In this document: one piece after another, positions 1 to 64,000 of the stretch
Layout: each line of letters starts with the position of its first letter
How positions within the stretch are numbered: the stretch's first letter is position 1
NCBI RefSeq assembly: GCF_001591025.1
Contig: NZ_BCTZ01000016.1
Location: forward strand, 62,001 to 126,000
DNA: 64,000 nt
DNA from: Sphingomonas soli NBRC 100801
GTDB lineage: Bacteria > Pseudomonadota > Alphaproteobacteria > Sphingomonadales > Sphingomonadaceae
Reading direction: 5' to 3'
The notes under the pieces: model-generated
Databases searched by the model: none
What the model was told of the DNA's origin: nothing
The model's input: the letters and a program-made list of their open reading frames with translations, nothing else
Position numbers and translations under genes: made by a program

Positions 1-2
1 CG

Positions 3-374
3 CTGCGCATCGATCATCCGCTGGCGATGCTGGCATTTCTGGTGCTCACCTCGATCACCTTCTCGATGTTCGGGTTCATCATCGGCATCTGGGCCAATGG
101 CTTTGAACAGCTCAATATCGTGCCCGCGCTGCTGGTGACCCCGCTCACCTTCCTCGGCGGGGCATTCTATTCGATCGATATGCTGCCGGAGCCGTGGCGC
201 ACCGTCAGCCTGTTCAATCCGGTGGTCTATCTGGTCAGCGGGTTCCGCTGGAGCTTCTTCGGCGCGGGCGATGTCGATATCTGGTGGAGCCTCGGCTTTA
301 CCGGCGCCTTCCTGGCGCTGTGCCTCGGGCTGATCATCGCGATCTTCAAGACCGGCTATCGGCTGAAGAACTAG
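3..374 (+). CDS. ABC-2 type transporter permease, C-terminal part
   Basis: The frame is open from the left edge and stops at TAG 372-374, so only about the last 123 residues are visible and the true start lies outside the window. The fragment has three to four hydrophobic membrane segments, and the LGGAFYSIDMLP stretch between them is typical of YadH/NodJ-like ABC-2 permeases. It ends in the short polar tail GYRLKN. In this family the permease sits in the inner membrane and works with a separately encoded ATPase, here presumably upstream and out of view. The substrate cannot be read from this fragment. The gene runs convergently towards the thioesterase, with one copy of a dispersed element between them. 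Confidence 0.85.
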   Translation: MRIDHPLAMLAFLVLTSITFSMFGFIIGIWANGFEQLNIVPALLVTPLTFLGGAFYSIDMLPEPWRTVSLFNPVVYLVSGFRWSFFGAGDVDIWWSLGFTGAFLALCLGLIIAIFKTGYRLKN

Positions 375-377
375 TTT

Positions 378-540
378 GCTTGCAATGTAGGATTTCGCCT
401 GCTTGGCTGGGCCGGTCGGCATTGTCGGCCGCTCTTTGAAATCGTCAGCCGCTGGTGCTTCGTCACCGCAAACATCGGGAACATTCGCGACGCAGGGTGG
501 CCGTTCTTGGTGTCACCTTAGTGTCACCTTTGGCGCGATC
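378..540 (+). repeat. Dispersed intergenic element, copy A
   Basis: This ~163-bp stretch has a close reverse-complement copy at 57852-58016. Three blocks are identical in both copies: 378-396, 434-451 and the 3' end 505-533. The sequence allows a nested stem: outer GATTTC 391-396 with GAAATC 438-443, inner GGCCGG 410-415 with TCGGCC 425-430. The 3' end carries GGTGTCACC at 509-517 and AGTGTCACC at 520-528. The element fills almost the whole gap between two convergent genes and has no plausible reading frame. Its function is unknown: a structured RNA, a small non-autonomous mobile element or a protein-binding site are all possible. Confidence 0.8.
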
Positions 541-931
541 AGGTCATGAACATCGCGGCCAGATGCGGCGGCACGCGCACCAGCCGGCCCGTGGTCCGGT
601 CGATGATTGCCCAGGTCGATCGCGCTTCGACCCTGACCTTGCCGTCCGCGCCGGTGAAGCGCAGGCAGCGATCGAAGCGCGCGCCGCGCGGCGGCTCGGG
701 GATCCAGGTCTCGGCTGTCACGGCCTCTCCCGCCGCGACGTTGCCGCGATAGTCGATCTCGTGCCGGGTCACGACCCAGATATAGCGGTCGATATCGTCC
801 TTTGGCGCAGTGTCGCGCCAATGCCCGACCGACACGTCCTGTATCCACTTCACCCACACCGCGTTGTTGACATGGCCCAGCTCGTCAATGTCCTCCGGCC
901 GGGCGGTGATCGTCGTGCGATAGCGCGTCAT
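539..931 (-). CDS. Acyl-CoA thioesterase, hotdog fold (4HBT family)
   Basis: A 130-residue single hotdog-domain protein. The DELGHVNNAVWVKWIQD segment (about residues 16-32) matches the conserved asparagine-containing helix region of 4-hydroxybenzoyl-CoA/YbgC-type thioesterases. The central strand WVVTRHEIDYRGNVAAGE also fits the family, and the length is normal. Members hydrolyse acyl-CoA thioesters in the cytoplasm, but the acyl substrate cannot be predicted. It lies 10 bp downstream of the lipoprotein gene on the same strand, so it may share a transcript with it and the ABC ATPase gene. Its stop codon touches the end of the dispersed element. Confidence 0.88.
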   Translation of the reverse strand: MTRYRTTITARPEDIDELGHVNNAVWVKWIQDVSVGHWRDTAPKDDIDRYIWVVTRHEIDYRGNVAAGEAVTAETWIPEPPRGARFDRCLRFTGADGKVRVEARSTWAIIDRTTGRLVRVPPHLAAMFMT

Positions 932-941
932 GCCGGGCAGG

Positions 942-1316
942 CTAGCGGCGGATCGGGCTGCACGGAAGCGGGGGCAGGCCCGGTTCGGTGAAGGTCATCA
1001 GATCGGCCGCGCCGGTAAAGCTGGTCCCACCCGTCGCGTAGCGAAGCTCGCGACCTCCTTCTTCGCGGCGGAGCGTCAGCTTCTTGCCCTCTCGCGTTAT
1101 GACCGCGGCGTCCGCGCCAAAGATGACGCCGAATCGCGAACCGTCGATACATTTGTAGCGCCCGCTCGCCGGAATCTGCGGCGAAGGCGCGGGAACGGGT
1201 GTCGGCGTCTGTTCCGGTGCCGCTAGCGTCGCGTTCGCAACCTCCACCGCATTGTCGGCCACCGGCTGCGGCGCACAACCGCCGATGACCAGCATGGCCA
1301 GGGCCAGCCGCTTCAT
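942..1316 (-). CDS. MliC-like lipoprotein (C-type lysozyme inhibitor fold)
   Basis: A 124-residue protein with a short lipoprotein signal: basic MKR, a hydrophobic run and a lipobox LVIGGC, placing the lipidated Cys near residue 14. A Pro/Ala-rich linker (about 15-50) leads to a C-terminal domain with the YKCIDGSRFGV start and ELRYATGG segment seen in the MliC/PliC family. Members bind C-type lysozymes in the periplasm or outer membrane. The domain match is by pattern only, and the characteristic inhibitor loop could not be verified. The ATG overlaps the end of the upstream ABC ATPase gene by 4 bases, which suggests translational coupling. Confidence 0.72.
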   Translation of the reverse strand: MKRLALAMLVIGGCAPQPVADNAVEVANATLAAPEQTPTPVPAPSPQIPASGRYKCIDGSRFGVIFGADAAVITREGKKLTLRREEGGRELRYATGGTSFTGAADLMTFTEPGLPPLPCSPIRR

Positions 1317-2080
1317 CCCGCCAGCACCGCCAGCCGTTCGGCCTGTTCGCGCGGCACCGCCAGCAGCGCATCGGCGGCGGTCCCGCCCTTGCCGGCAAGC
1401 AGCTCCGCCGGGGTCGCGTCTGCCACGATCCGCCCCGCCTGCATCACCAGCACCCGGTCCGCGAGGAGCAGCGCCTCGGCCATGTCGTGCGTCACCAGGA
1501 TCGTGGTCAGGCCAAGCCGGTCGTGCAGCGCGCGGATCGACTTGCCCAGCGCCGCGCGCGTGACCGGATCGAGCGCGCCGAACGGCTCGTCCATCAGCAA
1601 TATGCCCGGCGCCGTAGCCAATGCCCGCGCGACGCCGACCCGCTGGCGCTGCCCGCCCGAAAGCGCATCGGGCATGCGCGCCGCCATCTCGCCGGGCAGC
1701 TCGACCAGCGCCAGCAGCTCCGCCACCCGCGCGGTGGTATCGCGCTCGCCCGCCAGCTTCAGCGGTATCGCGATATTCTCCGCCACCGACATATGGGGGA
1801 ACAGCCCGACATTCTGGAAGACATAGCCGATCCGCCGGCGCAGCAGGTGCATGGGCTCGGCACTCACCGCCTTGCCGCCGATCAGCACCTCGCCGCTCGT
1901 CGGTTCGATCAGCCGGTTGACGGTCTTGAGCAGGGTGGATTTGCCCGAGCCCGAGCTGCCGGCCAGCGCCACGAAGCTACCGCTGGCGATCTCCAGCGAG
2001 ACATTGTCGACCGCAGTCACGTTCCCGCCAAATGTCCTGCTGACATTTTTGTAGGTAACGCTGCGCGTTTGCTCTGGCAT
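1313..2080 (-). CDS. ABC transporter ATP-binding protein, glycine betaine/osmoprotectant type
   Basis: A 255-residue ABC ATPase. Walker A is GSSGSGKST, the signature is LSGGQRQRVGVARAL, and Walker B is ILLMDEPFGALDP followed by the LVTHDMAEAL switch histidine. The region after Walker A (TVNRLIEPTSGEV) is characteristic of quaternary-amine/OpuCA-type ATPases. No CBS domains follow, so it is shorter than ProV. The ATG at 2080 is preferred to an in-frame TTG at 2110. The cognate permease and binding protein are not adjacent: the next gene is a lipoprotein and the upstream neighbour is a divergent SDR 54 bp away. It probably energises a transporter encoded elsewhere, and the substrate is inferred from family resemblance only. 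Confidence 0.85.
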   Translation of the reverse strand: MPEQTRSVTYKNVSRTFGGNVTAVDNVSLEIASGSFVALAGSSGSGKSTLLKTVNRLIEPTSGEVLIGGKAVSAEPMHLLRRRIGYVFQNVGLFPHMSVAENIAIPLKLAGERDTTARVAELLALVELPGEMAARMPDALSGGQRQRVGVARALATAPGILLMDEPFGALDPVTRAALGKSIRALHDRLGLTTILVTHDMAEALLLADRVLVMQAGRIVADATPAELLAGKGGTAADALLAVPREQAERLAVLAG

Positions 2081-2134
2081 CGCCGCGAATAGTGCGGGAT
2101 GATCATGCAAAGGTCAAAACAAGGGGAGGCGGCG

Positions 2135-2920
2135 GTGACCAAGGCGGCATTCATCACCGGCGGCGCGTCGGGAATCGGGCAGGCGGTGGCAAAGGACCTT
2201 GCCGCGAAGGGCTGGCGGATCGGGCTGGCCGACATCAACGAGGCCGGGCTCGAGGCGACCAGGAAGATGCTGCCGGAAGGCATGGCGACGATCCATGTGA
2301 TGGACGTGCGCGATCGCGGCCAATGGGAGAAGGCGCTGGCCGATTTCGCGGAGGCGAGCGGCGGGCGGCTCGATTTCCTGTTCAACAATGCGGGCATCGC
2401 GGTGGCCGGGGCGCTGGCCGGAATGTCCGACAGCGATATCGATCGCGGGCTCGACATCAATATCAACGGGATGATCTATGGCGCCAAGGCCGCGCACAAG
2501 CTGCTTTCCGAAACCCCCGGATCGGCGATGATCCTCACGAGTTCGGCGGCGGGCATCGCGGGCAATCCCGGCATGTCGATCTATTGCGCAGGCAAGTTCG
2601 CGATCCGCGGCTTCGCCGAGTCCCTGAACGCCGAATGGGCGCCTGAGGGCATATATGTCGCCGCGCTGATGCCGAGCTTTATCGAGACGCCGCTGCTCAA
2701 CCATGTCGGCCAGGATACCAATCGCACCGTGCGCGAATCGGTGCGCGGCGCGGGGCTGGAGATCACGCCGGTCGACGAGGTGGTGAAGACGGTATGGGGC
2801 ATGCTGGAGAGCCGCAGAGCAGTGCATGTCCGCGTCGGCAAGACGGCGCACCAATTGTGGTTCATGAGCCGCTGGCTTCCGGGCGTGCTGCGGAAGCGGA
2901 CGAGCAAGTCGTTCAAGTAA
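2135..2920 (+). CDS. SDR family NAD(P)-dependent oxidoreductase
   Basis: A classical short-chain dehydrogenase of about 261 residues. The TGGASGIG cofactor motif is at the N-terminus, NNAGIAVAG follows the fourth strand, the catalytic Ser lies in ILTSSAAG, and the Tyr/Lys pair is in YCAGKFA. The start is taken as GTG 2135 because the purine-rich AAGGGGAGG at 2121-2129 sits 5 bases upstream; an ATG at 2099 has no comparable site. The C-terminus is basic (LRKRTSKSFK). The substrate cannot be inferred. It is transcribed divergently from the ABC ATPase and converges on the pterin dehydratase gene. Confidence 0.9.
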   Translation: MTKAAFITGGASGIGQAVAKDLAAKGWRIGLADINEAGLEATRKMLPEGMATIHVMDVRDRGQWEKALADFAEASGGRLDFLFNNAGIAVAGALAGMSDSDIDRGLDININGMIYGAKAAHKLLSETPGSAMILTSSAAGIAGNPGMSIYCAGKFAIRGFAESLNAEWAPEGIYVAALMPSFIETPLLNHVGQDTNRTVRESVRGAGLEITPVDEVVKTVWGMLESRRAVHVRVGKTAHQLWFMSRWLPGVLRKRTSKSFK

Positions 2921-2947
2921 GCCGCCCGCGTATCCCAGCCGTGCCCG

Positions 2948-3235
2948 TCAGACCAGCGCGTCGATCGCGGTGGCCATCTGAATGTCGCGGATCGAGAGGC
3001 CATCGGCGTCATGGGTGGTGAGGAGAATATCCACGCGGTTCCACACGTTCGACCATTCGGGATGGTGATCGGCCTTTTCGGCGATCAGCGCGACGCGGGT
3101 CATGAAGCCGAACGCCTGGTTGAAATCCTGGAAGACAAAGCGCCGGGTGATCGCGTCGCGCTCGGCATCATGCGTCCATTCGGGCAATGCGGCCAGCGAT
3201 TCAGCCCGCAATCCCTCGGTCAGCCGCGTCACCAT
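2948..3235 (-). CDS. phhB: 4a-hydroxytetrahydrobiopterin dehydratase (PCD)
   Basis: A 95-residue protein of normal PCD length. It dehydrates 4a-hydroxy-tetrahydropterin to quinonoid dihydropterin, recycling the cofactor of aromatic amino-acid hydroxylases. The diagnostic segment [16 protein letters not shown] carries the paired catalytic histidines and the conserved HPEW. It is followed by TTHDADGLS, with the third conserved His. ATG 3235 is preceded by AAGGAG; a GTG one codon earlier is also possible. No phenylalanine hydroxylase is visible nearby, so the physiological partner is unknown. Confidence 0.92.
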
Positions 3236-3272
3236 CACTGCGTCTCCTTGCCGTAGCGCTTGCTGACCGCCT

Positions 3273-3677
3273 ATGCCGTGGCGGATGACCCGGCAAGCCC
3301 CCGATGCCGCCCTGATCGAGGCGATGGCCCGCGACGCGCTCGCGCGGATACCCGAGCCGTTCTCCGGCTATCTTTCCGATGTGGTTCTGCTGGTCGAGGA
3401 ATTCGCCGATGACGAAACGCTGGATGCACTCGGGATCGAGGATCCGTTCGGGCTGACCGGCCTTTACCATGGCCGCCCGGTGGGCGAGAAATCCGCGTTC
3501 GAAAGCGGCGCGCTTCCCGATCGCATTCACCTGTATCGCCAGCCGCTGCTCGCCGAATGGTGCGAGACGGGCGTCGATCTGGGCGATCTGATCACGCATG
3601 TCGTGGTGCATGAAGTGGGGCACCATTTCGGGCTGAGCGATGACGATATGCATGCGCTGGAGGACAGCGCCGGGTGA
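3273..3677 (+). CDS. Zincin-like metallopeptidase (Zincin_1 family)
   Basis: A 134-residue protein with the zinc-binding motif in [18 protein letters not shown] (HExxH, about residues 113-126), the C-terminal position typical of the minimal Zincin_1 family. There is no signal peptide, so it is probably cytoplasmic. The substrate of this family is not established. Its stop codon overlaps the GTG start of ccmA by 3 bases, so the two are probably translated together. The start could alternatively be the ATG four codons downstream. Confidence 0.85.
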
Positions 3678-4240
3678 GTAGCCTGGCGTTCCGCGATGTG
3701 GGGTGCGCGAGGGGCGGGCGGCTGCTCTTCGAGGGGATCGGCTTCGCGCTGGCGGCGGGGCAGGCGGCACTGGTGACCGGCCCCAACGGCGCGGGCAAAT
3801 CCAGCCTGATCCGGGTGGCGGCGGGGTTGCTTGCACCGGCATCGGGGCTTGTCGATGGCGATGGCACGCGCGCATTGCTGAGCGAAGCTGCGGCGCTCGA
3901 TCCGGAACTGCGGCTCGATGCGGCGCTTCGCTTCTGGGCGTCGATCGATGGACGCGCGAGCGCGGTGCCGGAAGCACTGGCGGCGGTTGGCCTCGCCGAT
4001 CTGGCGCAGGTGCCGGTGCGCCTGCTGTCCACCGGCCAGCGCCGCAGGGCCGCCCTCGCCCGGGTCATTGCCAGCGGCGCGCCGGTCTGGCTGCTCGATG
4101 AGCCGGCGAACGGGATGGACACGGCTTCGGTGCAGACGCTGGAGGCAATCATCGCCGCGCACCGCGCGGGTGGTGGTATCGCGCTGGTCGCCACGCACCT
4201 GCCGATCGCGCTGCCCGATGCGCGGGAGATCGCGTTGTGA
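3674..4240 (+). CDS. ccmA: Heme exporter ATP-binding protein CcmA
   Basis: A 188-residue ABC ATPase, short as is usual for CcmA. It has Walker A GPNGAGKSS, signature LSTGQRRRAALARV, Walker B VWLLDEPANGMD and an H-loop in VATHLPIAL. CcmA drives the CcmABCD complex that delivers heme to CcmE in cytochrome c maturation. The family call rests on these motifs plus the directly overlapping ccmB downstream. The GTG start at 3674 overlaps the stop of the zincin gene. Other ccm genes (C, D, E, F, H) are not in the window. Confidence 0.92.
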   Translation: MSSLAFRDVGCARGGRLLFEGIGFALAAGQAALVTGPNGAGKSSLIRVAAGLLAPASGLVDGDGTRALLSEAAALDPELRLDAALRFWASIDGRASAVPEALAAVGLADLAQVPVRLLSTGQRRRAALARVIASGAPVWLLDEPANGMDTASVQTLEAIIAAHRAGGGIALVATHLPIALPDAREIAL

Positions 4241-4875
4241 GCGCGTTGGCATCAATCGCCTGGCGCGAGGTGCGGCGGGCCTGGGAAGCGGGCGGGCTGG
4301 TGCTGCCGGTGGTCTTCTTCCTCCTGGTCGCGATCCTGTTTCCCTTCGCGATCGGCCCGGACGGCAAGCTGCTCGCTCGCGTGGGTGGGGGGGTGATCTG
4401 GACCGCCGCCCTGCTCGCTGCATTGCTGCCGGTCGAGCGGCTGATCGCGCCGGATGCTGAAAGCGGCGTGCTAGATCAGTTCGCGGCGCGCGGGCTTTCC
4501 GACAGTGCGGTCGCCGCCGCCAAGATGGCTGGGCACTGGCTGGGCTTCGCGCCCGCCTTGCTTGCCGCCACGGTGATCGCGGCGGCGCTGCTGCGCCTGC
4601 CGGGCGACGCGCTCGTGCCCATCCTGATCGCGTTGGCGATCGGCACGCCGGGGCTCGCCGCATTGGGCATCGCCACCGCCGCCCTGGTTTCGGGATTGCG
4701 GGGTGCGGGTGCGTTGGCGGGGCTGGTGATGCTGCCCTTCGCGGTGCCGCTGCTGATCTTCGGCGCCACTGCCGATCAGCCCGGCGCGCTCAAGCTGCTG
4801 GCGGCATTCAGCCTGTTGCTCGTCGCCGGATGCCCGTTGGTGGCGGGTGCCGCGATCCGGATGGGGCGGAGCTAA
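4237..4875 (+). CDS. ccmB: Heme exporter membrane protein CcmB
   Basis: A 212-residue integral membrane protein with about six hydrophobic segments, the usual size for CcmB. The N-terminal SIAWREVRRAWEAGG segment and the PVVFFLLVAILFPFAIGP helix fit the family, and so does the interior ERLIAPDAESGVLDQ loop. It forms the membrane part of the CcmAB heme-handling ABC complex. It starts at GTG 4237, overlapping the last codons of ccmA by 4 bases. It ends in a 4-base tail-to-tail overlap with the convergent gene downstream. Confidence 0.93.
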   Translation: MSALASIAWREVRRAWEAGGLVLPVVFFLLVAILFPFAIGPDGKLLARVGGGVIWTAALLAALLPVERLIAPDAESGVLDQFAARGLSDSAVAAAKMAGHWLGFAPALLAATVIAAALLRLPGDALVPILIALAIGTPGLAALGIATAALVSGLRGAGALAGLVMLPFAVPLLIFGATADQPGALKLLAAFSLLLVAGCPLVAGAAIRMGRS

Positions 4876-5177
4876 GCCTCGGGCGGGAGTTCGTCGCCAT
4901 AGACGACGAGCGCCGATCCTTCCGCCAGCGCCGATTCGGCGGCGGTCTGGAGCAGGGGGTCGGGTTGCGGCTTGTCGGGCGGGACAAGCATGCCCTTTTC
5001 CAGCCGGACCAGCATCCAGCCGAGCCCAAGCGCGATCCCCGCCGCCTTGGCCTGTGCGGCCTCGAAATCGGGCGCGGTGACGTAGATCAGCATTGCGTGG
5101 CGCGCGCCGGCGCGGCGATCCTCGACGGCATCGGCGACTGCGGTCGCGAAGAATACGAACAGGCCGCCGCCGCTCAC
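4872..5177 (-). CDS. Hypothetical protein, 101 aa
   Basis: I do not recognise this protein. It is a small acidic, alanine-rich polypeptide without a clear signal peptide or membrane segment. The middle part (MLIYVTAPDFEAAQAKAAGI, GLGWMLVRLEKGMLV) could form an alpha/beta fold. Its start overlaps the stop of the upstream methyltransferase gene by 4 bases, so it appears to be the last cistron of thrC, methyltransferase and this gene. That coupling and its sound codon pattern are the reasons for calling it real. It overlaps the end of ccmB by 4 bases on the opposite strand. Confidence 0.7.
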   Translation of the reverse strand: MSGGGLFVFFATAVADAVEDRRAGARHAMLIYVTAPDFEAAQAKAAGIALGLGWMLVRLEKGMLVPPDKPQPDPLLQTAAESALAEGSALVVYGDELPPEA

Positions 5178-6046
5178 TTATTGCTCCACCTTGCGAAGAT
5201 CGCCGTGGGAAGCTCCAGCCCCCGCGCCTCCTCGCGCACGGCCAGCTCGCCCGCCTCGACCGTACCCCCCAGATCGGCGAAATGCTGGCGGACCAGCTCG
5301 CCGATCGCCAGCGCCGACATGCGGACCGCATAGACGGTTAGGAACAGGAAGCGTGAATCCGCATCGAGCAGCGCCCGGCAATTCTCGATCAGGCCCGGCA
5401 GGCCTTCTTCAAGCTTCCAGACTTCACCGTTCGGCCCGCGGCCCCATTTCGGCGGATCGAGGATGATCCCGTCATAGCGCCGCCCGCGCCGAACCTCGCG
5501 CGCGGTGAACTTGCCCGCATCGTCGATCATCCAGCGGATCGGCTTGTCGGCCAGGCCGGAGAGCTCGGCATTGGCCTTGCCCTCGGCGACCGACTTTTTG
5601 GACGCATCGACATGCGTGAGCCGCGCGCCCGTTGCGGCCATCGCCAGCGTGCCCACGCCGGTATAGCCGAACAGGTTCATCACCTCGGGCTCGGGCTTAT
5701 CGGCCACCTGCTCGCGCATCCAGCTCCACACCGGGGCCATATCGGGGAAGAAGCCAAGATGGCGGAAGGGCGTGGTCTGCGCGGTGAAGGTCACCTCGTT
5801 CCAGCGGAGCGGCCAGCCCTCGCGCGGCGTGGGCTTGGTATAATGCCAGCGGCCGCCGCCCTCATCATCGGGCGCGGGGAGGAACTCGCCATGCGCGTCC
5901 CATTCCTCGGATGCGGGCGCCCACATCGCCTGCGGCTCAGGGCGGATGAAGCGATAATCGCCGTAGCGTTCGAGCTTGCGGCCATGGCCACTGTCGACCA
6001 GCCCGTAATCGGCCCAGGGCTCGCCGGTTAGCGTGACGAGCTTCAT
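5174..6046 (-). CDS. Class I SAM-dependent methyltransferase, RlmI-like
   Basis: A 290-residue Rossmann-fold methyltransferase. The SAM-binding motif is NLFGYTGVGTLAMAATGA, followed by the acidic loop HVDASKKSV. The IILDPPKWGRGP motif is the DPPxxG-type active-site loop found in the RlmI/RlmL-type rRNA methyltransferases. The PUA domain of true RlmI is not evident, so this belongs to the shorter PF10672-like group and its RNA target is unproven. It overlaps thrC by 4 bases upstream and the 101-residue hypothetical by 4 bases downstream. Confidence 0.85.
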   Translation of the reverse strand: MKLVTLTGEPWADYGLVDSGHGRKLERYGDYRFIRPEPQAMWAPASEEWDAHGEFLPAPDDEGGGRWHYTKPTPREGWPLRWNEVTFTAQTTPFRHLGFFPDMAPVWSWMREQVADKPEPEVMNLFGYTGVGTLAMAATGARLTHVDASKKSVAEGKANAELSGLADKPIRWMIDDAGKFTAREVRRGRRYDGIILDPPKWGRGPNGEVWKLEEGLPGLIENCRALLDADSRFLFLTVYAVRMSALAIGELVRQHFADLGGTVEAGELAVREEARGLELPTAIFARWSNK

Positions 6047-7434
6047 GGCCTTGGCGTCGCGCGCTCGGCGATATAGCCGCTCACCGCTTCGAAGGTTGCG
6101 GGGAGCACGTCGTAGCGCTCCTGCCGCTCGAACAGGTCGCCGGCGCGGGCAGGCACTGAGGGACGCAGCCCGGTCGCGCGCTCGACGGCATCGGCGAACT
6201 TGGCCGGATGCGCGGTCGCCAGCGTCACGATCGACACATCGCCAGGCAGATTGGCGCGGCGCGCGGCGGCGAGGCCGATCGCGGTATGCGGATCGATCAC
6301 TTCGCCCGCCTCTGCACTGGCCCAGCGCATCGCTTCGCTCATCTCGCCGGGCTCGATCCGGTCGCTCGCGAACAACGCCGCCGCGCCTTCACGCTGGGCA
6401 TTGGTCAGCCGCATTGCCTTGGTCGATTCGAAGCCCGCCATCTGATCGGCCACCGAGCCACCCGCGAGGTCGAACAGCAACCGCTCGAAATTGGAGCTGA
6501 CCTGGATGTCCATGCTCGGGGCGGCGGTGGGCGTGACGGTGCCGGCCGAATAATCCCCGTTCGAAAGCGCGCGGTGGAGGATGTCGTTGACGTTGGTCGC
6601 GACGATGAGCTTGGCGATGGGCAGGCCCATCTTGTGCGCGACATAGCCTGCGAACACGTCGCCGAAATTGCCCGTGGGAACGGAGAATGCGACTTCGCGA
6701 TCGGGCGCGCCAAGGCGGACGGCGGCATAGAAATAATAGACCACCTGCGCCATCAGCCGGGCCCAGTTGATCGAGTTCACAGCGGTCACCTGGAATCGTC
6801 CGGCAAAATCCGCGTGATTGAACATCGCCTTCACCAGTGCCTGCGCATCGTCAAAGCTGCCTTCGATCGCGATGTTATGGATGTTGGGGGCGAGAACCGT
6901 GGTCATCTGGCGGCGCTGAACGTCGGACACGCGGCCCTTTGGATGGAGCATGAAGATGTCGATGCCGGTGCGCCCGGCCACCGCATCGATCGCCGCCGAT
7001 CCGGTGTCACCCGACGTTGCGCCGACGATCGTCAAATGATCGCCCGTTCCGGTCAGGAATTTCTCGAATAACAGGCCGAGGAGCTGGAGCGCTACGTCCT
7101 TGAACGCCAGCGTCGGTCCGTGGAACAGCTCCAGCAGGAAATTCTGGTGGTCGAGCTGGACCAAGGGCGTGACCGCAGCATGGCTGAACCGGCCATAGGC
7201 CTGGGTGCACAGCGCGCGGAGTTCCTCTTCGCTCAGGTCGCCCTCAACGAAGGGCAGCATCACGCGGACTGCTGTCTCGACATAGGAAAGACCGCGCAGC
7301 CCGGCGATCTGCTCGGGACTGAAGCTTGGCCAGCTGTCGGGCACATAGAGGCCGCCGTCGCTCGCCAGCCCGGCCAGGGTGACGTCGCGAAAACCTAGGG
7401 TCGGCGCAGTGCCGCGGGTGCTTTTGTAGCGCAT
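6043..7434 (-). CDS. thrC: Threonine synthase
   Basis: A 463-residue PLP enzyme converting O-phospho-L-homoserine to L-threonine. The N-terminus MRYKSTRGTAP, the LASDGGLYVPDSW segment and the cofactor lysine in GPTLAFKDVALQLLG are typical. So are VGATSGDTGSAA and the phosphate-site region SVPTGNFGDVFAGY. The start is set at ATG 7434; the frame stays open 50 codons further upstream, but that part is not threonine-synthase-like. The length is normal. It leads a small coupled operon with the methyltransferase. The 97 bp to the upstream SURF1 gene hold no obvious terminator, so read-through from the oxidase locus is possible. Confidence 0.96.
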   Translation of the reverse strand: MRYKSTRGTAPTLGFRDVTLAGLASDGGLYVPDSWPSFSPEQIAGLRGLSYVETAVRVMLPFVEGDLSEEELRALCTQAYGRFSHAAVTPLVQLDHQNFLLELFHGPTLAFKDVALQLLGLLFEKFLTGTGDHLTIVGATSGDTGSAAIDAVAGRTGIDIFMLHPKGRVSDVQRRQMTTVLAPNIHNIAIEGSFDDAQALVKAMFNHADFAGRFQVTAVNSINWARLMAQVVYYFYAAVRLGAPDREVAFSVPTGNFGDVFAGYVAHKMGLPIAKLIVATNVNDILHRALSNGDYSAGTVTPTAAPSMDIQVSSNFERLLFDLAGGSVADQMAGFESTKAMRLTNAQREGAAALFASDRIEPGEMSEAMRWASAEAGEVIDPHTAIGLAAARRANLPGDVSIVTLATAHPAKFADAVERATGLRPSVPARAGDLFERQERYDVLPATFEAVSGYIAERATPRP

Positions 7435-7531
7435 GATGTCCAGCGCGTAGCGAGCGCGAAGGGCGGGGGCAAGAAAGCGGAGCTTTAGGTCTGTGCCACT
7501 GTCGCGCTTCAGGGCGCCGCCGCGCCTGCAC

Positions 7532-8155
7532 TCATGGCTGGGGCGGGCCCGCCTTGCGTTCGCCCCAGACGAGTGCGAGTACATAGATCACCGCTGCCAC
7601 CAGCGCGAACAGGAACCATTGCACGCCATACGCGAGATGGTTGTTCGGCACGCTGGAAATATCGGGCGTACCGTTCGGCGTGAGGCCGGGCGCCGGCGTG
7701 TCGGAGATCAGGATCAAACGCTTGGGCGTGCGATCGAACAGGCTGGCGAACATCGAGCGGCTGTCGGGCGCGTGGCTTATCCTGCCCCGGACCTCTCCGC
7801 CCTTCCAAACTGGCTTGGCACCGGGATCGCGCGTCGTGCCCAGTTGCACGAGCATGCCCGGCCCTTCGAGCCCGCCGGTGCGGCACTCGACGATGAAGCG
7901 GAATCCGGCATTGCCCGCGCCGGTCAACTGGCTCGATACGGGTTCCACGCAAAAGCCCGACGCCTTGCGAAACAGCAGCGAATCATCGGGGAAGCGGGGA
8001 AAGGCGATTTCGGGCAGCGACGGATTGGCGGCCAGCTGGGCGAGCTGGGCTTCCTTCTGCGGTAGCCGGATCGCCAGTTGCCATACGCCGAGCGCAATCA
8101 TCACGGCGATGGCGAGGCCGACGATGATGGTAGGGATCAGGGGAAAGCGCGGCAT
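7532..8155 (-). CDS. SURF1 family cytochrome oxidase assembly protein
   Basis: A 207-residue protein with the two terminal membrane helices of SURF1. The N-terminal helix runs into GVWQLAIRLPQKEAQLAQL, the family's GxWQxxR-type motif. The C-terminal helix follows NNHLAYGVQWFLFAL. SURF1 assists heme a insertion into cytochrome c oxidase subunit I in the inner membrane. The start is the ATG at 8155, which overlaps the DUF983 stop by 3 bases. It is the last gene of the ctaB-ctaG-ctaE-DUF983-SURF1 run. Confidence 0.93.
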   Translation of the reverse strand: MPRFPLIPTIIVGLAIAVMIALGVWQLAIRLPQKEAQLAQLAANPSLPEIAFPRFPDDSLLFRKASGFCVEPVSSQLTGAGNAGFRFIVECRTGGLEGPGMLVQLGTTRDPGAKPVWKGGEVRGRISHAPDSRSMFASLFDRTPKRLILISDTPAPGLTPNGTPDISSVPNNHLAYGVQWFLFALVAAVIYVLALVWGERKAGPPQP

Positions 8156-8559
8156 CAGTCTGGATCCTTCAGCCGGGCTTCTTCCGCGCGGTTGCGATAT
8201 TCGAGCGCGAGTAACAGCCCCTTGGCGAAACGCAGGCTGACCAGAACGAGCGCCAGCGTCAGCGGGATCCACAGCAAGGCGTGGATGAGCACGCCGGGCT
8301 CGAACGTGAATTCCACCCAGAGCGCCAGCATGACGATCAGCGCGCCGATACCGAGCGTCATGAACACGACAGGCCCGTCGCCTACGTTGAACCGCGAGAA
8401 ATTGAGTCCGCAGGACGGGCATTCATCGGCAAAGGCGGTGAAGCTCCTGAACAGCGTTTTCGCGCCGCAGCGCGGGCAGCTTCCGCGGAGCCCGGAATCA
8501 ACAGGGGGAGGCAGTGCGTGACTGCCTCCCCCCGCTTTCTGGTTCGTGTCTCCGGACAC
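8155..8559 (-). CDS. DUF983 family membrane protein
   Basis: A 134-residue protein with an N-terminal zinc-ribbon-like pair of CPRCG and CPSCG (about residues 29-50), followed by two membrane helices (GIGALIVMLALWVEF and HALLWIPLTLALVLVSL). This is the DUF983 layout found in alphaproteobacterial oxidase loci. Its role there is not established, although assembly or metal handling is plausible. The GTG start at 8559 directly abuts the ctaE stop codon. A perfect 12-bp hairpin falls in codons 10-19. Confidence 0.88.
   Translation of the reverse strand: MSGDTNQKAGGGSHALPPPVDSGLRGSCPRCGAKTLFRSFTAFADECPSCGLNFSRFNVGDGPVVFMTLGIGALIVMLALWVEFTFEPGVLIHALLWIPLTLALVLVSLRFAKGLLLALEYRNRAEEARLKDPD
8504..8532 (-). 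promoter_or_regulatory. Perfect 12-bp hairpin at the ctaE/DUF983 junction
   Basis: Arms 8504-8515 and 8521-8532 are exactly complementary, with a 5-base loop (8516-8520). On the minus-strand transcript the hairpin begins 27 bases after the ctaE stop codon. There is no T-run after it, so it is not a standard intrinsic terminator. It could stabilise the 3' end of a ctaE-containing transcript or tune expression of the downstream genes. It also encodes residues 10-19 of DUF983, in the variable region before the zinc ribbon. Confidence 0.6.
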
Positions 8560-9441
8560 TTAGCCGTGGACCGCAGCGCCCCAGCCGCCCCACACATAGA
8601 TGGAGGCGAAGAGGAACAGCCACACCACGTCGACGAAGTGCCAATACCAGGCGGCGGCTTCGAAGCCGAAATGCTGGCGGGGGGTGAAGTCGTTCTTGTA
8701 CACGCGCACCAGGTTCACGATCAGGAAGATCGTGCCGACGAGCACGTGGAAGCCGTGGAAGCCGGTCGCCATGAAGAAGGCGCCGCCATAGCTGCTCCCG
8801 CCATCGCTCGTCGCCTTGAAGGGGAAGGGAGCTTCCAAATACTCATAGGCCTGGATGGCCGAGAAGGTGATACCGAGCAGGATCGTCAGCCACAGGCCCT
8901 TCTTCACGCCGTCATTCTCGCCGACGCCGAGCAGACCCCACAGGCCCTTGAGCGCGCCGCCGCGCTGGTTGTGGATCAGCGCATGGTGCGACCAGGTGAT
9001 CGTGCAGCCCGAGCAGAGCAGGATCAGCGTGTTGAGCAGCGGAAGCTTCCAGGCGTCGAGCACTTCCATACCCTTGGGAGGCCAGACGCCGCCCACCGCT
9101 TCCACCGTCGACGGGAAGAGTGCGAAATCGAACCAGGCCCAGAACCAGCCTACGAAGAACATGACCTCGGAGGCGATGAACAGGATCATGCCGTAGCGAA
9201 GGTGAAGCTGCACCACCGGCGTGTGATCGCCGGCATGGGCTTCCTGGATCACCTGGCCCCACCAGCCGAAAAAGGTGATCACGACGGCCGCGACGCCGGC
9301 GAAGAAGACCAAATTGGCGGCGGGCATCGAGTGCATCCACATGATGCCCCCTGCCGCGAGCACAAGCGCGGACATCGCACCGAACAGCGGCCAGGCGCTG
9401 GGCGGCAGGATATGATAATCGTGGTTCTTGGCACCGGACAT
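8560..9441 (-). CDS. ctaE: Cytochrome c oxidase subunit III
   Basis: A 293-residue polytopic protein with about seven membrane helices. Typical subunit III features include the N-terminal NHDYHILPPSAWPLFGA, the SEVMFFVGWFWAWF helix with its conserved Glu, the ATGFHGFHVLVGTIFL segment and the C-terminal YWHFVDVVWLFLF. It is a core subunit of the aa3-type terminal oxidase, stabilising subunit I in the inner membrane. It follows ctaG by 35 bp on the minus strand and abuts DUF983. Confidence 0.97.
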   Translation of the reverse strand: MSGAKNHDYHILPPSAWPLFGAMSALVLAAGGIMWMHSMPAANLVFFAGVAAVVITFFGWWGQVIQEAHAGDHTPVVQLHLRYGMILFIASEVMFFVGWFWAWFDFALFPSTVEAVGGVWPPKGMEVLDAWKLPLLNTLILLCSGCTITWSHHALIHNQRGGALKGLWGLLGVGENDGVKKGLWLTILLGITFSAIQAYEYLEAPFPFKATSDGGSSYGGAFFMATGFHGFHVLVGTIFLIVNLVRVYKNDFTPRQHFGFEAAAWYWHFVDVVWLFLFASIYVWGGWGAAVHG

Positions 9442-9476
9442 CGGCTATTCCCTGTTACCCTAGTTTTGTTGCGGCT

Positions 9477-10013
9477 CTAGCTCGCAGTTTTGCCGGAATC
9501 TACCGGATAAAATGTGTAGGAGAGCGTGATTTCCTGAACGTCCTTCGTATCGGGGTCGTTCAGGATGGCCGGATCGACATAGAAGATCACCGGCATGCGC
9601 ATCGTCTGCCCGGGATCCAGCGTCTGCTGGGTGAAGCAGAAGCACTCGATCTTGTTGAAATATTTGCCCGCCACGGTGGGCGTCACGTTGAACGTGGCGG
9701 TGCCGGTGATCGGCTTGTCGCTGGTGTTGGTCGCGGTGAAGAAAGCCATGTCGCGCCCGCCGACATCGATCGTATCAGCGCGGCGCTCGGGCGCGAACTT
9801 CCACGGCATGCCCTTGCCGACATTGCTGTCGAACGCGACCGTGATCTTCTCGCCGGTGGTTCCCGGCGCCAGCGTGCCCCGCTGGGTCGTTCCGTTCAGT
9901 CCCGTGACTTCACAGAACATCCGGTAAAGTGGCACCGACGCGAAGCCCATCCCGGTCATCGTGCAAACCCCGACCCCTGCAAGGATCGCAGTGCGTAAAT
10001 TCCGGCTGATCAT
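9477..10013 (-). CDS. ctaG: Cytochrome c oxidase assembly protein CtaG (Cox11)
   Basis: A 178-residue protein with an N-terminal membrane anchor (about residues 8-28) and a periplasmic domain containing the copper-binding motif in NKIECFCFTQQTL. The VPLYRMFCEVTG segment after the anchor is also diagnostic. It delivers copper to the CuB site of subunit I. The start is the ATG at 10013, which overlaps the stop of the small upstream gene by 4 bases; the frame is open further upstream but that part is not Cox11-like. Confidence 0.96.
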   Translation of the reverse strand: MISRNLRTAILAGVGVCTMTGMGFASVPLYRMFCEVTGLNGTTQRGTLAPGTTGEKITVAFDSNVGKGMPWKFAPERRADTIDVGGRDMAFFTATNTSDKPITGTATFNVTPTVAGKYFNKIECFCFTQQTLDPGQTMRMPVIFYVDPAILNDPDTKDVQEITLSYTFYPVDSGKTAS

Positions 10014-10147
10014 CCACCTAACCCCAATTTTATCTTCACGATCGAGATGGCGAAGACCAGAATCACGAACGCACCGAGCAGCACTGCCATCAGCCGCGCG
10101 CGCGAGCGCTGGCGGGTGCGGATAAGGGTCGCTTCTTCGTCGGTCAT
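10010..10147 (-). CDS. Small membrane protein of the cytochrome oxidase locus, 45 aa
   Basis: A 45-codon gene between ctaB and ctaG. It begins [18 protein letters not shown] and continues with one hydrophobic helix (about residues 20-38) and the tail KIKLGLGG. Its start overlaps the ctaB stop by 4 bases and its stop overlaps the ctaG start by 4 bases, so it is clearly a coupled cistron. Small single-helix proteins occupy this position in other alphaproteobacterial oxidase loci, sometimes labelled CoxF. The topology, a cytoplasmic basic N-terminus with one anchor, suggests an assembly or regulatory role. This is inferred from context only. Confidence 0.8.
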
Positions 10148-11049
10148 GCAAACCACCTGTCGGCGACCAGCGCGCCGAAAATAAGGAACAGATAGAAAAT
10201 CGAGTATTTGAACAATTGCTTCTCGGGCTTCATCGCATCGCCGGGGGCCGAGGTTCGCAGCGCGACGCGGACCGCGAGCGCGAGGAACACGGCGTTCAGC
10301 ACCAGCGCCGAGACCCCGTAAATGGGTCCGAGCAGCCCGAGCGGCCAGGGCAGGATCGCAGCGGCGACCATCGGCAGCGTGTAGAGGCCGATCTGGGTGC
10401 GCGTCGTGCGCTCGCCGGCCACGACGGGGAGCATAGGCACCCCGGCATTGGCGTAATCGGTCTTCACGAACAGAGCGAGCGCCCAGAAATGCGGCGGCGT
10501 CCACAAGAAGATGATCCCGAACAGCAGGATCGGCAGCAGCGTGATGTCGCCCGTGGCGGCAGCCCAGCCGATCATCGGCGGGAAAGCCCCGGCCGCGCCG
10601 CCGATCACGATGTTCTGCGGGGTCCGCCGCTTGAGCCAGATCGTATAGATGAAGACGTAGAACAGGATCGACGCGGCCAGGATCAGCGTGGCTGCCAGGT
10701 TGATCGCGAAATACATCAGCACCAGGCTGAAGCATGCCAGCCCGACGCCGAAGTGGAGCGCCGACTGGCGATCCATCCGGCCGGCGGGAAGCGGCCGGCC
10801 CTGGGTGCGCTTCATCTTCGAATCGATATCGGCTTCGTACCATTGGTTCAGAGCGCCCGCCGCGCCCGCGCCCAGCGTGGTGCAGAGGATCGCGGTGAAG
10901 CCCAGGATCGGATGGATTGGAACCGGCGCTGCCAGCATGCCGCAAAGCGCCGTGAAGACCACCAGCACCATCACGCGCGGCTTGGTCAGCGCGAGCAGGT
11001 CGCGCCAATCGGCGGGAAGGCTGGTGGCGGGGGCAGTCGTCGTGGTCAT
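10144..11049 (-). CDS. ctaB: Heme O synthase (protoheme IX farnesyltransferase)
   Basis: A 301-residue UbiA-family prenyltransferase. The first aspartate-rich motif lies in [20 protein letters not shown], the hallmark of CtaB/Cox10, and about eight to nine membrane helices follow. It farnesylates heme b to heme o, the precursor of heme a for the oxidase encoded next door. The start is the ATG at 11049 ([15 protein letters not shown]); 65 open codons upstream are low-complexity and not part of the family. It is the first gene of the second oxidase transcript. Confidence 0.96.
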
Positions 11050-11421
11050 GATTGCGGGCGCTATAGGCGTACGCGGCCCCGGGGGAAAGGGCGGGGTGCC
11101 ATTCGTCTCCGCCGCCGCTGCCGTGATCGCCATTTTTGCGCACACTGTAGCGATTCGGGCACGGCCCGGGTTGCCCGGCGATGCGGGCCGAACTGTCGGG
11201 CTGGTGGAACGCCGCATCGATGGGCCGATAAGCGGGGGATGCACGCGTCCGCCGGGCCTGGCGCCGCCGCGGAGACCGGAGCGCCGCCGATGGGAGTCAA
11301 ACGACGCCCCGGTCGAGGCTCAAGCGGGGTGCCGCGTGCCTCTGGCGATGCCATTGCATCCAAAACGGACGGAAGCAACCGGCAGCATGGCCGCGCTGCG
11401 CCCCGCATGTTCCGAAAACGG
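11050..11421. other. Non-coding gap between ctaB and the ctaD terminator
   Basis: About 370 bp without a convincing gene. Both strands have open frames, but their translations are Arg/Pro/Ala-rich and lack any family motif, as expected for non-coding GC-rich DNA. The promoter for ctaB and the genes behind it should lie here, because a terminator separates them from ctaD. I could not pick a -35/-10 pair with confidence. Confidence 0.5.
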
Positions 11422-11452
11422 AAAACGCCCCGGAGTTTCCCCCGGGGCGTTT
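11419..11452 (-). terminator. Intrinsic terminator after ctaD
   Basis: An 11-bp perfect stem pairs 11423-11433 (AAACGCCCCGG) with 11442-11452, around an 8-base loop. Read on the minus strand it begins 27 bases after the ctaD stop and ends in a short T-run (GCGTTTTCC). It therefore separates the ctaC-ctaD transcript from ctaB and the assembly genes. The stem is symmetric enough to work in both directions, but the minus-strand use makes sense here. Confidence 0.8.
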
Positions 11453-11478
11453 CGATGCTGCGGCCTTCCGGCCTGGGC

Positions 11479-13149
11479 TTAGTGGTGCGAATCGCTGTCG
11501 ATCACCGGCAGCGTCTCGAACTGGTGGAACGGCGGCGGGCTCGAAAGCGTCCATTCGAGCGTCGTGGCGCCCTCGCCCCACGGATTGCCCTCTGCCTTCT
11601 TGCCTGCAACCAGCGACCAGATGACGTTCGCGAAGAAGATCAGCACGCCGGCGAACATGATCATGTAGCCATAGGTCGCGATCTCGTTCCAATGCGCATA
11701 GGCGTCCGGATAATCGGGATAACGGCGCGGCATGCCCTGCAGGCCCAGGAAGTGCATCGGGAAGAACATCACGTTCACGCCGATGAAGAACACCCAGAAG
11801 TGCAGCTGGCCGAGGAACTCGTTGTACATCTTCCCGAACATTTTCGGGAACCAGTAGTAGAAACCGGCGAACAGCGAGAACACAGCGCCCAGCGAGAGCA
11901 CGTAGTGGAAGTGCGCCACCACATAATAGGTGTCCTGCATGTAATCGTCGACGCCACCGTTCGCGAGCACCACGCCGGTCACGCCGCCGACGGTGAACAT
12001 GAAGATGAAGCCCAGCGACCACAGCATCGGCGTCTTGAAGCTCATTGAGCCGCCCCACATGGTGGCGATCCACGAGAAGATCTTAACCCCGGTGGGCACC
12101 GCGATCACCATCGTCGCGGCGGTGAAGTACATCTTCACGCTGACCGACAGGCCGGTGGTGAACATGTGGTGCGCCCAGACGATGAAGCCGACCACGCCGA
12201 TCGCGACCATGGCATAGGCCATGCCGAGATAGCCGAACACCGGCTTGCGGCTGAACGTTGCCACGATCTGGCTGATCATGCCGAAGCCCGGCAGGATCAT
12301 GATGTACACTTCGGGGTGGCCGAAGAACCAGAACAGGTGCTGGTACAGGATCGGATCGCCGCCATATTGCGGATCGTAGAATGCGGTGCCGAAGTTACGG
12401 TCGGTCAGCAGCATCGTGATCGCGGCTGCGAGCACCGGCAGCGAGAGCAGCAGCAGGAAGGCGGTGATCAGCACCGACCATACGAACAGTGGCATCTTGT
12501 GCAGGGTCATGCCCGGCGCGCGCATGTTGAAGATGGTGGTGATGAAGTTGATCGCGCCCAGGATCGAGCTGGCGCCTGCAAGGTGGAGCGACAGGATCGC
12601 CATATCCACCGACGGCCCGGGCTCGCCATAGGTCGAGAGCGGCGCATAGACCGTCCAGCCCGTACCCGCGCCCACGCCGACGAAGGGCGATGCGAGCAGC
12701 AGCACGAAGGCCGGAATCAGCAGCCAGAACGAGATGTTGTTCATGCGCGGGAACGCCATGTCCGGCGCACCGATCATGATCGGGACGAACCAGTTGCCGA
12801 AGCCACCGATCATCGCGGGCATGACCATGAAGAACACCATGATCAGGCCGTGGGCGGTGATCAGCACGTTCCAGAAGTGCAGCGCCTCGTCAAAGGTCGC
12901 CGAACCATGGAGCGCGGCTGCCCATTCCGGCAGATACTGAATGCCGGGGTGCATCAGCTCGGCGCGCATCAGGCCCGAAATGCCGCCGCCGATGATGCCG
13001 GCGACGATCGCGAAGATCAAATAGAGGGTGCCGATATCTTTGTGGTTCGTCGACATGAACCAGCGAGCGAAAAAGCCCGGCTTGTGATCGGCGTCGTGGT
13101 GTTCGTGCGCATCGTGATGGCCGTGCGCATCCAGGGTCGTGGTGCTCAT
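11479..13149 (-). CDS. ctaD: Cytochrome c oxidase subunit I
   Basis: A 556-residue, 12-helix heme-copper oxidase core subunit. It contains the His-Tyr cross-link motif [17 protein letters not shown], the CuB histidines in [11 protein letters not shown], and the heme ligands in [11 protein letters not shown]. The N-terminus is His-rich ([17 protein letters not shown]), a common though variable feature. It reduces oxygen to water and pumps protons in the inner membrane. It follows ctaC by 3 bp, and an intrinsic terminator lies downstream. Confidence 0.98.
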
Positions 13150-13152
13150 GTC

Positions 13153-14265
13153 TTAGTTTCCTGCGCCGGAATTGGTCACCGCGTTGCCCGGGGCACTCGC
13201 GTTGATCACCGGCTCCGTGCCGTTGGCGGGGAGGGCGGCGTCGCCGGCTGCGTTGCCGGCGGGTGCTTCTGCGGTCGTCGATTCGGCCTCGGGAGCGGGC
13301 ATCTTGCCGCCCTTCGATGCGACCCACTGCGCGAACACTTCAGGCGAAACCGCCTCGACCGTGATCGGCATATAGGCATGGCGCGCGCCGCACAGTTCGG
13401 AGCACTGGCCGAAATAGACGCCGGGCTTCTCGATGATGAAGCTGGTTTCGTTGATACGGCCCGGTACCGCGTCGAGCTTGATCCAGAAAGCGGGGATCGC
13501 CCAGCTGTGGATCACGTCCTGCGCGGTGGTCAGCAGCCGGATAGGAACGCCGACGGGAAGCACGACGCGCTGGTCGGTCGCCAGCAGGCGGGGACCGTCC
13601 ACATCGGTGCGATAGCGCGTACCGGCGGGAACCTCGTCCTTTTCCTTCAGCATGTTGGAAGTCAGCTGAATGCCGCCATGGTCCGGATATTCGTAGCTCC
13701 AGAACCACTGGTTGCCGATTGCCTTCAGCGTCACGGCTTCCTTCGGAGCGGGCTTAAACTGGGCTGCGAGCAGCTTGATCGAGGGGATCGCGATCGCGAC
13801 CAGGATCAGCACCGGCACGAGCGTCCAGACGATCTCGATCGCGGTGTTGTGGCTGGTCTTCGACGGCACCGGATTGGCGGTGCGGCGATAGCGGATGATC
13901 ACCCAGATCAGCAGCACCAGCACCAGGATGCAGATTGCCACGATCACCGGCATCAGCACCCAATCGTGGAACCAGTGCGCGGTGGCGCCGTTCGGCGTCA
14001 CCTGCGACTGGAGGCCGTATACCCCGTTAACCGGCTGGCCGACGCCCGCGACCGGACCGGTCTTGTGCGCCCCTGACGCATCGAGCGTCGGGTCTGCAAC
14101 CGCAGCAGCCGACGCATTGTCCGTCGCCGGAGCGGCGCTGTTATCCGTCACGGCAGCGGCCGTGGCGGGAGCCGCAGGCGCTGCGGCAGCCTCCTGTGCG
14201 GCGGCGGGCGCGGCAAACGCCAGCCCTGCCGCCAGGAGAATCGAAGTCAACCCAAGCATGCGCAT
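13153..14265 (-). CDS. ctaC: Cytochrome c oxidase subunit II
   Basis: A 370-residue subunit II. It has a signal peptide (MRMLGLTSILLAAGLAFAAP), a long Ala-rich linker, two membrane helices (about residues 95-175) and a cupredoxin domain. The CuA-binding segment is YFGQCSELCGARHAYMPI. It accepts electrons from cytochrome c. The Ala/Glu-rich C-terminal tail after about residue 320 and the N-terminal linker make it longer than the roughly 280 residues of many homologues. First gene of the ctaC-ctaD transcript. Confidence 0.97.
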   Translation of the reverse strand: MRMLGLTSILLAAGLAFAAPAAAQEAAAAPAAPATAAAVTDNSAAPATDNASAAAVADPTLDASGAHKTGPVAGVGQPVNGVYGLQSQVTPNGATAHWFHDWVLMPVIVAICILVLVLLIWVIIRYRRTANPVPSKTSHNTAIEIVWTLVPVLILVAIAIPSIKLLAAQFKPAPKEAVTLKAIGNQWFWSYEYPDHGGIQLTSNMLKEKDEVPAGTRYRTDVDGPRLLATDQRVVLPVGVPIRLLTTAQDVIHSWAIPAFWIKLDAVPGRINETSFIIEKPGVYFGQCSELCGARHAYMPITVEAVSPEVFAQWVASKGGKMPAPEAESTTAEAPAGNAAGDAALPANGTEPVINASAPGNAVTNSGAGN

Positions 14266-14438
14266 CGTCTATTATCACCCTGTTCGCGAGCAGCGCCGAG
14301 CAGGGGCCGAAAAACTGCCCCATGTGACAGGGGCCTATACGCCGCGTGGCCCCATTCTCAACCCTTTTTGCGCGTGGTTGCGATAGGGCGGCCCCAGTCC
14401 TAAAGGTTGCCGCCCGCACGACAGCCAAGGAAGCTACA

Positions 14439-15020
14439 TTGAACGGCGACGCGATTTTGGACGAATTCCGGGACGCGGGAGCGCTGCTCGAAGGGCATTT
14501 CATCCTATCCTCCGGGCTGCGTTCGCCGGTGTTTCTGCAGAAGATGCGGATCTTCGAGGATCCGGTGCGCAGCGAGCGCGTGTGCTCGGCGCTGGGCAAG
14601 CTGATCCGCGAATCATTTGGCCAGGTCGATCTGGTCGTATCGCCTGCTATCGGCGGGATTGTTCCCGGATATGAGACTGCGCGCGCGCTGGGCTGCAAGG
14701 CGCTGTTCGTCGAGCGCGAGGCTGGCGAGTTCCAGCTTCGCCGCGGCTTCGAGATTCCGGAAGGCGCGCGAATCGTGATGGTCGAGGATATCGTGACGAC
14801 GGGCCTGTCTTCGCGCGAATGCATCGCGGCGATCCGCAAACATCCCGGCGTCCTGCTTGGCGCGGCATGCATCGTCGACCGGTCGAACGGCAAGGCCGAT
14901 GTCGGCGTACCTTTGGTGTCCTTGCTCAAGCTCGACGTGCCTGCCTATCCGGCTGATCAGCTTCCCCCCGAGCTTGCCGCAATTCCCGCGGTCAAGCCGG
15001 GTAGCCGGGCGCTGGCGTGA
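14439..15020 (+). CDS. pyrE: Orotate phosphoribosyltransferase
   Basis: A 193-residue enzyme transferring phosphoribose from PRPP to orotate to give OMP in pyrimidine synthesis. The PRPP-binding motif is [17 protein letters not shown], and [17 protein letters not shown] is the other conserved loop. The start is taken as TTG 14439 because AAGGAAG lies 5 bases upstream (14427-14433) and the protein then begins [20 protein letters not shown] as in homologues. An ATG at 14346 would add 31 unlike residues. It overlaps pdxJ by 4 bases. Confidence 0.95.
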
Positions 15021-15748
15021 GCGGGAAGCTCCGCCTGGGCGTGAATATCGATCACGTCGCAACCGTCAGGAACGCGCGCGGATCGGGCTATCCCGATCCG
15101 GTCCGCGCGGCCTTGCTCGCGGTTGAAGCAGGCGCCGATGGCATCACCGCGCATCTGCGCGAGGATCGCCGCCACATCACTGACGACGACATCGCGCGAT
15201 TGGTTGCCGAACTGACCGTGCCGCTCAATCTCGAAATGGCCGCGACCGATGAGATGCTGGGCATTGCACTCAGGCATCGCCCGCATGCGGTGTGCATCGT
15301 CCCCGAAAAGCGCGAGGAACGCACCACCGAGGGTGGGCTAGACGCGGCGGGCCAGCATAATCACTTGGCCCCGATGGTCGCGCAATTGCTCGATGCCGGC
15401 TGCCGCGTCTCGCTCTTCATCGAGCCCGATGCGCGCCAGATCGATGCCGCGCTCCGCCTGCGCGCGCCGGTCGTCGAGCTCCACACCGGCCGCTATTGCG
15501 AGCTGGCCGAGGACGCCCGCGCCGAAGAGCTGAAGCGCATCGCCGATGCAGCCGCGCTCGCCGCCAAGGCCGGGCTCGAGCCGCATGCCGGGCACGGCCT
15601 GACCTTCGACAATGTCGTGCCGATTGCTGCGATCCCGCAGGTGATGGAATTGAACATCGGCCATTTCCTGATCGGCGAGGCGATCTTCGACGGGCTGACC
15701 CCGGTGATCCGCCGGATGCGTGCGCTGATGGATGAGGCGCGCGGGTGA
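15017..15748 (+). CDS. pdxJ: Pyridoxine 5'-phosphate synthase
   Basis: A 243-residue TIM-barrel enzyme condensing 3-amino-2-oxopropyl phosphate with deoxyxylulose 5-phosphate, the last ring-forming step of vitamin B6 synthesis. It shows the family N-terminus [17 protein letters not shown], the [16 protein letters not shown] loop and the C-terminal [14 protein letters not shown] phosphate site. The GTG start overlaps the pyrE stop. The pdxJ-acpS-lepB order is common in alphaproteobacteria, but here a palindromic repeat lies between pdxJ and acpS. Confidence 0.97.
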
Positions 15749-15762
15749 GCGAGCCCCATTCC

Positions 15763-15843
15763 GTCATCCCAGCGAAGGCTGGGATCTCTCCGTTTCGGAG
15801 CACGCGCTTGCTGCACGAGACCCCGGCCTTCGCCGGGGCGACG
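15763..15843. repeat. Palindromic intergenic repeat (paired hairpins)
   Basis: Two hairpins lie between pdxJ and acpS: 15766-15773 pairs with 15778-15785 (8 bp), and 15821-15827 pairs with 15832-15838 (7 bp). The second hairpin unit (15818-15843) read in reverse complement resembles the first (15763-15788) at about 21 of 26 positions, so together they form a larger inverted repeat. The GTCATCCC beginning recurs at 48017 and, as GTCATCCT, at 45025. This looks like a REP-type dispersed element. Confidence 0.75.
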
Positions 15844-15858
15844 CGCTAAGGGGGCGTC

Positions 15859-16263
15859 GTGATCATCGGCACCGGCTCGGACCTCTGCAATATCGAGCGG
15901 ATTCAGAACTCGCTGGATCGTTTCGGGACACGATTCGAGCAGCGCATCTTTACCGAGGTGGAACTCGCCAAGGCCGCCCGGCGCCCGCATACAAAGGCGG
16001 GAACCCTCGCCAAGCGCTTCGCCGCCAAGGAAGCTTATTCGAAAGCGGTGGGAACCGGGTTCAAGGCTGGCGTGTTCATGAAGGATATCGGGGTGGTAAA
16101 TTCGCCCTCCGGTGCTCCCACGCTCGCGCTTACCGGCGGAGCCAAGGCAAGGCTTGACGCTCTGATCCCCGAAGGCCACGTCGCTAAGCTGCATTTAACC
16201 CTAACCGACGATCATCCCTGGGCTTTCGCCATGGTGATCATCGAAGCGGTGAAAGGCGAATAA
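15859..16263 (+). CDS. acpS: Holo-[acyl-carrier-protein] synthase
   Basis: A 134-residue phosphopantetheinyl transferase that loads the 4'-phosphopantetheine arm onto acyl carrier protein. The two signature motifs are present: [12 protein letters not shown] near the N-terminus (Mg-binding Asp) and [18 protein letters not shown] (catalytic Glu and Lys). The GTG start at 15859 follows a purine-rich AAGGGGG. Its stop overlaps the lepB start by one base. Confidence 0.96.
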
Positions 16264-17108
16264 TGGCCGCGGAAGGGGTTACGTTGGAGCATTGGGGCGA
16301 TGAGGAAGAGGCGCGGCCGCGCACCGACTGGTGGGCGGAACTGCGCGGCATCCTCTGGCTCATCCTCGCGGTGCTCGGCTTCCACAGCCTGATCGCGAAG
16401 CCATTCTACATTCCCAGCGAATCCATGATGCCTGGCCTGCTTGTCGGCGACCGGCTGGTCGTGACTAAATATCCCTATGGCTATTCGTTCGTCACCCCCA
16501 CCTTCCACTTGCTGCCCTTCATGCATGGCCGGGTCCTCGGCAAATTGCCGGAGCGCGGGGACGTTGTGATCGTCACGCCGCCGGGAACCACGACCGACTA
16601 TATCAAGCGCGTCATCGGCCTGCCGGGCGATCGTCTCGCGGTACGGGGCGGGGTGATCTATCTGAACGGCGTGGCGGTACCGCGCCGCGCGATGGGCACC
16701 CGTGATATTCCGGTGGACGCCAACACCCGGTGCGAGGACAGCCGTGGGTTCGTCGGCGGCAAGCCGGTCTGCCGTGTCGCCATCTATCGCGAAACGCTCC
16801 CCAACGGCCGTTCCTATGACACGATCGACAAGGGTGTGAGCGTGGGCGACAATTACCCCGAGATACGCGTGCCCAAGGACCGTGTCTTCCTGATGGGCGA
16901 CAATCGAGACAATTCGGCGGACAGCCGCTATTCGCTCGCCAATCAGGGGCTGGGCGGACCGGTGCCGTGGGAAAATATTGGCGGGCGGGCCGAGTTCATC
17001 ACGTTCAGCCTGGATGGCAGCGCGACCTGGAATCCGCTGACCTGGGGCAATTCCTTCCGAGCGGGCCGCGCCGGCACGTCACTGCATCCGCAGCGGGACG
17101 ATAAATGA
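16263..17108 (+). CDS. lepB: Signal peptidase I
   Basis: A 281-residue serine protease that removes signal peptides from secreted proteins. One N-terminal membrane helix (about residues 33-48) precedes the catalytic Ser in FYIPSESMMPGLLVGD and the catalytic Lys in TDYIKRVIGLPGDR. The C-terminal box MGDNRDNSADSRY is also conserved. It overlaps acpS by one base and the AI-2E family gene by 4, so it is read as part of one operon. Confidence 0.97.
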   Translation: MAAEGVTLEHWGDEEEARPRTDWWAELRGILWLILAVLGFHSLIAKPFYIPSESMMPGLLVGDRLVVTKYPYGYSFVTPTFHLLPFMHGRVLGKLPERGDVVIVTPPGTTTDYIKRVIGLPGDRLAVRGGVIYLNGVAVPRRAMGTRDIPVDANTRCEDSRGFVGGKPVCRVAIYRETLPNGRSYDTIDKGVSVGDNYPEIRVPKDRVFLMGDNRDNSADSRYSLANQGLGGPVPWENIGGRAEFITFSLDGSATWNPLTWGNSFRAGRAGTSLHPQRDDK

Positions 17109-18232
17109 GCGATCTCGCCAAAGCCGAATCGGTCGATGTCGTCCAGGAACCGGGGCCGAACGAGATGCGCGATCCGGCGATTCGCGCCGAATTGAAGCGC
17201 GCTTCCGTGTGGTTCGGGCTGGCCATCGGGGTGGCGCTGATCGTGCTGCTCGTCCAGCCGCTGCTGATCATCTTTGGCGGGCTGGTCTTTGCGTCGATGC
17301 TCGACGGCGGCGTGCGTCTGCTCGGCCGTGTGCTGCCCATCCCGCGCGGGCTTCGCCTGGTGATTGTCGTGGTGCTTGTCATCGCGTTCATTTCTGGCGT
17401 TTTCTATCTCACCGGCGTTCAAATCGCCCAGCAGGCAGAGCAGTTGCGCGCCACGCTGACCGCGCAGTTCAACCGGGCGACCGGCTGGCTCGATTCGCTG
17501 GGCGTGATGCCGGGCCGCTTCGATCTTACCGGCATCGCGCAACAGGCGCTGGGTTCCGTCGGGCGGCTGACCTCGGCGGTGGGGTCGGTGCTGGGTGCGG
17601 GCGCGAGCCTGTTGATGGTGATGACGATCGGGCTTTTTGTCGCGATCGAGCCGCGTCTCTATGAGCGCGGCCTGCAATGGATGGTGCCGATCGAGCAACG
17701 TGACCAATTCTCAGTCACGATCGCGCGGATGGCACGCACACTGCGGGTGCTGCTCGCGGGGCGGCTCGCGGGAATGCTGTTCGAAGGCGTACTCACCTGG
17801 ATCCTGCTTTCGATCGCGGGCGTGCCCATGGCGCTGCTGCTCGGCATCATCACCGGCATCCTGGCCTTCATCCCCAATATCGGCGCGTTCATATCAGGCG
17901 TGCTGATGGTCGCGGTGGGCTTCAGCGCCGGGCCCGATCAGGGCTTCTGGGCGATCGTGATCTATTTTGCGGTGCAGACCTTTGACGGCTATGTGCTGAT
18001 TCCGCTGGTCGCCAAGCATACGGTGGACCTGCCTCCCGCGCTGACGCTGTCGGCGCAGATCCTTGCCAGCACATTGTTTGGCGTGATGGGGCTCGCGCTT
18101 GCCGATCCGATGGTCGCGCTGATCAAGGTCGCGCTTGAAAGCGAGGCTGAGCGCGCGGCGCAGGCGAGCGACGGCAAGAGCCGGCGATGGCGCAAGCCGC
18201 CCGCCGGAAACGCGGCGCCGGACGAGCCGTGA
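17105..18232 (+). CDS. AI-2E family transporter (PerM-like)
   Basis: A 375-residue polytopic inner-membrane protein. There are paired helices at about residues 38-60 and 68-95, an extended soluble middle region, and a C-terminal block of helices. The conserved AI-2E segment MALLLGIITGILAFIPNIGAFISG is present, along with LIPLVAKHTVDLPPALTL. Family members are permeases or antiporters of varied substrate, and autoinducer-2 export is not implied for this one. It overlaps lepB and maiA. Confidence 0.9.
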   Translation: MSDLAKAESVDVVQEPGPNEMRDPAIRAELKRASVWFGLAIGVALIVLLVQPLLIIFGGLVFASMLDGGVRLLGRVLPIPRGLRLVIVVVLVIAFISGVFYLTGVQIAQQAEQLRATLTAQFNRATGWLDSLGVMPGRFDLTGIAQQALGSVGRLTSAVGSVLGAGASLLMVMTIGLFVAIEPRLYERGLQWMVPIEQRDQFSVTIARMARTLRVLLAGRLAGMLFEGVLTWILLSIAGVPMALLLGIITGILAFIPNIGAFISGVLMVAVGFSAGPDQGFWAIVIYFAVQTFDGYVLIPLVAKHTVDLPPALTLSAQILASTLFGVMGLALADPMVALIKVALESEAERAAQASDGKSRRWRKPPAGNAAPDEP

Positions 18233-18852
18233 TGCTGCTCTATGATTATTTCCGCTCCTCCGCCGCCTACCGCGTTCGGATCGCGCTCAACCTGAAGGGC
18301 GTGGACTATCAGCGGCAGGAAGTGATGCTGCTGGAAAATCAGCAGCGTTTGCCCGAGCATCTCGCCCGTAACCCGCAGGGGCTGGTACCCGCGCTCGAGG
18401 TGGATGGCTTGGTGCTGACGCAGAGCCTCGCGATCATTGAGTGGCTCGATGCGCGCTACCCCGAGCCGCGCCTGATCCCTGCCGCTCCCGAAGCGCGCGC
18501 GCATGCGATGGCGCAGGCGATGGTGATCGCGATGGACGTGCACCCGCTCAACAATTTGCGGGTGATGCGACGGCTCAAGGCGATGGGCGTGGATGAAGAT
18601 GCGCGGAACGATTGGACGCGGCATTGGATCGCGGAGGGCTTCGCCGCACTGGAAGCGATGGCGGGCGAGGGGCCTTTTCTGGGCGGGAATGCGCCGGGGA
18701 TCGGCGACCTGTTCCTGATTCCCCAGATGTTCAACGCACGCCGGTTCGATACGTCGCTGGAGGGCTTTCCGCGCCTTGTCGCGATCGACGCCGCGGCGTG
18801 CGCGCTTCCGGCCTTCGCGGCGGCGCACCCGGACGCCGTCGCTCCCCGATGA
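18232..18852 (+). CDS. maiA: Maleylacetoacetate isomerase (zeta-class GST)
   Basis: A 206-residue protein with a thioredoxin-like N-terminal domain and a helical C-terminal domain. The start LYDYFRSSAAYRVRIALNLK holds the SSxxxR glutathione-site motif of zeta GSTs, and NPQGLVPALEVDG and the QSLAIIEWLD segment are conserved. The enzyme isomerises maleylacetoacetate to fumarylacetoacetate in tyrosine degradation. Other genes of that pathway are not visible. The ATG at 18232 overlaps the preceding stop, and its stop overlaps the TonB receptor start. Confidence 0.92.
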   Translation: MLLYDYFRSSAAYRVRIALNLKGVDYQRQEVMLLENQQRLPEHLARNPQGLVPALEVDGLVLTQSLAIIEWLDARYPEPRLIPAAPEARAHAMAQAMVIAMDVHPLNNLRVMRRLKAMGVDEDARNDWTRHWIAEGFAALEAMAGEGPFLGGNAPGIGDLFLIPQMFNARRFDTSLEGFPRLVAIDAAACALPAFAAAHPDAVAPR

Positions 18853-20852
18853 GGCTCTTGGGGCTGGCGGGCATGCTGTTCGCCGTGCCTGCCCTGGCCC
18901 AACAGACCCCGCCCGATCCGGACGAGATTGTCGTGACGGGGCATGGCCTGACCCCGCCGCCGGGCGACGCGGTGTATGCCGTGGTCACGATCCCGCGCGA
19001 GCGGCTGACCGGCACTGCCAGCGGCCGTCTGGAGGATGCACTTCGCGATACGGCGGGGCTCGCGCAGTTCCGCCGTTCCGATTCACGGTCGGCGCACCCG
19101 ACCAGCCAGGGCGTCACGTTGCGAGGGTTGGGCGGTAACGCTTCCAGCCGCGCGCTGCTCCTCCTCGATGGCGTACCGCAGTCCGATCCCTTTGGCGGCT
19201 GGGTAGCGTTCCCAGCCTATCTTCCCGAACGGCTGGGCTCCGCCCGCGTGATACGCGGCGGCGGCAGCGGCTATGCCGGGCCGGGTGCGCTTGCCGGGAC
19301 GACCGAACTAGCAAGCGCGTCCCCTGCCGAACTGGGCCGACTACAGGCCAGCGCAGCCTATGGCAGCCGCGAAGGGCTGGACGCGCGGGCCGTGGCGGCA
19401 ATCCAGTTCGGCACTGGTTTCGCCACGGTCGCCGGCCAATATGCCCGCGGCGATGGATTCATCCCCATCGCCACCGGCCAGCGCGGCCTCGCCGATCGCG
19501 CCGCGCCCTATTCGCAGGCAAGCCTTGCGCTTCGCAGCGTTATCGATCTCGGCGGTGCGGAATTGCAGACCAGCCTTTCGGGTTTCAGTGATCACCGCGG
19601 CCGGGGCATCGCCTTCACGCAGGTGCAGAGCGAAGGCGTGGATGCGAGCGTCCGGGTGGTCGGGCGAACCTGGTCTGCGCTGGCCTATCTCCAGACGCGC
19701 GGCTTCTCGAGCGGCTTTGCCAGCATCGACGATGCGCGCAGCGCAGCGACCGCGACGCTCGACCAATATAATGTGCCAGCCACCGGAATGGGCGGACGGT
19801 TGGAGATTGAGCCCGGGATCGGCGCGGGCGTCACGCTGCGGCTGGGCGGCGACGTCCGCCGGGTATCGGGCAGGACGCAGGAATTGTTCAGCTATGTCGC
19901 GGGGCAACCCACCCGGAGGCGGGTCGCCGGCGGCGAGAGCACGACGCTGGGAGCCTTTGCTGACGCCAGCTTCGTATCGGACGATCTGACGCTCAGTGCA
20001 GGGGGGCGTCTCGATCATTGGAGCATCGCCCGTGGTGCGCTCGCAGAGCGGCCGCTGGCGGCGGGCGTGGCCACCGAAACGCGGTTTGCGGATCGCCGGG
20101 GCTGGCAGGCGACCGGCCGGATCGGTGCGGCCTATGCGTTCGGTCCGGTCAGCCTGCGCGCAGCCGCATATAGAGGCTGGCGATTACCCACGCTCAACGA
20201 ACTCTACCGCCCGTTCCGCGCCGGGGCTGACGCAACCGCGGCCAATGCTGCGCTGAACCCCGAGCGGCTGACGGGGATAGAGGCGGGTGTCGACTGGCGG
20301 CCGCTTCCCGCGCTCAGCCTGCGCACGACATTCTACTGGAACCGGCTGACCGACGGCATTGCCAATGTGTTCTTCGCCAGGGGGCCGGGCACTTTCGCTC
20401 AGGTTGGCTTCGTCTCGGCGGCGGGAGTCTATCGCCAGCGCCGGAACCTGCCCCGGCTCGATGCGCGCGGGATCGAGTTCGACGCGCGATACGAGGCGGG
20501 CAAATTCAGCGTGGTCGCCTCTTACGCATATGTCGATTCACGCGTAGGCGCGCTTCAGCCCGCGCAGACAGCCGCGCATCATGCGAGCGCAACGTTTGGT
20601 TGGGACGGGCTTTCGCTCACCGCGCGCTATGACGGCCCGCAATATGAAGACGACCAGAATCTGCGCAGGTTGAAGGGGGCAGTCACACTGGACGCAGCTG
20701 CCCAGCTGCCCGTCACCCGCGAACTCGCCATAGAGGTGCGCGCCGAGAATGTGACGGATGCACGGATCGAGGCGGGGATCAGCGGTCCCGGCGTGATCGA
20801 GCGCGCGTCTCCGCGCACCTTATGGCTGGGACTGCGCCTGCGGCTGCGTTAG
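18849..20852 (+). CDS. TonB-dependent receptor
   Basis: A 667-residue outer-membrane receptor. It has a signal peptide (MRLLGLAGMLFAVPALAQ) and a TonB-box-like DEIVVTG. The plug domain (about residues 40-160) carries QGVTLRGLGGNASSRALLLLDGVPQSDPFGG. A beta-barrel ends in LWLGLRLRLR. It imports a ligand with energy from TonB-ExbBD, but the ligand is not deducible; it lacks the FRAP/NPNL heme motifs seen in the other receptor of this window. The ATG overlaps maiA by 4 bases. The last 33 bp overlap the convergent glycosyltransferase gene. Confidence 0.92.
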   Translation: MRLLGLAGMLFAVPALAQQTPPDPDEIVVTGHGLTPPPGDAVYAVVTIPRERLTGTASGRLEDALRDTAGLAQFRRSDSRSAHPTSQGVTLRGLGGNASSRALLLLDGVPQSDPFGGWVAFPAYLPERLGSARVIRGGGSGYAGPGALAGTTELASASPAELGRLQASAAYGSREGLDARAVAAIQFGTGFATVAGQYARGDGFIPIATGQRGLADRAAPYSQASLALRSVIDLGGAELQTSLSGFSDHRGRGIAFTQVQSEGVDASVRVVGRTWSALAYLQTRGFSSGFASIDDARSAATATLDQYNVPATGMGGRLEIEPGIGAGVTLRLGGDVRRVSGRTQELFSYVAGQPTRRRVAGGESTTLGAFADASFVSDDLTLSAGGRLDHWSIARGALAERPLAAGVATETRFADRRGWQATGRIGAAYAFGPVSLRAAAYRGWRLPTLNELYRPFRAGADATAANAALNPERLTGIEAGVDWRPLPALSLRTTFYWNRLTDGIANVFFARGPGTFAQVGFVSAAGVYRQRRNLPRLDARGIEFDARYEAGKFSVVASYAYVDSRVGALQPAQTAAHHASATFGWDGLSLTARYDGPQYEDDQNLRRLKGAVTLDAAAQLPVTRELAIEVRAENVTDARIEAGISGPGVIERASPRTLWLGLRLRLR

Positions 20853-21923
20853 CGAATCGAACAGCGCGAGATATTCGGCCACCGGATCGCCAGCTGGGAT
20901 GACCGGCGCTGGGCGTGCGCGCCCTGGGGCCAGCCAATGGTCGAGCGCCGCGACCAGTCCCGTGGCATCCTCGCGATTGATCACGGTCCCCAAATCCGGA
21001 GACGTCACGATTTCACGCACGGCAACGCTCGATTCGGTCGTGACCACCGGGGTTCCGACCGACAGCGCCTCGCGCAGCACGCCCGGCACGCCTTCATAGT
21101 CCGAAGTCAGCACCGCCAGCGCCGCGCCTTGCAGAGCGGGCAGGGGATCGCCGGCATGTCCCGGCATCGACACGCGGCCGCCCAGTCCCAAAGCCGCCAC
21201 CTGCGCCTCCAGCGCGCCTCGCGCCGTGCCTTCGCCGAGCAGGAGCAATTTGATCTCCTGATCCGCGAGGCGGGGCAGCGCATGCAACAGCCTGTCCCAG
21301 CGCTTCTGCGGCTCCAGTCTTCCCACGCCAATGATATAGCGCCCCTCCGGCAACGCCACCGGGGCCGCCCCGGTCCGCGCCGTAGCGGGCGGGTTGGCGA
21401 TCACATGGACGCGGCTTGCCGGCATGCGCATCTCGGCGATCGCCTCCGACGCCATGGCGGGAGTCATCGCCACGACTGCGTCCAGGAAGCGCGGATGTAG
21501 CCGCAGCCAGCACCGGTATCCCCATTCTGCAGCCGGGCTCAATTCGGGCCGCACCAGCGCATTAGATACCTTTGCGACAATTGGGGGGCTCTGCGCGCCC
21601 AGTCGCAGCCGGGTTAGCGCTGCGATGCCGCTATAATGATTGCCGGGGCAGAAGATCACGTCCGGCCGCACCTCGCGAACATGATCGGCGAGCGAGAAAA
21701 GCGCGGAATGCTTCGCGTTCCCCAGTTCGCGAAGCTCGATCCCTTCGGGGATTTCCGCCGCCAGCGGGCCTTCGCGGCTGCCGAGCACCAGCGTTACCCG
21801 CCGCCCGGCCTTTAGCCAGCCATCCGCCATGCGCAGCATCGCGCGCTCCACGCCGCCGCCCTGCAGCCTCTGGGCATAGGTCAGGATCATCTGTGCAGAT
21901 TTGGAATAGGTGCGGTGCAACAT
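20820..21923 (-). CDS. Glycosyltransferase family 4 protein
   Basis: A 367-residue GT-B-fold enzyme. The N-terminal AQRLQGGGVERAMLRMADGW has the glycine-rich acceptor loop. The C-terminal domain has YIIGVGRLEPQKRWDRLLHA and the donor-binding SDYEGVPGVLREALSVGTPVV with the conserved E-x7-E pattern. It probably adds a sugar to a polysaccharide or lipid intermediate at the cytoplasmic face. The ATG at 21923 is preceded by AAGAGA; the ATG 11 codons further in is an alternative. It is divergent from the membrane-protein gene at 22114, with a 190-bp shared upstream region. Confidence 0.9.
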   Translation of the reverse strand: MLHRTYSKSAQMILTYAQRLQGGGVERAMLRMADGWLKAGRRVTLVLGSREGPLAAEIPEGIELRELGNAKHSALFSLADHVREVRPDVIFCPGNHYSGIAALTRLRLGAQSPPIVAKVSNALVRPELSPAAEWGYRCWLRLHPRFLDAVVAMTPAMASEAIAEMRMPASRVHVIANPPATARTGAAPVALPEGRYIIGVGRLEPQKRWDRLLHALPRLADQEIKLLLLGEGTARGALEAQVAALGLGGRVSMPGHAGDPLPALQGAALAVLTSDYEGVPGVLREALSVGTPVVTTESSVAVREIVTSPDLGTVINREDATGLVAALDHWLAPGRARPAPVIPAGDPVAEYLALFDSLTQPQAQSQP

Positions 21924-22113
21924 AATCTCTTGCGGAACGCCTTGCGAGTGCCCAAATCGCATCCGTAATAAACCCGTTCCAGTTATCATTACGGCGCTTT
22001 GTCGCATTTTGAGAGCAACTCGTTTGCGACGCGGTGGAAACAAAACGAAATCTGTTCGTCGTCCCGACGCGGGAAAGACGCAATCGGCGGATGAAGCAAG
22101 TTTGGAGGCTTCG

Positions 22114-23040
22114 GTGAACTCAAGCGTAGTCGAAGCCCCGCACACGGCGGTGCCCGACCTGGCAGGTCTGGAGCCTGTGGAAAAGATCAAGCGCCGCTGG
22201 CCCATGATCCTGGGCGGCGGGCTTACGCTGCTGATGATCCTCAGCCTGGGCCGCGAGCTGTTCGGCTCGGGGCTCTCGGGGCTTGCCCGCGCCCTGCCGA
22301 CCAATCCCCTCTTCTACATGGCCTTCCTGGTCTATTATCTCGGCCCGCCGACCTTTGATTATCTGATCTTCCGCCGGCTGTGGAAGATCCCGCTCGATGG
22401 CATGGCTGCGCTGCATAAGAAGCGTATCGCGAACGAAGTGCTGCTCGGCTATTCGGGCGAGGCTTATTTCTATGCCTGGGCGCGTCAGCGGACCCAGATG
22501 GTCGCCGCCCCTTTTGGCGCCGTGAAGGACGTGATGATTTTGTCGGCCATCGCCGGCAATGCGGTTACGCTCGCGGTGATGGCGGTCGCGCTGCCGCTTT
22601 GCATCGAGCTGCTCACACCCACGTATCAGACCTACGCTTATGGCTCGGTCGCGGTCATCATCCTGATGTCGCTGCCCTTCCTGATCTTCTCGAAGCGTGT
22701 CTTCTCGCTGCCTGCCGGCGATCTTGCCTGGGTATTCGGGATTCACTGCCTGCGCATCGTGCTGGGGTCGGTGGTGATCGCGCTTGCCTGGCACTTCGCG
22801 ATGCCCAGCGTGCCGGTCGGTTTCTGGCTGCTCATGTCGGCGGGGCGCCTGCTCGTGTGGCGCCTGCCACTGATCCCCAGCAAGGAACTGGCATTCTCCG
22901 CAATCGCCGGCGTACTTATCGGCCAGGGCCATGCGCTGTCCGAATTGATGGCGCTGGTCGCGGGCATGGTTTTGTTCTGCCACGTCGCGCTGATGGGCGG
23001 CTTCAGCATCCAGTCGCTGGTAGCCAAGCTCAAGGCGTGA
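22114..23040 (+). CDS. Polytopic membrane protein of the glycan locus, unrecognised
   Basis: A 308-residue protein with a cytoplasmic N-terminus of about 35 residues and about seven to eight membrane helices. I do not recognise the family. One loop, WRLPLIPSKELAFSAIAGV, carries charged residues between helices, and LHKKRIANEVLLGYSGEA is another polar stretch that could be functional. The start is GTG 22114 because TTTGGAGG at 22101-22108 lies 5 bases upstream; an open frame extends further left without a comparable site. Its stop overlaps the DUF2141 gene start by 4 bases. The context suggests export, flipping or modification of a surface glycan. Confidence 0.85.
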   Translation: MNSSVVEAPHTAVPDLAGLEPVEKIKRRWPMILGGGLTLLMILSLGRELFGSGLSGLARALPTNPLFYMAFLVYYLGPPTFDYLIFRRLWKIPLDGMAALHKKRIANEVLLGYSGEAYFYAWARQRTQMVAAPFGAVKDVMILSAIAGNAVTLAVMAVALPLCIELLTPTYQTYAYGSVAVIILMSLPFLIFSKRVFSLPAGDLAWVFGIHCLRIVLGSVVIALAWHFAMPSVPVGFWLLMSAGRLLVWRLPLIPSKELAFSAIAGVLIGQGHALSELMALVAGMVLFCHVALMGGFSIQSLVAKLKA

Positions 23041-23558
23041 CCTCGTTCGCGGCCCTTTCCGTGGTTCTGGGCGCTGCGGCGGATATCCCGCCGCCGGTCC
23101 AACTCGATCCGGTCGAGGGCAGTTGCGCTCTCGTCGCCGGACCGATGCTTCGCGTCAATGTTGCCGGAATCAAGGACAGGACCGGGCGGCTCAAGGTGGA
23201 GATATATCCGCCCAACGAGACCGATTTCCTGCGCGACGATACCACGCTGAAGAATGAACGACGCCCGTTCCGCCGGGTCTGGATGAAAACGCCGGGTGGC
23301 GATGGCCCGGTCAGCATCTGCATCCGCGCGCCCTATGCCGGGCAATGGGCGGTGCTGTTGACGCATGACCGCGATGGCCAGAACAAGTTCAATTTCTGGC
23401 AGGACGGGGCGGGCTTTCCGAGCAACCAGCGGCTGGGTCGCAGCCGGCCCAAGGTTCGCCAGGCGCTGGTCAACGTGCCGGCACAGGGCGGGCAAATCAC
23501 CATACGCCTGCAATATCTGCGCGGCCTGGGCGGCTTCGCGCCGACGGATGGCGACTGA
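23037..23558 (+). CDS. DUF2141 domain-containing secreted protein
   Basis: A 173-residue protein with a weak N-terminal signal (VTSFAALSVVLGAAADI) and a DUF2141 domain. LRVNVAGIKDRTGRLKVEIY opens the beta-sandwich, PVSICIRAPYAGQWAVLLTH precedes the characteristic DGQNKFNFW segment, and it closes with GFPSNQRLGR. DUF2141 proteins are exported and of unknown function. The GTG start overlaps the membrane-protein stop, and the stop overlaps the glycosyltransferase ATG by one base, so all three are coupled. Confidence 0.88.
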   Translation: MTSFAALSVVLGAAADIPPPVQLDPVEGSCALVAGPMLRVNVAGIKDRTGRLKVEIYPPNETDFLRDDTTLKNERRPFRRVWMKTPGGDGPVSICIRAPYAGQWAVLLTHDRDGQNKFNFWQDGAGFPSNQRLGRSRPKVRQALVNVPAQGGQITIRLQYLRGLGGFAPTDGD

Positions 23559-24757
23559 TGCGTGTTGTCGATCTCAACGAATTCTATTCGCCCACCGGCG
23601 GCGGGGTGCGCACCTATCTTGATCGCAAGATGGGGATCATGGCCGATATGGGCCATGAACTGATCGTCATCGCACCCGCGCTTGAGAATTCGATCGAGGA
23701 GCGGCCCGGCGGCGGCAAGATCTACTGGCTCAAGAGTCCGCCGCTGATCTTTGACCGCAATTACGGTATCTTCGTCCATGACGAGCCGATCTGGGCGCTG
23801 CTCGACGAGTTGCAGCCCGATGTGGTGGAATGCTCCTCCACCTGGCTGCCCGCCTGGACCGTTGCCAAGTGGAAGGGCGACGCGGTGAAGGTGTTCTTCG
23901 CGCATGGCGACCAGATTGGCGCCTATCCGCAGCGCTGGCTCGACGCCATCGCTACGCCCCGCCAGGTCGAGCGCGCGTTCGATTTCTACACGCAATATAT
24001 GAACCGCTTCCTGGTCCACTACGACGCGTTCGTCACCAATGGCCCGGCGCTCGCCAAGCGCTTCCGCAGGCGCGGGCAGAAGGTGCATGCATCAATGCCG
24101 CTGGGAATCGAGCGGCAGTGGTTTTCGCCCGATCAGCGCGACGAGCAACTCCGCGTCGATATGCTCGCGCAGCTTGGCCTTCCGCCCGAGGGGCATCTGC
24201 TGCTGGGGCTGGGGCGGCATCACAAGGAAAAGCGCTGGCCGCTGGTGATCGACGCGGTCGAGGCGGCAGGCGCGGATCTTCCGGTCGGCCTGGCGCTGAT
24301 AGGCGATGGCCCGCAGCGCGGCGCGCTGGAAAAGCGCATTGCCGGCAGCCCGCACATCAAGATTTTCCGCCCGGTCTATGATCGAGCCCGCTTCACGCGG
24401 ATCATGGCGAGCTGCGACGCGCTGATCCACGGATCGGATGCGGAACCGTTCGGGCTGGTTGCGTCCGAAGCGCTGGCGTCGGGCCTGCCGCTGATCGGGC
24501 CGGACGAAGGCGGATTCGCCGAGATCGCCGATCCGCTTTTTGCGGAGACCTATGCGGCGCGCGACGCGCAGTCCGCCGCCGATGCGATTCGCCGGCTGTT
24601 CCGCCGGGATCAGCCGATCCTTCGTGCCGCCGCGCGGGTTGCCGCGGGCAAGGTGCGCAGCGACGTCGATCACGCCGCCGCCCTGATGGAATATTATGCC
24701 GGCTTGGTCGAAGCCAAGCGCGGCGGTGCGATGATCCGCGCCGCGGGCAATTCGTAA
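23558..24757 (+). CDS. Glycosyltransferase family 4 protein
   Basis: A 399-residue GT-B enzyme. The N-terminus RVVDLNEFYSPTGGGVRTYL has the glycine-rich acceptor loop. The C-terminal domain has LLLGLGRHHKEKRWPLVIDA and the donor site in HGSDAEPFGLVASEALASG, with the E-x7-E pattern. It is cytoplasmic or peripheral and probably elongates a surface polysaccharide. It is the third gene of the coupled membrane protein-DUF2141-GT4 unit. Its last 64 bp overlap the convergent family-39-like gene. Confidence 0.92.
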   Translation: MRVVDLNEFYSPTGGGVRTYLDRKMGIMADMGHELIVIAPALENSIEERPGGGKIYWLKSPPLIFDRNYGIFVHDEPIWALLDELQPDVVECSSTWLPAWTVAKWKGDAVKVFFAHGDQIGAYPQRWLDAIATPRQVERAFDFYTQYMNRFLVHYDAFVTNGPALAKRFRRRGQKVHASMPLGIERQWFSPDQRDEQLRVDMLAQLGLPPEGHLLLGLGRHHKEKRWPLVIDAVEAAGADLPVGLALIGDGPQRGALEKRIAGSPHIKIFRPVYDRARFTRIMASCDALIHGSDAEPFGLVASEALASGLPLIGPDEGGFAEIADPLFAETYAARDAQSAADAIRRLFRRDQPILRAAARVAAGKVRSDVDHAAALMEYYAGLVEAKRGGAMIRAAGNS

Positions 24758-26286
24758 ACGCTGATCATCAGGTCGCCCAGCGGCCAGCGCCCTTTGAGCT
24801 TGTAGCCCAGCGCCTGCATATGCGCCTCGGCGCGCCGCCGCACGATCAGCCGCTCGCCATAATATTCGGGGCGCATTACCACGATCTCGGGTCGCTTGGC
24901 GAAGATCCTGTCGACTTCGGCGAGCTGGTCCACGCCCAGCGCGCCATTCTCGCGCTCGCGCGACAAATGGCTGGGGAAGACCCAGGGGCTTACCATGCAG
25001 CGCCCGGTATAGCTGTAGAGGATCGAATTGCCCGAATGGATATACATGCAGCCGGCTCCGCGACCGATGCCGACGGCCAGCGCTTCGAGTTGCTGGGCGT
25101 TGCCGCGATGCCAGCGCGCGCTCCATGGCGTGTAGGAGCCCGCGATCGCGGCGGCGAGCAGTATCGTGGGCGCGACATAGCGGCGACCGATCTCGGTAGC
25201 GCCGAAATATCCGGCGCAGCAAAGGCTGGCTGGGACCATCACGGGCAGCGCATAATGGTTGAACCAGGATCCGAAGACGATCAGCCCCACCACCGATGCG
25301 ATCAGCCAGCCGAACAGCAGGTGGCGGACACGCGGCATATTCTCGTCACTGGCGGGGATGTGCCGCGATAGTCCGCTGACGATCAGCGGCAAAGCAAGGA
25401 TCAGCGCGATCTTGAGAAAGGCGCGGACGAGCACCCAGAAGGGATCGCTTTGCCGATCGAGGATCGATCCGAAATTGGCGTAGAACCACGCATCGCCATG
25501 TCCCATCGCGATATAAGCGAGCCATGCTGCCGCCGTCGGCGCCCAGGCGAGGACCCCATAGATCGCGCTGCGCAGTACGATCTTCGCCACCGGCGTCTTC
25601 AGTCGCCATTCGTGCCAGATCAGCCAGACGCCTAGGAAGCCGCCTTCGAACAGCACGGAATATTTGATCTGCAGCGCCACACCGATCAATAGCATTGCCG
25701 CGCAGGCGCGCAGGATTCTTCCCCGGTCTGCGCTCACTTCGCCGGACCTCGGTAGCACGAGCGAGACCGCTCCGATCACCAGCAGATTGTAGAAGACAGG
25801 AGCCTGGCCGCCCTGGCCGTCGCCGAAACCGAGCAGGAGGAGATAAAGCAACGCCGCGCTCAGCGCGCCCTTGCCCCAGCCCGCCCGCTCCGCCACGCGC
25901 GCGATCAACAGCGCGGTGCAGACGACGCTGGCCAGCGCCATCAATTGATAAACCCAGATGCCCCCCGGCACGCCCGCCGCCGCGGCCGGCAAATAGAGCA
26001 GGAACAGCCCGATCGGCTTGCGATCCCATATATCGACGAAGGGCAGCGCGCCGTTCAGCATCCCTTGCGCGGTGACGAAATAGAATTCCTCGTCGACATG
26101 CGTGACCGGATTGCCGAAGGCCACCCAGCGCGTGGCGATCGCCACCACCAGCAGCACCAGCCAGCGTGGCAATGCCTCCAGCCGGTCGAGGATCGAGCGG
26201 CGGGGACGCGGGATCACGGGGGCGTAGAGATTCACCGGCAGGGCAGGATCGTCGGCGGGTGGCAGCGCATCGCTGCAAACCGCCAT
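24694..26286 (-). CDS. GT39/ArnT-like membrane glycosyltransferase
   Basis: A 530-residue integral membrane protein with about ten or more helices. The acidic residues after the first helix (TRWVAFGNPVTHVDEEFYFV) match the DE motif of the GT-C fold, and the RKPIGLFLLYLPA segment is the second conserved loop of PMT/ArnT-type enzymes. A soluble C-terminal part (about residues 440-520) follows. Such enzymes transfer sugars from polyprenyl phosphate donors on the periplasmic side. The acceptor is unknown. The gene converges on the GT4 gene with a 64-bp overlap. Confidence 0.85.
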   Translation of the reverse strand: MAVCSDALPPADDPALPVNLYAPVIPRPRRSILDRLEALPRWLVLLVVAIATRWVAFGNPVTHVDEEFYFVTAQGMLNGALPFVDIWDRKPIGLFLLYLPAAAAGVPGGIWVYQLMALASVVCTALLIARVAERAGWGKGALSAALLYLLLLGFGDGQGGQAPVFYNLLVIGAVSLVLPRSGEVSADRGRILRACAAMLLIGVALQIKYSVLFEGGFLGVWLIWHEWRLKTPVAKIVLRSAIYGVLAWAPTAAAWLAYIAMGHGDAWFYANFGSILDRQSDPFWVLVRAFLKIALILALPLIVSGLSRHIPASDENMPRVRHLLFGWLIASVVGLIVFGSWFNHYALPVMVPASLCCAGYFGATEIGRRYVAPTILLAAAIAGSYTPWSARWHRGNAQQLEALAVGIGRGAGCMYIHSGNSILYSYTGRCMVSPWVFPSHLSRERENGALGVDQLAEVDRIFAKRPEIVVMRPEYYGERLIVRRRAEAHMQALGYKLKGRWPLGDLMISVYELPAARIIAPPRLASTKPA

Positions 26287-26391
26287 GTTGCGAGCGACAA
26301 GTCAACGTCTTGCGGCTGGTTCTCCGCTGCGAATGCAACAGACTGTTGCGCACCAGGAACGATTTTTGCGCACTTGCCGGGATGTCGGTCG

Positions 26392-27921
26392 CTAGGTGAT
26401 CAGGACCGCCAGTGCCACCATCGCGCCCGCGAGCGTGATCGCACCGGCAATCCACCTCGCCCCCGCTTCTGAGGATGGTGGGGCGGGCGCTGGCCCTGCT
26501 TCGATGCGTCGGCGCAGGGCTCCGATCAGGCGCGGCGCGTCCTCCCCAAGTTTCGCGAGTTCGCGGACAATCGCAGCGCTTGTTCCCGCCAAGCGCGCGG
26601 GGGACAGACGTTCCGCCACGATCCGGACCCTTGCCCGCCGGATCGCGGACGAGAGATCGAAACCCGGCGCGATACGGTTTAGCACGCCATCGATCGTCAC
26701 CATCGCCTTGAAGATCAGCAGCAGATCGGGCGGCATCACCAGCCGCTCCTCACGCAAGAGCCGCATGAAATCGGGAATCATTGCCGAGAGCACCAGCGCA
26801 CCGCCGCCATGGCGCTGGACGACCTGTTCCGCCGCGCGCTCGACATTGGCACGCGGCACCGCATGCCCCTGCGCCCACAGCTCCAGCACATCGGCAAGCC
26901 CGGCGGGATCGCCCGACGCGATCGACTGGATGAAGGCGATAAATTCGGCGCGCCGTCTGGGACTGACATGCCCGATCATACCAAAATCGAGCAACGCCAA
27001 ACGGTTGCCGTCAAGGCACAGCAGGTTGCCCGGATGCGGATCGCCGTGGAAGCGGCCATTGATGAGCACCATCCGCAGCACTACGTCTGCGCCGAGAGCG
27101 GCGATTGCTTGCGGGTTGATGCCCGCGCTGGTCAGTGTCTCGCCTGAAGTCGGCTTCACCCCAGCGATGTAATCCATCACCAGCAGCGCGTCGGTCGATA
27201 CCTCCCAATGGATTGCGGGGATCATCAGGCGCGGTTCGTCGGCGAAATCTTCGGCGATTCGTTCGGCGTTGCGCCCTTCGGAGGTGAAATCCAATTCCTC
27301 CAGCATCGCGCGCGACAATTCCCGCGCCATCGTCATGGGCTCGAAGCGGCGCGCCTCCGCGCTCGATCGCTCGGCCAGCGCGGCCAATTGCGCGATAAGC
27401 CTGAGATCGGCCTCCATCGCCGGGCGGACGCCGGGACGGCGTACCTTCAGCACCACTTCGCGCCCGTCGTGCAGCGTGGCCCGGTGTACCTGCGCCATGG
27501 AAGCGGCGGCCAGCGGCTCGGGATCGACGGATGCGAACGCCGACTCGGGCGGTTGGCCCAGCGTCTCCTCAATCGCGGCGCGAATCACGTGATAGGGCAG
27601 GGTGGGTGCGTCGCTGTGGAGTTGTTCCAGCTCCTCGATCCATTCGGGACCGAGAAGATCGCTTCGGGTCGCAAGGATCTGACCGATCTTTACGAAGCTG
27701 GGCCCCAGCGTCTCCATCGCAAGCCGCGTGCGACGCGGCAACGGCATCGGCCCGCCCTCGACATCGGCTGCGCCCTCTTCGGGGGCAAAGCCCAGCCCGG
27801 CCATCAGCACGCCCAGGCCGAAGCGCGTCGCCACGCGCGTGATTTCGCTCACCCGCGCTGAGTCGCGCGCGGTGGCGGCCAGCAACTTGATCAACGGCAA
27901 AGCCCTCGCATCCTCGCCCAA
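26392..27921 (-). CDS. ubiB: UbiB/ABC1 (AarF) family atypical kinase
   Basis: A 509-residue protein. The KxGQ signature is in GPSFVKIGQILATRSDLL, the Ala-rich nucleotide loop in AAASMAQVHRATL, and the metal-binding DFG in LLDFGMIGHVSPRRR. A hydrophobic C-terminal anchor (AITLAGAMVALAVLI) completes the family layout. UbiB supports ubiquinone synthesis or transport at the inner membrane through an ATPase-like activity. It follows pepN by 24 bp on the same strand and is probably co-transcribed with it. Confidence 0.95.
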   Translation of the reverse strand: MGEDARALPLIKLLAATARDSARVSEITRVATRFGLGVLMAGLGFAPEEGAADVEGGPMPLPRRTRLAMETLGPSFVKIGQILATRSDLLGPEWIEELEQLHSDAPTLPYHVIRAAIEETLGQPPESAFASVDPEPLAAASMAQVHRATLHDGREVVLKVRRPGVRPAMEADLRLIAQLAALAERSSAEARRFEPMTMARELSRAMLEELDFTSEGRNAERIAEDFADEPRLMIPAIHWEVSTDALLVMDYIAGVKPTSGETLTSAGINPQAIAALGADVVLRMVLINGRFHGDPHPGNLLCLDGNRLALLDFGMIGHVSPRRRAEFIAFIQSIASGDPAGLADVLELWAQGHAVPRANVERAAEQVVQRHGGGALVLSAMIPDFMRLLREERLVMPPDLLLIFKAMVTIDGVLNRIAPGFDLSSAIRRARVRIVAERLSPARLAGTSAAIVRELAKLGEDAPRLIGALRRRIEAGPAPAPPSSEAGARWIAGAITLAGAMVALAVLIT

Positions 27922-27945
27922 CGCGCAAAGGGGCGGGACGGTCCT

Positions 27946-30531
27946 TCAGTCGAGCGACTTGGTCGCTTGCTCGAACATGTCCTTGCTCAGTCCTGGCGTT
28001 GCCACGATTCGCTCCAGCTCGGCGCGCATCTTCGCGGCGCGCTCGGCATCGAAGCGCTTCCAGCGCCCCAGTGGCGGGATCAGTTTGGCGGCGGTCTGCG
28101 GGTTGAGCTTGTCCAATGCGATCAGCTGATCCGCTACGAACTTATAGCCGCGTCCTGAAGGATCATGGAAGGCGCGCTGGTTGACGCTGAACGCTCCGAT
28201 CAGCGCGCGCGCGCGATTGGGGTTGGCGAGCGTGAAATCGGGATGCCCGGCCAGCGCTTCAACCGCCGCCGCGGCATCGGAGCGCGACGACAGCGCCTGG
28301 GTCTGGAACCATTTGTCGAGCACCAGCGCATTGCCTGCATAACGCTGGTAGAAGGCGGCGAGTGCCGCTTCGCGCTTGCCCGAATGGCCATTGACTAGGG
28401 TAGTGAGCGCTCCCTGGCGGTCGGTCATGTTGTCAGCATCTTCGAACTGGGCATAGGCCAGCTCGGCGGCATCCTCCGCACCCGATGCCGCAAGATAGCC
28501 AAGCGCGACATTCTTGAGTCGGCGGGCGCCTTTGGCGGGGGGGGAATATTCAAAGCGGTTGGCGCGGGCGCTGTCATAGGCCTCAAGCCACTCCTTTTCG
28601 AGCGATTTGCCCAGATCTGCGCGGAGCGTTTCGCGCTCGCGGAAGATCGCGTCGGGATCGACCATCGCCATCTGATCGCCGATGAAGCTATCCGACGGCA
28701 GCAGCACCGCTTCGGCGATGAACGCGCTGTCGAGCCTGGGATCGGTCAGCGTGTTGCGCACCGCGTCGATCACCGGCCTGGGGTCCGCTTTCCCCGTCGC
28801 GACGGCGGCCACCAGCGTATCGAGCATCAATTGCTGCATCGCCTCGTAGCGGGCGAACGGATCGTCATCATGCGCCGATAGGAAGGCGAGGTCGGCGGCG
28901 CTGCGGTTGGTCTCGACGATCACCGGCGCCGAAAAGCCGCGATTGACCGACAGCACCGGCGTTTCGGGCAGATTCTCGAAGACGATTTCGCGGCTTTCGC
29001 TATCCAGCAGCACCAATTGCTCGTCGCACAAGGCGCGCCCGGTGATCCCGCCGAACAATTTCAGCCGGAGCGGCAGCACCATGGGCTCCTTGAACGGCTG
29101 GCCCGGCGTCGGCGGTACGGCCTGTGACAGCCTGAGCCGCGCGCGACCGCCTTCCTGCGCCAGGCTCGCCGTCACGCGCGGCGTGCCCGCCTGGGTGTAC
29201 CAGCGGCGGAATTGCGTGAGGTCCACGCCGCCCGCTTCCTCCATACAGGTCACGAAATCCTCGCAGGTCGCGGCCGTCCCGTCGAAGCGCTCGAAATAGA
29301 GATCGGTCGCGGCGCGGAATTTCTGCGGCCCCAGGATCGTCGCCATCATCCGGATGACCTCGGCACCCTTGTTGTAGATGGTCGCGGTGTAGAAGTTCGA
29401 GATCTCGATATATTCGTCGGGGCGGACCGGATGCGCGAGCGGCCCGGCATCCTCGGGAAACTGGCTTGCGCGCAGGCCCCGGACATCCTCGATCCGCTTG
29501 ACCGCCGCCGATCCCTGATCGGCCGAGAAGCTCTGGTCGCGGAATACCGTGAAGCCTTCCTTCAGGCTGAGCTGGAACCAGTCGCGGCACGTGACCCGGT
29601 TGCCCGACCAGTTATGGAAATATTCGTGCGCCACCACGGCCGCCACCGCGTCATAATCATAATCGGTGGCGGTATCGGGATCGGCCAGGATGTAGCGGCT
29701 GTTGAAGATGTTCAGCCCCTTGTTTTCCATCGCGCCGAAATTGAAATCATCGACCGCGACGATGTTGAACACGTCGAGATCATATTCGCGGCCATAGACC
29801 TTCTCGTCCCAGGCCATGCTGAGCTTCAGCGCATGGAGCGCGTGATCGGTCTTGGGCAGGTCGGCCGCGCGGACCCAGATGCCAAGCTCGACCTGGCGGC
29901 CGGACAAGGTGGTGAAGCTGCCCTTGTTGGCGACCAGATCGCCGGCGACCAGCGCGAAGAGATAGCATGGCTTGTAGAAGGGATCGTGCCACTCGGCCCA
30001 GTGCCTGCCGCCCTCCAGCTCGCCCGATGCGACCGGATCGCCATTGGCAAGCAGAACCGGGAAGCGGGCTTTGTCCGCCGTCATCTTCACCCGGTAGCGG
30101 CTGAGCACGTCGGGACGGTCAGGGAAGAACGTGATGCGGCGGAAGCCCTGCGCCTCGCACTGGGTGCACAGATTGCCGCCCGATGCGTACAGCCCCATCA
30201 ACTGCGTGTTGCGCTCAGGCGCGATCACGACTTCGGTTTCGATCTCATGGACATCACCGGTGAGCGCGATCACCAGATCGCCGCCCTCCATATGCCAGAC
30301 GGCATCCCCGCCATCGACCCGTACCGACACCAGCTCAAGCGCGTCGCCGTTCAGCACCAGCGGGCGATCGTGGCGAACGCTCCGCTCGACCTGCATCGTG
30401 GCGCGGACCCGGGTGCTTGCCGGATCCAGATCGAAATCCAGCGCGATTTCCGGCACGCGCCAATCGGGCATGCGATAGTCTTCGCGACGGGTGACGTGCG
30501 GGGTCTGGGGTGCGGTGCGAGTGTCGGCCAT
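27946..30531 (-). CDS. pepN: Aminopeptidase N (M1 family)
   Basis: An 861-residue zinc aminopeptidase. The GAMEN exopeptidase motif is in FGAMENKGLNIFN. The zinc site is HEYFHNW in VVAHEYFHNWSGNRVTC, with the third ligand Glu in SLKEGFTVFR. The length and the C-terminal helical domain match the PepN branch of gammaproteobacterial type. It removes N-terminal residues from cytoplasmic peptides. The ATG at 30531 (MADTRTAPQTPHV) is preferred; a GTG 12 codons upstream is possible and neither has a strong ribosome-binding site. The gene is divergent from the M28 cluster. Confidence 0.96.
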   Translation of the reverse strand: MADTRTAPQTPHVTRREDYRMPDWRVPEIALDFDLDPASTRVRATMQVERSVRHDRPLVLNGDALELVSVRVDGGDAVWHMEGGDLVIALTGDVHEIETEVVIAPERNTQLMGLYASGGNLCTQCEAQGFRRITFFPDRPDVLSRYRVKMTADKARFPVLLANGDPVASGELEGGRHWAEWHDPFYKPCYLFALVAGDLVANKGSFTTLSGRQVELGIWVRAADLPKTDHALHALKLSMAWDEKVYGREYDLDVFNIVAVDDFNFGAMENKGLNIFNSRYILADPDTATDYDYDAVAAVVAHEYFHNWSGNRVTCRDWFQLSLKEGFTVFRDQSFSADQGSAAVKRIEDVRGLRASQFPEDAGPLAHPVRPDEYIEISNFYTATIYNKGAEVIRMMATILGPQKFRAATDLYFERFDGTAATCEDFVTCMEEAGGVDLTQFRRWYTQAGTPRVTASLAQEGGRARLRLSQAVPPTPGQPFKEPMVLPLRLKLFGGITGRALCDEQLVLLDSESREIVFENLPETPVLSVNRGFSAPVIVETNRSAADLAFLSAHDDDPFARYEAMQQLMLDTLVAAVATGKADPRPVIDAVRNTLTDPRLDSAFIAEAVLLPSDSFIGDQMAMVDPDAIFRERETLRADLGKSLEKEWLEAYDSARANRFEYSPPAKGARRLKNVALGYLAASGAEDAAELAYAQFEDADNMTDRQGALTTLVNGHSGKREAALAAFYQRYAGNALVLDKWFQTQALSSRSDAAAAVEALAGHPDFTLANPNRARALIGAFSVNQRAFHDPSGRGYKFVADQLIALDKLNPQTAAKLIPPLGRWKRFDAERAAKMRAELERIVATPGLSKDMFEQATKSLD

Positions 30532-30654
30532 GCCGACCAGATAAGGATCAACGTGCTTCACCGCCACGTAAAAAACCGGAAACGCTTGCGCGCTTGCGCG
30601 GGCGATGAAGCGTGCTACGCATGCGGCACACCGCTATTCCCGAGAGGTCGTTTC

Positions 30655-32349
30655 ATGCTTCGATACACTGCCCCGCTCGCGCTGGCCGCGCTCCTTGCCG
30701 TGCCTGCCGCTGCCCAGGATCACGCCGCGGTGCCGCCGCTCGCGGCTCCGCTGCCCACGGCAGAGAAGAACGCGATCCTCAACGCAGAGCTTCCCGCCGA
30801 TCAGGCGGCGATGAAGGCGCATGTCATGTTCCTCGCATCGGACCCCATGAAGGGCCGCGAAGCCGGCACCAACGAGTTCGATATCGCCGCGCAATATGTC
30901 GCCTCGCAATTCTATGCGGCGGGCCTCCGCCCGGCGGGCGACGAAGGCTCGTTTCTGCAAAAGGTGCCGCTGCTGAGCTGGAAGGCGGCCGACAAGGGCA
31001 GCATGAGCGTGGTCACCAAGAAGGCCACCACCGATCTGGTCTTTGGTGAAGATTATTATCCCGCCGCCAATCCGGACAAGCTCGATTACAGCCTGACGGC
31101 TCCGGTCGTGTTCGTCGGCTATGGCCTGGTCGGTTTTGGCCGCGACGATTACAAGGGCGTCGATGTGAAGGGGAAGATCGTCGCCTTCTTCCCCGGCGCG
31201 CCGGACAATATTCCGCCGGAAGAGCGCGCCCATCTGGCGAGCGCCGCAGGCGGCAAGGCGATGATCGCGATGCGGAAGGGCGCGGTCGGCTTCATCACCC
31301 TTGAATCGCCGCGCGCCGGGCGTGGCAGCGCGCCTTTCGCTGCGCTCGCCAATGCCTGGGATCGTCCGCGGGTCGGCTGGGCCAAGGAGGACGGCACCGG
31401 CCATGTCATGAACGACAAGACCCCGGGTCTCGGCACTGTGAGCAAGGCGGGCGCCGCCAAGCTGTTCGCCGGGTCCAAGGCCAAATTTGACGACATCTGG
31501 AAGCTGGCCGAGAATGACAAGGCGGTGTTCAAGGCGGTCCAGCTCCCCGGCACGCTGACCGTGAAGCTCAAGACCGAAACCAAGCCGATCACCAGCTACA
31601 ACGTTGCGGGCCTGCTCAAGGGCAGCGATCCCGCGCTGTCTTCGGAAGTGGTCGTCCTTTCGGCGCATCTCGACCATGTCGGCGTCGGCAAGGCCAACCA
31701 GTTTGGCGACACCATCTATAATGGCGCGATGGACAATGCCGTTGGCATCGCCTCGCTGATCGAGGAAGCCAAGCGCTTCAAGGAAAGCGGCAAGGCGCCG
31801 CGCCGCTCGGTGCTGTTCCTGGCTGTGACGGCCGAGGAAAAGGGCCTGGTGGGCGCCGATTACTTCGCCAACAATCCGACGCTGCCCAAGGGCAATCTGG
31901 TCGCCAACGTCAATCTCGACATGCCGATCATCAACTATGCCTTTGAAGACGTGGTGCCGTTCGGCGCGGCGCATTCGACCATCGGCGAGATCGCGACCAA
32001 GGCAGCGGCGGAGATCGGCGTGACCGTTTCGCCCGATTCGCGCCCCGACGAAGCCTTCTTCGTCCGTTCGGATCATTACCGCTTCGTCCAGCAGGGCATC
32101 CCGTCGGTCTTCCTGTGGCCGGGTGAGAAGGGCCCGGGCAAGGCTGCGGTCGATGCCTTCCTTGCGAACAATTATCACAAGCCCTCGGACGAAGTAGTCC
32201 AGTCGCCCCGGATCGACTGGAAATCGGGCGTGCGTTTTGTCGATGTGAACTATCGCATCGCCCGCGCGATCGCCGATGGCGACCAGAAGCCGGTTTGGAA
32301 GAAGGGCGATTTCTTCGGTACCTTCTTTGGCGGAGCGATGGAGAAGTGA
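30655..32349 (+). CDS. Secreted M28 family metallopeptidase, first of three paralogues
   Basis: A 564-residue exported protein. It has a signal peptide (MLRYTAPLALAALLAVPAAA), a protease-associated domain inserted at about 120-330, and an M28 catalytic domain. Zinc ligands and the catalytic Glu lie in VLSAHLDHVGVG, NGAMDNAVG, LAVTAEEKGLVGADYF, NLDMPIINY and NYHKPSDE. It probably hydrolyses peptides or amino-acid conjugates in the periplasm or outside. The ATG is preceded by GAGAGG (30642-30647). It overlaps the second paralogue by 4 bases. Its FFVRSDHYRFVQQGIP differs more from the other two than they do from each other. Confidence 0.92.
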   Translation: MLRYTAPLALAALLAVPAAAQDHAAVPPLAAPLPTAEKNAILNAELPADQAAMKAHVMFLASDPMKGREAGTNEFDIAAQYVASQFYAAGLRPAGDEGSFLQKVPLLSWKAADKGSMSVVTKKATTDLVFGEDYYPAANPDKLDYSLTAPVVFVGYGLVGFGRDDYKGVDVKGKIVAFFPGAPDNIPPEERAHLASAAGGKAMIAMRKGAVGFITLESPRAGRGSAPFAALANAWDRPRVGWAKEDGTGHVMNDKTPGLGTVSKAGAAKLFAGSKAKFDDIWKLAENDKAVFKAVQLPGTLTVKLKTETKPITSYNVAGLLKGSDPALSSEVVVLSAHLDHVGVGKANQFGDTIYNGAMDNAVGIASLIEEAKRFKESGKAPRRSVLFLAVTAEEKGLVGADYFANNPTLPKGNLVANVNLDMPIINYAFEDVVPFGAAHSTIGEIATKAAAEIGVTVSPDSRPDEAFFVRSDHYRFVQQGIPSVFLWPGEKGPGKAAVDAFLANNYHKPSDEVVQSPRIDWKSGVRFVDVNYRIARAIADGDQKPVWKKGDFFGTFFGGAMEK

Positions 32350-33941
32350 TCCGCGCTCTCCTTCTCGCGACCAGCCTCCTCGTCGCCGCTCCGGCGGTGG
32401 CGCAAGACCTGTCGACCGAAGCCGCCGCGCTCAAGTCGCATGTCGCGTTCCTCGCCTCCGATGCGATGAAGGGCCGCGCTACGGGTTCGTCCGAGCTTGC
32501 CATCGCCGAGCAATATGTCGCTGCGCAGATGCTCGCGGCGGGCCTCAAGCCCGGCGGGCCGAACGGCAGCTGGCTGCAGCCGGTGCCGCTCGTCTCGTAC
32601 AAGAGCGCCGATCATGGCAGCCTCACGCTCAAGCGCGGCGACACGGTCACCAAGCTGGAATGGGGCAAGGATTATTTCCCGCGCGGCAATCCGCACATCG
32701 CCAAGGTCGCATTGAATGCCCCGGTGGTGTTCGCGGGCTATGGCGTGGTCGACAAATCGGTCGGCTATGACGATTACAAGGGCCTCGACGTAAAGGGGAA
32801 AATCGTCGCCGTGCTGCGCGATGCGCCCAAGGCGATCACCAATGGCGATGCCCGCGCCCATCTGAGCCAGCCCGACGAGCAGGCCCGTGTCGCCGCAGAG
32901 CGTGGCGCGATCGGCGTCATCCTGATCGAAGGCAATACGCGGCATGCGCAATTCCCGTTCGCAGCCACCGCCCGCTTCTGGGATCGTCCGGGCATGACCT
33001 GGTCCGACGGTGCCGCCGCGGGTCCGCTCGCGCCGCCCTTCATGTATCTGGGCTTTGACGGCGCGGCGAAGCTCTTCGCCGGGTCGAAGATCAAGTGGGA
33101 CGCGGTGCTCGCGGCAGACAAGGCAGGCACCAAGCTGCCGCGCGGTCCGATCGGCGTGACGGCGGAAGGCGTTGCGAACACCGACATCTCGAAGGTTTCG
33201 GCAAACAATGTCGTCGGCATGCTCGAAGGGGGCGACCTGAAGAACGAATATGTCGTCATCTCCTCGCACCTCGACCATGTCGGCGTCGGCAAGGCGGATG
33301 CGACGGGCGACACCATCTATAACGGCGCGATGGACAATGCCGCCGGCACCGCCGCCATGCTCGAAGTCGCCAAGCGGTTCACCTCGGAAGGCAAGAAGCC
33401 GCGCCGTTCGCTGCTGTTCGTGGCGGTCACGGCGGAGGAAGTCGGCCTTGTCGGCTCCGAATATTTTGCCGCACACCCGACCGTGCCGAAGGGCAGCATC
33501 GTCGCGGACGTGAACCTCGACATGCCGATCCTCACCTATCCGTTCGAGGATCTCGTCGCGATCGGTGCCGATCACAGCTCGGTCGGCGAGATCGTCGCGC
33601 AGGCTGCGGCGAGCGAGGGTGTGAAGGTCGTTCCCGATCCGATGCCGGAGGAGAATTTCTTCGTCCGCTCGGATCATTACAGCTTCGTCAAGGCAGGCAT
33701 TCCCTCGGTCTCGCTCGATCTCGGGCCCGGTGGCCCCGGTGCGGCGGCGACCAAGGAGTTTCTGGACAAGCATTACCACCAGCCCTCCGACGAGATCGGC
33801 CTGATCGACTGGACCCAGGGTCTGCGCTTCGTGAAGCTCAACTTTGCGATCGCCAGCGCGCTTGCGAATGCCGATCAGCGCCCGACCTGGAACAAGGGCG
33901 ATTTCTTCGGCCTCACCTTCAAGGGGCCGATGGCGAAATGA
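32346..33941 (+). CDS. Secreted M28 family metallopeptidase, second of three paralogues
   Basis: A 531-residue paralogue of its neighbours. It has a signal peptide (VIRALLLATSLLVAAPAVAQ), then the shared AFLASDAMKGRATGS region, a protease-associated domain and a complete M28 active site: SSHLDHVGVG, NGAMDNAAG, VTAEEVGLVGSEYF, NLDMPIL and HYHQPSDE. The start is GTG 32346, overlapping the previous stop; an upstream in-frame ATG would disrupt the signal peptide. It ends in a 4-base overlap with the third copy. Confidence 0.92.
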   Translation: MIRALLLATSLLVAAPAVAQDLSTEAAALKSHVAFLASDAMKGRATGSSELAIAEQYVAAQMLAAGLKPGGPNGSWLQPVPLVSYKSADHGSLTLKRGDTVTKLEWGKDYFPRGNPHIAKVALNAPVVFAGYGVVDKSVGYDDYKGLDVKGKIVAVLRDAPKAITNGDARAHLSQPDEQARVAAERGAIGVILIEGNTRHAQFPFAATARFWDRPGMTWSDGAAAGPLAPPFMYLGFDGAAKLFAGSKIKWDAVLAADKAGTKLPRGPIGVTAEGVANTDISKVSANNVVGMLEGGDLKNEYVVISSHLDHVGVGKADATGDTIYNGAMDNAAGTAAMLEVAKRFTSEGKKPRRSLLFVAVTAEEVGLVGSEYFAAHPTVPKGSIVADVNLDMPILTYPFEDLVAIGADHSSVGEIVAQAAASEGVKVVPDPMPEENFFVRSDHYSFVKAGIPSVSLDLGPGGPGAAATKEFLDKHYHQPSDEIGLIDWTQGLRFVKLNFAIASALANADQRPTWNKGDFFGLTFKGPMAK

Positions 33942-35554
33942 AGAAGCAGCTCCGCGCAATCCTGCCGTTCCTCCTCCTCGCCGCGCCGGTCGCGGCGCAG
34001 GAGCTGCCGGCGGACCAGGCGGTGCTCAAGGCGCATGTCCAGTTCCTCGCGTCCGACGCTCTGCGCGGGCGCGAGGCTGGCTCGCCCGAATTCAACATCG
34101 CTTCGGAATATATGGCCGCGCAGATGGCGGCGCGCGGGTTGAAGCCCGGTGCGGCTGGCGCGTGGTTCCAGCCGGTCACGCTCGCCAGCTACAAGCCTGC
34201 GAACCCGGGTGCATGGACGCTCCGGCGCGGGACCGACGTCATCCCGTTCCAGCCCGGCATGGATTATTTCAGCGCCACGGCGGGCGGCATCGCCGATTTC
34301 GCCGCAACCGGCGAGCTTGTCTTCGCGGGCTATGGTATCTCCTATCCCCAGGGCGGAATCGACGATTTCAAGGGGCTGAACGTCAGGGGCAAGATCGTTG
34401 CGATCCTGGCCGGGGCGCCCAAGGGGCTGCCGAGCGACGTTGCCGCGCACCTTTCGGATTATGATCAGCGGGCTGCCGCAGCCGCAAGGCTGGGCGCGAA
34501 GGGCGTGATCCTGCTCGAAAGCGCCGAGGGGCGTGCGCAATATCCGTTCGAGTCCATCGCGCCTTCGTGGAACTATACCCGCAACGGATGGGCAGGCCCG
34601 GACGGGCGGCTGTTCGGCAAAACGCCCGGCGCACCCGGTATCGGATATGTCAGCACGGCCGGTGCCGAGAAGCTGTTCCAGGGCGGCCGGATCAAATGGA
34701 TCGACGTGATCGCGGCGGAAAAGGCGGGAAAGAAGATCCCCACCGGCCCGCTGCCGGGTACGCTTTCGGTTACCTCGAAGCTGAACATCGAGACCAGCCC
34801 GTCGCACAATGTGGTGGGTCTGCTCGAAGGTTCGGATCCGGTTCTCAAGAACGAATATATCGTCCTGACCGCGCATCTGGATCATGTCGGCGTGGGCACC
34901 GCCGTGAACGGCGACCGCATCTATAATGGCGCGATGGACAATGCCGTGGGGAATGCGGTGATGCTGGAAGTCGCCCGCGCCTTCCAGCAATCGGGAAAGC
35001 GCCCGCGCCGTTCGATCCTGTTCGTCGCGCTGACAGCCGAGGAAAAGGGGCTGATCGGATCGGACTATTTCGTCAATTTCCCGGTCGTCCCCAGGGACCG
35101 CATCGTCGCCAATATCAACATGGATATGCCGATCTTCACCTATAAGGTGGAGGACGTCGTGGTGCTGGGCGCCGAACGTTCCAGCCTGGGCCCGGTGATC
35201 GAGCGCGCGGCGGCGGAGGAGGGGCTGAAGGTGGTTCCGGATCCCTTGCCCGAGGAGAATTTCTTCGTCCGCTCGGATCATTACAGCTTCGTCAAGGCGG
35301 GCATCCCTGCGGTTTCGATCGACACCGGCCCCGGCGGTGCGGGCGCAGCGGCGCAGAAGAAGTTCCTGGAGGAAAATTACCACAAGCCGTCGGATCAGAT
35401 CGACCTGCCGTTCGATTGGCCCTCGGTCGCGAAGTTCGCGCGGCTGAACTATGCGGTGGCCCGCGCGCTGGCCGACGACGACAAGCGCCCGCGCTGGAAC
35501 AAGGGCGACTTCTTCGGGCTGACCTTCGATGGATATGGGGCGAAGACGGAATAG
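33938..35554 (+). CDS. Secreted M28 family metallopeptidase, third of three paralogues
   Basis: A 538-residue paralogue with signal peptide MKKQLRAILPFLLLAAPVAA. The catalytic set is intact: TAHLDHVGVG, NGAMDNAVG, LTAEEKGLIGSDYF, NMDMPIF and NYHKPSDQ. FFVRSDHYSFVKAGIP is identical to that of the second copy, which points to a relatively recent duplication of those two. The ATG overlaps the previous stop. An epimerase-like gene starts within a few bases of its end, so the transcript may include it. Confidence 0.92.
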   Translation: MKKQLRAILPFLLLAAPVAAQELPADQAVLKAHVQFLASDALRGREAGSPEFNIASEYMAAQMAARGLKPGAAGAWFQPVTLASYKPANPGAWTLRRGTDVIPFQPGMDYFSATAGGIADFAATGELVFAGYGISYPQGGIDDFKGLNVRGKIVAILAGAPKGLPSDVAAHLSDYDQRAAAAARLGAKGVILLESAEGRAQYPFESIAPSWNYTRNGWAGPDGRLFGKTPGAPGIGYVSTAGAEKLFQGGRIKWIDVIAAEKAGKKIPTGPLPGTLSVTSKLNIETSPSHNVVGLLEGSDPVLKNEYIVLTAHLDHVGVGTAVNGDRIYNGAMDNAVGNAVMLEVARAFQQSGKRPRRSILFVALTAEEKGLIGSDYFVNFPVVPRDRIVANINMDMPIFTYKVEDVVVLGAERSSLGPVIERAAAEEGLKVVPDPLPEENFFVRSDHYSFVKAGIPAVSIDTGPGGAGAAAQKKFLEENYHKPSDQIDLPFDWPSVAKFARLNYAVARALADDDKRPRWNKGDFFGLTFDGYGAKTE

Positions 35555-35558
35555 GACG

Positions 35559-36365
35559 TTGCGCCTCCTGGTCTTCGGCCCCGGCTATACCGCGACGCGG
35601 CTGATCGCCCGGCTGCGCGATGCGCGCATCGTCACCGTCACACGCGAAACCATGGCTGACAGGGCGCGCACCGAATTCGAGATCGCGCACGCCACGCACA
35701 TCCTCTCGTCGGTCCCGCCGGGTGAGGACGACCCGGTGCTCGCCGCCTATCGCGCGCAGATCGCCGCGAGCGACGCGTGGCTCGGCTATCTCTCCTCCAC
35801 CGGAGTTTATGGCGACACAAAGGGAGCGTGGGTGGACGAGACGGCCCCTACCGGTAGGGGGCGCCGCTCCGCCCGCGCCGAAGCTGATGCGGCATGGCTG
35901 AAGCTCGGCGCGCGCGTGTTCCGCCTGCCGGGCATTTACGGGCCGGGCCGCTCGGCGCTCGACCGTATCCCAGCCTTTCGCGTGGACGCGCCGGGGCAGG
36001 TGTTCTGCCGGGTGCATGTGGAGGATATCGTCGCGGGCGTGATCGCGGGATTCGATGCTCCGCCGGGCGCGTATAATCTCGCCGATGACGAGCCCGCGCC
36101 GCACAGCGATGTGATCGGCTTTGCCTGCGCGCTTCGCGGCATCGCGCCGCCGCCGCTGGTTCCGCTGGACCAGGCCGGGCTCAGCCCCCAGGCCCGCGCT
36201 TTCTATTCGGAGAACCGCCGCGTCGCGAACGGCAAGGCGAAGCGCATCCTGGGCTGGCGACCGCTTTATCCAGACTACCGGTTGGGCCTGCGCGCCTTGA
36301 GCGCGATCACCAGCCCGGCCATCACCAGCACGGCACCGGCGGCCGCAAGCCACGACCAGACATAG
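35559..36365 (+). CDS. NAD(P)-dependent epimerase/dehydratase-like protein (extended SDR, YeeZ-like)
   Basis: A 268-residue Rossmann protein. It has an N-terminal nucleotide-binding GPGYTATRL, a central YLSSTGVYGDTKG with the SDR Ser and Tyr, and RVFRLPGIYGPGRSALD. The C-terminal part ends with LGWRPLYPDYRLGL, typical of epimerase-like proteins. The substrate is unknown. The start is uncertain: TTG 35559 gives the natural beginning LRLLVFGPGY, while ATG 35529 or 35535 would overlap the M28 gene. The last 91 bp overlap the convergent EamA gene. Confidence 0.85.
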   Translation: MRLLVFGPGYTATRLIARLRDARIVTVTRETMADRARTEFEIAHATHILSSVPPGEDDPVLAAYRAQIAASDAWLGYLSSTGVYGDTKGAWVDETAPTGRGRRSARAEADAAWLKLGARVFRLPGIYGPGRSALDRIPAFRVDAPGQVFCRVHVEDIVAGVIAGFDAPPGAYNLADDEPAPHSDVIGFACALRGIAPPPLVPLDQAGLSPQARAFYSENRRVANGKAKRILGWRPLYPDYRLGLRALSAITSPAITSTAPAAASHDQT

Positions 36366-37195
36366 CCTTCGAATATCGTCGACAGCAGCATCGCAATCAC
36401 CGGGATCAGCACGCTGGTATAGGCCGCCTTGGCCGGCCCGATCGTCTGGATCAGCCGGAAATAGAGGCTGAACGCAAAGGCCGAACCAAGCACACCGAGA
36501 TAGAGCAAGCCGGCCAGATAGCTTGGCCGCGCGTCGAACACCGGCGCGCCGACCGTAAGCCACGCGAATAGCGCATTGATCGCCGCGCCGCTCAGCATCG
36601 CCCAGCCGATGATCGTCGACATGGGATAGGCTTTCGAGGTCTTCGTCCCCTGCATCACATTGGCCGAAGATGCGCAGAGCACTGCGGCCAGCGACAGACC
36701 GATGCCGATCAGCGTTTCGCTGGCGCCGGTGGGGCTCAGCCGCGCCTCATGGACGAAAAGCAAGGCGACGCCCGCTACCGCGACCGCCGAGCCAGCCAGC
36801 AATTGCCGCCCCATCCGCTGCCCCAGGAATATCCGCGCGAGGATCGCATTGGGGACAAGCAATAGCGCGAATACCACCGCGACCACGCCGGAGGTGATGT
36901 GCTGCTCGGCGCGATAGACCAGATTGAAGTTGAGCACGAACTGCGCCAGCCCGAGCAGCGCCGCGAACCGCATGCCACGCATATCCAGCCCCAGCCGTTC
37001 GCGCCGCGTCGCTGCCCAGACCAGCATCGCAACGCCGCCGATCGCGAAGCGATATGCGACCGACCAGCTAGGCGGCACGCTGGCGAGCTGATCCTTGATC
37101 ACCAGCCAGGTCGATCCCCAGATCAGCGTGACGATCGCGAACGGGATCAGCACCGCAAGGCGGGTGGACTGGGGAGGGGCGGTGTCCACCATCAA
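36275..37195 (-). CDS. EamA/DMT family transporter
   Basis: A 306-residue protein with ten predicted membrane helices in two EamA repeats (first about residues 15-145, second about 165-300). LIWGSTWLVIKDQLASVPP is the typical first-helix motif, and SAFAFSLYFRLIQTIGPAKA marks the second repeat. Members export small metabolites such as amino acids or nucleosides. The substrate is not deducible. Its 3' end overlaps the epimerase-like gene by 91 bp, and its ATG directly abuts a palindromic repeat. Confidence 0.92.
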   Translation of the reverse strand: MMVDTAPPQSTRLAVLIPFAIVTLIWGSTWLVIKDQLASVPPSWSVAYRFAIGGVAMLVWAATRRERLGLDMRGMRFAALLGLAQFVLNFNLVYRAEQHITSGVVAVVFALLLVPNAILARIFLGQRMGRQLLAGSAVAVAGVALLFVHEARLSPTGASETLIGIGLSLAAVLCASSANVMQGTKTSKAYPMSTIIGWAMLSGAAINALFAWLTVGAPVFDARPSYLAGLLYLGVLGSAFAFSLYFRLIQTIGPAKAAYTSVLIPVIAMLLSTIFEGYVWSWLAAAGAVLVMAGLVIALKARRPNR

Positions 37196-37327
37196 ACCCT
37201 CCCCCGGAGGGAGAGGGGGACCAGCGAAGCTGGTGGAGGGGTAGTCTCCGCGCGAGAGAGCCTGTCGTTTGCGGAGATTACCCCTCCGTCAGGCTGCGCC
37301 TGCCACCTCCCCCTCCGGGGGAGGATT
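37195..37327. repeat. Long imperfect palindromic repeat
   Basis: The whole gap between the EamA gene and ltaE is one inverted repeat. The left arm, about 37195-37251, and the reverse complement of the right arm, about 37271-37327, share the outer CCTCCCCCGGAGGG block, a central CAGC/CAGGC-type hairpin and the inner GGAGGGGTA-TCTCCGC block. A roughly 20-base spacer separates the arms. It has no coding potential and is unlike the GTCATCCC repeats. It probably belongs to a second dispersed repeat family. Confidence 0.75.
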
Positions 37328-37340
37328 GCGTTAGACCTGC

Positions 37341-38342
37341 TCACAACGCCCTGATCGCATCGACGAGCGGCCGGATCGCTTCCTCCGCCTGGTTCCAGCT
37401 CACCACCAGCCGGGCCTCGCCCACGCCCCAGTCGTAAAAATCGAACCCCAGCGCGCGCAGGCCGGCCGCTTCTTCGGCGGTCACGCGCAGGAACACTTCA
37501 TTCGCTTCGACCGGATGCACGAGGCGTTCGCCCGCAGCCTCGGCCAGCAGCTTTGCGCCCGCATTGGCGGCGCGGGCATTGGCGAGCCACAGGTCGCCCT
37601 CCAGCATCGCCAGCAATTGCGCTGCCGAATAGCGCCCCTTCGACGAAAGCAGCCCCGCGCGCTTGCGGCGATAGAGCGTGGCATCGGCCAGTTCGGGCTT
37701 GAAGAAGATCAGCGCCTCGGCGTTCATTCCGCCATTCTTGACGAAGCCGAAGCTCAGCGCGTCCACGCCCGCTTTCCAGGTCATATCGGCGGGCGCGCAA
37801 CCCAGATGCGCGACGGCATTGGCGAAGCGCGCGCCATCCATGTGCAGCCCCAGCCCGCGTTCCTTCGCCAGCGCGCCGATCGCGGCGACTTCGGCTGGAG
37901 AATAGACCAGGCCATATTCGGTCGCCTGGGTGATCGAGATCGCGTGCGGCTGGACCTGATGCACGTCGCGGCGGATAGGATCGATCACTGCGCGGATCGC
38001 ATCCGGAGTCAGCTTCGCGCCAGCCCCGTTCCCGGCCAGCAGCTTCGCGCCGTGCGTGTAGAATTCGGGCGCGCCGCATTCGTCGACATTGATGTGCGCT
38101 TCGCTGTGGCACACCACCCCGCCATGCGGAGGGCATAACGCCGCGAGCGCGAGGCTGTTCGCCGCTGTTCCGGTTGCCACCCAAAGCGCGCGCACTTCGG
38201 TGCCGAATAGTTCGGAGAAGCGCCCGTCCAATCGTTGCGACCAGCGATCCCCATCATAGGCGGTGTCGAGCACGTTGACCTCGCCCAGAGCGGCGAGAAC
38301 CGGCGGGCAGACCGGGGCGGCATTATCTGAAAAGAAGCGCAT
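37341..38342 (-). CDS. ltaE: Low-specificity L-threonine aldolase
   Basis: A 333-residue PLP-dependent beta-eliminating lyase. It begins MRFFSDNAAPVCPPVLAAL, contains ATGTAANSLALAAL and LHMDGARFANAVAHLG, and has the cofactor Lys in SFGFVKNGGMNAEA. It cleaves L-threonine or allo-threonine to glycine and acetaldehyde. The length is normal. The sequence is close to the alphaproteobacterial group of threonine aldolases, and stereospecificity cannot be judged. The gene is transcribed towards the EamA gene, separated from it by the long palindromic repeat. Confidence 0.93.
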   Translation of the reverse strand: MRFFSDNAAPVCPPVLAALGEVNVLDTAYDGDRWSQRLDGRFSELFGTEVRALWVATGTAANSLALAALCPPHGGVVCHSEAHINVDECGAPEFYTHGAKLLAGNGAGAKLTPDAIRAVIDPIRRDVHQVQPHAISITQATEYGLVYSPAEVAAIGALAKERGLGLHMDGARFANAVAHLGCAPADMTWKAGVDALSFGFVKNGGMNAEALIFFKPELADATLYRRKRAGLLSSKGRYSAAQLLAMLEGDLWLANARAANAGAKLLAEAAGERLVHPVEANEVFLRVTAEEAAGLRALGFDFYDWGVGEARLVVSWNQAEEAIRPLVDAIRAL

Positions 38343-38372
38343 GGCTCGCCTTGCGATTGCCGAGGAGGAAGG

Positions 38373-40631
38373 TCAACGGCGCTCGAGCGGTCGGTCGAGC
38401 GGGCGTTCGGTCGGAGGAGGGCCGCGCGGCCGATCGAACTGCGGACGTCCTCTCAACTGTTCGGCGTCGTCGCGCTGGATTGGCGCTTCGCCCTGCTCCG
38501 GATCGATCGGGAGGACCTCGGTGCGGATGCCGCTGCCATCGATGAACTCGCTGACGCCGTTCACCAGTTCGCCCAGATCGATCGTGAAATTGTCAGGCTC
38601 GGTGGTCGGCTCGGGCGGCGGGATGCGCAGATCCAGCGCGCGCGTCATGAAATCGCGCCAGATCCGCGCCGGCAGCCCGCTTCCCGACAGACCGGGATTG
38701 GGCGAGTTATCGTCATTGCCCAGCCACACGCCGGTGACGATCCCGCCGGCATATCCGATGAACAGCGCGTCGCGATTGTCCTGCGTCGTACCCGTCTTGC
38801 CAAAGGTCGGAATGGGCAGCGCCGCGCCTCGGCCCGTGCCGCTTTCCACCACGGTCGAGAGCAGTTCGCGGAGCTGATCGAGCTGGCGTGCCGAGAAACG
38901 CTGTGGCGCGCCAAGCCGCCGCGCCAGCCAGTCGCTTGCGGCCTCGTCATCGGAAAGCCCTTGGGGCCGTACCGGATAGGATCCGTTCGCCACCGCGGCA
39001 TAGGCTGCGGTCAGTTCGAGCAGCGAGACCGTCGATGTGCCCAGCCCGATCGAGGCGTCCGCGCCGATCGGAGTGGAGATGCCCAGATCGCGCGCTGCCT
39101 GCGTCACCGCCCGCACGCCCACCTGATGAGTCAGCCGCGCGGCGACCACGTTGGACGATTTGGCGAAGGCCTGTCGCAGCGAGATCCGCCCGGCATAGCG
39201 ACCATCGCTATTCGAAGGCTTCCAGTCGCCGATCTGCACCGGCGAATCGTCCACCACCGTATCGGGCGTCATCCCGGCACGGAGCGCTGCCAGATAGACG
39301 AACAGCTTGAAGGTCGATCCCGGCTGGCGCCGCGCCTGGGTTGCGCGATTGAAAGGGCTGGCGGCGTAATTCTTGCCGCCCACCATCGCGATCACCCGCC
39401 CGTCGGGCCGCATCGCGACGATCGCCACCTGGGACTTGTTGAGCCCGGCGTTCCGCACCGCGCGCTCGGCGGCCTGTTGTGCGGACACCTCGAGGGTGGT
39501 CCTTACCGTCTGCTCGGTCGCCACTTCGCCCGCGCGGTCCCGCGCCTGGGGCAGTACCCAGTCCGCGAAATAGGTGCCGTTGGGCAGCTCGCGCTCCTTG
39601 CTGACCTTCAGCACCGCCGGCTTGACCTGCGCCGCGGCTTGCTTGGTCAGCAGCCCGGCGCTCACCATCGCGCCGATCACCAGCTTCTGGCGGTCGCGCG
39701 CGCCCTTCAGATTCCCGGTGGGCGCGAGCCGGCTTGGTGCCTGCACCAGCCCGGCCAGCATCGTCGCCTGGCTTACCGAAAGCTCATCGGCATCGACGCT
39801 GAAATAATGCTGCGCGGCGGCGCTCAGGCCGTAGACGTTATCGCCGAAATAGACGTTCGAAAGATAGCGCGAGAGAATCTCGTCCTTGCTCAGCCAGCCT
39901 TCGAGCCAGAAGGCGATCAGCACTTCCTGCGCCTTGCGGGCCATCGTCCGGTCGGAACTCAGAAAGGCGTTCTTGGCGAGCTGCTGGGTGATCGTGCTGC
40001 CGCCCTGCGAGCGATCGTCGCTGGTAATATTGTGGACGAAGGCGCGCAGGATGCCGCGCGGATCGACGCCCATATGCGAATAAAAGCGCCGGTCCTCGAT
40101 CGCGATGAAGGCATCGCGCACATGCTTGGGCAGCCTGGCGGCGTCCACCGGCGCGCCGATCACCGCGCCGCGCCGCGCGATTTCCTTACCCTCTGCAGAG
40201 AGCAAGGTGATCGATGGCGGCACGGGCGGCTGGAGCGATTTGGAAAGCGGTGCGGTCAGCGCCAGCCACGCCACGGCGGCGATGAACAGCACCACCAATG
40301 CCGCGATGCTGCGCGTCAGCCATTTCCACGATCGCTTCTTGTACGCGACCGGCAGGTTGGTCGAATAGCCGCCAGCCAGCGCCGCCGCACCATAATCGGG
40401 TGGTGGGGGCGGGGGCGGCGGCGAAGGCGGCAGCACCGCGCGGCGCACGCGCTGGAGGATCGGCTCAGCATCGGGCGGCGGCATCCCGCCGCTCAGCTCC
40501 AGCGGCTCCTCGCGCGCAGGCCGGGGCCGCCAGCTTTTCGGCTCCGGTTTGGGCGCAGGGGGCTCGAGCTCGGCATCGGCCTGACGCCTGAGCGGGAAGC
40601 GCACTTCATTGGGGCCGGGTTCGCGCGCCAT
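38373..40631 (-). CDS. mrcA: Penicillin-binding protein 1A-type transglycosylase/transpeptidase
   Basis: A 752-residue bifunctional peptidoglycan synthase. A long proline-rich cytoplasmic tail (including PPSPPPPPPPPDY, about residues 67-79) precedes one membrane helix (about 106-126). The GT51 domain has EDRRFYSHMGVD and GGSTITQQLAKN. The transpeptidase has the active Ser in PGSTFKLF, the SSN motif and FGKTGTTQ. The C-terminus is a low-complexity Arg/Pro-rich tail. The long proline-rich tail is unusual. An AT-rich palindrome lies 51 bp upstream of the start. Confidence 0.95.
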   Translation of the reverse strand: MAREPGPNEVRFPLRRQADAELEPPAPKPEPKSWRPRPAREEPLELSGGMPPPDAEPILQRVRRAVLPPSPPPPPPPPDYGAAALAGGYSTNLPVAYKKRSWKWLTRSIAALVVLFIAAVAWLALTAPLSKSLQPPVPPSITLLSAEGKEIARRGAVIGAPVDAARLPKHVRDAFIAIEDRRFYSHMGVDPRGILRAFVHNITSDDRSQGGSTITQQLAKNAFLSSDRTMARKAQEVLIAFWLEGWLSKDEILSRYLSNVYFGDNVYGLSAAAQHYFSVDADELSVSQATMLAGLVQAPSRLAPTGNLKGARDRQKLVIGAMVSAGLLTKQAAAQVKPAVLKVSKERELPNGTYFADWVLPQARDRAGEVATEQTVRTTLEVSAQQAAERAVRNAGLNKSQVAIVAMRPDGRVIAMVGGKNYAASPFNRATQARRQPGSTFKLFVYLAALRAGMTPDTVVDDSPVQIGDWKPSNSDGRYAGRISLRQAFAKSSNVVAARLTHQVGVRAVTQAARDLGISTPIGADASIGLGTSTVSLLELTAAYAAVANGSYPVRPQGLSDDEAASDWLARRLGAPQRFSARQLDQLRELLSTVVESGTGRGAALPIPTFGKTGTTQDNRDALFIGYAGGIVTGVWLGNDDNSPNPGLSGSGLPARIWRDFMTRALDLRIPPPEPTTEPDNFTIDLGELVNGVSEFIDGSGIRTEVLPIDPEQGEAPIQRDDAEQLRGRPQFDRPRGPPPTERPLDRPLERR

Positions 40632-40681
40632 TCAGCGGGTCTTACCGGTCACCGGCCGCCGAGAAAAGCACAACGCCATCG

Positions 40682-40701
40682 TGTATTATTAATATAATAC
40701 A
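40682..40701. promoter_or_regulatory. AT-rich palindrome between HNH gene and PBP1A gene
   Basis: An 8-bp perfect inverted repeat (TGTATTAT at 40682-40689, ATAATACA at 40694-40701) around TAAT, in otherwise GC-rich DNA. It lies 51 bp upstream of the PBP1A start and 10 bp after the HNH stop, both on the minus strand. It could be an operator or contain the -10 region of a PBP1A promoter. It has no T-run or GC stem and is not an intrinsic terminator. Confidence 0.5.
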
Positions 40702-40710
40702 GCCCGAAAT

Positions 40711-41277
40711 TCAAGCCTCCAGCTCGACATCCCAATAGAGCCAGTCGCGCCAGGTTTCGTGAAGATGGTTGGGCGGGAAGCGGCGGCCATGCTCCTGAAG
40801 CTGCCAGCTTGTCGGCCGGATCGGCTCGATATGGAGCGGCATCGCCGCTTCTTTCGGGGTGCGCCCGCCCTTTTTGAGGTTGCAGGGCGCGCAGGCGGTG
40901 GCGACATTTTCCCAGGTGGTTCGCCCGCCCTGGGCGCGGGGAATGACATGATCGAAGGTCAGGTCGCGATGCGTGCCGCAATATTGGCAGACGAACTTGT
41001 CGCGCAGAAAGAGATTGAAACGCGTGAAAGCGGGGAATTGCGAGGGCCGGACGAATTGCTTGAGCGCGATCACCGAAGGCAGCTTCAGTGTCGCGCTGGG
41101 ACTTCGAACCTCGCGTTCGTAAAAGCTGACCACATCGACCCGATCGAGAAACAGCGCCTTGACCGCAGTCTGCCACGGCCACACGGAGAGCGGATAATAG
41201 CTGAGCGGCGTATAATCGGCGTTGAGGACGAGCGCGGGGCAACCATCCAGATGGCGGATCAGATCGGGATGATACAT
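40711..41277 (-). CDS. HNH endonuclease family protein
   Basis: A 188-residue protein. The C-terminal half has a zinc-ribbon HNH fold: CQYCG, then LTFDHVIPRAQGGRTTWENV (the HNH core His/Asp/Asn), then CAPCNLKKGGRT. The N-terminal half (LVLNADYTPLSYYPLSVWPW) is typical of the widespread small bacterial HNH proteins of unknown target. No methyltransferase or phage genes lie beside it, so nothing indicates a restriction system. The start is ATG 41277, preceded by AAAGGG; the frame is open further upstream without similarity. Confidence 0.9.
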   Translation of the reverse strand: MYHPDLIRHLDGCPALVLNADYTPLSYYPLSVWPWQTAVKALFLDRVDVVSFYEREVRSPSATLKLPSVIALKQFVRPSQFPAFTRFNLFLRDKFVCQYCGTHRDLTFDHVIPRAQGGRTTWENVATACAPCNLKKGGRTPKEAAMPLHIEPIRPTSWQLQEHGRRFPPNHLHETWRDWLYWDVELEA

Positions 41278-41372
41278 GCACACCCTTTCGCCCGTTTGCG
41301 CGCTCCGCAACTGCCAGCGAAACGTGACAGACATGAGACTGCACAGGCCGTGACTCGCGGTCAAGAGTCGGG

Positions 41373-42224
41373 ATGATGGTCGTCACCCGATTTGCGCCGA
41401 GCCCCACCGGGCGGCTGCATCTGGGCCATGCCTGGTCCGCGATCCTCAGCCATGATTTCGCGCGCGCGCAGGACGGCCGCTTCCTGCTGCGGATCGAGGA
41501 TATCGACGGCACCCGATCGCGGCCCGAACATGTCGAGGCGATCCTGGCCGATCTCGAATGGCTGGGGCTGCGCTGGGACGGGGACATTATATTCCAGTCG
41601 CAGCGGCTGCCGCTCTACGAAGCCGCGCTCGGCCGGCTCCGCGCGATGGGCCTGCTCTATCCCTGCTTCTGCACCCGCGCCGATATCGCCGCGAGCACCA
41701 CCGCCCCGCATGGACCCGAGGGGGCGATCTATCCGGGCACCTGCCGCGGGCTGGGGGCACCCGACCTGAGCAAGCCCCATTGCTGGCGGCTGGATATGGC
41801 GAAGGCGCTTGCGATCGTGCCCGGGGCCGGGAAGGAACTGGTGTGGCACGACCATGGCGCTTCGGTTCTCGCCACGCCCGCGCTTGCCGGCGATGTCGTC
41901 CTCGCCCGCAAGGATGCGCCGGCCTCCTATCACCTCGCCGTTACCATTGATGACGCGGCGCAGGGCGTTACCCATGTCGTTCGCGGCACCGATCTGTTTC
42001 ATGCGACGCATATCCATCGCCTGCTCCAGGCCCTGCTCGATCTGCCCACCCCCGAATATCGCCATCACGCGTTGCTCAGCGGGCCGGACGGCCAGCGGCT
42101 AGCCAAGCGTGATGGCGCCCCAACGCTGGAGGCGATGCGCCTGTCCGGCATGGATGGTCGTGCGCTTGCCGATCAGCTTCGCGCAGGACTGCTCCCAGTT
42201 GGAATCGCGTCCGCAAAGGCGTAA
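41373..42224 (+). CDS. gluQ: Glutamyl-Q tRNA(Asp) synthetase (GluQ-RS)
   Basis: A 283-residue truncated glutamyl-tRNA synthetase paralogue lacking the anticodon-binding domain. It has FAPSPTGRLHLGHAW (HIGH-type motif), LRIEDIDGTRSRPEHV, the zinc-site cysteines in YPCFCTRAD and YPGTCRG, and the KMSKS-like RLAKRDGAPTL. It activates glutamate and attaches it to queuosine at position 34 of tRNA(Asp). The length is typical. A queuosine-precursor transporter gene lies further along (49978), consistent with use of this modification. Confidence 0.93.
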   Translation: MMVVTRFAPSPTGRLHLGHAWSAILSHDFARAQDGRFLLRIEDIDGTRSRPEHVEAILADLEWLGLRWDGDIIFQSQRLPLYEAALGRLRAMGLLYPCFCTRADIAASTTAPHGPEGAIYPGTCRGLGAPDLSKPHCWRLDMAKALAIVPGAGKELVWHDHGASVLATPALAGDVVLARKDAPASYHLAVTIDDAAQGVTHVVRGTDLFHATHIHRLLQALLDLPTPEYRHHALLSGPDGQRLAKRDGAPTLEAMRLSGMDGRALADQLRAGLLPVGIASAKA

Positions 42225-42233
42225 GTCAGCTTC

Positions 42234-42458
42234 ATGAAGCTCTTTCTCGCCTTCGTGCTGCTCGCGCTCGTGATCTCGGTCGGGGTCGTGCTGATCTGCG
42301 GACTCGTCAACATGGCGGGTACGACCACCGCCGATCTGGAGGGCGAAGGCCCCAGCCAGCGTGCGCTCAAATCGAACAAGCTGATGATGCAGCGAATCCT
42401 GCTCCAGGGCGTGGCGATCTTCGTGATCTTCGTGATCCTGGCGACGATGCAGGGCTGA
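42234..42458 (+). CDS. Twin-transmembrane small protein, HIG1-like
   Basis: A 74-residue protein with two membrane helices (about residues 4-26 and 52-71) joined by a polar loop. The second part, SNKLMMQRILLQGVAIF, resembles the HIG1/RCF1-type core, which in alphaproteobacteria can associate with cytochrome oxidase. This assignment is tentative. It starts 9 bp after gluQ, so it may be co-transcribed, and its stop abuts the convergent GST gene. Confidence 0.7.
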   Translation: MKLFLAFVLLALVISVGVVLICGLVNMAGTTTADLEGEGPSQRALKSNKLMMQRILLQGVAIFVIFVILATMQG

Positions 42459-43109
42459 TCAGCCGATCTGGCTGGCCTCGAACGCCGCCAGTTGCGCGGC
42501 GAATGCGCGCTTGAACGCCGGCCGCGCCTCGGCCCGCGCGACATAGGCGGCGAGGTTCGGGAACTCGTTCAATATCCCCGAATGGCTCAGCCGCCGCAGC
42601 GCGTCCACGACCATCAGATCGCCGGCGGTGAATTCGCCTTCCAGCCAGTCGCCGTCCCCCAGCCGGCCGGAAAGGAAGCGCATCCGCCCACGCACGCGAT
42701 CGTCCACCATCTGCCGGCGCTCCGCCTGCCAGTCCTTTCCTGTTTCCAGATAGGCAACGACCTCGCGGTCGGCGATCACCGGCTCGATCGTCCCGGCGGC
42801 CGAAAACATCCAGGCGATCGCCCGCGCCCGCCCTTTCGCGTCCTCGGGAAGCAAGCCGGGGAAGCGCTCGGCGATGTGGAGCACGATCGCCCCGGTCTCG
42901 AACAATGTGAGATCGCCTTCCTGATAGGTTGGGATCTGCCCGAAGGGCTGGCGCGCCAGATGCTCCGGCTCCTTCATCTCGGCAAAGGAAAGCGCCTGCA
43001 CCGTATAAGGCTGCCCCGCTTCCTCCAGCGCCCAGCGCACGCGCATGTCGCGCGCCATGCCCCTTCCGCGATCGGGCGATGCTGCAAAAGCGGTGATCGT
43101 GATGGTCAT
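42459..43109 (-). CDS. Glutathione S-transferase family protein
   Basis: A 216-residue GST. The thioredoxin-like domain contains the family segment QPFGQIPTYQEGDLTLFETGAI, with the cis-Pro and the Glu-Thr/Ser glutathione contacts. The helical C-terminal domain has FTAGDLMVVDALRRL, the N-capping box Asp region. It is predicted to be cytoplasmic with unknown substrate. It is transcribed divergently from the cobalamin adenosyltransferase gene. Confidence 0.9.
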   Translation of the reverse strand: MTITITAFAASPDRGRGMARDMRVRWALEEAGQPYTVQALSFAEMKEPEHLARQPFGQIPTYQEGDLTLFETGAIVLHIAERFPGLLPEDAKGRARAIAWMFSAAGTIEPVIADREVVAYLETGKDWQAERRQMVDDRVRGRMRFLSGRLGDGDWLEGEFTAGDLMVVDALRRLSHSGILNEFPNLAAYVARAEARPAFKRAFAAQLAAFEASQIG

Positions 43110-43156
43110 TCCCTGGGGTCCTTCCGCCGGTTCGACGCGCAGGCTAGAAGCAGGTG

Positions 43157-43702
43157 ATGGTAAAGCTCAACAAGATCTACACCCGCACCGGCGATGACGG
43201 CACCACCGGGCTGGTCGATGGCTCGCGCATCGCCAAGTCCGCGCCGCTGATGGCGGCGATCGGCGATGTGGACGAAGCGAATTCGGCGATCGGCATCGCC
43301 CGCACCTATTTCATCGGCGACGATTTCGATCACACGCTCTCGCGCATCCAGAACGATCTGTTCGATCTCGGTGCCGATCTCGCCACGCCCCCCAACATCG
43401 AGGGTGCGTTGCGGATCGTTGCGTCGCAGGTCGAATGGCTGGAGCAGCGCATCGATCACATGAATTCGGCGCTGGAGCCACTGACCAGCTTCATACTTCC
43501 TGCTGGCGATGCATCGGCGGCCGCGCTCCACCTCGCCCGCGCGATCACACGCCGGGCAGAGCGCGCTGCCGTCGCCGCCGATGCCACTGGCTGGCCGCTC
43601 GCGTATCTCAACCGTCTCTCCGATTTCCTCTTCGTCGCCGCGCGTGCGGTGAACCAACAGGGGATGGGAGACGTTCTTTGGGTCCCAGGAGCTTCGCGCT
43701 AG
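43157..43702 (+). CDS. ATP:cob(I)alamin adenosyltransferase, PduO type
   Basis: A 181-residue enzyme that makes adenosylcobalamin from reduced cobalamin and ATP. The ATP-binding N-terminus KIYTRTGDDGTTGLVDG is diagnostic. RIQNDLFDLGADLATP and the C-terminal RLSDFLFVAARAVN with the conserved Arg/Asn complete the pattern. ATG 43157 is preferred over GTG 43154. No B12-dependent enzyme or cobalamin synthesis gene is visible here, so it probably serves a salvage route for an enzyme encoded elsewhere. Confidence 0.94.
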   Translation: MVKLNKIYTRTGDDGTTGLVDGSRIAKSAPLMAAIGDVDEANSAIGIARTYFIGDDFDHTLSRIQNDLFDLGADLATPPNIEGALRIVASQVEWLEQRIDHMNSALEPLTSFILPAGDASAAALHLARAITRRAERAAVAADATGWPLAYLNRLSDFLFVAARAVNQQGMGDVLWVPGASR

Positions 43703-43755
43703 GCTGTTTTCCAGCGCGGATCGACCTTGGCCGTGGCCGCGCTTGGAGAACATGA

Positions 43756-45012
43756 ATGCGAACAGAGCGCGAGTCCCAGATCGCGGCATCGCTTGCTGAT
43801 CGTTTTGCGCGCACCCGTGCGCTCAGCGCGGAGCTGGCAGAGCCGCTCTCCGATGCCGATGCCACGATCCAGTCGATGGACGATGCCTCGCCCGCCAAAT
43901 GGCATCTCGCGCACACGAGCTGGTTCTTCGAAACCTTCGTCCTGCGCGATCATGTGCCGGGTTATGCTCTTCACGACGAGCGCTTCCCCTTCCTGTTCAA
44001 CAGCTATTACGAAGCCGAAGGCGCGCGCCATGCCCGTCCGTCGCGCGGCATGCTGTCGCGGCCTTCGCTCGAAGAGGTGCTGGCCTATCGCCGAGCGGTC
44101 GACGAAGCGCTGCTCGCAGCGTTGCCCGGCCTCGCGCCCGATGCCGCCGCGCTGGTCACGCTTGGCATCAATCATGAAGAGCAGCATCAGGAATTGCTGC
44201 TGACCGATATCCTCCACCATTTCTCGGTAAACCCGCTGGAGCCTACGCTTTGGCAAGGTGCGCCCAAGGTACCCGTGGCGATGCCCGGCCCGATCGGCTG
44301 GATCGAAGGGCATGCGGGCATTGTCGAGATCGGCCATGCCGGAGATGGCTTCGCCTTCGATTGCGAAGGCCCGCGGCACCCGGTGCTGCTGGCCCCGCAT
44401 GCCCTGGCGAACCGCACGGTGACGAACGGCGAATGGGCCGCCTTCATCGCCGATGGCGGCTATCGCACGCCCGCCCACTGGCTGTCCGATGGCTGGGGAT
44501 GGGTTCAGGCGAACGGCATCGAAGCCCCGCTTTACTGGCGGATGGAGAAGGGTGCCTGGACGCGCTTCGGGCTGGATGGCCGCCGCCCGATCGACCCCGC
44601 CGCGCCCGTCACGCATGTGAGCTTCTACGAGGCGGATGCCTATGCGAGCTGGGCGGGGGCGCGCCTGCCCACCGAATTCGAATGGGAGGCTGCAGCGGCG
44701 TCGCACGATCCCGCCAGCGGCAATCAGCTCGACGCCGCCTGCCCGGTCGAGCCGCGGCCCTCCGCCGACGGTGCCGCCTTTTTCGGCGATGTATGGGAAT
44801 GGACGCGCAGCGCCTATCTTCCCTATCCCGGCTTCCGTGCCGCTGAGGGTGCGGTCGGCGAATATAATGGCAAGTTCATGAGTGGGCAGTGCATCCTGCG
44901 CGGCGGCAGTTGCGCCACGCCGCGTGGGCATCTGCGCGCCAGCTACCGCAACTTCTTTTATCCGCACCAGCGCTGGCAGTTCACCGGCGTGCGTTTGGCC
45001 AAGGATCTGTGA
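43756..45012 (+). CDS. egtB: Ergothioneine biosynthesis protein EgtB (sulfoxide synthase)
   Basis: A 418-residue non-heme iron enzyme joining hercynine to a cysteine or glutamylcysteine donor. It has a DinB-like N-terminal domain with iron ligands in HLAHTSWFFETFVL and NHEEQHQELLLTDI. The formylglycine-generating-enzyme-type C-terminal domain ends in GGSCATPRGHLRASYRNFFY and GVRLAKDL. The start follows TTGGAGAA. egtD lies downstream on the same strand, separated by a palindromic repeat. EgtA, EgtC and EgtE are not seen nearby. Confidence 0.95.
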   Translation: MRTERESQIAASLADRFARTRALSAELAEPLSDADATIQSMDDASPAKWHLAHTSWFFETFVLRDHVPGYALHDERFPFLFNSYYEAEGARHARPSRGMLSRPSLEEVLAYRRAVDEALLAALPGLAPDAAALVTLGINHEEQHQELLLTDILHHFSVNPLEPTLWQGAPKVPVAMPGPIGWIEGHAGIVEIGHAGDGFAFDCEGPRHPVLLAPHALANRTVTNGEWAAFIADGGYRTPAHWLSDGWGWVQANGIEAPLYWRMEKGAWTRFGLDGRRPIDPAAPVTHVSFYEADAYASWAGARLPTEFEWEAAAASHDPASGNQLDAACPVEPRPSADGAAFFGDVWEWTRSAYLPYPGFRAAEGAVGEYNGKFMSGQCILRGGSCATPRGHLRASYRNFFYPHQRWQFTGVRLAKDL

Positions 45013-45023
45013 TGGCTTCTATT

Positions 45024-45105
45024 CGTCATCCTCGCGAAAGCGGGGACCCAGAGCCGCGCGCGGGGTCTTTTGTTACCCTGGGTTCCCGCTTTCGCGAGGA
45101 TGACG
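45024..45105. repeat. Palindromic repeat between egtB and egtD
   Basis: The arms 45024-45050 and 45079-45105 are complementary at 26 of 27 positions, around a 28-base spacer that can itself fold. The arm begins CGTCATCCTCGCGAAAGCGG, related to the repeats at 15763 and 48016. It would form a long hairpin in an egtB-egtD transcript. It starts 11 bases after the egtB stop and ends about 19 bases before the egtD start. Confidence 0.85.
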
Positions 45106-45124
45106 AGGGCGGGGAATGCACGCC

Positions 45125-46102
45125 ATGCTGAAGCAAGAAGCCGAAGACGGCCAGACGACTCTCGCCGATCCCAATTTCCGCGCCGATGTGCTCAACGGCC
45201 TGTCGCTCAACCCGCGCGCCATTCCCGCACGCTGGTTCTATGATCGCCGCGGTTCGGAGCTGTTCGAGGCGATCACCGAACTGCCCGAATATTACCCCAC
45301 CCGCACCGAAACGGCGCTGCTGGAGCGGATCAGCCCCGAGCTTGGTGCCCTCGCCGCGCCCGATGCCGCGGTGGTCGAATTCGGTTCGGGCTCGTCCACC
45401 AAGACGCCGATCCTGCTGCGCGCGATCCAGCCCGCCGCTTATGTGCCGATCGATATTTCGGGCGATTTCCTCCGCCAGTCCGCCCGCGCGCTGTCGGCGG
45501 ATTTCCCCGGCCTGCCCGTCTATCCGGTCGAGGCCGATTTCCTCCGTCCTGTGCCCTTGCCGACTGAGGTCGCAAGCCTTCCCAAGCTCGGCTTCTTCCC
45601 AGGCTCGACGATCGGCAACATGCAGGCGTTCCACGCAGTCGATCTGCTGCGCGCGATGCGCGCGTGGCTGGGGGAGGGGGCGCGGCTGCTGATCGGCATG
45701 GACCGGGTCAAGTCGCCGGACGTGCTGGTGCCCGCCTATGACGACGCCCAGGGCGTGACAGCCGCGTTCAACCTCAATCTGCTCGAACGGATCAATCGCG
45801 AGCTGGACGGCACGATTCCCGTGGACGCATTCCGCCACCGCGCGATCTGGAACGCCGATGCGGCGCGGATCGAGATGCATCTGGAGGCGCAGCGCGACCT
45901 CGCCTTCACCGTCGATGGCCGGGCGTTCCATATGACTGCGGGGGAGAGCATCCACACCGAGAACAGTCATAAATACGGCCCGAACGGCGCCCGCATGCTG
46001 CTCCGTGCCGGAGGCTGGACGCCGATCCGCGAATGGACCGATCCCGAGGAATGGTTCACGCTGATCCTGTGCGAGGCGCAGACGCTGCGCCGTGCACCCT
46101 AG
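45125..46102 (+). CDS. egtD: L-histidine N-alpha-methyltransferase EgtD
   Basis: A 325-residue SAM-dependent enzyme trimethylating histidine to hercynine, the first step of ergothioneine synthesis. The SAM site is AAVVEFGSGSSTKTPILL, followed by YVPIDISGDFL, and FFPGSTIGNMQ is a family signature. The substrate-region segment HTENSHKYG is present near the C-terminus. ATG 45125 with GGGGAA upstream is preferred; an ATG three codons earlier has poor spacing. Works with EgtB encoded just upstream. Confidence 0.95.
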   Translation: MLKQEAEDGQTTLADPNFRADVLNGLSLNPRAIPARWFYDRRGSELFEAITELPEYYPTRTETALLERISPELGALAAPDAAVVEFGSGSSTKTPILLRAIQPAAYVPIDISGDFLRQSARALSADFPGLPVYPVEADFLRPVPLPTEVASLPKLGFFPGSTIGNMQAFHAVDLLRAMRAWLGEGARLLIGMDRVKSPDVLVPAYDDAQGVTAAFNLNLLERINRELDGTIPVDAFRHRAIWNADAARIEMHLEAQRDLAFTVDGRAFHMTAGESIHTENSHKYGPNGARMLLRAGGWTPIREWTDPEEWFTLILCEAQTLRRAP

Positions 46103-46142
46103 GGTTTGATCCGTCCGCTATTCAAGCCAGATGGATATTGCC

Positions 46143-47072
46143 TCAGCGCCACTCCGGCCGGGCGCGGAACACGGTCAGCCAGTTGACCGATCCGCGGCAT
46201 TCGCCGAGCACGCGGGCTTCGATCATCCGGAATCGGCTGCCGTCCCAAACCCAGCTTTGCGATGTGCCGCAATCGCCGATCCCGCGCCCCTTGGACGAGC
46301 TGGTCAGCACCCCGCCTTCAGTGGTGCCAAAGGATGCGTTGGTCAGGATCGCGGGATCGTCGCCCTCCATCCAGTCCGGCGCCACGTCGAATTCGGCGGG
46401 TGCGCCCTTGCCGCTGCGCAGCACAAAGGCGGCGGCGTTGAAATTATACGCGCCCGATCCGCACGGGATGAGCACTAGCGTGGTTGCAGCATCGAGTCGG
46501 TAGCGCTCGACCGGCAGGTCCGCCGCCGTCAACGACAGGTCGCAATTGCCCAGCTTCGCCAGTTCGCCCAGCACCGCCCTGGTCGGGCTTTCGGGTGCGG
46601 CCCTGGCGGTGCGGAGCGCTGGAACCACGGGAAGCGGTGCCGCGCCGCCGCGCTGCTCTGCCTTGATATAGTTCAGCGTCGCGGCCATCCCGGCGAGCGA
46701 GATGCGGCCAAGCGTGCGGGCGTCGCTGCGCAATTCCAGCCAATTTCCGGCCGCCATCGCCGTGGCCAGCGCCTCGGCGGGCGCGCCGCTCACCCGGTAA
46801 TTCTCGCCGACCGTGCCGCTCGCAACCTGCTTGCCGTCGACCAGCAAGATCACCGGGCCGCGCACCGGATCGGCGGGGTCGATCGCGATGCTGAGCGTAC
46901 CGTCCGCCTCGCGGGTCAGCAGCGTCTGACTGGGCGCGGTGCCGAGTTGTTCGGGTGCCTGCAGCGCGGTCGCTTCGCAGCGCCCCACATTGTCACACGC
47001 CACCGCCCAATCGTCGAAGACCTGCTCCTGTGGTGGGGTCTGCGCGGCGAGGGCAAGGAGCAAGGAAAGCAT
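46143..47072 (-). CDS. DUF1176 domain-containing secreted protein
   Basis: A 309-residue exported protein with a short signal (MLSLLLALAAQTPP). The DUF1176 pattern is QVFDDWAVACDNVGRCEAT near the start. Paired cysteines follow in GNCDLSLTA and LIPCGSGAYN, and the C-terminal part contains CGTSQSWVWDGSRFRM. It is probably periplasmic, with disulfides. The function of the family is unknown. The ATG at 47072 gives the natural signal peptide. The gene is divergent from the downstream dehydrogenase gene, 63 bp apart. Confidence 0.87.
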   Translation of the reverse strand: MLSLLLALAAQTPPQEQVFDDWAVACDNVGRCEATALQAPEQLGTAPSQTLLTREADGTLSIAIDPADPVRGPVILLVDGKQVASGTVGENYRVSGAPAEALATAMAAGNWLELRSDARTLGRISLAGMAATLNYIKAEQRGGAAPLPVVPALRTARAAPESPTRAVLGELAKLGNCDLSLTAADLPVERYRLDAATTLVLIPCGSGAYNFNAAAFVLRSGKGAPAEFDVAPDWMEGDDPAILTNASFGTTEGGVLTSSSKGRGIGDCGTSQSWVWDGSRFRMIEARVLGECRGSVNWLTVFRARPEWR

Positions 47073-47135
47073 GGCGACCACTCTAGCCGAATGCGCCTTG
47101 CAGCGGTAGTGGCGGGCCAGAACAGGAGAGTTTAG

Positions 47136-48005
47136 ATGAAGACGGTTGGCGTGATCGGGGCGGGGCAGATGGGCGCGGGCATCGCGCAGGTTTCGGCACA
47201 GGCCGGGTATCGCGTGCTGCTGTCCGACGTGGATCAGGCGCGCGCCGAAGCAGGCAGGGCGGGAATCGCGAAGCAGCTTGCCCGTGCGGTCGAGAAGGAA
47301 AAGATCGCACAGGCCGATATGGATGCGGCGCTTGGGCTGATTGAATGCGTTGGCGGCACCGATGCATTCGCCCCGTGCGATCTGGTCATCGAAGCCGCGA
47401 CCGAGCGTGAAGCGATCAAGCGTCAGATCTTCGAGAATGTCGGCAAGGTGCTCCGCGCCGATGCGATCCTCGCCAGCAACACCTCGTCGATCCCGATCAC
47501 CCGCCTGGCCCAGGCATCGCCCGATCCAGCGCGCTTCATGGGCGTGCACTTCTTCAATCCGGTGCCCGTGATGGGCCTGATCGAGCTGATCCGCGGGCTT
47601 GCGACATCCGATGCCACGGTCGCGGCGGTCGAGAAGTTCGGCCAGTCGCTCGGCAAGCGCATTGTCCATGCCAATGATGCGCCGGGCTTCATCGTCAATC
47701 GCGTGCTGATGCCGATGCTCAACGAGGCCTGCTTCGCGCTGGGCGAAGGCGTCGCGACGATCCCCGATATCGATGCCGCGTGCCAGCTCGGCCTAAATCA
47801 CCCGATGGGGCCGTTCACACTCGCCGATTTCATCGGCCTCGATACCTGCCTGGAAATCACGCGGGTGCTGTTCGAAGGCACCGGCGATCCCAAGTTCCGC
47901 CCCGCGCCGCTGCTGGTGAAGTATGTCGAAGCCGGCTGGTATGGCCGCAAGACCAGGCGCGGCTTCTACGACTATAGCGGCGCGGAGCCTGTGCCGACGC
48001 GGTGA
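47136..48005 (+). CDS. hbd: 3-hydroxybutyryl-CoA dehydrogenase
   Basis: A 289-residue NAD-dependent 3-hydroxyacyl-CoA dehydrogenase. The Rossmann motif is [20 protein letters not shown]. The catalytic His region is [20 protein letters not shown], and [20 protein letters not shown] starts the C-terminal domain. The short monofunctional form fits HbdA/PaaH-type enzymes in acyl-CoA metabolism. Substrate chain length cannot be read. A 12-bp perfect palindrome lies 11 bases after the stop. Confidence 0.94.
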
Positions 48006-48015
48006 TCCTGTTCTT

Positions 48016-48043
48016 CGTCATCCCCGCTCTCGCGGGGATGACG
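48016..48043. repeat. Short perfect palindromic repeat
   Basis: The 12-bp arms 48016-48027 (CGTCATCCCCGC) and 48032-48043 are perfectly complementary around TCTC. It lies between the convergent 3' ends of the dehydrogenase and nucleoside-transporter genes. No T-run follows, but the position would suit transcript end protection. It shares its GTCATCCC core with the repeat at 15763. Confidence 0.8.
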
Positions 48044-48069
48044 GTTATGCAGTCCGGACGGGTCAAGCT

Positions 48070-49389
48070 CTAGGGGAGCAGCAACCCCGCCAGTGCGGCT
48101 GACATCAGGTTCGCGAGGCTGCCTGCGATCAGCGCGCGGATGCCCAGCTTGGCGATCATCGGGCGCTGATTGGGGGCCAGGCTGCCGGTCGCGGCCATCT
48201 GGATCGCGATCGAGCTGAAATTGGCAAAGCCGCACAGCGCGAAGGTGATGATCGCCACGGTGCGCGGGGCTAGGTCCTTCATCATGCCCAGATCGATGAA
48301 GGCGACGAATTCGTTGAGCACGAGCTTCGTGCCGAACAGTCCGCCAGCAGCCACTGCTTCGCTCCACGAGATGCCGAGCAGGTACATGACCGGCGCGAAC
48401 ACCGCGCCGATGATCTTCTGGAAGCTGAGATCGGTGAGATAGGTCTGCGCCCAGCTCTGGAAGCCGGCGCCGAACGTTCCGGAATGCGCGGCGATCCAGT
48501 TGCCCAGCCCGCCGAGCAGGCCGTTGGCCAGCGCGACCAGCGCCACGAACGCCAGCACCATCGCGCCCACCGCGACGGCGATTTTCACGCCGGTCGATGC
48601 ACCGCTGGCGGCGGCCATGATCAGGTTCGAGGCGCGCTCTTCCTCTTCGACCTCGACTTCGACCGCCTTGATGACGTCGTCTTCCGGCGCGCCTTCGAGC
48701 GGCAGTTCGCCGTCCTTGGGTGCGATCTCGTCGGGCATGATGATCTTTGCCATCAGCAGCCCGCCGGGCGCTGCCATGAACGATGCCGCGAGCAGATAGG
48801 GCAGCGACTGCGGACCGAGCAGGCTGGCATAGGCGGCGAGGATCGTGCCGGCGACGCCCGCCATGCCCACGGTCATCACCGCGAAGAGCTGCGACGGGGT
48901 GAGCCGCGCCAGATAGGGACGGATCACCAGCGGCGATTCGCTTTGGCCGACGAAGATGTTCGCGGCCGAGCACAGCGATTCTACCTTGGTGACGCCGATC
49001 ACCTTCTCGATCGCGCCCCCGATCCACCGGATCAGGAACTGCATGATGCCCAGATGGTAGAGGATCGAGACCAGCGCCGCGAAGAAGATGATCACCGGCA
49101 GCGCCGCGATCGCGAAGCTGTTACCGCCCAGTTCGGGCTTGGCGAGCGGGCCGAACAGGAAGCTCGTGCCGGCACCGGCATAGCCGAGCAGGGCGGTGAC
49201 GCCGTTGGACAGGCCGTGGATCGCGGCCACGCCCCAACTGGTTCGCAATACGATCACCGCGATGCCGGCCTGGAGCAGGAACGCGGCCCCGACCACGCGC
49301 AGGCGGATGCCGCGCTTGTTGCTGGAAAGCAGGAAGGCGATGGCGAGGATCGCCACGATGCCGAAGATGCCGATAGGAAACTGGTTCAT
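48070..49389 (-). CDS. Concentrative nucleoside transporter (NupC/CNT family)
   Basis: A 439-residue permease with about ten or more helices. CNT signatures include GGNSFAIAALPVIIFFAAL, the NIFVGQSESPLVIRPYL motif with the nucleoside-binding Gln/Glu, and the C-terminal TKLVLNEFVAFIDL and ALCGFANFSSIAIQ. It imports nucleosides with a cation. An acidic cytoplasmic loop (EVEVEEEER, about residue 240) is notable. ATG 49389 overlaps the upstream gene's stop and follows AAGGGA. Confidence 0.94.
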   Translation of the reverse strand: MNQFPIGIFGIVAILAIAFLLSSNKRGIRLRVVGAAFLLQAGIAVIVLRTSWGVAAIHGLSNGVTALLGYAGAGTSFLFGPLAKPELGGNSFAIAALPVIIFFAALVSILYHLGIMQFLIRWIGGAIEKVIGVTKVESLCSAANIFVGQSESPLVIRPYLARLTPSQLFAVMTVGMAGVAGTILAAYASLLGPQSLPYLLAASFMAAPGGLLMAKIIMPDEIAPKDGELPLEGAPEDDVIKAVEVEVEEEERASNLIMAAASGASTGVKIAVAVGAMVLAFVALVALANGLLGGLGNWIAAHSGTFGAGFQSWAQTYLTDLSFQKIIGAVFAPVMYLLGISWSEAVAAGGLFGTKLVLNEFVAFIDLGMMKDLAPRTVAIITFALCGFANFSSIAIQMAATGSLAPNQRPMIAKLGIRALIAGSLANLMSAALAGLLLP

Positions 49390-49856
49390 CACGATCCCTT
49401 AGCAGCGCGTTCGGCCAGCATGATACGCCCCTTCGCCAGCGGGAGTTCGCTGCCGAGCGATTTGCCGTCCCCGGTCGCGCCTTTCGAACAAACGAATTTC
49501 ATGAGGGTATCGCCCTGTGTGCCGGGAGCATTGCCTTCCCATTCGCCCGCCATGTCCTCCGCGCCGTCAGACTTGAGCGACGAATCGAACATTTCACCCG
49601 TCATGAGGCGGGATTTGCCCGTGGCGCACTGGAACTCGACATGGAAGCGGAACGCGACCGCGCCTTCATCGTCCTTGGCCAGCACCGAGAAGATCATCGC
49701 TTCGGTGTTGCCGCCGGCGTTCACCCGGATGCTGTCCACATCGATGAAGGAAATGTTGGTGCCATTTGCGCTGCTGTCGGCAAAGCGCCAGTCGCTGGCG
49801 GCTGGAGCCGGCGCGGCGCCCAGCGCCAGGGTCAAAGCTGCGAAATGTGAAAACAT
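49389..49856 (-). CDS. Secreted protein, surface-adhesin E-like
   Basis: A 155-residue protein with a signal peptide (MFSHFAALTLALGAAPAPAA). It continues with DWRFADSSANGTNISFIDVD, a pattern resembling the Adhesin_E family (short exported proteins with a Trp and Tyr/Phe-Ile-Asp start). Two cysteines (QCATG, FVCSKG) may form a disulfide. The assignment is weak and based on pattern only. It overlaps the nucleoside-transporter start by one base, so the two are co-transcribed. Confidence 0.72.
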   Translation of the reverse strand: MFSHFAALTLALGAAPAPAASDWRFADSSANGTNISFIDVDSIRVNAGGNTEAMIFSVLAKDDEGAVAFRFHVEFQCATGKSRLMTGEMFDSSLKSDGAEDMAGEWEGNAPGTQGDTLMKFVCSKGATGDGKSLGSELPLAKGRIMLAERAAKGS

Positions 49857-49977
49857 GCGTCCCCCGCGTCCCGCAAGGTGCGGGAATCGCGGAAGCTTGG
49901 CGCGCTGGCGAGGCGAACGCAAGGCCCAGCCAACTTAGCGGCTTGCGGCGCGCGCAATTGGCGCTAGCGTCTGGGCG

Positions 49978-50664
49978 ATGGCCACGAACCCACCCGCGCT
50001 GCAGCGCTCACTTTTTGTCCTTTCGCTCTTTTACGGGGGGATGGTCTGCATCGCAGGCGTGCTCGGCAACAAGCTGGTGTCGCTGGGGCCGCTATCCGCG
50101 ATCGGCCCGATGCTGGGGCTCGAGCCGCTTGCGGTGGAGGCGGGGATTTTCGCGTTCCTGCTGCTCGTCGCCATTTCGAGCGCGATCGCCGAAGTCCATG
50201 GCGCGAAGGTGGCGAACCGCCTGGTCCAGATCGGCTTCGTACCGCTTCTGGTATCAATGGCGCTGATCGAGCTGGTGCTGAGCCTGCCCGCAGGCGCTGG
50301 TATGGATCCCGGCAGGCTTACCGCCTTCGAGATGATCCTGGGCCAGAGCTTTCGCATGATGCTCGCCGGGCTGATCGCCTATGGCATCTCGCAGACGCTC
50401 AACGTCACGATCTTCAGCCTGTTGAAGGGGCGCGAGGGATCCAGACTGCTCTGGCTGCGCTCCGCGATCGCCAGCGTCCTCTCGCAGGTCGTCGATACGG
50501 TGCTGTTCATCAGCATCTCCTTCTACGGCGTGTTTCCGATAGGCGGGCTGATGGTGGGGCAGATGGCGACCAAGATCGTATTGTCGATCCTGTTGGTGCC
50601 CGCGCTGATCTACGTGTTTGTCGGGATCGCCCGCGCGCTGGACGGGAAGCCCGCCGCGGCGTAA
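49978..50664 (+). CDS. Queuosine precursor transporter (YhhQ/QPTR family)
   Basis: A 228-residue membrane protein with about six helices. Family features include VCIAGVLGNKLVSLGP, SSAIAEVHGAKVANRLVQIG and RSAIASVLSQVVDTVLFISI, with the conserved Ser/Gln/Asp. It imports the queuosine precursor preQ0/preQ1-type base for tRNA modification. No que synthesis genes are in the window, but GluQ-RS (41373) uses the same modification. It starts about 120 bp from the divergent secreted protein gene. Confidence 0.9.
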   Translation: MATNPPALQRSLFVLSLFYGGMVCIAGVLGNKLVSLGPLSAIGPMLGLEPLAVEAGIFAFLLLVAISSAIAEVHGAKVANRLVQIGFVPLLVSMALIELVLSLPAGAGMDPGRLTAFEMILGQSFRMMLAGLIAYGISQTLNVTIFSLLKGREGSRLLWLRSAIASVLSQVVDTVLFISISFYGVFPIGGLMVGQMATKIVLSILLVPALIYVFVGIARALDGKPAAA

Positions 50665-50673
50665 TCGCGCCCG

Positions 50674-51570
50674 ATGACCAATGCTCCCGATCCCGCGCTG
50701 CTCGCGAAAGCGGAAACCCTAACCGAGGCGCTGCCCTATCTGCAGCGCTATGCCGGCCAGACCTTCGTGGTGAAATATGGCGGCCACGCGATGGGCGATC
50801 CGGAGCTGGCGCGCGATTTCGCCGAGGATGTCGTGCTGCTCAAGGCGGTCGGCATCAACCCGATCGTCGTCCATGGCGGTGGCCCGCAGATCGGCGCGAT
50901 GCTCAAGCGGCTCGGCGTGGAATCGAGCTTTGTCGGGGGGCTGCGCGTAACCGACGCCGCGACCGCCGAGGTCGCGGAAATGGTGCTGGCCGGCAAGATC
51001 AACAAGGAGATCGTCGCCTGGATCGCCGATGCGGGCGGTCGTGCGGTCGGCATTTCGGGCAAGGATGCCGGGCTGGTGATCGCCGAGAAGATCCGCCGCA
51101 GCGAACCCGATCCGAATTCGGGCATCGAGCGCCATGTCGATCTGGGCTTTGTCGGAGATCCGGTCTCGGTCGATCCCACGATCCTGTACGCGCTGGCGAA
51201 GGAGAATTTCATTCCCGTCGTTGCGCCCGTCGCGCTGGGCGAGGATGGGCAGACCTATAACATCAACGCGGATACCATGGCCGGCGCGATCGCCAGCGCC
51301 TGCGGTGCCTCGCGCTTCTTCCTGCTGACCGATGTGGCGGGCGTGCTCGACAAGACCGGCGAGCTTCAGACCTATCTCGATCCCACCCGGATCGAGGAAC
51401 TGAAGGCGGACGGCACGATCTCGGGCGGCATGATTCCCAAGGTCGAGACCTGCGTGAATGCCGTTCAGGCCGGGGTAGGCGCCGCCGTCATCCTGGACGG
51501 AAGGGTGCCGCACGCGATGCTGCTCGAAATCTTCACGCGGCAGGGTGCCGGAACGCTGGTGCACGCTTGA
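50674..51570 (+). CDS. argB: Acetylglutamate kinase
   Basis: A 298-residue amino-acid kinase phosphorylating N-acetylglutamate in arginine synthesis. It has [35 protein letters not shown], the arginine-sensitive-type N-terminal extension ([16 protein letters not shown]), and the C-terminal [14 protein letters not shown]. That extension suggests feedback inhibition by arginine, an inference from family knowledge. It starts 9 bp after the queuosine transporter stop. Confidence 0.97.
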
Positions 51571-51631
51571 TCCTTGTTAGCCCGCATATGTTTCCTGTAT
51601 CCCGGGGAAAACCGGCGTCGCGGAGAATGAA

Positions 51632-51946
51632 TTGACTCCCATTGTGATCATGCTCCTGCAGATTCTGCAGCTGCTTCTTACCGTTCTGTCGTGGATCATC
51701 ATTGCGGATGCGATCATGTCCTGGCTGATCGGGTTCAACGTCATCAGCCATTATAATGAGGGTGTCCGCACCGTGCGGATCGCGCTCGAGCGCATCACCG
51801 CGCCCATCTACAATCCGGTTCGGCGGATCATGCCCGACACCGGGCCGCTCGACCTGTCGCCGATCGTCGTGCTGCTGATCCTCTACGTTCTCAACAATTA
51901 CGTGCTGAGGACGGCGATCGAGCAACTCGCCAATGCGAGCTATTGA
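51632..51946 (+). CDS. YggT family membrane protein
   Basis: A 104-residue protein with two helices (about residues 6-28 and 80-95) and the family segments LSWIIIADAIMSWL and ITAPIYNPVRRIMPDTGPLD. YggT proteins are inner-membrane proteins of unclear role, often near cell-division or DUF167 genes, as here. The start is TTG 51632 because GGAG lies 6 bases upstream and the ATG at 51627 is out of frame and stops at once. It overlaps the DUF167 gene by 14 bases. Confidence 0.9.
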   Translation: MTPIVIMLLQILQLLLTVLSWIIIADAIMSWLIGFNVISHYNEGVRTVRIALERITAPIYNPVRRIMPDTGPLDLSPIVVLLILYVLNNYVLRTAIEQLANASY

Positions 51947-52250
51947 GGCCTGGCGCGCCAGATCCGGTGGAATCGAGATTGCAGTACGGGTGACCGCACG
52001 CGCGTCGCGCGATGCGTTTGCGGCGGGAACGCCAGAGCATTTCGCGGCGAGGCTCGCCGCACCTCCCGTCGACGGGGCGGCGAACGAAGCACTGATCGCG
52101 CTTGTCGCGAAAATGTTTGGCGTGGCCAAGCGCGCGGTGACGCTGATCGCCGGGGAGACTTCGCGGTTGAAGCGATTGCGGATCACCGGCGACGCCACAG
52201 CGCTGGAAGGAATCGCCGCGAGCCTCTATGGCTCGCCGCATGACGGCTGA
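51933..52250 (+). CDS. DUF167 (YggU) family protein
   Basis: A 105-residue cytoplasmic protein. The core [14 protein letters not shown], the [21 protein letters not shown] block with the conserved Asp/Gly/Ala-Asn, and [10 protein letters not shown] identify DUF167. Its function is unknown in the family. It lies between yggT and folD, overlapping both, a coupling common in alphaproteobacteria. Confidence 0.92.
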
Positions 52251-53115
52251 GATCATCGACGGAAAGGCCTTCGCGGCCGGATTGCGCGCACGCGTGGGCG
52301 AACTGGCAGCGGCGTTCACGCCACAGGCGGGCCGCGCGCCCGGCCTTGCGGTCGTCCTGGTCGGCGAGGACCCGGCTTCGGCCGTCTATGTCCGCTCGAA
52401 GGGGAAGGCGACCCGCGAAGCCGGCATGGAAAGCTTCGAGCACCGCCTGCCCGCCGATACGGCGCAAGATGACCTCATAGCGCTGGTCGACCGGCTCAAT
52501 GATGACGCCGCTGTCGATGGCATCCTCGTGCAATTGCCCCTGCCGAAACATATCGACGAACAGGCCGTGCTCACGCGCATTAGTCCTGACAAGGACGTCG
52601 ACGGCTTCCACCCGGTCAATGCCGGCCGGCTCGCGACTGGGCTCCCAGGCTTCGTTCCCTGCACGCCGCTCGGCTGCCTGATGCTACTGGAGGACCGGCT
52701 GGGCGACCTGTCCGGGCTCGACGCGGTCGTGGTCGGCCGCTCCAATATCGTCGGCAAGCCGATGGCGGCCTTGCTCACCAAGGCGAACTGCACGGTCACC
52801 ATCGCCCATTCGCGCACCCGCGATCTGCCGCGCCATCTGCGCCACGCCGATATCGTCGTGGCGGCGGTGGGCATCCCGCACTTCGTGAAGGGCGAGTGGC
52901 TCAAGCAGGGTGCGGTCGTGATCGACGTGGGCATCAACCGCACCGAAAGCGGGCTGGTCGGCGATGTGGATTTCGCGGGGGCCATGCAGGTCGCCAGCGC
53001 TGTGACGCCCGTGCCGGGCGGGGTGGGGCCGATGACGATCGCCGTCCTGCTGCGCAACACGCTGGTGGCGGCACACCGCAATGCGGGAATCCCGCTCGAA
53101 AAGGGCGCGATCTGA
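52240..53115 (+). CDS. folD: Bifunctional methylenetetrahydrofolate dehydrogenase/cyclohydrolase FolD
   Basis: A 291-residue enzyme of one-carbon metabolism converting 5,10-methylene-THF to 10-formyl-THF. It has the catalytic Lys region [13 protein letters not shown], the [10 protein letters not shown] signature, [16 protein letters not shown] at the nucleotide site and [16 protein letters not shown] near the end. The ATG at 52240 gives the standard N-terminus [12 protein letters not shown]; an in-frame ATG four codons earlier is also possible. Overlaps the DUF167 gene by 11 bases and marC by one. Confidence 0.97.
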
Positions 53116-53756
53116 TGATCGAGCTGTTCGTCTCCAGTTTCATCACCTTCTTCGTGGTGATCGATCCGCCGGGCTGCGCGCCGATCTTCGCCGGGCTGAC
53201 CAGCGGCGCCACTGCCGCGCATCGCCGGGCGATGGCGCTGCGCGCCGTGTTCGTGGCCGCGCTGATCCTGTTCGGTTTCGCCCTGTTTGGCGAGGCGCTG
53301 CTCAAAGGCCTGGGCATCAGCCTCAATGCGTTCAAGATCGCAGGCGGGATCATGCTGTTCCTGATTGCGCTCGAAATGGTGTTCGAGAAGCGCACTGAGC
53401 GGCGCGAGGACCGGGCGGAGAAGGTGAAGGCCAGCGAAGCGCCCGACGTTTCGATCTTCCCGATGGCGATGCCAATGATCGCGGGGCCGGGCTCGATCGC
53501 ATCGGTGATGCTGCTGATGTCGCAGAATAGCGGGCCCGAGCGTTCGGGCGTCGTGCTCGCCGCCATGGCCGCGATCCTTCTGCTCACGCTGGTCGCGCTG
53601 CTGGCCGCCGGGCCGCTGATGCGGCTGGTGGGTGCCAAGATCGAAGCGGTGATCTCGCGGCTATTGGGCGTGCTGCTCGGCGCGCTGGCGACGCAGTTCG
53701 TGATCGACGGGATCAGGGCTTCGCTGGTGGCGGCACCTGCGGTGACGGGGCACTGA
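53115..53756 (+). CDS. MarC family membrane protein
   Basis: A 213-residue protein with about six helices. It begins with FVSSFITFFVVIDPPGCAPIF, where the IDPPG/IDPxG motif is the MarC signature, and includes FPMAMPMIAGPGSIASVML. MarC proteins are inner-membrane proteins of uncertain role, sometimes called NAAT transporters. The ATG overlaps the folD stop. The 3' end overlaps the convergent GT-C-like gene by 44 bp. Confidence 0.92.
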   Translation: MIELFVSSFITFFVVIDPPGCAPIFAGLTSGATAAHRRAMALRAVFVAALILFGFALFGEALLKGLGISLNAFKIAGGIMLFLIALEMVFEKRTERREDRAEKVKASEAPDVSIFPMAMPMIAGPGSIASVMLLMSQNSGPERSGVVLAAMAAILLLTLVALLAAGPLMRLVGAKIEAVISRLLGVLLGALATQFVIDGIRASLVAAPAVTGH

Positions 53757-55545
53757 TCTTCCACAGCTTGAACGGCGAGTTCGTGGGCAACGCCACTGGC
53801 GTGAGCCATGCCGGAATCTGGCCCTTCATCAGCTGCGCATAAAAGCCGTTCGGGCCGCGCGAGCGATACAGCGTGGTCTCCGACATATCGGGGCAGACGA
53901 GCAGGTAATCGGCCTCGTGCGCGGCCATGATCGTGCGCGCCGCCTCCGCCGTTCCGGTAAAGGCGTGATGCACGTCGAGGATCGCGCGACCGTTGCGATG
54001 ATAGGGGCCCGCGACGCCATTATGGTTGCTGATCGTGATCAGGCGCGGGCCCATATCGACATGGCTGAACATCGTCGCGCGGGGGATCGCGTTGAGCGGG
54101 CGGATCGCGGAGAAACGCGAGCAGGCGCTGTTCGCGCGCGCGACCTTGTCAGGCGTGCCGCCGCCGCCACCCTTTTTCCCGCTCGGCAGATAGGGGAGTA
54201 CGAACCCGGCGAACAGCCCGGAGACGATCAGGAACGCCGCGACCGAACCGAATACGCGCAGGAAAATCGAGCTGCGCCGCAGGAACCACGGCACTACCAC
54301 CCAGGCAAGCGCGCATGCGCCTGGCACGCTGAGCATCTGCGCCGCCGGCCCGGCGCGAACCTGCCATAGCAGCATCGCGCCCGCGAAGGCGGTGAACAGG
54401 GCGATCGCCGCCCAGCCGACCACCGCCTCCGTCCGGCGCGCGCGCCAGGTCGCGACGCAGGCACCGATGATGCCGATCACCGGCAGCACGGCGATGGGGA
54501 AAGCGGTCTTGAGCGCGTGGCGATAGATCGGGCGTGCCTCGCGCACATTGTTGAGCCAGGTATTGGCGAGCTCGTCCGAGACTTGCTCGGGGCGGCCCAG
54601 GCATTGCGGGAAGAAATGAACGAAGCCCGCGACGATCGCCGCGCCTGCCGCCGCACCCAGCGCCAGGCGGACGAGGCGGTTCGCCGGGGCAAGGCGGCCG
54701 ATCAGGAACAGCAAGGCACCCGCCGCGACCATCACCGAGAGCCACACCGGCGTCAGCGCATCGCAGCGCATCACCTGGTTCGCGTTCGAGGCGAAGAGCG
54801 CGAAGCCGAGCGCCGATCCGCCCGCCAGCGTGAGGCCATAGACCATCATCCGCCGCGCTTCGGCGGCTTCCCAGACCCAGCGCAGCGCGATGATCGCGCC
54901 GGCCATCGCGCAATAAGGCAGCATCTCCAGCCCGATGGTGAGCGAGAAGGCGCTGGAGATGCCGACCGTCGCTCCGCCGCGCGCGCGGCGAGGGTCGGCC
55001 AGGCCCGCGACGGTCATCGCCAGCGCGGCAAGCTGCCAGCCGTGATGATCGATGCGCAGCGGCGCATACATCGTCATGGTCGAGGTGCAGCCGAGCAGGA
55101 TCACGCATGCCAGCGGCCAGCTATAGGGCGCGATCAGCCGGCGCACGGTGAGCGAAAGGCCGGTCATCGTCACCGCGAGCGGGAGCAGAGGCGCGATGCC
55201 GCACGCCCAATTTTCCGCGCGCACGCCCAGGAACGGCTTGAGGATCAGGATCAGCGCGGCGATCGGCAGATCGGGCAGGCGCGACCAATGAATGTCGAAC
55301 CCGCCATTGGCCGGATCGAGGCGATAATTGCGCAGATCGTACCAGCCCTGACCGCCCATCCAGGCGCGAACCTGCATCAAGCGCATATTATCGTCGGTGT
55401 CGCCGAGCATCAGCCAATAGATGTTGGCCTGGCGATTGACGAGGAACCACGCGACGACACAGGCCCAGAAGACGAGCATCCAGCGCCACCAATGGCGGCT
55501 CAATTCATCGTCGATGCGGAAATCGCGTAGTGACCCGAGCTTCAA
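53713..55545 (-). CDS. Large polytopic membrane protein, GT-C/oligosaccharyltransferase-like
   Basis: A 610-residue protein with about eleven to thirteen membrane helices and a soluble C-terminal region (about residues 475-610). The first periplasmic loop, GDTDDNMRLMQVRAWMGG followed by QGWYDLRNYRLDP, resembles the metal-binding acidic loop of STT3/GT-C enzymes. I infer a polyprenyl-phosphate-sugar-dependent glycosyltransferase; the family is not certain. The start is TTG 55545 because GAGGGAAG lies 5 bases upstream. It is divergent from gtrA and overlaps marC by 44 bp at the 3' end. Confidence 0.8.
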   Translation of the reverse strand: MKLGSLRDFRIDDELSRHWWRWMLVFWACVVAWFLVNRQANIYWLMLGDTDDNMRLMQVRAWMGGQGWYDLRNYRLDPANGGFDIHWSRLPDLPIAALILILKPFLGVRAENWACGIAPLLPLAVTMTGLSLTVRRLIAPYSWPLACVILLGCTSTMTMYAPLRIDHHGWQLAALAMTVAGLADPRRARGGATVGISSAFSLTIGLEMLPYCAMAGAIIALRWVWEAAEARRMMVYGLTLAGGSALGFALFASNANQVMRCDALTPVWLSVMVAAGALLFLIGRLAPANRLVRLALGAAAGAAIVAGFVHFFPQCLGRPEQVSDELANTWLNNVREARPIYRHALKTAFPIAVLPVIGIIGACVATWRARRTEAVVGWAAIALFTAFAGAMLLWQVRAGPAAQMLSVPGACALAWVVVPWFLRRSSIFLRVFGSVAAFLIVSGLFAGFVLPYLPSGKKGGGGGTPDKVARANSACSRFSAIRPLNAIPRATMFSHVDMGPRLITISNHNGVAGPYHRNGRAILDVHHAFTGTAEAARTIMAAHEADYLLVCPDMSETTLYRSRGPNGFYAQLMKGQIPAWLTPVALPTNSPFKLWKISAPSPQVPPPAKP

Positions 55546-55606
55546 AATCGCTTCCCTCGTACTCGCGTCCGCATTAGGGCGGCCCGCACTTCGGGGGCAA
55601 GTGATT

Positions 55607-56029
55607 GTGACGGCATTACTTCGGCGAATCGAGACAATGCGGGCCAGCGGGATGCTCGGCCAGCTGGTGCGCTTCGGCATTGCGGGCGGCATGGCGACCG
55701 CGCTCTACACGATCGTCTATTCGCCGCTCGCGGGTTTCAAGATCACGTCCGAGCAGGTGGCGAACCTGTGCGGCTATCTGGTCGCGATGGGCTCGGGCTA
55801 TGTCATGCACAGCAAATGGAGCTTTCGCGGGCACGGTGCCCAGGCGTCGCAGACCACGTGGCGCTTCTTCATCGTCTCGCTGGTCAGCCTCGCGATCAAC
55901 AGCTTCTGGGTGTGGCTGCTCACCGACGATGCCGTGCTCAACGGACCATGGTGGTGGCCGCTGATACCGATCCTGTTCGTGACTCCGCTGATCACGTTCG
56001 CGCTTAATCGAATTTGGGTTTTTGGCTGA
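55607..56029 (+). CDS. GtrA family membrane protein (putative flippase)
   Basis: A 140-residue protein with four helices in the GtrA pattern: LVRFGIAGGMATALYTIVYS at the first helix, then SGYVMHSKWSFRG, and the end PLITFALNRIWVFG. GtrA proteins are thought to flip polyprenyl-phosphate-linked sugars. The start is uncertain: GTG 55607 has GGGGG upstream, while ATG 55637 would give a 130-residue protein. Its stop overlaps the methyltransferase ATG. It pairs in function with the GT2 gene at 56754 and the GT-C-like gene. Confidence 0.87.
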   Translation: MTALLRRIETMRASGMLGQLVRFGIAGGMATALYTIVYSPLAGFKITSEQVANLCGYLVAMGSGYVMHSKWSFRGHGAQASQTTWRFFIVSLVSLAINSFWVWLLTDDAVLNGPWWWPLIPILFVTPLITFALNRIWVFG

Positions 56030-56757
56030 TGGACCGCGTAGTTTACGACCGCATGGCCGCGCACGACACCACGCATTGGTGGTACCGCGCGCGCCGCGAG
56101 ATCCTGTCCGACTATCTCGCGCGCTGGGGCAAGGTGCCCAGGGATGCGCGCATCCTCGAGATCGGCTGCGGCACCGGGCATAATTTGCCGATGCTCGCGC
56201 AGTTCGGCGACGTCGATGCGATCGAGATCGATGAGAGCGCGGGTGCCTTTGCCAGCGAGCGGCTGGGCAAGCCGGTCGGCACCTCGCCGCTCCCCGAGCT
56301 GGAGGGCGTCGCTCCGGCCAGCTATGATCTGGTCGCGGTGCTCGACGTGGTCGAGCATGTCGACGACGATGTGGCGGCGCTCAAGGGCATCGCACGCGCG
56401 CTCAAGCCCGGCGGGCAGATCCTGATCACCGTCCCCGCGCACCAATGGATGTGGAGCGCGCACGACGTGGTGAACCACCACAAGCGCCGCTATTCGAAGA
56501 AGACGCTGATCGCCGCGCTCGACGCGGCGGGGCTCAGCTACCGCAAGCTGGGCTGGTTCAACTCGCTGCTCTTCCCCGTGGCGGTCGCGGCGCGCTTCGC
56601 GGGCAAATTGATGGGCAAGGACGACAGCGACGATTCGCCGCCGCCCAAGCTGCTGAACACCGCGTTCGAGAAGATCTTCGGGCTGGAACGCCACCTGGTC
56701 GGGCGCGTGCCGCTGCCGCCCGGGCTTTCGATCATCGTGCTCGCGATGAAGCCCTAG
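56029..56757 (+). CDS. Class I SAM-dependent methyltransferase
   Basis: A 242-residue methyltransferase. The SAM motif is RILEIGCGTGHNLPML, followed by AIEIDESAGAF and the LDVVEHVDDDVAAL post-motif. The end of the protein (KLLNTAFEKIFGLERHL) is typical of sugar- or lipid-acting enzymes of this type. The substrate is unknown, but gtrA (1-base overlap upstream) and a polyprenyl-phosphate glycosyltransferase (4-base convergent overlap) suggest a glycan-linked target. Confidence 0.9.
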   Translation: MDRVVYDRMAAHDTTHWWYRARREILSDYLARWGKVPRDARILEIGCGTGHNLPMLAQFGDVDAIEIDESAGAFASERLGKPVGTSPLPELEGVAPASYDLVAVLDVVEHVDDDVAALKGIARALKPGGQILITVPAHQWMWSAHDVVNHHKRRYSKKTLIAALDAAGLSYRKLGWFNSLLFPVAVAARFAGKLMGKDDSDDSPPPKLLNTAFEKIFGLERHLVGRVPLPPGLSIIVLAMKP

Positions 56758-57773
56758 TTGGCTTCGTCCTGGGGCGGGGCAAAGGCCTTGGCCTCGGCCG
56801 TGTCCTCGAACCGGTAGCCCAGCCGCGCATGCCCCATCACCGGGCCGGTGACGTCGGCGACGAGGTAGATCGGCCGCTTCTTCGATTCGACATAGAGGCG
56901 ACCCAGATATTCGCCGATCATGCCGAGCACGAACATCTGCACCGCGCCGAGCACGACCACGACGAGCATCAGCGAGGTCCAGCCGGCGATCGCATGGCCG
57001 AACAGCCAGCCGCCAAGGATGTATAGGATCAGCAGCGCCGATGCGCCGGTGAGCACCAGCCCGGCATGGCTGGCGAAGCGCAGGGGCGCGGTCGAGAAGC
57101 CGGTGATCGCGTCGAAGGCGAGGCGCAGCATCTTCGATAACGGATATTTGGTCTCGCCCGCGGCCCGCTCGTGCCGGTCATAGGGGAAGGGCACCTGCTT
57201 GAAGCCGACCCAGGCGACCATCCCGCGGATGAAGCGTGCCTGCTCGGGCAGCGACAGGAAGGCATCGAGCGCTCGCCGGCTCATCAGGCGGAAATCGCCG
57301 GTATCGAGCGGGATCGGCGTATCGGTGATCCGATCGAGCATCCGGTAGAAGAGCGCGGCGGTCGCCTTCTTGAACAGGCTTTCGCCATCGCGCTTGCGGC
57401 GCACGGCATAGACCACGTCCGCGCCCTGCGACTTCATCGCGGCGCGCATGTCGGTGAGCAGTTCGGGCGGGTCCTGCAGATCGGCGTCGATCACCAGGAT
57501 CTGGTGGCCCGCGCACAGATCGAGCCCTGCGGTAAGCGCGAGCTGGTGGCCATGGTTGCGCGAAAGATTGATCGCAACGAGATGCGGATCAGTGAGCGAC
57601 AGGCGCTGCATCACCTGCCAGCTTGCATCGCGCGAGCCGTCGTTGATCAGCACGATCTCGTAATCGTCGCCCACCGCTGCCTTGGCCGCCGCCGAGACGC
57701 GGCCGTGGAGCAGCTCCAGGCACGCCTCTTCATTGTAGCAGGGAATGACGACGGAGAGCTGCGGACGCTTCAT
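56754..57773 (-). CDS. Polyprenyl-phosphate glycosyltransferase, GT2 (GtrB/DPM1-like)
   Basis: A 339-residue GT-A enzyme. The N-terminal LSVVIPCYNEEACLELLHGR, the NDGSRDASW loop and the metal-binding IDADLQDPPELL lead to a C-terminal pair of membrane helices (about residues 230-300) and GMIGEYLGRLYVESKKRPIY, diagnostic of the bactoprenol-glucosyltransferase group. It loads a sugar on undecaprenyl phosphate at the cytoplasmic face. The start is the ATG at 57773, and a copy of the dispersed element lies 79 bp upstream. Confidence 0.93.
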   Translation of the reverse strand: MKRPQLSVVIPCYNEEACLELLHGRVSAAAKAAVGDDYEIVLINDGSRDASWQVMQRLSLTDPHLVAINLSRNHGHQLALTAGLDLCAGHQILVIDADLQDPPELLTDMRAAMKSQGADVVYAVRRKRDGESLFKKATAALFYRMLDRITDTPIPLDTGDFRLMSRRALDAFLSLPEQARFIRGMVAWVGFKQVPFPYDRHERAAGETKYPLSKMLRLAFDAITGFSTAPLRFASHAGLVLTGASALLILYILGGWLFGHAIAGWTSLMLVVVVLGAVQMFVLGMIGEYLGRLYVESKKRPIYLVADVTGPVMGHARLGYRFEDTAEAKAFAPPQDEAN

Positions 57774-57851
57774 GGGGGCGCGTCTTAGCGATGTTGCTGA
57801 CTTGCGTCGAGCGGGCGCGGAGGGGCGGCGCGGCGCTCGCCGCGCTGCGCC

Positions 57852-58016
57852 GATCGCGTCCAAAGGTGACACTAAGGTGACACCAAGGACGCTTCGCGGC
57901 GGCGGCGAATGTTCCCCATATCCGCAGTGACGAAGCGGCATCCGGCTGACGATTTCAAAGAGCGGCCGGGAGTGCCGACCGGCCGAGCCAAGCAGGTGAA
58001 ATCCTACATTGCAAGC
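57852..58016 (-). repeat. Dispersed intergenic element, copy B (inverted)
   Basis: Reverse-complement copy of the element at 378-540. In the element's own orientation the outer stem GATTTC/GAAATC and the inner GGCCGG stem are kept. The inner stem is better paired than in copy A: a G-T pair becomes G-C, and a closing mismatch becomes C-G. The tandem dyads are GGTGACACT at 57865-57873 and GGTGACACC at 57876-57884. It lies in the 381-bp gap between divergent genes, so it is not tied to one gene arrangement. The rest of that gap holds the receptor promoter region and nothing else I can identify. Confidence 0.8.
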
Positions 58017-58081
58017 GTCGCGATGCGGCGGGCCATCGGGATGGAGACCCAGCGGGCTTCGTGCTTCGAATCGTTACAGGC

Positions 58082-58110
58082 TTGACCACCCATTCAACCA
58101 ATCCTAGTGC
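58082..58110 (+). promoter_or_regulatory. Possible promoter of the heme-type receptor gene
   Basis: TTGACC at 58082-58087 is a good -35 match. A 17-base spacer leads to TAGTGC at 58105-58110, a poor -10. A start a few bases further on would place the transcript start next to the Fur box at 58118. This is a reading of the sequence only. Confidence 0.35.
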
Positions 58111-58117
58111 AGCTCCT

Positions 58118-58137
58118 AATGCGAATCAGTCGCAATT
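58118..58137 (+). promoter_or_regulatory. Fur box upstream of the TonB receptor gene
   Basis: AATGCGAATCAGTCGCAATT contains the inverted repeat TGCGA-N5-TCGCA and closely matches the classical Fur half-site pattern AATGAGAATCATTCTCATT. It sits 17 bases before the ATG at 58155. Iron-dependent repression of the receptor and its partner gene is therefore likely. Confidence 0.7.
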
Positions 58138-58154
58138 GCAGGAAGGGGTTGGAA

Positions 58155-60353
58155 ATGAAGCGGGTTTTGGTGACGGGGGTTAGCCTGCTGGCTTGTGCGG
58201 TGGCTGCGGCGCCAGCTTTTGCGCAGGAAGCGGCGACGGCAATGACGGTGGCGGAGGCGGTTACCGACGGGGAGACGATCACGGTAACGGCGACGCGGCA
58301 GCCCGTCGCGGTGGCCGACGCTCCCGCAACGGTGACGGTGATCGGAGAGAAAAGGATCGCCGACGAACTGGCGACCGACATCAAGGACCTTGTCCGCTAC
58401 GAACCCGGCGTGACGGTGCCGCGTGCGCCCACCCGCTTCGGCGCGGCGCTGGGCGTTACCGGGCGCGCAGGCAATGAAGGCTTCATCGTCCGCGGCATCG
58501 GCGGCAATCGCGTGCTGATCCAGGTGGACGGCGTGCGCGTGCCCGATGGCTTCACCTTTGGCGCGCAATCGGCGGGACGTGGCGATTATGTCGATCTGGG
58601 GCTGGTGAAGTCGGTGGAGATCCTGCGCGGTCCGGCATCGGCGCTCTACGGCAGCGACGGGCTCTCGGGCGCGATCAGCTTCGTGACCAGCGACCCTTCC
58701 GATTTCCTGACCAGCGGCAAGCCGGTCGGCGGGCTGGTCCGGGCGGCCTATAGCTCGTCGGACAATGAGTTTGCCGAGACGGCGATCGTGGCGGGGCGAA
58801 CCGGCGAGGTATCGGCAATGGTCGCGTATACGCGGCGCGATTTCAACGAACTGGAAAACAAGGGAACGACCGGCGGCGTCGGCGCGGCGCGCACGATCGC
58901 GAACCCGCAGAATGGCCGCTCCAACGCCGTGCTGGGCCGCATCGTCTGGGAGCCGACTGGTGGCCACAAGGTGCGGCTGACCGGCGAATATATCGGCACG
59001 CGGCTGGACACCGAAGTGCTGACCGGGCGCAGCGCCACGATCGACCTGCTCGAAGCCAGCGACACCGGCAAGCGCGGGCGGATTGCCGCCGACTGGAGCT
59101 GGCAGGGCGAAGGAACGTTCGATTATGCCCGCGTGGCCGCCTATTGGCAGACCGGCGAGGACCGGCAGTTCACCGACGAGGATCGCACACCCGCGGCAGA
59201 TCGCGAGCGGCTCAATACGTTCGAGAACAGCGTCTATGGCGCGTCGGCGGAAGTGCGGGCAGGCTTCGAGACCGGTTCCGCGACGCACCGGCTGGTCTTT
59301 GGCGGGGATGTGAGCCGGACGCGCCAGGAAGGAATCCGCAGCGGCACCGTGCCGACCCCGCCGGACGTGTTCCCGATGCGGGCATTTCCGAACACCGATT
59401 ATACGATCGCCGGCGCATTCGTGGCGGATGAGATCGCTATCGGCCCGGTGACGCTCTATCCGGCGCTACGCTTCGATGCCTATGATCTCTCGCCGAAGCG
59501 CGATGCGCTGCTTCCGGCAGGCATCCCGATCTCGGTAAGCCGCGGTTCGCATTTGTCGCCCAAATTCGGCGCGGTGGTGAAACTGGGCGGGGCGTTTCGC
59601 CTGTTCGGCAATTACGCGCAGGGCTTCAAGGCTCCCGAGCCGAGCCAGGTGAACCAGTATTTCGAGAATCTCGCTTTCGGCTACACGTCGCGGCCCAACC
59701 CCGATCTGAAGCCCGAGACGAGCGAGAGCTTCGAGGCAGGACTGCGCTATAGCGGCGATGCGGTGAGCGTCAGCCTGACCGGGTTCAAGGCGGATTATGA
59801 CGACTTCATCTCACAGGAAGTGGTGGGTGGCGCAGGCACGCCCGCCAATCCGATGATCTTCCAGTTCATCAACATCAACCGCGTGGAGGTGGAGGGAGCC
59901 GAGGCGAAGATCGACTATCGCAGCCCGGGTGGCTTTACCGCACAGGCTGCACTTTCCTACGCGACGGGCGACGGCATCAACGCCGCAGGCGTGCGTGCGC
60001 CGCTTTCGACGATCGATCCGCTCAAGCTGGTCTTTGGCGCCGGCTATCGCGAACCGACGGGGCGATTTGGCGGCCAGCTGATCGCGACCTACAGCGCGCA
60101 GAAGGAAGCGAACCGCACCACCGGGGTTTGCACCGGTGCGTGCTACCGGCCGGGTGAATTCCTGATCCTAGATGCCACCGCCTTCGTGCGGCTGACCGAG
60201 GGGGTGACGCTGCGCGCCGGGATGTTCAACATCTTCGATCGCAAATATGCCTGGTGGAACGACGTGCGCGGGCTCGCCGATACGTCGGCGGTAAAGGATG
60301 CATACACGCAGCCCGGACGCAATGGCAGCGTATCCGTGAGCTACCGGTTCTGA
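58155..60353 (+). CDS. TonB-dependent heme-type receptor
   Basis: A 732-residue outer-membrane receptor. It has a signal peptide (MKRVLVTGVSLLACAVAAAP), a TonB-box-like ETITVTATRQ and a plug domain with GNRVLIQVDGVRVPDGFTFG. The barrel shows GFKAPEPSQVNQYFEN and RPNPDLKPETSESFE, variants of the FRAP and NPNL motifs of heme/hemoglobin receptors. Barrel end: VSVSYRF. It imports heme or a heme-carrier ligand with TonB energy. The start follows GGAAGGGG. A Fur box upstream and the coupled DUF6607 gene support an iron role. Confidence 0.93.
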   Translation: MKRVLVTGVSLLACAVAAAPAFAQEAATAMTVAEAVTDGETITVTATRQPVAVADAPATVTVIGEKRIADELATDIKDLVRYEPGVTVPRAPTRFGAALGVTGRAGNEGFIVRGIGGNRVLIQVDGVRVPDGFTFGAQSAGRGDYVDLGLVKSVEILRGPASALYGSDGLSGAISFVTSDPSDFLTSGKPVGGLVRAAYSSSDNEFAETAIVAGRTGEVSAMVAYTRRDFNELENKGTTGGVGAARTIANPQNGRSNAVLGRIVWEPTGGHKVRLTGEYIGTRLDTEVLTGRSATIDLLEASDTGKRGRIAADWSWQGEGTFDYARVAAYWQTGEDRQFTDEDRTPAADRERLNTFENSVYGASAEVRAGFETGSATHRLVFGGDVSRTRQEGIRSGTVPTPPDVFPMRAFPNTDYTIAGAFVADEIAIGPVTLYPALRFDAYDLSPKRDALLPAGIPISVSRGSHLSPKFGAVVKLGGAFRLFGNYAQGFKAPEPSQVNQYFENLAFGYTSRPNPDLKPETSESFEAGLRYSGDAVSVSLTGFKADYDDFISQEVVGGAGTPANPMIFQFININRVEVEGAEAKIDYRSPGGFTAQAALSYATGDGINAAGVRAPLSTIDPLKLVFGAGYREPTGRFGGQLIATYSAQKEANRTTGVCTGACYRPGEFLILDATAFVRLTEGVTLRAGMFNIFDRKYAWWNDVRGLADTSAVKDAYTQPGRNGSVSVSYRF

Positions 60354-60367
60354 TGGGGGAGAGAAGA

Positions 60368-61351
60368 ATGAAGCGACTGATCGTTACCGCCGCACTTTTG
60401 CTCGTGCCTGCGCCGTTGATGGCGCAGGCCCCGGCACCGGTTTCGGCCGCCAAATCTGCATTCGAGGCGGACCGCGCCGACATCCTGGCGATGGCAGGCA
60501 ATTACAAGGTGCGGTTCGACATGCAGGAATCGACGCCCTGGCGCGCGGGCTACACGCCGATCGCGACCAAGGTTTCCGGCGGGCATGAGGTGGTGCGCGT
60601 GATCGGCGACACGGGGCGCAAGATCATGCTCCAGCACCTGCTCGTCGTCGACATGGGCGAGGGCAAGAAGATGGTGATCAAGCATTGGCGGCAGGACTGG
60701 GAATATGAGCCCGAGCGCGTGCTGACCTATGCCGATCGCGATACCTGGACCTGGACCCGATTGTCGCCGGCCGAGCGCAAGGGCACGTGGTCGCAGACGG
60801 TGTATCAGGTCGATGACAGCCCGCGTTACGGCGGCTGGGGCAAATGGAGCGATGTGGGTGGCCTGCGCCGCTGGGAATCGAACCAGAGCTGGCGTCCGCT
60901 CGCGCGCCGCGATGCGATCCGGGGGCCCGATTATGACCGCTATCTGGGGGTCAACCGCCATCAATCCAGCCCGGCGGGGTGGATCCACTGGCAGGACAAT
61001 ATCAAGATCGGCCCGGCAGAGGACGCCGCGGCGGGCGGCAAGCTGGAGCCGATCGTCTCCGAATATGTGCTGAACAGCTACACCCGCTTCGACGGCTTCG
61101 ACGTCAAGTTCGCCGACGATTATTGGGCGGCGACCAAGGGCTATTGGGCGGCGATCCGTGAGGAATGGGCGCGCATCGGCGATGCCAAGAACGGCATCCG
61201 CATCACGGAGGAAGCCGATCACGGCACGGTGATCAGCGGACGCGTGCTCGAAATCGCCGACGAGGTGCAATCGGGCAAGACCAGCGAGGGCGATGCGATC
61301 CGCAAGGCCAAGGCGCTGATGGATCAGGCGACCAGGGCGGCGGGGGGCTGA
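60368..61351 (+). CDS. DUF6607 family secreted protein
   Basis: A 327-residue exported protein with signal peptide MKRLIVTAALLLVPAPLMAQ. The family core is clear: AFEADRADILAMAGNYKVRF, KHWRQDWEYEPERVLTY, WSQTVYQVDDSPRYGG and GWIHWQDNIKIG. Function of DUF6607 is not established, but it is often next to iron or heme receptors, as here (14 bp after the receptor stop). It may be a periplasmic or outer-membrane partner in the same uptake system. The ATG follows GAGAGAAG. An intrinsic terminator lies downstream. Confidence 0.9.
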   Translation: MKRLIVTAALLLVPAPLMAQAPAPVSAAKSAFEADRADILAMAGNYKVRFDMQESTPWRAGYTPIATKVSGGHEVVRVIGDTGRKIMLQHLLVVDMGEGKKMVIKHWRQDWEYEPERVLTYADRDTWTWTRLSPAERKGTWSQTVYQVDDSPRYGGWGKWSDVGGLRRWESNQSWRPLARRDAIRGPDYDRYLGVNRHQSSPAGWIHWQDNIKIGPAEDAAAGGKLEPIVSEYVLNSYTRFDGFDVKFADDYWAATKGYWAAIREEWARIGDAKNGIRITEEADHGTVISGRVLEIADEVQSGKTSEGDAIRKAKALMDQATRAAGG

Positions 61352-61383
61352 TCCGGCGCACCGTGTGAACGAGAAAGCGGGAG

Positions 61384-61410
61384 GGGCGGCCTGCGGGTCG
61401 CCCTTTTCCT
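61384..61410 (+). terminator. Intrinsic terminator after the DUF6607 gene
   Basis: An 8-bp stem (61384-61391 with 61396-61403, one G-T pair) with loop TGCG is followed by TTTT and CCT. It lies 32 bases after the DUF6607 stop and before the convergent rsh stop, so it ends the receptor-DUF6607 transcript. Confidence 0.75.
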
Positions 61411-61423
61411 TGCGACGAAGCGA

Positions 61424-63511
61424 TCAGGCGCGTTCGGCGGAGCTCACCACGTCGGCGGCGCGGAGCGCGGCGAGCAGCTTCATCAGATGCGCGGCGTTGC
61501 GGACTTCCAGGTCGATCGTGTTGGTGTGGAAGGTCGTGTCGCGATTATCGAGGCGGAGCCCGAGGATGTTGGCCTTGTGCTGGCCGATCAGCGTGGCGAT
61601 GGCGCCGAGCGCGCCGGGTTCGTTCTTGAGCGTCACGGCGATCCGCGCGACGCCGCCCTCGGCCTTGTCGCCCCAGGTGAGATCGATCCAGTCTTCCTCG
61701 TCGCTGTCGGCGAGATGGGGGCATTCGATCGCGTGGACTTCGATCGGCTGGCCGGCGCGGCGCAGCCCGACGATGCGATCGCCGGGGATGGGCCGACAAT
61801 CCTCCGCAAAGTTGAACGCGACGCCGGGGGTGAGTCCCTTGATCTCGATCGCGTGCTGCTGCGGCGGATGCTCGTGCTCATTGCCGGTGGCCGAGCCGGG
61901 CATCACGGCTTCCATCACCTGCGCATCGGTGAGCTTGCGGCGGGCGATCGCCTCCATCAGCGCCGCAGAATCGGGGAGCTTCAGGCGCTTCAGCGCATCG
62001 GCGAGCGCGCTTTCGCCCACCGGGGTGGGCAGGCGCGCGACGATCTCGTCATAGAGCTTGCGGCCCAGCCGCACCGTCTCGTCGCGTTCCTTGTGGCGGA
62101 TATGGCGGCGGATCGCCGCGCGCGCCTTTCCGGTGATCGCGAAGTTGAGCCAGTTCGCCTGGGGCTCCTGCGCCTTGGAGCGCAGGATCTGGACCTGATC
62201 GCCCTGCTGGATCCCGGTGCGCAGCGGCACGACCTGACCGTTGATCTTCGCGCCCACCGCCTGATCGCCGATGTTCGAATGGACGGCGTAGGCGAAGTCG
62301 ATCGGCGTCGCGCCCTTGGGCAACTGGATCAGCTCGCCCGCAGGGGAGAAGGCGAAGATGCGATCCTGGTACATCGCCATCTTGGTATGTTCGAGCAGCT
62401 CTTCGGGGCTGTCGGCATGTTCCAGGATTTCGATCAGGTCGCGGATCCAGCTCACCTGCGTATCGGGGCGGACGGCGTCCTGCTTATATGCCCAGTGCGC
62501 CGCGAGGCCGAATTCGGCCTGGGCGTGCATGTCACGCGTGCGGATCTGGATTTCGACGCGGGTATCGCCGGCATGGATGATCGTGGTGTGCAGCGATCGA
62601 TAGCCGTTGCGCTTGGGCGTCGAGATATAATCCTTGAAGCGGCCCGGCACCATCGGCCAGCGGCGATGGATCACGCCCAGCGCGCGATAGCATTCCTCCT
62701 CGGTCTCGACGATCGCGCGGAACGCCATGATGTCGGAAAGCTGTTCGAGCGAGACGTGCCGCTCCGACATCTTCTTCCAGATCGAATAAGGATGCTTTTC
62801 GCGGCCCGACAGCTCGGCATCGATCCCGCCGCGCGACAGCAGCAGCTTCAGGCCCGACGCGATCTTGGCGATGCGATCGACGCCCTCCACCTGGAAGGAT
62901 TCGAGCCGCTTGGTGATCGATTCATACGCTTCGGGCTCAAGCTCGCGGAAGGCGAGCGTCTGCATCTCCTTCATGAACTCGTACATGCCGATCCGCTCGG
63001 CGAGCGGGGCATAGATGTCCATCGTCTCGCGCGCGATGCGGCGGCGCTTGTCCGGATTCTTGATGAAGTGGAGCGTGCGCATGTTGTGCAGCCGATCGGC
63101 CAGCTTGACCAGCAGCACGCGGATATCGTCGGACATCGCCAGCAGGAACTTGCGGAGATTCTCGGCCGAGCGCTCGGTCTCGCTCTGCGCCTCGATCTTG
63201 GAAAGCTTGGTGACGCCGTCCACCATGCGGGCGACATTCTCGCCGAACAGCCGCTGGATCTCGTCCGGCGTGGCGACGGTGTCTTCGATGGTGTCGTGCA
63301 GGATCGCGGTGGCGATCGTCTCGTCATCGAGATGAAGGTCGGTCAGGATGCCGGCGACTTCGATCGGGTGGCTGAAATAGGGATCGCCCGATGCGCGCTT
63401 CTGGCTGCCATGCGCGTTGACCGAAAACACATAGGCGCGGTTGAGCAGCGCCTCGTCAGCGTCCGGATCGTAGGAAAGTACTCGATCGACCAGTTCATAT
63501 TGCCGCAGCAC
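61424..63511 (-). CDS. rsh: RelA/SpoT family bifunctional (p)ppGpp synthetase/hydrolase
   Basis: A 695-residue protein. The N-terminal HD hydrolase domain has GDPYFSHPIEVAGIL and AILHDTIEDT. The synthetase domain has HPYSIWKKM, STPKRNGYRSLHT and EIQIRTRDMHAQAEFGLAA. TGS (about residues 390-450) and a C-terminal ACT domain (about 615-690) follow. Both active sites look intact, so it should make and break the stringent-response alarmone, and it is probably the cell's only long Rsh. The start is GTG 63511 (LRQYELVDRVLSYDPDADE follows); a 13-bp hairpin encloses this codon. The DUF6607 gene converges on it. Confidence 0.96.
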   Translation of the reverse strand: MLRQYELVDRVLSYDPDADEALLNRAYVFSVNAHGSQKRASGDPYFSHPIEVAGILTDLHLDDETIATAILHDTIEDTVATPDEIQRLFGENVARMVDGVTKLSKIEAQSETERSAENLRKFLLAMSDDIRVLLVKLADRLHNMRTLHFIKNPDKRRRIARETMDIYAPLAERIGMYEFMKEMQTLAFRELEPEAYESITKRLESFQVEGVDRIAKIASGLKLLLSRGGIDAELSGREKHPYSIWKKMSERHVSLEQLSDIMAFRAIVETEEECYRALGVIHRRWPMVPGRFKDYISTPKRNGYRSLHTTIIHAGDTRVEIQIRTRDMHAQAEFGLAAHWAYKQDAVRPDTQVSWIRDLIEILEHADSPEELLEHTKMAMYQDRIFAFSPAGELIQLPKGATPIDFAYAVHSNIGDQAVGAKINGQVVPLRTGIQQGDQVQILRSKAQEPQANWLNFAITGKARAAIRRHIRHKERDETVRLGRKLYDEIVARLPTPVGESALADALKRLKLPDSAALMEAIARRKLTDAQVMEAVMPGSATGNEHEHPPQQHAIEIKGLTPGVAFNFAEDCRPIPGDRIVGLRRAGQPIEVHAIECPHLADSDEEDWIDLTWGDKAEGGVARIAVTLKNEPGALGAIATLIGQHKANILGLRLDNRDTTFHTNTIDLEVRNAAHLMKLLAALRAADVVSSAERA

Positions 63512-63537
63512 AGGACCTAATTGGGGTCCTGTGCTGC
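63505..63537 (-). promoter_or_regulatory. Hairpin over the rsh start codon
   Basis: A perfect 13-bp inverted repeat, 63505-63517 with 63525-63537, around a 7-base loop (63518-63524). On the rsh mRNA the 3' arm contains the AGG-like ribosome contact region and the GTG start codon (63511-63509). In the folded form the start would be hidden. It has no T-run and is therefore not a simple terminator for the upstream gene. Confidence 0.7.
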
Positions 63538-63560
63538 TGCATTGCAATGATTTTTGCGGC

Positions 63561-63878
63561 TCAACGGGCCTTGCTGTTGCACTTTTCCAGCGCAGCGGCG
63601 TCAAAATCGGCGCCATTGGCGCGGAAGGCGGTCAGCTTGCCGACTTCCTTGACGACCAGCTCGCACACGATGTTGTCACGCGCATCGGCCTTGGCGGCGA
63701 CGCAAACGCCTTCGCCGCACTTCCACACGGTGGAACGGCTGACGATCTTGGTCTTGGCGGTGGCGTTGGCGGGAGTGGCCGAATAATAGCCGCGCGCGGC
63801 GCCCTGGGCGAAGCCGGTTGCGGGGGTGAGCGCCAGCGTAGCCGCGGCTGCTGCCGCGACGGCAAGAAAGCGATTCAT
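63561..63878 (-). CDS. CC_3452-type small secreted protein
   Basis: A 105-residue protein with signal peptide MNRFLAVAAAAAATLALTPA. The mature part has GYYSATPANATAKTKIVSRS, VWKCGEGVCVAAKADARDN and the end FDAAALEKCNSKAR, a pattern I associate with the uncharacterised CC_3452 family of sphingomonads and Caulobacter. Four cysteines could form two disulfides in the periplasm. ATG 63878 follows a perfect AGGAGG. It precedes rsh by 49 bp on the same strand, so the two may share a transcript. Upstream DNA to the right edge (98 bp) shows no further gene. Confidence 0.85.
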   Translation of the reverse strand: MNRFLAVAAAAAATLALTPATGFAQGAARGYYSATPANATAKTKIVSRSTVWKCGEGVCVAAKADARDNIVCELVVKEVGKLTAFRANGADFDAAALEKCNSKAR

Positions 63879-64000
63879 GACAGGTCCTCCTGGGGTCTTC
63901 ATCGTGCAACTGGGTTGCGAATCACCACCTAATTGACATAAGAGTAAGTTGCAAGCCGAAACGTTTGTTGCGATGCAAAATGTTATCCCGTTCCGGAATT

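Follow-up and report, generated by a model that had tools for sequence, protein, structure and literature searches.

Two copies of a non-coding sequence of about 160 bp lie in opposite orientation, 57 kb apart, in the 64,000-nucleotide stretch of Sphingomonas soli DNA analysed in this work (the window). The question they raise is what such an element is and what keeps it in the genome. The original prediction, which described the inverted pair and a nested stem within it, left a structured RNA, a non-autonomous mobile element and a protein-binding site as options.

Element family and genomic distribution

Pairwise alignment bore out the inverted recurrence. The two copies are homologous over their full length with long identical blocks, and in a whole-genome search copy B matched copy A with E = 1e-46 and 86% identity over the element. 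Far from being the only two copies anywhere, they belong to a family with about 30 chromosomal copies in the S. soli genome. The 5′ 18-mer CTTGCAATGTAGGATTTC, allowing up to three mismatches, gave 35 matches in the 3.5-Mb genome and the 3′ repeat gave 33; the controls (a reversed pattern for the 18-mer) gave none. In a sample of one genome per species, the 5′ motif (at most one mismatch) was found in 79 of 201 congeneric genomes, about 20 of which carry 15–67 copies, while most genomes have 0–2. The family is restricted to Sphingomonadaceae with a patchy distribution, is sparse beyond the genus in the rest of the order, and across the class the 5′ motif occurs at about chance level. Many copies are intergenic. 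In S. soli alone the element length ranges from 117 to 299 nt, the spacer varying freely in sequence and length, and similarity within a genome is higher than between genomes.

As had been stated, copy A lies between convergent and copy B between divergent genes (by gene calls from a simple codon model); furthermore, copy B is co-oriented with a downstream glycosyltransferase gene. The argument drawn from this context against a promoter role fails, since the element bears its own promoter-like end. In dispersed copies the 3′ repeat frequently abuts the stop codon of a convergent gene.

The absence of a name for the element also held: nothing in the window reached the Rfam threshold, and no named element of such a kind was found in the open-access literature. 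The plasmid and phage collections searched gave no match, so a phage or plasmid origin was rejected. An exact 16-mer gave 36 matches in 2.9 million viral contigs, which was judged to be near chance, and scanning GTDB contigs for exact matches to the repeat of S. soli (G000) returned only unrelated chance matches.

Promoter-like 5′ end

The core order of the element from 5′ to 3′ is a promoter, often a hairpin, the boxA GCTCTTTGA, a variable spacer and a tandem direct repeat of 9–11 bp (Table 1). The 5′ end is predicted to be a sigma70-type promoter, with TTGCAATGTAGGATTT as the -35 region plus spacer and a weak extended -10. In the logo of 159 motif sites nothing is conserved upstream of C379; the pattern that follows is TTGCAA, a 17-nt spacer, TGn and T....T. 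The conservation of CTTGCAATGTAGGATTT is partly imposed, as this block was the search key; outside it, T and G at offsets 21–22 and T at 24 and 29 are conserved at the 159 sites. The -10 hexamer is poor, with T and not A at -11, and promoter activity would therefore need an activator. Elsewhere the same motif precedes leaderless genes, whose ATG is mostly at offset 36–38, where transcription would start, and this position gives independent support for the promoter reading. At several motif sites a LexA box (GTTC-N7-GTTC) lies over the -10, for example at phage-tail-like genes. Regulation by a DriD-type WYL protein was considered and rejected, as the published operator ATACGAC-N7-GTCGTAT (consensus from PMC12340889) differs from the conserved block.

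Table 1. Features of copies A and B in the window.
Feature	Position	Strand	Basis or remark
Copy A, whole element	379..537	+	~30 homologous copies in the genome; missing from the syntenic site in G095
Copy A, first base of conserved 17-mer CTTGCAATGTAGGATTT	379	+	logo of 159 copies; block also search key
Copy A, -35-like hexamer TTGCAA	380..385	+	logo of 159 copies
Copy A, 17-nt spacer TGTAGGATTTCGCCTGC	386..402	+	conserved TGTAGGATTT and TG (400-401) of extended -10
Copy A, -10-like hexamer TTGGCT	403..408	+	T conserved at first and last place
Copy A, GC-rich hairpin	413..431	+	partly upstream of predicted RNA start; modest support, not universal
Copy A, predicted transcription start	about 415	+	ATG offset 36-38 in leaderless genes corresponds to 415-417 here
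Copy A, boxA GCTCTTTGA	431..439	+	context GCTCTTTGAAATCGT; own rRNA leader GCTCTTTGACATTGT
Copy A, 3′ tandem direct repeat GTGTCACCTTA/GTGTCACCTTT	510..531	+	near-identical repeat behind HTH gene at G000:C12:229792
Copy B, whole element	about 57856..58015	-	G163 has none at the syntenic site
Copy B, -35-like hexamer TTGCAA	58009..58014	-	sequence and logo
Copy B, -10-like hexamer	57986-57991	-	sequence and logo
Copy B, boxA GCTCTTTGA	57955..57963	-	sequence
Copy B, 3′ tandem direct repeat	57862..57883	-	sequence and repeat search

boxA and leaderless open reading frames

The word GCTCTTTGA was read as boxA because the 16S rRNA leader of S. soli itself carries it (within GCGCTCTTTGACATTGT). It is exact in 82 of the 102 aligned copies with a recognisable box, and in the elements the boxA matching the rrn boxA of the genome sits downstream of the promoter. 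Comparison with leaderless ORFs (at least 80 aa) at the 159 sites gave 86 sites with boxA only, 15 with an ORF only, one with both and 57 with neither; boxA and a leaderless ORF nearly exclude each other (p = 3e-5). In E. coli reporter systems, RNA polymerase was reported to become resistant to Rho on untranslated RNA when boxA acts with NusB and NusE (PMC4807359). The order of promoter, hairpin and boxA is the same as in the rRNA operon leader (boxB-boxA-boxC; PMC4807359, PMC10250234), and the boxA word is identical in the elements and in the genome's own leader. On the other hand, the elements have no rRNA downstream, a different promoter and about 30 dispersed copies.

RNA stems and folding

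The outer stem GATTTC/GAAATC is refuted, because GATTTC is part of the promoter, upstream of the predicted transcription start, and its partner is rarely kept: among 82 copies with CTCTTTGA from several genomes, GATTTC is present in 77 and GAAATC in 18. The inner GGCCGG hairpin fared better, with 77% of the cells paired over a 26-sequence set and some double changes, so covariation is not absent. However, it is weak, and a +3 slide still gives 71%; in G114 and G124 the hairpin has little excess over shuffles. The predicted RNA fold of copy A is no better than that of shuffles (z = 0.29), while copy B folds better (z = -2.21). The GC-rich hairpin is found in most dispersed elements, including most S. 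soli copies, although it is absent in some copies, for instance of G169 and G012. The reading of the family as structured regulatory RNAs, with the nested stem as their hallmark, is thus largely refuted and has hardly any probability left. The nested stem was rejected as the essence of the element, which is not primarily a folded RNA.

Tandem 3′ repeats and TerS-like HTH genes

The elements end in a pair of tandem units, each 9 or 11 bp long, which are GTGTCACCTTA/GTGTCACCTTT in G000, GTGTGACCCTG/GTGTGACCTTC in G124, AGTCAACTT/AGTCAACTT in G114 and others elsewhere. Each of the four main repeat types is confined to one of the ten genomes compared, where it accounts for 25/30 (G000), 15/19 (G124), 14/19 (G114) and 5/12 (G163). 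A PhoB box was dropped as an explanation, since genomes differ in the unit and several have one of 9 bp. The end is preceded by a longer array, built of an 11-bp unit resembling GTGTCGCGTCN, in G114 and in part of the G163 and G412 copies; two G114 elements (L176, L183) contain long arrays of degenerate GTGTCGCGTCN, with an autocorrelation of 0.58–0.74 at period 11. Some 3′ repeats lie behind unrelated genes (glyS, a HAD phosphatase and a TauE-like gene), and the repeat may thus have a general 3′-end role; few ordinary genes carry it, as judged from five examined repeat sites without the element-type 5′ end.

Both ends of the elements recur on an HTH gene. A gene for a 311-aa HTH protein (G000:C12:228849-229781) starts from CTTCCAATGTAGGATTTC with its ATG at the leaderless distance, and one of the genomic repeat sites lies directly behind its stop codon. 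The protein family corresponds to phrog_4044 (terminase small subunit) and is present in 190 of the 201 congeners (~95%); the G124 relative has a weak match to Pfam Sf6_terminase. In seven genomes (G000, G124, G114, G127, G149, G169 and G101) the TerS-like gene has the genome's own repeat type behind or across its stop codon, an agreement in which kinship was ignored. In several relatives the stop codon is inside the repeat. The gene-end repeats are TAGTGTGACCCTGGTGTGACCTTCG in G124 and CGTGTACTTCGTGTACTTTG and GTGAACTTAGTGAACTTCC for two G127 paralogues; those of G149, G169, G101 and G114 match the dispersed copies with some sequence drift. About 20 other species with few or no dispersed copies still have the tandem repeat at the end of the HTH gene, and in many of them the promoter block was not recognised upstream of it. 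The repeat is therefore an old feature of the gene, tracked by the dispersed copies within each genome. Since the elements and the HTH gene have the same ends, one protein may be linked to the whole population of dispersed units.

The gene is, however, not a sufficient cause of the dispersed copies, because the family is nearly ubiquitous and the elements are patchy; many genomes with an HTH gene have few elements or none. Among the proteins scanned, no nuclease domain was recognised in the HTH family and there was no match to the HUH family; without a recognised nuclease domain the HTH protein alone cannot explain mobility. In G163 no intact HTH gene with the repeat of that genome was found. 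A truncated HTH gene with the repeats occurs at locus L025. An orphan gene, encoding a TerS-like protein with two HTH motifs and having a leaderless start, is preceded by the same promoter at six loci (L093, L096, L097, L105, L099 and L101) and stands beside rplKA in several species; at the S. soli locus (L083) the promoter is kept and the gene is reduced to a 3′ remnant.

Turnover of copies

The G163 genome is syntenic over the window, with ~78–90% identity in aligned blocks. It has the element at site A, none at site B, and two elements where S. soli has none, near 7.5 kb and 46.1 kb. In G095 the genes flanking copy A abut with no element between them. Comparison of copy A with this empty site allows a duplication of at most 2 bp (AG), which could be chance; the other empty sites are too diverged. 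Many element sites are not shared even with sister species. These comparisons support gain or loss of copies between sister species, with either direction possible at each site. Some positions are common to distant species (the acp/spt locus in five genomes and folP in two), which also fits vertical inheritance with loss. No terminal inverted repeats were reported in the element region, whose two ends differ, and no transposase was recognised. The original prediction is thus partly supported: it counted a non-autonomous mobile element and a protein-binding site among its options, while its nested stem as the defining feature is wrong or unsupported. None of the results that it named as refuting came about, although covariation is weak.

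Some elements of G169 (L444-L448) contain inverted CTCCTGCGAAAGCAGGAG segments; these look as if another mobile repeat, unrelated to the element, had inserted into the spacer. In the window, at 30640-35554 (+ strand), three paralogous genes in tandem encode M28-like metallopeptidases (family named from sequence) of ~540 aa each, with ~66–70% mutual DNA identity; G163 has the same set.

Proposed function and alternative explanations

We hypothesize that the elements are a REPIN-like population of dispersed non-coding transcription units tied to the resident TerS-like HTH gene, with boxA standing in for translation, a reading to which we give an even chance. It builds on the promoter-like 5′ end, the rRNA-type boxA, the genome-specific 3′ repeat, the same ends on the HTH genes and the turnover of copies, from which we infer repeat binding by the HTH protein, transcription and a mechanism of mobility. 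The original prediction was right about a multi-copy, unnamed, non-coding element and missed the promoter, the boxA, the tandem repeats and the HTH link. Transcription from the promoter would depend on an activator and begin ~36 nt inside the element, and NusB-S10 would bind boxA in the RNA and make RNA polymerase resistant to Rho, so that the polymerase would reach the 3′ repeat. This anti-termination would replace the protection that translation gives to the versions with an HTH gene. The 3′ repeat may be recognised by a DNA- (or RNA-) binding protein specific to the lineage, in the simplest case the HTH protein, and this trans-acting reader would drift together with the repeat. Copies would spread and often be kept between gene ends. 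The logic of the parts would be to transcribe, avoid early termination and reach the repeat, as the HTH gene would do by translation. A more specific version is tentative: a domesticated phage-type terminase small subunit would read the lineage-drifting tandem repeats and propagate or control the dispersed promoter-boxA-repeat RNAs, with anti-termination instead of translation carrying transcription to the end of the element.

Alternatively, the element may be a small non-autonomous MITE-like transposable element, an internal-deletion descendant of the HTH-gene cassette, whose promoter, boxA and repeats would do nothing for the host, being passengers or sites for a transposase. This is possible, though we doubt it. 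The presence or absence of copies at syntenic sites, their greater similarity within than between genomes, the truncated HTH gene with repeats and a copy number varying patchily from 0 to 67 are all in its favour. Against it speak the lack of terminal inverted repeats, of a recognisable transposase and of any plasmid or phage match, and the single well-resolved empty site, where no target-site duplication is clear. Moreover, the conservation of boxA and promoter over many genomes points to a function at least for the element itself, and the sites common to distant species do not fit easily.

It is rather unlikely that the copies form a small-RNA regulon under one activator, with loci acquired singly and kept for antisense or trans regulation of their neighbours. 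Their own promoter and boxA, the position of the 3′ repeat at the end of convergent genes, the acp/spt and folP sites common to several species, and a promoter shared with SOS and HTH genes would all suit it, but the freely varying spacer, the fold of copy A and the many sites unshared even between sister species argue against it. Still more improbable is a role in termination, with the 3′ repeat acting at gene ends as a protein-dependent terminator or roadblock and each element serving as a terminator cassette between convergent genes: repeats do stand directly behind or overlap the stop codons of HTH and a few ordinary genes, and dispersed copies often abut a convergent stop codon, but ordinary genes with the repeat are few and a terminator would have no use for a strongly conserved promoter and boxA.

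Relation to known systems

Dispersed intergenic repeats are common in bacteria, and few of them have a known partner gene. The hypothesis of a transcribed population tied to the HTH gene comes closest to the REPIN/RAYT (TnpA-REP) system as described in the accounts consulted (PMC3116915, PMC8049555, PMC8266576), which likewise has dispersed short non-coding units of lineage-specific sequence, a resident chromosomal gene with the same repeats and a patchy occurrence between related genomes. Here too a resident gene has the same lineage-specific ends as the dispersed units. According to the same accounts, the REPIN ends are palindromic and come in inverted pairs, whereas the ends of this element are a promoter and a tandem direct repeat without palindromes. 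The RAYT is a Y1 (HUH) transposase flanked by repeats, whereas the gene flanked here is the TerS-like HTH gene (phrog_4044) without a recognised nuclease. In contrast to REPINs as described there, the Sphingomonas units carry boxA. In the GafYZ-controlled promoter of the Caulobacter gene transfer agent (GTA), a site between -35 and -10 recruits an anti-terminator with NusA, NusG and NusE (PMC11150451), NusE being the partner of the boxA-binding NusB; this offers a precedent for loading anti-termination within a promoter. However, no GTA cluster follows the elements and their conserved spacer is not the GafZ palindrome. With MITEs the elements share the short non-coding form, the ends common with a longer gene-bearing form and the presence or absence at orthologous sites, but they have no terminal inverted repeats or clear target duplication, and no transposase was found.

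To our knowledge, no dispersed intergenic repeat combines a promoter with an rRNA-type boxA. If the hypothesis is true, the elements would be a class in which ribosomal anti-termination, and not translation, brings transcription to the end of the unit. Because the TerS-like HTH partner (in ~95% of the sampled congeners) and its likely binding site are available together with naturally diverged versions, the co-evolution of specificity is directly testable. The findings also suggest what orphan terminase small subunits may do, and that boxA is used in settings other than rRNA, CRISPR and phage.

Other genes preceded by the promoter block

The motif precedes terS-like genes, but a GTA promoter was rejected, as these genes are orphans with no large terminase in the fetched flank. 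The two terS-like genes examined with the promoter adjoin rplKA, and the dispersed copies precede no GTA structural gene cluster. A transposon of 15–20 kb flanked by inverse motifs (G005, G193) was likewise rejected, since the motifs serve there as promoters, with LexA boxes, of unrelated genes for secreted proteins. At L116 (G005:C4, positions 328 and 15009) and L117/L118 (G193:C5), the motif and the adjacent LexA-type box GTTCACCCTTTGTTC precede two facing genes for secreted proteins ~15–20 kb apart. One of the secreted proteins is a predicted protease, and TonB-receptor and IS21-like genes are nearby. Genes for pectate-lyase-like or tailspike-like proteins start from the same promoter block at L088, L106 and L473 (G033, G070 and G127), where a LexA box over the -10 suggests SOS-controlled expression.
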